From NCBI GenBank assembly GCA_002256705.1, contig NQJI01000012.1:1-16838 (forward strand): DNA of 16,838 nt, given 5' to 3'. The position numbers and the translations under genes were made by a program. Below, piece after piece: positions 1 to 16,838 of this stretch. Source of the DNA: Methylococcaceae bacterium NSM2-1 (GTDB lineage Bacteria > Pseudomonadota > Gammaproteobacteria > Methylococcales > Methylomonadaceae). The notes under the pieces are model-generated. The model had not been told where the DNA came from. It did not search any database and saw nothing but the letters and a program-made list of their open reading frames with translations. How positions within the stretch are numbered: the first letter of the stretch is position 1; the number at the start of each line of letters is the position of its first letter.

Positions 1-927
1 ATGGAATGCACCCGAAGCGATAAATAAAATATGATCGGTTTTAATCGCACCGTATTTAGTGCTAACGGTACTGCCTTCAACCAGCGGTAGCAAATCACGT
101 TGCACACCTTCACGGGATACTTCGCCGCCACCGCCGCCTAATTCGGAGCGCTTGCAGATTTTGTCTATTTCATCCAGAAACACAATACCGTTTTGTTCTA
201 CCGAGTCTACAGCGCGTAATCGAATGTCATCTTCATTAACCAGCTTGCCTGCTTCTTCTTCCTGTAAAGACTGCAAGGCCTTTTTAATGGACATTTTGCG
301 CGACCTGGTTTTGCCAGAGCCCAAGTTTTGGAACATACCCTGTAATTGACTGGTCATTTCCTCCATGCCCGGAGGCGCCATGATTTCTACGCCCATCGGG
401 GCAACATGGACATCAATTTCTATCTCTTTATCATCCAGATCGCCTTCACGCAATTTCTTGCGCATTTTTTGACGGGTAGTTTCTTCTGTATCAGATAGCA
501 TCCCTCCATCTGCTCTGGGCAGCAGAATGTCCAGAATTTTATCTTCAGCAGCATCATAGGCTTTAGTTTGAACCTTTTCCATTTCTGCCATGCGCGTCAT
601 TTTGACTGCGGTATCGACCAAGTCGCGAACTATGGATTCAACATCTCTGCCGACATAACCTACTTCGGTAAACTTGGTAGCTTCTATCTTAATAAATGGT
701 GCGTTTGCCAAACGAGCCAGACGCCGGGCGATTTCCGTTTTACCAACACCTGTAGGCCCAATCATTAAAATATTTTTGGGAGTTATTTCATCGCGTAAAG
801 CAGAATCAACCTGTTGACGCCGCCAACGGTTTCTTAGTGCGATAGCGACAGACCGTTTGGCACTGGCCTGGCCAACAATGTGCTTATCCAGCTCGCTTAC
901 AATTTCTTTAGGGGTCATCTGTGTCAT
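1..927 (-). CDS. hslU: HslU, ATPase/unfoldase subunit of HslVU protease (partial, C-terminus outside window)
   Basis: HslU is the AAA+ unfoldase that feeds substrates into the HslV peptidase in the cytoplasm. The minus strand reads 309 codons from ATG at 927 to the left edge with no stop. The family is about 440 residues, so roughly the last third is missing. The start matches the family pattern ([20 protein letters not shown]), which favours the ATG at 927 over the ATG at 918. Visible motifs are Walker A GPTGVGKT at residues 57-64, the pore loop GYVG at 90-93, and Walker B with D252-E253 in FLDEIDKI. The variable I domain lies between pore loop and Walker B. The gene starts only 4 nt after the hslV stop and its ribosome binding site is weak, so translational coupling to hslV is likely. 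No defect is seen in the visible part. Confidence 0.97.
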
Positions 928-931
928 GCGT

Positions 932-1477
932 TTACTCGTTGGGTTCTGCGTCTAGTTCTTCTATGCGTAAATTGTGGTTGGTATAAATACAGATATCTGC
1001 GGCTATATTTAAAGACCTCTCGACAATCTCGCGTGCACTCAGATTGGTGTTTTCCAGTAACGCGCGCGCAGCCGCCTGAGCGAAAGCGCCGCCTGAGCCT
1101 ATGGCCATCAAGTCAAATTCAGGCTCGATAACATCGCCTGTGCCGGAAATAATTAACGATGTTTTGGCATCGGCAATTGTCAGCAACGCTTCCAGCTTGC
1201 GTAAGGCACGGTCAGTACGCCAGTCTTTGGCCATTTCGACAGCGGCGCGGGTCAAGTTGCCGCGATGTTTTTCCAGTTTGCCTTCAAAGTGCTCAAATAA
1301 CGTGAATGCATCCGCAGTTGCGCCGGCAAAACCGGCAATGACTTTATCATGATAAAGTCGGCGAACTTTACGGGCGTTGCCCTTCATGACTGTATTACCC
1401 AAAGTGACCTGGCCATCGCCACCAATCACAACTTTGTCGCCTCGGCGAACAGAAAGTATGGTTGTTCCTCTAAACAC
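932..1477 (-). CDS. hslV: HslV, threonine peptidase subunit of HslVU protease
   Basis: HslV is the proteasome-beta-like peptidase that stacks as two hexamers and is opened by HslU. The product is 181 residues, normal for the family. It opens [23 protein letters not shown], so the mature catalytic residue would be Thr5 after removal of a four-residue propeptide. The [21 protein letters not shown] segment and the AIGSGG motif are typical. The start codon is GTG at 1477-1475: an in-frame TAG lies four codons upstream and an AGGA sits 8 nt before the GTG. No upstream ATG is available. It is the first gene of the hslVU pair and is divergent from the lipoprotein gene at 1728. I could not find a convincing sigma-32-type promoter upstream. 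Confidence 0.97.
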
Positions 1478-1727
1478 TTTAATATCCTAAAATTACAAAA
1501 TACATGCTGTCAATTTTACATGGTATAAATTTAAAATGTGGGAAAAAATGCAGGAATGAATATATTGGCATACTCGATGCGTATGTTTTATTTTTTATTA
1601 GAGTATCTATCCCCGTGGTAGATGACGGGCAAAAAATAAAGCATGACAAAGACTCGGTGTAAGCCCTATCATTTTCGTTTTTTTTCAGCTTGATTCGCCG
1701 TATAAATTGCGGTACAAGGTTTAAAGC
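1478..1727. other. Divergent intergenic region between hslV and the lipoprotein gene
   Basis: This 250-base AT-rich gap should hold promoters for both divergent genes. On the minus strand a perfect TTGACA occurs at 1513-1508. The only -10-like box at normal spacing is TAGGAT (1489-1484, 18-bp spacer), and it overlaps the hslV ribosome binding site, so I do not trust it. On the plus strand TATAAA at 1701-1706 is a plausible -10 without a clear -35. Short inverted repeats are present: CATAC/GTATG near 1570-1586, followed by a T-rich run, and CCCGT/ACGGG near 1613-1629. No ORF is credible here. Confidence 0.4.
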
Positions 1728-3632
1728 ATGTCGATTCGTTGTATTTCATCTTTGAAGTTTAGTTTAGTTGCCAGTGTCATGTTAGCTGGATGTGCGCCTA
1801 CCCGACAGATTGCCATTGATTATCCATCGGCCCAGGTCAATGATTCGCAGACTGCGCAAACAACCCAGTCACATCAATTTCAATCTTTGCCTGGTTTTCA
1901 GGTCATTGATGGTGATGATTATTATGTGCGTCTGATTTCGGAGTTTGATTTTAAAGGCGATAATATATTAAAGCGCGGCTGTAGTAATATGACGCCGTCT
2001 TATGAAAAAGGTGATTTGTCTTCTGCGCTAATTTTCAGCGTACGCAATGATGTACTCAAATTTAATCATGAAGCTGCTGGTTTTTTATATCAAGCAACAT
2101 CAGGGAAATGTAATTTCAAATTTGATGCTAAAAAAATTACTTTGACGCCCTGGATGCGTCTGGATTCAGGCAAGGAAACTCTCGTTGACTATAGTTTTTA
2201 TTCCAGTGCAAATAGCGATATGGATGTATCGGGTTTGGTCGGTGATGTGTCAACTGCCAGCAATTTAATGGCGTTAACAGGTGTGGGCATGGGGGTTGCC
2301 ATTATGGGGCAGTTCGCTGGCCAATGGGCAAAAAGCAATCCACCTGCAACAACTGCTCCGAAATCAGTAAAACAAAGCTCGGAATCACATTCATTACCAG
2401 CCATTGTTACTTTTTCGGGCAAAACAGGCATCCTTAATCAAACTGTTTTTAAAGTCTACGCGGTCTCGGAAGGTGGTATTAATATCCTTGGCTCGGATAC
2501 CCAGCCACTAGGCGAGCTAAAAATTTATCCGGAAATTATTCCTTCCTTGCTGTTAAAAACAATGGCTGATGGTGTACCCGATGCGAGGGATCTATCGTTG
2601 GAAGAAATAGGCTACTTGCCAATCAAATCGGCTGCAGGCGAAATAAAATTGTTGCAACTGATTGAGCAATCAAAGCATCCTGCAAAGCCAAATTTAAAAC
2701 CGAACTGGAAAAACTACGAGGAAGTCGAGAATAATTGCCGAAAATTAAAGCTGGTTATGAAAGATTTGGGCTTCAACAAGTTTGATCGTAATGCCTTTAT
2801 TTATTACTTTTTGGCCAATAACAGTGATTGGAAAAATTACAATATATCCCCGCAAAAGGCGATGAGTGGGGAAATCCGTCTTAAGGACATGGAAAGTTAT
2901 CGCAGTAAGGATTTTGGCAGCTGTCTGGCTGCTGATGATTATGCCGCCATGAAAGCAATGGGGTTGCCAGTCAATTTACAATCGGATTGGAAGCAGATTG
3001 GTGAGTCGAGTCAGAAAAAAGAACAGTTTTTTACACCGCTCAAATCGATTGAACGGCAGCTGATTTCTGTACTAAAAAACCCCAACAAGTCTGAAATGGA
3101 GCAACAACTGTTTCCTTTGTTAGCCACGGTCAAGAAGGGTGATGGTACTGTTTTGTTGCAAAATCATTTGGGTGATTTCGGTTTAGAGAAATTGTTGGCT
3201 CAGCCATTAGTCGAACCGGTTTCCGTTTCAGCACCTGCATCAGCCGCTATTCCGGCTGCAGCCGCTGTCACGCCAATACCTGCGCCCGTTGTACCTATGC
3301 CTGCCATTCTTCCTGGGGAGGGTGTTATTGTTAGCGCACGGCAGATGGTGCAAGTCTTTTCCGGATTGTCTATTAACGAGTTGAGTTGCACACGCATTCT
3401 CCCTGATCAACAGGGTAAGCCGTCTGCCAATGTAGGTATTTTGTTATTTACTACCAAAGAGGGCAGTCCACGCGCTAAAGGTGGCGCGATGGAATTTGAA
3501 TTCTCTGGCGGCAAAATAAACCGCATTGCTTTCCAGTTGCCGACTTACAGGGATTTCGAACAGGATGTGTTGGATCATCCTGAGGTCGGTGGCTGTCGAA
3601 TTGATCCGCCTTTTTTGAACAAATTACACTAA
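1728..3632 (+). CDS. Large predicted lipoprotein of unknown function
   Basis: I do not recognise a family for this 634-residue protein. The N-terminus is a lipoprotein signal peptide with lipobox LAGC and Cys22 as the acylation site, so the protein should be membrane-anchored and face the periplasm. There is no Asp at +2 (the sequence is C-A-P), which fits outer-membrane sorting. Residues ~178-203 form a Gly/Ala-rich hydrophobic stretch (MALTGVGMGVAIMGQFAGQW) that might insert in or lie on a membrane. An Ala/Pro-rich linker runs from about residue 495 to 527 and separates a large N-terminal region from a ~105-residue C-terminal domain with two Cys. AAGG 8 nt before ATG supports the start. It stands alone: hslV is divergent, and hemerythrin follows after 73 nt with its own candidate promoter. 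The gene is clearly coding, but no function can be assigned. Confidence 0.85.
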   Translation: MSIRCISSLKFSLVASVMLAGCAPTRQIAIDYPSAQVNDSQTAQTTQSHQFQSLPGFQVIDGDDYYVRLISEFDFKGDNILKRGCSNMTPSYEKGDLSSALIFSVRNDVLKFNHEAAGFLYQATSGKCNFKFDAKKITLTPWMRLDSGKETLVDYSFYSSANSDMDVSGLVGDVSTASNLMALTGVGMGVAIMGQFAGQWAKSNPPATTAPKSVKQSSESHSLPAIVTFSGKTGILNQTVFKVYAVSEGGINILGSDTQPLGELKIYPEIIPSLLLKTMADGVPDARDLSLEEIGYLPIKSAAGEIKLLQLIEQSKHPAKPNLKPNWKNYEEVENNCRKLKLVMKDLGFNKFDRNAFIYYFLANNSDWKNYNISPQKAMSGEIRLKDMESYRSKDFGSCLAADDYAAMKAMGLPVNLQSDWKQIGESSQKKEQFFTPLKSIERQLISVLKNPNKSEMEQQLFPLLATVKKGDGTVLLQNHLGDFGLEKLLAQPLVEPVSVSAPASAAIPAAAAVTPIPAPVVPMPAILPGEGVIVSARQMVQVFSGLSINELSCTRILPDQQGKPSANVGILLFTTKEGSPRAKGGAMEFEFSGGKINRIAFQLPTYRDFEQDVLDHPEVGGCRIDPPFLNKLH

Positions 3633-3634
3633 AA

Positions 3635-3663
3635 TTGACTTCTGGGGAAATATATTCCATACT
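3635..3663 (+). promoter_or_regulatory. Candidate sigma-70 promoter for bacteriohemerythrin
   Basis: TTGACT (3635-3640) and CATACT (3658-3663) are separated by 17 bp, matching the consensus at 5/6 and 4/6. It lies just after the lipoprotein stop and about 40 nt before the hemerythrin start, which has a strong AGGAGA ribosome binding site. A TATAAA at 3678-3683 is an alternative -10 box with a poor -35. Confidence 0.4.
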
Positions 3664-3705
3664 TTTTGTACGGTTAATATAAATAAAACAATCAGGAGAA
3701 AAAAT

Positions 3706-4104
3706 ATGGCTTTAATTACGTGGACAGCTAGTCAATTTGGAACAAATGTTCCTTTTGCAGACGATGAACACAAGATTTTGTTTGACAAGCTCAACAAATT
3801 ATATGATCTGGCAACGGGTGGAGCGGCTCGTTCTGCAGTAGGTGATCAACTGGATGATTTGATCGCTTATGTTGTTGGACATTTTGCCCATGAAGAAAAA
3901 GAAATGCTGGCAAAAAATTACGATGGTTATGCGCGTCACAAGGCAGAGCATGAAGCATTAACAGGTATTTGCGCTGATTTGCAAACAAAGTTTCATGCGG
4001 GTAGTGCTGATGTCACCGAAGAAGTAGGGCAAATGGTCAAAGGCTGGCTAGATAATCATATTCCAACTTTTGATATGGCTTATGCAGATGCTTTAAACAG
4101 CTGA
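3706..4104 (+). CDS. Bacteriohemerythrin, di-iron O2-binding protein
   Basis: This 132-residue, single-domain hemerythrin reversibly binds O2 at a non-heme di-iron centre in the cytoplasm. All canonical ligands are present: H22 in the DDEH segment, H59 and E63 (HxxxE), H78 and H82 (HxxxH), and H118 and D123 (HxxxxD). There is no signal peptide and no fused sensor or methyl-accepting domain, so it is of the O2 carrier or storage type. Such proteins have been proposed to supply O2 to membrane oxygenases in methanotrophs; applying that here is inference. AGGAGA lies 8 nt upstream of the ATG. The gene appears monocistronic: it has a candidate promoter in front and a strong terminator 21 nt after the stop. 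It lies just upstream of the cytochrome oxidase operon, so both neighbouring units deal with oxygen. Confidence 0.95.
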   Translation: MALITWTASQFGTNVPFADDEHKILFDKLNKLYDLATGGAARSAVGDQLDDLIAYVVGHFAHEEKEMLAKNYDGYARHKAEHEALTGICADLQTKFHAGSADVTEEVGQMVKGWLDNHIPTFDMAYADALNS

Positions 4105-4125
4105 TAGTAACTTCCCATTAACAAT

Positions 4126-4165
4126 AAAAGGCTTGTGACTTCTCTGATTCACAAGCCTTTTTTTT
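4126..4165 (+). terminator. Rho-independent terminator of bacteriohemerythrin
   Basis: A 13-bp perfect stem pairs AAAAGGCTTGTGA (4126-4138) with TCACAAGCCTTTT (4149-4161) around a 10-nt loop, and a T tract follows to 4165. It separates the hemerythrin transcript from the cox operon. Confidence 0.93.
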
Positions 4166-4217
4166 GCGTCTAATTAAAATCATAAAAAGGACAGCTGGTG
4201 TAGATAGGCTTCATGGG

Positions 4218-4246
4218 TTAAAATTTCCCAGTTTATTTGTGATAAT
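4218..4246 (+). promoter_or_regulatory. Candidate sigma-70 promoter of the cox operon
   Basis: TTAAAA (4218-4223), a 17-bp spacer and GATAAT (4241-4246) match the -35 and -10 consensus at 4/6 and 5/6. The predicted transcription start near 4253 would give a leader of about 100 nt to the GTG start of coxB preferred here. It is the best promoter-like element between the hemerythrin terminator and coxB. Confidence 0.4.
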
Positions 4247-4351
4247 TATTACGTAAAAGGAACAATGCCAGCTTATTTTGCGCGGCTTGATATTACGAAA
4301 CGATATAACACTTACAAAAAGTTTTATAACTACTATCGAAGAGGCTGCTCC

Positions 4352-5884
4352 GTGAACAAAACAAAGCAACTATTCGCAGGTCTGATCTTAATGGCTTTGG
4401 CCTTAAGGACAGCGCAGGCGGATTACACTCTCAATTTAATGAAAGGGGTTACAAAGGTCAGTAATGACATTTATGACCTGCATATGCTGATTCTATGGAT
4501 TTGTGTATTTATAGGCATTGGCGTGTTTGGCACGATGTTCTACTCGATTTACCATCACCGTAAATCGAAAGGACATAAAGCGGCACAATTTCATGAAAAC
4601 ACGACGGTCGAAATTATCTGGACGATTATTCCAACCTTGATCCTGGTTGGTATGGCCATACCGGCGACAAAAGCCATGATGGAACTGGATGATGTGCAAG
4701 ACTCCGAAATGTCTATCAAGGTAACGGGCTGGCAATGGAAATGGGAATATGAATACCTTGATAAAGGCATACATTTTTTTAGCAGCCTGGATGAGGCCAG
4801 CGACAAGGCGCGTCAGATTGGCTCGGGTATCGACCCTCGCTCGGTTCCCCATTATTTGTTAAATGTTGATAAACCATTGGTAATTCCAGTTAAAAAGAAA
4901 ATTCGTTTCGTATTTACAGCGGCTGATGTAATCCATTCCTGGTGGGTGCCTGATCTGGGTTGGAAAAAAGATGCGTATCCCGGCTTTATTAATGAAGCCT
5001 GGACTTCTGTCGACAAAGCCGGTACTTATCGTGGCCAATGTACAGAGCTTTGTGGCAAGGATCATGGCTTTATGCCTATAGTGGTCGTTGCAATGGAACA
5101 GCCTGATTATGATGCATGGGTGAAAAAGACCATCGAAGAATCAAAAAAAGGCCCTGACTTAAGTGATCAAAGTCACGATGAATTGGTCTCCAAAGGGGCT
5201 GCGGTTTATGCCAAAAATTGCGTTACCTGCCATGGAGCTGAAGGTAAAGGCGTTCCGGGAGCATTTCCTGCCATCACTGCGAGCCCCGTCGTGACCGGTG
5301 ATATCAAAGCCCAGACCGAACTTGTCTTGAACGGTAAAGGCGCAATGCCTGCATTTGGCAAGATGTTAAAAGCGGATGAATTGGCTCAGGTTATTACATA
5401 TACCAGAAATGCCCTGGGGAACAAAGTCGGCGATGAAATACAGCCCAAAGCAATTCAGGATTTGTTGCCACAAACATCAGGAGCTTCGGCTGCCGCGGCA
5501 CCCGCAGCAAAAGCAGCGCCACAGGAAAAAATAGATACCAATGTAGTACTGTCGAAAGATGAATTGGTGGCTAAGGGAAAATCTGTTTACGCCAGTAGCT
5601 GCGCTTCTTGCCACATGGAGGAAGGTCAGGGTATGCCGCCTACATTTCCTGCTTTAACCGGAAGTGCAGTGGTAAAAGGCGATATCAATGCACAGGTAGA
5701 TTTAATGTTGAATGGAAAAGGCATGATGCCTGCTTTCGGAGCAATGTTAAGTGCAACTGATTTTGCTGCAGTTGTAACCTATACCCGTAATGGTTTGGGT
5801 AATTCAGTGAATGATGCCATACAGCCTTCAGCAATTCAGGCTTTGCAAGCGGCTTTGCCTGCTGCAAAGGATGATGATGGCTAA
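4352..5884 (+). CDS. coxB: Cytochrome c oxidase subunit II with two C-terminal cytochrome c domains
   Basis: Subunit II accepts electrons at the CuA centre and passes them to heme a of subunit I. The preferred start is GTG at 4352, with GAGG 7 nt upstream, because it gives a clean signal peptide ending ALRTAQA before DYTLNL. An in-frame ATG at 4265 with AAAAGG would add 29 residues. From the GTG the protein has 510 residues: signal peptide, two TM helices, the CuA cupredoxin domain with H195, C230, E232, C234, H238 and M241, then two tandem class I cytochrome c domains. Their heme sites are C290-VT-C293-H294 and C417-AS-C420-H421, each followed by a GKGxMPAFG segment that supplies the Met ligand. 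An Ala-rich linker separates the two c domains, which are very alike and suggest an internal duplication. One fused c domain (caa3 type) is common; two are less so. It is the first gene of the cox operon. Confidence 0.96.
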   Translation: MNKTKQLFAGLILMALALRTAQADYTLNLMKGVTKVSNDIYDLHMLILWICVFIGIGVFGTMFYSIYHHRKSKGHKAAQFHENTTVEIIWTIIPTLILVGMAIPATKAMMELDDVQDSEMSIKVTGWQWKWEYEYLDKGIHFFSSLDEASDKARQIGSGIDPRSVPHYLLNVDKPLVIPVKKKIRFVFTAADVIHSWWVPDLGWKKDAYPGFINEAWTSVDKAGTYRGQCTELCGKDHGFMPIVVVAMEQPDYDAWVKKTIEESKKGPDLSDQSHDELVSKGAAVYAKNCVTCHGAEGKGVPGAFPAITASPVVTGDIKAQTELVLNGKGAMPAFGKMLKADELAQVITYTRNALGNKVGDEIQPKAIQDLLPQTSGASAAAAPAAKAAPQEKIDTNVVLSKDELVAKGKSVYASSCASCHMEEGQGMPPTFPALTGSAVVKGDINAQVDLMLNGKGMMPAFGAMLSATDFAAVVTYTRNGLGNSVNDAIQPSAIQALQAALPAAKDDDG

Positions 5885-5939
5885 GCCATTGACTATGTTA
5901 TCAATCAAATCTTTTTTATCTACTTTAGAGGTATAAACT

Positions 5940-7556
5940 ATGTCTGCTGTAACAGCCGAACATGTTGATCATCACGATGATCATGATCACGGTCCTGCCA
6001 AGGGGCTTTTAAGATGGGTGATTACCACCAACCATAAGGATATAGGTACTTTGTATCTGGTGTTTGCACTGGCAATGTTTTTTGTTGGTGGCATCATGGC
6101 AATGATTATCCGTGCTGAATTGTTTGAGCCCGGATTACAGTTTGTTCAGCCACAATTCTTTAACTCAATGACCACCATGCACGCCCTGGTGATGGTATTT
6201 GGAGCGGTTATGCCGGCTTTTGTTGGTTTGGCTAACTGGATGATTCCAATGATGATTGGCGCCCCAGATATGGCATTGCCACGGATGAATAACATGAGTT
6301 TCTGGTTATTGGTCTCCGGCGTTTTATTGCTTGCCAGCACGTTATTTATGGAAGGTGGTTCGCCTGCTGCCGGCTGGACCTTGTATCCGCCCCTGGTTTT
6401 GCAAACAGGTAACGCCTTGCCATTTGCAGTTTTCTCAGTGCATTTGCTGGGCATTTCATCCATCATGGGTGCTATTAACATCATCGCAACGATTTTCAAT
6501 ATGCGTGCGCCTGGCATGACCTTAATGAAAATGCCGCTATTTGTTTGGACCTGGTTAATCACCGGATTTCTGTTAATCGCTATCATGCCGGTTTTTGCTG
6601 GTGCGGTAACCATGTTGCTGACCGACAAGTTTTTCGGCACCAGTTTTTTTGATGCTGCCGGTGGTGGTGATCCCATTCTTTATCAACATATTTTCTGGTT
6701 TTTTGGACACCCTGAAGTTTATGTAATGATTCTGCCAACTTTTGGCGTAGCTTCTACCATTATCCCTGTGTTTGCCCGTAAACCTTTATTTGGCTATAGC
6801 TCAATGGTTTATGCGACGGCTTCGATTGCATTTTTATCATTTATCGTTTGGGCTCACCACATGTTTACTGTGGGCATGCCTGTCGCTGGCGAACTTTATT
6901 TTATGTATGCAACCATGTTAATTGCGATACCTACCGGGGTTAAAGTATTTAACTGGACTGCAACCATGTGGAAAGGTTCGTTGACCTTTGAAACACCCAT
7001 GCTGTTTTCAATTGCGTTTGTCGTTCTTTTTACCATGGGCGGGTTCACTGGTTTGATGATGTCTATTGCGCCGTCTGATTTTCAGTATCACGATACCTAC
7101 TTTATCGTTGCCCATTTCCATTACACGCTGGTGCCTGCTTCTGTCTTTATTTTGATGGCTGCTGGTTATTACTGGTTACCTAAATGGACAGGCCACATGT
7201 ATAACGAAAAGATTGGCCAATTGCATTTCTGGTTATCTGCCGTGTCAGTTAATATCCTGTTCTTTCCTCAGCATTTCTTGGGGTTAGCAGGTATGCCGCG
7301 CAGAATTCCGGATTATGCGGTGCAATTTGCTGACTGGAATATGATTTCAAGTATTGGTGGTTTTATATTTGGAGCTAGCCAATTACTGTTCCTATATATC
7401 GTTATTGATACCATTAGAGGCGGGACGGGCGAAAAAGTAACGGATGAAGTATGGGAAGATGCTCACAAGCATGGCCTGGAGTGGACTCTACCTTCGCCTC
7501 CTCCATACCATACGTTTACCACACCGCCCACAGTTATACCTACAGAACATATCTGA
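5940..7556 (+). CDS. coxA: Cytochrome c oxidase subunit I (heme a, heme a3-CuB)
   Basis: This is the catalytic, proton-pumping subunit of an aa3-type oxidase. It has 538 residues, the usual length, with about twelve TM helices. The low-spin heme a ligands are H81 (MTTMHALVMVFG) and H394 (HFHY), and H392 is the heme a3 ligand. CuB is bound by H257 of FGHPEVY, with the Tyr261 of the His-Tyr cross-link, and by H306-H307 of WAHHMFTVG. The N-terminus is rich in His and Asp (EHVDHHDDHDHGPAKG), as is common in gammaproteobacterial CoxA. GAGG lies 8 nt before the ATG. The gene follows coxB after 55 nt, and the hairpin at 7619-7647 separates it from the downstream assembly genes. No missing residue or frame problem is seen. 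Confidence 0.98.
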   Translation: MSAVTAEHVDHHDDHDHGPAKGLLRWVITTNHKDIGTLYLVFALAMFFVGGIMAMIIRAELFEPGLQFVQPQFFNSMTTMHALVMVFGAVMPAFVGLANWMIPMMIGAPDMALPRMNNMSFWLLVSGVLLLASTLFMEGGSPAAGWTLYPPLVLQTGNALPFAVFSVHLLGISSIMGAINIIATIFNMRAPGMTLMKMPLFVWTWLITGFLLIAIMPVFAGAVTMLLTDKFFGTSFFDAAGGGDPILYQHIFWFFGHPEVYVMILPTFGVASTIIPVFARKPLFGYSSMVYATASIAFLSFIVWAHHMFTVGMPVAGELYFMYATMLIAIPTGVKVFNWTATMWKGSLTFETPMLFSIAFVVLFTMGGFTGLMMSIAPSDFQYHDTYFIVAHFHYTLVPASVFILMAAGYYWLPKWTGHMYNEKIGQLHFWLSAVSVNILFFPQHFLGLAGMPRRIPDYAVQFADWNMISSIGGFIFGASQLLFLYIVIDTIRGGTGEKVTDEVWEDAHKHGLEWTLPSPPPYHTFTTPPTVIPTEHI

Positions 7557-7618
7557 GCGGTTTAACAGATTGTTTAATGTCAGTATGACTCCTGTTTGTA
7601 AAGTGTAAATACTCTGAA

Positions 7619-7647
7619 ATGCGCTACCTGCTTAACAGTTAGCGCAT
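7619..7647 (+). other. Stem-loop between coxA and the downstream assembly genes
   Basis: ATGCGCTA (7619-7626) pairs perfectly with TAGCGCAT (7640-7647). After one C/T mismatch, CTG/CAG extends the stem around a 5-nt loop. No T tract follows, so it is unlikely to be a full terminator. An mRNA 3' stabiliser or processing site that sets coxA expression above ctaG is a reasonable reading. Confidence 0.6.
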
Positions 7648-7655
7648 GTGGCGGG

Positions 7656-7757
7656 ATGATGAATTTAAAAACGAAAAATATTTTGACAGCATTGATTTTG
7701 GTCTCGATTGCGGTCACTATTTATGTGTTAGCGGTCATTAAAGCAATTTCTCAATGA
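7656..7757 (+). CDS. Small single-TM protein in the cox operon, 33 codons
   Basis: The reading frame opens with two adjacent ATGs (7656 and 7659) and encodes 33 residues: a short Lys-containing N-terminus (MMNLKTKN), one hydrophobic helix (ILTALILVSIAVTIYVLAVI) and the tail KAISQ. Its stop codon overlaps the ctaG start in an ATGA arrangement (7754-7757), which is strong support for translation and coupling. Tiny one-TM proteins annotated as cytochrome oxidase small assembly proteins are known between coxA and ctaG in other Proteobacteria. Position and topology fit that class, although I cannot confirm homology from 33 residues. The ribosome binding site is weak (GCGGG immediately before the ATG). 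It should sit in the inner membrane and may assist oxidase assembly. Confidence 0.65.
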   Translation: MMNLKTKNILTALILVSIAVTIYVLAVIKAISQ

Positions 7758-8299
7758 ATAAAGATACGAGGCAAAAAAATGCCAACCTGGTTCGTACATT
7801 AGTGCTTGTTGCTTTAGGCATGTTTGGCTTTGGTTATGCGCTGGTTCCTCTTTATGATGTGATGTGTGAAGTTGTATTTAAAAAGGAGAAACCCGGTATA
7901 CCCGTAGCGGCTGAAGAAGTCAGCTACAAGGTCGATAAAAACAGGGAAATTACCGTGGAATTTATGACTACGGTCAATAAATCTGCGCCTATGCTGTTCC
8001 GTTCAGAAATAAAAAAACTGAAAATTCATCCGGGAGAGTATGTTACGGTGAATTTTTATGCAGAAAACAAGACTGATAAAGCAATGGTGGCTCAGGCAAT
8101 TCCAAGTATTTCACCTGGGCCCGCTGCTGAATATTTTAAAAAGACCGAGTGTTTTTGTTTTACAGAGCAAACATTCAAAGCGCGAGAAGGTAAAACCATG
8201 CCGGTGCGTTTTGTTGTGAATCCTGAGATACCAGAGCAATATAAAACAATTACACTTGCCTATACATTTTTTGATAATACTGAAACATCAGTGAAATAA
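7754..8299 (+). CDS. ctaG: CtaG/Cox11 family copper chaperone for cytochrome oxidase assembly
   Basis: Cox11/CtaG delivers copper to CuB of subunit I. The product has 181 residues. A short cytoplasmic N-terminus is followed by one TM helix (LVRTLVLVALGMFGFGYALVPL) and the family motif YDVMC, then a periplasmic immunoglobulin-like domain. That domain carries the copper-binding CFCF pair within TECFCFTEQ and the conserved stretch PVRFVVNPEIP. All expected Cys residues are present. The start overlaps the stop of the preceding 33-codon gene (ATGA), and coxC begins 12 nt after its stop. The gene lies between coxA and coxC, the standard position. Confidence 0.96.
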   Translation: MNKDTRQKNANLVRTLVLVALGMFGFGYALVPLYDVMCEVVFKKEKPGIPVAAEEVSYKVDKNREITVEFMTTVNKSAPMLFRSEIKKLKIHPGEYVTVNFYAENKTDKAMVAQAIPSISPGPAAEYFKKTECFCFTEQTFKAREGKTMPVRFVVNPEIPEQYKTITLAYTFFDNTETSVK

Positions 8300-8311
8300 G
8301 AGGGGAAGTTT

Positions 8312-9205
8312 ATGTCTACAAATGTCGCCTATTACATTCCGCATAAAGCGACTTGGCCAGTGATTGCTACTGCTGGTTTGGTTACCATGCTGGCTGGATT
8401 TGCAAATTATTTAAATGGTTCTTCGATAGGCCCGACTTTAATGGTGGTGGGTCTGGTTATATTCATTGTTATGTTGGCTGGCTGGTTTACCCTGCAGTCG
8501 GGTGAAAGTGAGTCAGGCATGTACAATACCCAGGTAGGTATTTCCTATCGTATGGGCATGATGTGGTTCATTTTTTCTGAAATCATGTTTTTTGCTGTTT
8601 TTTTCGGCACGCTTTATTATACGCGTAATTTATCAGTGCCATGGCTGGGCGGTGAAGGGACTGGTGCTGCGACTAAAGAATTGCTTTGGCCGACATTTGA
8701 AGCAACCTGGCCAACTAATGGCCCCAAAGGCCTTGGCGTCGATGCATCCGGCGCCAGAACATTTGGCGCAGAATTTGAGCCCATGGGAGCCTGGGGTTTG
8801 CCATTTTTGAATACCTTGATTTTGTTGACCAGTGGTGTCACCTGTACCTGGGCGCATCATGGCCTGCTTGCAAAAAATCGGGATCAGTTGATCAAAGGCT
8901 TGATCGCAACTGTTGCATTAGGCTTTACGTTCGTTGCATTTCAGGCCTTCGAGTATCATGAAGCCTATACTGAAATGGGCTTGACCTTGGGCTCAGGCAT
9001 ATACGGCTCTACTTTCTTTATGCTGACGGGTTTTCATGGTTTCCATGTTTGTATAGGGGCCATTATTCTGAGTGTTGTGCTGTTCCGAAGCACCAGGGGC
9101 CACTTCAAACCGGAAAACCACTTCGCTTTTGAAGCCGCAGCATGGTACTGGCATTTTGTTGACGTCGTATGGTTGGGTTTGTTTGTGTTTGTTTATTTGA
9201 TGTAA
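8312..9205 (+). CDS. coxC: Cytochrome c oxidase subunit III
   Basis: Subunit III stabilises the oxidase and is thought to hold the lipid-lined O2 entry path next to subunit I. The protein has 297 residues with seven hydrophobic segments. The C-terminal signature AWYWHFVDVVWLGLFVFVY and the FHGFHV motif are typical. A loop of about 60 residues rich in Gly, Pro and Trp (around residues 108-165) lies between early helices, as in many proteobacterial subunits. GAGGGG precedes the ATG by about 7 nt. It is the last gene of the transcription unit, which ends at the strong hairpin near 9223-9261. Confidence 0.97.
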   Translation: MSTNVAYYIPHKATWPVIATAGLVTMLAGFANYLNGSSIGPTLMVVGLVIFIVMLAGWFTLQSGESESGMYNTQVGISYRMGMMWFIFSEIMFFAVFFGTLYYTRNLSVPWLGGEGTGAATKELLWPTFEATWPTNGPKGLGVDASGARTFGAEFEPMGAWGLPFLNTLILLTSGVTCTWAHHGLLAKNRDQLIKGLIATVALGFTFVAFQAFEYHEAYTEMGLTLGSGIYGSTFFMLTGFHGFHVCIGAIILSVVLFRSTRGHFKPENHFAFEAAAWYWHFVDVVWLGLFVFVYLM

Positions 9206-9222
9206 TTTACACATTAACACCC

Positions 9223-9261
9223 AAAAAAGCGCTGCCTAACAACAGGCAGCGCTTTTTTTTT
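9223..9261 (+). terminator. Terminator of the cox operon, likely bidirectional
   Basis: AAAAAAGCGCTGCCT (9223-9237) pairs with AGGCAGCGC plus Ts (9244-9258) around the 6-nt loop AACAAC. The T tract on the plus strand reaches 9261, and the A tract on the left arm gives a T tract on the minus strand. It can therefore end coxC transcription and the convergent DUF2909 gene. Confidence 0.94.
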
Positions 9262-9283
9262 GTCGGGTGGACCGTCTGCTTAT

Positions 9284-9541
9284 TTACTTAATGCGTTCAG
9301 TCTGTGCCGGTTGTTGCATGTGCATTTTTATACCCAGTCCATGAGGTTTAAAAATACCCGTTGCAACGGCAATAAAAACAAAAATAAATAACAGGATTGA
9401 AAGCGCAATACGAAAAGTCAGTGCTTTAACTGTTTTTTCGGATTGTTCTTCGGTTTTACGGTTCACCAGGTGAAACAGGGCGGAGCCGAGACTGATAATT
9501 ATCAGGATAAAGGCAATAATGACGACGCTTTTGATAATCAT
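9284..9541 (-). CDS. DUF2909-type twin-transmembrane protein
   Basis: The product is 85 residues with two hydrophobic helices, about residues 3-24 (VVIIAFILIIISLGSALFHL) and 45-64 (IALSILLFIFVFIAVATGIF). They are joined by a charged loop (NRKTEEQSEKTVKA). Size, topology and the conserved helix-loop pattern fit the DUF2909 family, which is repeatedly found beside cox genes in Gammaproteobacteria. Its biochemical role is not established. It runs antiparallel to the cox genes, between coxC and the SURF1 gene, and shares the terminator at 9223-9261. The start ATG at 9541 has no strong ribosome binding site. A helper in oxidase assembly or insertion is inferred from location only. Confidence 0.82.
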   Translation of the reverse strand: MIIKSVVIIAFILIIISLGSALFHLVNRKTEEQSEKTVKALTFRIALSILLFIFVFIAVATGIFKPHGLGIKMHMQQPAQTERIK

Positions 9542-9621
9542 GATAGAGTTATGCTTATAGGTAAGATTTTTCTATTCTCGTTTATTAATGTGTCTGTGCC
9601 AATAGGTTAAAGAAAAAAAGC

Positions 9622-10362
9622 ATGATTATTAAAACTAGACGCTATTCAATGACATTTGAAAAAGCTCCCACACTGGCTTATTTATGTTTATTACCTCTGC
9701 TAATTGCACTGGGAATCTGGCAATTGGGGCGTTCAGAGGAGAAAAGGATATTTCTTGATCAGCAGAAACAAGGGTTAGCCTCTGCTGAAATCATACAGTT
9801 ATCTACTGCCCTTGAAGATAATGTGGACGCGCTCAGGTATAAAAAAGTACAAGCGACCGGGCATTATGATCAAGCGCATCAATTTTTGATAGATAACCAA
9901 GTCAGTGCCGGGAAAGCGGGATATTTTGTTTTGGCCCCGTTTGTTCTGCATGGGGAAGCCAAGGCTGTGTTGGTCAATAGAGGCTGGGTTCCGTTAAATC
10001 AGGATAGATCGGTGTTGCCTGAACTGCAGATCAGAAATGAACCAACAATTGTCAGAGGCCGGATAAATCGTTTTCCTGGCGTTGGTATAAAATTGGCAGG
10101 GGCGGAAATACCATCGGAGGGTTGGCCATCAGTGGTGCAAGTAGTAGACAATCAAGTTTTGGAAAAAAAACTGGCTTATTCATTATTTTCATTTCAGATC
10201 GAGCTGGATAAGGATCAACCCGAAGGCTTTAAAAGGGAATGGCAAACAACAGCAATTATGTTGCCTGAACAGCATACAGCCTATGCTTTTCAATGGTTTG
10301 CACTGGCATTTACGCTTACATTATTATTTATCTGGTACAGTTGTAAAAGAAATCATGAATAA
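9622..10362 (+). CDS. SURF1 family cytochrome oxidase assembly protein
   Basis: SURF1/Shy1 proteins help place heme a in subunit I. The product has 246 residues: an N-terminal TM helix with the signature LGIWQLGR (about residues 30-37), a periplasmic domain with VLVNRGWVPLNQDR, and a C-terminal TM helix after the conserved YAFQWFALA. ATG at 9622 is used; an in-frame ATG at 9649 would still keep the first helix. Neither has a strong ribosome binding site. It opens a second plus-strand unit that runs through the SCO-like gene, the ctaA-ftsY fusion, ftsE and ftsX. Its last 8 nt overlap the next gene. Confidence 0.94.
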   Translation: MIIKTRRYSMTFEKAPTLAYLCLLPLLIALGIWQLGRSEEKRIFLDQQKQGLASAEIIQLSTALEDNVDALRYKKVQATGHYDQAHQFLIDNQVSAGKAGYFVLAPFVLHGEAKAVLVNRGWVPLNQDRSVLPELQIRNEPTIVRGRINRFPGVGIKLAGAEIPSEGWPSVVQVVDNQVLEKKLAYSLFSFQIELDKDQPEGFKREWQTTAIMLPEQHTAYAFQWFALAFTLTLLFIWYSCKRNHE

Positions 10363-11095
10363 TCAACAGAAAAAAAATCGACTATTGATTCTGGCTATTT
10401 TTGGAATGACCATTATTCCTTTTTTAATCGCCTGGGGATTGAAGCAATATCCGGGGCTGGTAACGGGTAAAACAAACAGTGGGCAGTTGATAATTCCCCC
10501 GGTACCCACTAAGCTGACTGATTTTACCGGTTTTGATCCATTTTCGGCTGAGAATATGGGGGAACTTTCCGGACACTGGTTGATAGTCAATGTGATTCCA
10601 AACGCCGGATGTAATGAAATTTGCCTTGATGCGCTGCTTAAAACCAGACAATTAAGACTCATGTTAAACAAGGAGTTACCCCGCACGCGCCGTGTCGTTA
10701 TTGTGTTTAAAGAACCTGTGGCAGAAGCGGCAAGTCAATGGTGGTTGAAGGACACACTGTTATGGCGGTTACGTCGTACAGAAAATAAAGAAGAGGATAA
10801 TGCGCTCTTTTTGAGTTTGTTGCGCGAAGAAAACAAGGTAGATGATGCGCTAATAGAAAAATTAATTGCTAATGAAAACAGGGAATTCGCGCTTAATTCA
10901 GAGCTTATCAGGGTTAAGCCCAGCGCGAGACTGGCTAGAATAATTGCTGATATCAGGCAAGGCTCAATACCTGATGGTATGTTGTTTTTAATGGATCCTT
11001 TGGGAAATTTAATGATGCAATATGAACCGGGTTTCAATACTTACAAAGTAAAAGATGATCTCATGCATCTACTTAGAATTTCACAAATTGGTTAG
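10355..11095 (+). CDS. SCO-like membrane-anchored thioredoxin-fold protein of the cox cluster
   Basis: The likely start is ATG at 10355, inside the end of the SURF1 gene (8-nt overlap); the same frame is open further upstream but that part lies within SURF1. This gives 246 residues: a basic N-terminus (NNQQKKNR), one TM helix (LLILAIFGMTIIPFLIAWGL) and a periplasmic domain. The SGHWLIVNVIPNAGC segment and the pair C86-x3-C90 resemble the metal-binding CxxxC of SCO/thioredoxin-fold copper proteins. Genes of this type often lie between SURF1 and ctaA in Gammaproteobacteria. A role in copper or thiol handling during CuA assembly is inferred, not shown. The fusion gene follows after 16 nt. Confidence 0.85.
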   Translation: MNNQQKKNRLLILAIFGMTIIPFLIAWGLKQYPGLVTGKTNSGQLIIPPVPTKLTDFTGFDPFSAENMGELSGHWLIVNVIPNAGCNEICLDALLKTRQLRLMLNKELPRTRRVVIVFKEPVAEAASQWWLKDTLLWRLRRTENKEEDNALFLSLLREENKVDDALIEKLIANENREFALNSELIRVKPSARLARIIADIRQGSIPDGMLFLMDPLGNLMMQYEPGFNTYKVKDDLMHLLRISQIG

Positions 11096-11111
11096 TGGTA
11101 AATAAAATAAA

Positions 11112-13064
11112 ATGTTCAGAAAAATAACTCTATTTGGCGTTGTTTTAACGCTAATAATTATAGTCTTAGGTTCATTCTTTCGGTTGTCGGCTGCTGATCT
11201 GGTCTTATCCAAACAAGGGTTTATTGATGTATTGAGAGTCAGCGGCCATGTCTATCTGGCGGCTACATTAGGTTTTTTGACCTTGTTGCTGGGCTTGATG
11301 TCATGGCAGCAGCAACAATGCCGATTAGCCGCAATGACGACCTCATTGATTCTGCTAGTTTTAGTTGGTTTACAATCGGCCCTGGGTTATTGGGCTAAAG
11401 CTATACACGTTATGCCTATCGTCATAACCACGCATGTATTGCTGGGCATGATGACTTTCTGGTTGCTTTTTTGGCTGTATTTGCGTGTTAATCCGGCAAT
11501 AGCCGGGCGAATTGGTGTCAGTTTACCAGGACAGGTGCGTATCGGGCTTGTAAACTTTACCCGTTTTGCCCAGTTTATTTTAGTATTGCAGATCGTACTG
11601 GGAGCCTGGGTTAGCGCCAATCATGCGGCTTTAGCTTGTAGCGGGTTTCCTCTTTGCAATGGACAATGGTGGCCTAAGGCCGATTATCAAAATGCGCTAA
11701 ATTTATTTAGCGGATTAGATAGTGGTTATACCGGCGTTATTTCATACGACGCACAGGTTGCAGTCAACTGGCTTCATAGAATTGGTGCGTTGTTGAGCTT
11801 TGTGTTGCTGAGTTTGCTGATGTTCAGTGCAACTGCAACAAATTCACTCAAACCGGTAAAAAGAGCAGGTTTATGGTTGGGTGTGTTGCTGTTTGTACAG
11901 ATTGGCTTAGCCATTATTGGCGTCAAGCTGAGTATGCCCCTGTGGGCAGCCGTAGCTCATCAAGCAGTTGCCGCATTATTAATGCTGCCCTTGATTGCGA
12001 TCAGTTTTTATAGCAGATACGGCGGTATACCGGTACAAGCGCCTGTTTTAGAAGTAAAGCTTCCACAAGAAATCGTTGAAACGGGTGCGGTTTCAGTGCC
12101 AGTTGAAGCGCTAATTGAAGAAATTTTTGTAAAACCTGAGCCTGAGTCACTATACTTACGTCTCAAGTCACAATTACAACGAACCCGTTCCGGCCTTAGC
12201 GGTATACTGTCCGGCCTGCCTATAGGCCAGAAAGAAATTAATGATGATTTACTGGAGGAAATTGAAGCCAGTTTAATAATGGCCGATGTGGGTGTTGATG
12301 CTACAACCGAAATAATAAGGCACTTGACGCAAAGTGTTGAGCGGCATCAGTTGAATGATGGATTGGCATTATCAGCTGCCTTAAAACAGGAATTGCTGAG
12401 TATTCTCAAACCCTGCAACATACCACTGAGAATACCGGAACAAGAAACGCCATTTGTTATTCTGGTTGTCGGAGTCAATGGAGCAGGCAAAACCACAACC
12501 ATAGGCAAATTGGCAAAGCGCCTTCAGGCACAAGGTCATAGCGTCATGTTGGCTGCAGGAGACACTTTTAGAGCGGCGGCTGTTGAGCAGTTACAGGTTT
12601 GGGGAGAGCGTAATAATATCCAGGTGGTAGCTCAACATACAGGAGCAGATTCCGCTTCGGTTATCTACGATGGTCTGCAATCCGCGCAAGCTAAAGGCAT
12701 AGATGTTTTGATTGCTGATACGGCAGGTCGATTGCACACAAAATCAAATTTAATGGACGAGTTGAAAAAAGTAAAAAGGATTATGGGTAAACTGGATCAA
12801 ACAGCACCCCATGAAGTGCTGTTGGTATTAGATGCCGGGACTGGACAAAATGCCTTGTCCCAGGCAAAACTGTTTAATGAAACAGTAGCATTAACAGGGC
12901 TGGTGTTGACCAAGTTGGACGGTACGGCAAAGGGTGGCATTATATTCGCCTTGGCCAAACACACCGGTATTCCAATTCGTTTTATAGGCATAGGCGAAGG
13001 TATCGATGATTTGCAGGATTTTGATGCAGAACTGTTTGTCGATGCCTTGTTCGTAAAAGACTAA
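11112..13064 (+). CDS. CtaA-FtsY fusion: heme A synthase joined to SRP receptor GTPase
   Basis: One uninterrupted frame of 650 residues combines two normally separate proteins. Residues 1-303 form CtaA/COX15, which converts heme O to heme A. It has eight hydrophobic helices, histidines H46, H108, H222 and H283 at the expected helix positions, and a Cys pair C176/C182 in the periplasmic loop (CSGFPLCNGQWWP). The CPDWP loop expected after helix 1 is absent. Residues 304-346 are a Glu/Pro-rich linker with no Met. Residues 347-650 are a full FtsY NG domain: four-helix N domain, P-loop GVNGAGKT (454-461), DTFRAA (484-489), DTAGRLH (536-542), TKLDG (600-604) and the FtsY-specific GIGEGIDDLQDF. The ribosome binding site is weak. 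The gene lies between cox assembly genes and ftsE, which starts 6 nt after its stop, so both halves sit beside their usual partners. Confidence 0.93.
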   Translation: MFRKITLFGVVLTLIIIVLGSFFRLSAADLVLSKQGFIDVLRVSGHVYLAATLGFLTLLLGLMSWQQQQCRLAAMTTSLILLVLVGLQSALGYWAKAIHVMPIVITTHVLLGMMTFWLLFWLYLRVNPAIAGRIGVSLPGQVRIGLVNFTRFAQFILVLQIVLGAWVSANHAALACSGFPLCNGQWWPKADYQNALNLFSGLDSGYTGVISYDAQVAVNWLHRIGALLSFVLLSLLMFSATATNSLKPVKRAGLWLGVLLFVQIGLAIIGVKLSMPLWAAVAHQAVAALLMLPLIAISFYSRYGGIPVQAPVLEVKLPQEIVETGAVSVPVEALIEEIFVKPEPESLYLRLKSQLQRTRSGLSGILSGLPIGQKEINDDLLEEIEASLIMADVGVDATTEIIRHLTQSVERHQLNDGLALSAALKQELLSILKPCNIPLRIPEQETPFVILVVGVNGAGKTTTIGKLAKRLQAQGHSVMLAAGDTFRAAAVEQLQVWGERNNIQVVAQHTGADSASVIYDGLQSAQAKGIDVLIADTAGRLHTKSNLMDELKKVKRIMGKLDQTAPHEVLLVLDAGTGQNALSQAKLFNETVALTGLVLTKLDGTAKGGIIFALAKHTGIPIRFIGIGEGIDDLQDFDAELFVDALFVKD

Positions 13065-13070
13065 AAAATC

Positions 13071-13727
13071 ATGATAAAGTTCGTCAATGTAACCAAGCGC
13101 TACCCTGAGACCGGCGATGTATTGCGTAATGTCAGTTTTCATTTGCAGCGTGGCGAAATTGCATTTCTTACCGGTCATTCAGGGGCAGGGAAAAGCACGT
13201 TATTAAGATTGATTGCGGCCATGGAGCGTTGTAGCCGCGGCCAGATAGTATTGGATGAACAGGAGCTCTGCCATGTCAAAGAAAGTCAGCTGCCTTTTAT
13301 ACGAAGAAAAATGGGCTTTATCTATCAGGATTATAAGCTGCTTCAAGATAGAACCGTTTTTGATAATGTGGCATTACCGCTGGTGATAGCTGGCTTCGGC
13401 CACCATGAAATCGCCCGCAGGGTAAGGGCAGCATTAGATAAAGTAAGCTTATCTGGCAAAGAAAAAAAATACCCTCTGGCCTTGTCGGGTGGTGAGCAGC
13501 AGCGGGTAGGAATTGCCCGGGCTGTGGTTAATAAGCCGCCAATCATTATCGCGGATGAACCAACTGGCAATCTGGATCCGGAATTGTCGGAAGAAATCAT
13601 GTTTTTATTTGGACAGTTTCAACAGGTCGGCGTTACCGTGTTGATCGCCTCACATGACATTTCTTTAATTACACAACTGAACCATCGCGTATTGAAGTTG
13701 GATCATGGTCAACTGGTTTCGAGTTAA
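13071..13727 (+). CDS. ftsE: FtsE, ATP-binding subunit of the FtsEX division complex
   Basis: FtsE is the cytoplasmic ATPase that, with FtsX, activates septal peptidoglycan hydrolases and joins the divisome. The product has 218 residues, the normal size. It shows Walker A GHSGAGKST (35-43), signature LSGGEQQR (138-145), Walker B ending in D162-E163 within IIIADEPTGNLD, and the switch His in ASHD. The N-terminus MIKFVNVTKRYP is typical. It begins 6 nt after the stop of the ctaA-ftsY fusion without a clear ribosome binding site, so coupled translation is likely. ftsX follows 3 nt after its stop. Confidence 0.97.
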   Translation: MIKFVNVTKRYPETGDVLRNVSFHLQRGEIAFLTGHSGAGKSTLLRLIAAMERCSRGQIVLDEQELCHVKESQLPFIRRKMGFIYQDYKLLQDRTVFDNVALPLVIAGFGHHEIARRVRAALDKVSLSGKEKKYPLALSGGEQQRVGIARAVVNKPPIIIADEPTGNLDPELSEEIMFLFGQFQQVGVTVLIASHDISLITQLNHRVLKLDHGQLVSS

Positions 13728-13730
13728 GCT

Positions 13731-14750
13731 ATGAAACGGGTCAATAAAAATCGTATCAGGAAAGATCCTCCGGTTAGGCCAGTCAGGCAGGACACCCGGC
13801 AAACTAAAACTGCGGGCGGAAATTTTGTCGATAAATTAAATGCCTATCGAGACCTTCATGCGCACGCATTGTTTTCCAGTCTTGGCCGCCTGATCGCCTC
13901 ACCATTTACCTCGATAATGACTATTGCTGTCCTGGCTATTGCCATTTCACTTGCCAGCGGTTTTTATATTTTAGTCGTGAATCTTCAGCAATTAACAGGT
14001 AATCTGGAAACCAGCAATCAAATCTCCTTATTTCTCAGGGACGATGTTTCTGATGCACACGCCAATAAATTAGCTGGCAGTATCAGGCAGAATGCGAGTG
14101 TTCAGGACGTTAAATTAATTACCAGGGAACAGGCGTTAGCTGAATTCAAAACCTATAGCGGCTTCGGCGGAGCGATTAATGCACTGGAAAAAAATCCGTT
14201 GCCTATTGTCATTCAGGTGTTACCTAAAAATACTCTGGAAGATAAGCAAGGGCTTGAGAATTTGCTGAAAAGCTTTCAACAATCGCCTGAAGTCGATATT
14301 GCCCAGATGGATCTGCAGTGGGTTGAACGCCTGCAGTCTATTATGGCCGTGGCTAGGCTTTTTGCTACCTTACTCAATGTGATGTTAGGAGGGGCTGTGT
14401 TGTTTATTATCGGTAATACGATTCGACTGGAACTGCATAATCGACGTGATGAAGTGGTGATCGCTAAATTGGTTGGTGCTACAAATGCGTTCATTCAGAG
14501 ACCGTTTTTGTATACTGGTTTTTGGATCGGGCTTATTTCAGGCGTATCAGCCTGGTTTATAGTTACCACGCTGATGCTGATATTAAGAAAACCGGTTGAA
14601 AAGCTCTCAGGACTTTATGAAGGCGGCTTCCATTTGTTGTTTTTGAGTTTCACCGAAACGCTGTCGTTGATAGGTATTTCATCGGGGTTGGGGGTATTAG
14701 GTTCGTGGGTGATACTCATTTATCAGCTTCAGCACACAAAACCTGAGTAA
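13731..14750 (+). CDS. ftsX: FtsX, membrane subunit of the FtsEX division complex
   Basis: FtsX is the four-helix inner-membrane partner of FtsE that passes the ATPase signal to periplasmic hydrolase activators. The product has 339 residues. An extended basic N-terminus (about 35 residues rich in Arg, Lys and Pro) precedes the first helix around residues 58-84. A periplasmic domain of roughly 110-120 residues follows, with helices near 200-225, 253-280 and 300-330. The RRDEVVIAKLVGAT segment after helix 2 is the FtsX/MacB-type coupling motif. The gene starts 3 nt after ftsE. No terminator lies between it and rpoH, so some read-through into rpoH is possible. Confidence 0.96.
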   Translation: MKRVNKNRIRKDPPVRPVRQDTRQTKTAGGNFVDKLNAYRDLHAHALFSSLGRLIASPFTSIMTIAVLAIAISLASGFYILVVNLQQLTGNLETSNQISLFLRDDVSDAHANKLAGSIRQNASVQDVKLITREQALAEFKTYSGFGGAINALEKNPLPIVIQVLPKNTLEDKQGLENLLKSFQQSPEVDIAQMDLQWVERLQSIMAVARLFATLLNVMLGGAVLFIIGNTIRLELHNRRDEVVIAKLVGATNAFIQRPFLYTGFWIGLISGVSAWFIVTTLMLILRKPVEKLSGLYEGGFHLLFLSFTETLSLIGISSGLGVLGSWVILIYQLQHTKPE

Positions 14751-14758
14751 AAAACGAG

Positions 14759-14787
14759 CTGAAAAAAATTATTAGCACTCCTATGAA
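14759..14787 (+). promoter_or_regulatory. Candidate rpoH promoter overlapping CIRCE
   Basis: CTGAAA (14759-14764) and TATGAA (14782-14787) are 17 bp apart, each matching the sigma-70 consensus at 4/6. The -10 box falls inside the 9-nt CIRCE spacer, so a bound repressor would block it. The match is modest; the placement is what makes it plausible. Confidence 0.4.
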
Positions 14788-14798
14788 GAGAGTGCTAA
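14772..14798. promoter_or_regulatory. CIRCE element (HrcA operator) upstream of rpoH
   Basis: TTAGCACTC (14772-14780), a 9-nt spacer and GAGTGCTAA (14790-14798) form the exact consensus of the CIRCE inverted repeat bound by the heat-shock repressor HrcA. It lies 32 nt before the rpoH start. No T tract follows directly, so it is not a simple terminator for ftsX. HrcA itself is not encoded in this window. Confidence 0.95.
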
Positions 14799-14830
14799 AA
14801 TTCCCTTAAAGTTTTTTCCCAGGAGATACC

Positions 14831-15688
14831 ATGAGTAATGCATTGGCTTTACCCGTTAATTTATCGGTTGGAACATTTGATGCCTATTTGAATCTGGTCC
14901 GGCAAATGCCTAGATTGACATCTGATCAGGAACGCGAGTTAACGTTAAGATTTAAAGATCAGGGTGATTTGGAAGCGGCGCGAGAATTGGTCATGACCAA
15001 TTTACGTTTTGTCGTTCATGTCGCCAGAGGTTATAGTGGTTATGGTTTGTCAATGCCTGATATTATTCAGGAAGGCAATATCGGACTAATGAAAGCTGTC
15101 AAGCGTTTTGATCCTGACGTAGGTGTGCGTTTAGTGTCTTTTGCGGTACATTGGATTAAAGCCGAAATTCACGAGTATGTGATTAAAAACTGGGGCATTG
15201 TAAAGGTCGCGACAACCAAAGCCCAGCGCAAGCTGTTTTTTAATTTACGCAAATCCAAACATGATATAGGCTGGTTATCGAATGACGAAGCGATGGCTAT
15301 TGCAGAAGATCTGAATGTTGAACTGAGTGACGTATACGAAATGGAAAAACGCCTGGGTAGTCAGGATATGTCTTTCGATATGCCCGTTGATGAGTCTGCA
15401 GAAGAAGGCTATGCGTATCCAGCAAACTACCTTCAGCAACACGGTGCCGATCCTTCTGTATTGCTTGAAAATGCCGATTGGGAAGGGCATGGACAGGATT
15501 TATTATCAGAGGCACTGGCTGAATTGGATGAGCGAAGTCTGGATATTCTTTCAAGTCGCTGGTTGACGGACAAAAAAGCCACATTACATGAGCTTGCTGA
15601 GCGCTATGGCGTATCTGCCGAAAGAATCAGGCAATTAGAACAAAATGCCATGAAAAAGCTCCGAGCAGCAGTTGTACTTGAAGCCTGA
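14831..15688 (+). CDS. rpoH: RpoH, heat-shock sigma factor sigma-32
   Basis: RpoH directs RNA polymerase to heat-shock promoters. The product has 285 residues. Region 2 carries [40 protein letters not shown] and the -10-binding [14 protein letters not shown]. The RpoH box, [12 protein letters not shown], starts at Q132 and distinguishes it from RpoD and RpoS. Region 4 with the helix-turn-helix ([27 protein letters not shown]) ends the protein. AGGAG lies 5 nt before the ATG. The gene follows ftsX, the usual gammaproteobacterial order, but has its own CIRCE-bearing control region and a strong terminator, so it can be expressed alone. Confidence 0.98.
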
Positions 15689-15709
15689 CAGGCATTTATC
15701 GATAGCATT

Positions 15710-15746
15710 AAAAAAGGCTTAACGATTCTATTGTTAAGCCTTTTTT
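15710..15746 (+). terminator. Rho-independent terminator of rpoH
   Basis: AAAAAAGGCTTAAC (15710-15723) pairs perfectly with GTTAAGCCTTTTTT (15733-15746) around a 9-nt loop, 21 nt after the rpoH stop. The flanking A and T tracts would also allow termination from the minus strand. Confidence 0.93.
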
Positions 15747-16075
15747 AGCCTACAGCATTTAAAATGCTGTAAAAACAGTTTTACTGATTATCCTTAAAAC
15801 TCAGTTGAGTAATCTAAAATCCCGTTCGTCCTGATATATAGAAGGGTAGAGCGGAATTTTGGACTAATGGTCATGACTCTCAGTCATTGTCATTGACGGT
15901 TTTCGTAAGCTATTATGCTTGGTATTCAGAATTTACACTGCGAAACTTCTTGTTTTCGACGGATGGCAATATGAGTCTTACGGACCATAAGCTTTGTATT
16001 CTATTTCTTTCTGTTGATCAGGTCGAAGCGTTACAATCCCTGGTTTTTTTGAGAGACCATTCTTTCGAATCAAAT
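15747..16075. other. Non-coding stretch with serial inverted repeats
   Basis: No credible ORF lies in these 329 bases. Four inverted repeats follow the rpoH terminator: TACAGCATTT/AAATGCTGTA (15751-15771), ACTCA/TGAGT (15799-15810), a 12-bp imperfect stem AAAATCCCGTTC/GAGCGGAATTTT (15816-15860) with one mismatch and one wobble, and ATGACT/AGTCAT (15873-15887). From about 15890 to 16075 I see nothing recognisable. The stretch could hold a small RNA or remnants of a mobile repeat, but neither is shown. Confidence 0.5.
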
Positions 16076-16312
16076 TTAAGCAGGGTTGAGCAGGTTCAGT
16101 ACTGTTTGTGCCTGTTCTGCGGCTTCATGACCCAGGCTAGTCAAGTAACCTCCATCCTCCTGTGTTACCAATCCTTTTACGTGCAAACGTTTTGTGGCGG
16201 CAATGATTTCGGGGGCAGCTGTTTTATGTACCTTGATTCCTTCTTGTGTGGTGTTCAGGTTGTAGCGAACCAGAATGTTTATTTCGTCTACAATGTCTTG
16301 GGTATAGGGCAT
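16076..16312 (-). CDS. TIGR02647-type small conserved protein
   Basis: The product is 78 residues and resembles the TIGR02647 family of small gammaproteobacterial proteins, sometimes described as DNA-binding, whose function is unproven. The characteristic run is EGIKVHKTAAPEIIAATKRL followed by HVKGLVTQEDGGYLTSLGHEAAE. This looks like a small winged-helix-like fold: a helix pair, then KGL-x-T-x-DGGYLT as a possible wing. There is no signal peptide or TM helix, so it should be cytoplasmic. GAGGAT lies 5 nt before the ATG at 16312. It is downstream of the rhodanese gene on the same strand, but 203 nt separate them, so it probably has its own promoter. Confidence 0.86.
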   Translation of the reverse strand: MPYTQDIVDEINILVRYNLNTTQEGIKVHKTAAPEIIAATKRLHVKGLVTQEDGGYLTSLGHEAAEQAQTVLNLLNPA

Positions 16313-16515
16313 AGAAAATCCTCACGATTTATTGATACAACTGAATAGCATAAAGCTATTTCTAAAGAAGGAGTATCTTTTTTTTTCGAGAGCATACACA
16401 ATAACACTACAATGACACGAAAAAAGCCTAAGGTAAAAACTTCGTGTTCTTCGTGCTCCTTCGACTGCACTCAGGACAGGCTTCGTGGTAAAAATTTGTG
16501 AAGCTCGTAAATCAG
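16313..16515. other. Intergenic region between the rhodanese and TIGR02647 genes
   Basis: This 203-base gap holds a run of nine to ten Ts near 16378-16387 and the composite repeat at 16440-16487. A small ATAGC/GCTAT hairpin lies near 16345-16359, just upstream of the TIGR02647 ribosome binding site. No clear promoter or terminator can be assigned. Confidence 0.4.
16440..16487. repeat. CTTCGTG direct repeats interrupted by a REP-like segment
   Basis: Three copies of CTTCGTG start at 16440, 16449 and 16481; on the minus strand they read CACGAAG. Between copies two and three sits a segment (about 16458-16480) reading CCTTCGACTGCACTCAGGA then CAGG. It resembles the dispersed CTTCGAC...TCAGGACAGG repeats seen in many bacterial genomes. 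This looks like a repeat nested in another repeat. Its copy number elsewhere cannot be judged from this window. Confidence 0.55.
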
Positions 16516-16838
16516 TTAATAACGACGTACTGAACTATCACAGTTACAAGCCCATGCATCAATACCGCCGGTTAAATTGGCGATATTTTTAAATCCAGAC
16601 TGAAGAAGATAGTTGGCGGCTTGTTGACTACGCATGCCATGGTGACAAATCACAACAATCTCCTGTTGCGGATCCAGTTCATCCAGTCTTTTCGGGATTT
16701 GATTAAGTGGAATCAATACGCTATTAGCGATATGGGCGTATTGAAACTCGTGGGGTTCTCTGACATCCAGCAAAAATAGTTTTTCTTCCCGTTGAATCCT
16801 GTTCTTTAATTCTGTTGCTGATAGTTGTTTTACAGTCA
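16516..16838 (-). CDS. Rhodanese-like sulfurtransferase (start codon clipped by the window edge)
   Basis: Single-domain rhodanese, about 108 residues, moving sulfane sulfur through an active-site cysteine. The minus strand is open from the right edge, where the last two bases read TG as the end of an nTG codon, followed by TVKQLSATELKNRI. The start codon is therefore most likely the codon whose first base lies just outside the window. Motifs are LLDVREPHEF (substrate-side loop), the active-site loop CHHGMRS, and the C-terminal NLTGGIDAWA. There is no signal peptide, so it is cytoplasmic. It resembles the small rhodaneses related to GlpE/PspE but cannot be assigned to either. The gene ends at TAA 16518-16516. 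Confidence 0.92.
   Translation of the reverse strand, partial: TVKQLSATELKNRIQREEKLFLLDVREPHEFQYAHIANSVLIPLNQIPKRLDELDPQQEIVVICHHGMRSQQAANYLLQSGFKNIANLTGGIDAWACNCDSSVRRY

Follow-up and report, generated by a model that had tools for sequence, protein, structure and literature searches.

We found that the SRP receptor FtsY is fused in frame to a CtaA (heme A synthase) domain, and that this old fusion is shared by methane-oxidising bacteria and close relatives, across most of a bacterial order taken as Methylococcales from the names of matching database proteins. Judged from sequence and predicted structure, it is likely that the SRP receptor is here an integral membrane protein, in which a CtaA-derived, probably heme-b-binding, eight-helix anchor replaces the A domain of FtsY while a separate CtaA paralog makes heme A. 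The fused gene lies in a stretch of 16,838 nucleotides, hereafter the window, from Methylococcaceae bacterium NSM2-1 (contig NQJI01000012.1; genome G000). Its features are as follows.

4265-5884, + strand: coxB, open frame with a COX2 Pfam match, in the upstream oxidase operon (4265-9205)
5940-7556, + strand: coxA, open frame with a COX1 Pfam match
7754-8299, + strand: open frame which, from its translation, we take to be cox11/ctaG
8312-9205, + strand: open frame, from its translation presumably coxC
9622-10362, + strand: surf1, within 9622-11095
10283-11095 (start uncertain), + strand: conserved gene after surf1 (sco_like), no Pfam match
11112-13064, + strand: fused ctaA-ftsY gene, open frame of 650 codons plus stop, Pfam and NCBIfam matches
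11112-11531, + strand: CtaA N bundle, helices 1-4, residues 1-140, substrate-heme half (from AlphaFold helices and the residue table)
11532-12020, + strand: CtaA C bundle, helices 5-8, residues 141-303, heme-b half
11637-11657, + strand: Cys pair 2, codons C176 to C182, kept in 130/132 fusions
11775-11780, + strand: H222-R223 codons, predicted heme-b ligand position H216, His kept in 131/132 fusions
11958-11960, + strand: H283 codon, predicted heme-b ligand position H278, kept in 131/132 fusions
12021-12143, + strand: linker, residues 304-344, disordered in the model (pLDDT)
12144-13061, + strand: FtsY NG+1 GTPase, residues 345-650
13071-13727, + strand: open frame downstream, presumed from its translation to be ftsE, in the apparently inverted block
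13731-14750, + strand: ftsX, open frame with an FtsX Pfam match, same block
14831-15688, + strand: open frame assumed from its translation to be rpoH, same block

Several other features of the window were observed. CoxB (4265-5884, +), at 539 aa, has two cytochrome c-like stretches C-terminal to its COX2 domain. Immediately upstream of the cox genes is a gene for a hemerythrin-domain protein (3706-4104, +), and a 634-aa frame at 1728-3632 (+) has a lipoprotein-like start and no Pfam match. A DUF2909 gene (9284-9541, -) lies between coxC and surf1, as it does in many other gammaproteobacterial loci. The sco_like gene recurs at the same place in most of the loci compared.

An earlier note on this DNA had claimed an in-frame CtaA-FtsY fusion, and this was confirmed by a single 650-codon frame (11112-13064, +) free of internal stops, by profile matches, and by the same architecture in many genomes. 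Pfam matched COX15-CtaA to residues 46-292 (127.6 bits, beginning at profile position 81), SRP54_N to 361-428, and SRP54 to 447-647 (258.5 bits), and the score against TIGR00064 (ftsY), 366.2 bits, exceeds the curated FtsY cut-off of 260.7. The protein bears both the family profile and fold of CtaA and the NG fold of FtsY, including the first helix of NG+1. AlphaFold predicted eight membrane-length helices (2-30, 38-66, 71-97, 102-125, 144-169, 212-240, 247-272, and 277-302), then a low-confidence linker (308-338, pLDDT about 40), then the NG domain. A structure search with the whole fused model gave only SRP-GTPase chains among the matches listed, and the CtaA part was folded separately. The count of ftsY genes proposed in the earlier note showed the fusion to be the sole FtsY of the window genome (65% complete), where one TIGR00064 match, the fusion, scored above the cut-off and two others below. 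The one-contig genome G018 (100% complete) agrees, with the fusion, two distant SRP-GTPase matches (35% and 29% identity), and no second FtsY.

The window genome is 279 contigs at 65% completeness, which leaves room for an assembly or sequencing error. This explanation is practically negligible and is refuted by the repetition of the architecture in many independent genomes, some of them in one contig. Ten further database proteins (P0002-P0011) on other contigs, which may be from the same population, match over the full length at 99-100% identity, and full-length relatives at 63-97% identity occur in many other genomes. All 120 database matches listed have the same three Pfam domains; where named, they are called FtsY or SRP receptor, and the organisms are Methylobacter, Methylococcaceae, Methylococcales, or Gammaproteobacteria. 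As the earlier note had suggested, the architecture was looked for in related genomes, and it was found in most of those outside two families, f7 and f8, in which ctaA and ftsY stand as two genes (the names of the nearest database proteins identify f7 as Cycloclasticus). In a set of 61 genomes, 54 lay outside f7 and f8, and 49 of these 54 carried a full-length fused frame, the remaining five (G004, G005, G022, G023, and G027) yielding only fragments. In a second set of 79 chosen genomes from 39 genera, G022 being common to both sets, 74 had a fused frame of at least 565 aa, three had fragments (G022, G112, and G215), and two had no FtsY match (G124 and G241). With the fusion as query, G124 and G241 gave only distant SRP-GTPases, and G241 is rated 100% complete. 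Carriers include closed genomes, and those with names include Candidatus Methylobacter oryzae, Methylomonas koyamae, Methylomonas sp. SURF-1, Methylococcus sp. UBA6136, Crenothrix polyspora, and a Methyloglobulus. Outside the order, no fusion appeared among the best ~155 matches listed from 369 genomes of the class or among the best ~155 listed from 299 genomes of the phylum, no listed match beginning before query residue 299.

We also considered whether the fusion tracks methane monooxygenase, and rejected this. PF02461 was found in 47 of 52 genomes, including 8 of 10 unfused f7/f8 genomes, and was not found in three fusion genomes, G037 (87% complete), G040 (94%), and G133 (78%), so the two do not simply go together.

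A quick FtsY tree, built without bootstrap from 80 fused, 5 unfused, and 23 outgroup rows and with long outgroup branches, explains the fusion by one change (SH-aLRT 95), with the unfused families outside; the data support the fusion having arisen once. Gene order was then compared across loci. In f7/f8 loci (L042, L045, L051, and L052), the cox genes, ctaA, and ctaB face rpoH-ftsX-ftsE-ftsY on the opposite strand. The outgroup loci L198 and L203 share this arrangement, as does L191, but with the ctaB match upstream of ctaA; ctaB immediately follows ctaA in 62 of 74 unfused loci. All five f6 loci read ctaA+ftsY, ftsE, ftsX, rpoH, and then ctaB reversed, which is the order expected after a single inversion between a breakpoint behind ctaA and another within the 5' part of ftsY. 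This points to a ctaB-rpoH-ftsX-ftsE-ftsY block beside the cox operon having been inverted once. The data support such an inversion having brought the 3' end of ctaA up to the 5' part of ftsY, after which the fusion was retained. In the f4 loci L289-L291, ctaB is absent from the fetched stretch. Likewise, no ftsE, ftsX, or rpoH was seen behind the fusion in the fetched stretch of L290, L291, and L226, also of f4; clusters lacking these three genes imply that a later rearrangement split the operon while the fusion persisted.

We then determined which residues of CtaA remain. In a mapping verified on the 6a2j alignment, H46, H108, H222, and H283 of the window protein align with B. subtilis H60, H123, H216, and H278, whose numbers are used below. 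The earlier note had described a complete CtaA. Its eight helices and four histidines are present, as is Cys pair 2 (C176 and C182), but Cys pair 1 is absent along with the deleted loop 1, and E57 and R61 of the E-x-x-H-R motif are replaced by V43 and V47. Type 2 CtaA enzymes naturally lack Cys pair 1. According to passages of a review (PMC12808453), the synthase becomes inactive when H60 or H123 is changed, and heme b is held by H216 and H278; of the cysteine pairs, the first is important and the second dispensable. The review states that its own alignments omit fusions. Some CtaA groups filed as heme A synthases have E57N, or E57K with H123N (Table 1 of PMC8239418), so the loss of E57 is no proof of inactivity.

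Across 132 fusions, one per genome and from 46 genera, E57 was kept in 38, H60 in 94, R61 in 64, and H123 in 88, and this substrate-heme site (the N site) was wholly intact in 30, from 12 genera. H216 and H278 were each kept in 131, Cys pair 1 in 81, and Cys pair 2 in 130. Among the 102 fusions with an incomplete N site, both heme-b histidines remained in 101 and Cys pair 2 in 100, and in the unfused CtaA of f7/f8 everything was kept (14/14). By genus, the N site was intact in all fusions of 9, in none of 34, and mixed in 3, and, mapped on the FtsY tree (79 labelled rows, 23 of them intact), the intact/lost label has to change at least 11 times. The only invariant CtaA-part columns in 112 chosen fusions were G164, C176, P180, C182, H222, R223, and H283, and the same seven were invariant in an 80-row set that included two unfused rows; g36 lay outside both sets, three g36 rows being absent from the 112. 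Within the window genus, the N half had a mean identity of 0.479, the C half of 0.628, and FtsY of 0.878, against 0.574, 0.526, and 0.748 among intact fusions. The data thus support decay of the substrate-heme half, with a nearly invariant heme-b half, in most lineages including that of the window.

Some proteins depart further from this pattern. A stretch of the N bundle is missing from all three g32 proteins, whose frames run to 565-570 aa; in their loci (L139, L141, and L142) the remaining hydrophobic segments fit helices 1, 4, and 5-8, an even number still. In the g36 loci L162, L165, and L168, the CtaA domain is nearly unrecognisable and hydrophobic segments persist before FtsY. Both heme ligands and Cys pair 2 are lost in G237 of this genus; G189 has lost Cys pair 2, and its H216, though scored as kept, is hard to align. 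The fused gene of L125 (G218) is split within the N half of CtaA, with a 152-aa frame carrying an intact KEMGHRY followed by a 571-aa frame for the rest of CtaA plus FtsY; the break is either real or an assembly error.

Since the fusions lose residues needed by the synthase and keep the heme-b histidines and Cys pair 2, we favor the heme-b anchor; that heme is bound, that the synthase is inactive, and that there is any control by redox state are all inferred. If the domain were instead a plain hydrophobic anchor, its helices would matter and its heme would not, and the histidines and cysteines would be retained through folding history only. G237 and probably G189 fit this description, having several hydrophobic segments before FtsY and no ligands, and in E. 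coli a simple transmembrane segment is enough to tether FtsY (passages of PMC2780400 and PMC5533587). Nevertheless, 131 of 132 fusions have both ligands while residues close by and in the N half vary freely, and the seven invariant columns include H222, H283, C176, and C182, which makes the plain anchor unlikely. The ligands lost in G237 and hard to align in G189 mean, all the same, that heme is not required everywhere.

A separate, sequence-distant CtaA was found in 70 of 77 fusion genomes tested, in pieces only in three of the 70 (G063, G156, and G251). It has Asn for H60 in all 19 sequences examined, a substitution also natural elsewhere (parts of PMC8239418 and PMC12808453), and a paralog with H60N could be either active or inactive in making heme A. 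At L084:7270-8244 (+), L096:7194-8213 (+), and 17 like loci, the paralog carries the motif TEYxNRL and lacks Cys pair 2; in L084 and L096 it does not adjoin cox genes. It is spread over the order and resembles the H60N type 1.3 of Table 1 in PMC8239418. Five of the seven genomes without a paralog, G040 and four of g34, are at least 94% complete and all have an intact fused site; the other two, G000 (65% complete) and G050 (85% complete), have decayed fused sites. The fused site was intact in 5/5 genomes without the paralog versus 15/70 with it (Fisher p 0.0009); the test excludes G000 and G050 and takes no account of kinship, the five genomes amounting to two lineages. No separate CtaA was found in G000, and no ctaB above the cut-off either, so the missing paralog is best ascribed to incompleteness. 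The 15 genomes with both a paralog and an intact fused site indicate that a paralog allows the fused site to decay without making it do so.

These observations also bear on a bifunctional protein, in which the fused CtaA would make heme A beside SRP-dependent insertion of CoxA. In its favor, the N site is intact in the 30 fusions noted above, no CtaA other than the fused one was found in g34 (4 genomes) or G040, and the window gene still lies within the cox operon. As a general account it is quite improbable, given the incomplete N site in the other 102 fusions, the window included, the partly deleted N bundle of g32, and the separate CtaA of most fusion genomes; for the 30 intact-site fusions, above all those of g34 and G040, a bifunctional enzyme is possible. 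The earlier note's idea that a functional heme A synthase is linked to the insertion of CoxA found no support for this lineage, where Cys pair 1, E57, and R61 are gone and all seven other genomes of the window genus tested carry a separate full-length CtaA. Running counter to the heme-b anchor are the H60 and H123 still present in the window protein, the intact fused site in 15 of the 70 paralog genomes, and the decayed fusions without a paralog, which come from the incomplete genomes G000 and G050.

The linker (residues 304-352 across the 132 fusions) has a median of 44 aa and is acidic and proline-rich (E 15%, P 13%). FtsY might be released here, by an internal start or by cleavage, so that a soluble receptor persists. 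E. coli FtsY also occurs in an N-terminally shortened form, and Met291 at the end of helix 8 is common (93/132 fusions). Only 12 of 132 linkers hold an in-frame Met, however, which leaves a separately started FtsY unsupported. An SD-like site stands at Met291 in just 2 of 93, a weak test given that true starts have one in only 24 of 132, and in-frame ATG, GTG, or TTG codons with an SD-like site occur in 18 of 132 linkers versus 7, 44, and 72 in three control stretches. We regard release as very unlikely.

The data support that the NG+1 part of FtsY is kept and that the eight-helix CtaA domain and a flexible linker stand in for its A domain. Both ends of CtaA are inside, and with an even number of helices the GTPase would face the cytoplasm. 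Because such a receptor would be unable to leave the membrane, SRP-ribosome complexes would always find it tethered, much as they do at the eukaryotic ER. The first, lipid-binding helix of NG+1 would stay free for the regulatory step, and as it is kept in the fusion, regulation by lipid and SRP can stay. The CtaA domain may serve as a heme-b-stabilised anchor, perhaps oligomeric via the C bundle, with the separate paralog supplying heme A. Aquifex CtaA is a trimer via its C bundle (passages of PMC7327177), and a clustered FtsY would be a predicted consequence of the conserved C bundle. Sections of PMC2780400 and PMC5533587 report that FtsY must contact the membrane, that permanently tethered FtsY works in E. 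coli, and that a membrane anchor rescues A domain truncations unless NG is locked in its active shape. The earlier note's reading of one protein, with FtsY permanently anchored by a tether that replaces its A domain, is supported. A more speculative and rather doubtful extension is that, in most of the order, SRP-dependent membrane insertion passes through a receptor doubling as a b-type cytochrome, a one-time heme A synthase retained for the four-helix bundle that holds heme b. Occupancy or redox state of this heme would set FtsY folding, clustering (through the C-bundle trimer interface), or activity, tying membrane-protein insertion to heme supply and respiration.

The extent to which bacterial FtsY requires a soluble phase is debated. 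As encoded, FtsY cannot be soluble in this natural lineage, so models requiring a soluble receptor become testable in living cells. The fusion would also be a clear case of an enzyme turned anchor, with one cofactor site kept and the other lost repeatedly in parallel. For annotation, it is a warning that genes named FtsY here conceal a CtaA domain and that counts of CtaA domains overestimate heme A synthases. The parts and their fold are already known, while the CtaA-FtsY architecture and its history appear new, an SRP receptor variant new to us; in a literature search with supplements and most subscription journals outside its scope, no title or abstract among those listed described a natural CtaA-FtsY fusion.

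Finally, the fusion can be set beside known systems. Its NG+1 GTPase is like that of E. coli FtsY (61-62% identical in aligned structures), and it has the same place before ftsE-ftsX-rpoH, which we take to be the E. coli order. In E. coli the A domain of FtsY is acidic and the protein's membrane binding is peripheral, whereas here eight CtaA helices replace the A domain; E. coli itself has no CtaA, its genome giving no PF02628 match as a control. Unlike CtaA/Cox15 (B. subtilis 6a2j and Aquifex 8aw5), the window protein lacks Cys pair 1, E57, and R61 and carries a C-terminal FtsY. In the eukaryotic SRP receptor, too, the SRP-binding GTPase is permanently tethered, SR-alpha by SR-beta (abstract of PMC2780400), but the tether there is a separate GTPase subunit and here a fused, predicted heme protein. 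FtsY held by a membrane segment is functional in the Gram-positive-type transmembrane-anchored and the engineered TM-FtsY (Zelazny 1997 and Bibi 2001, as cited in passages of PMC2780400 and PMC5533587); those have one helix or an artificial anchor, in contrast to a natural eight-helix former enzyme with a putative heme site. In CtaB-CtaA fusions, CtaA is likewise joined to another protein (excerpts of PMC9145763 and PMC8239418), but the partner there is the next enzyme of the pathway, whereas here it is a targeting GTPase.
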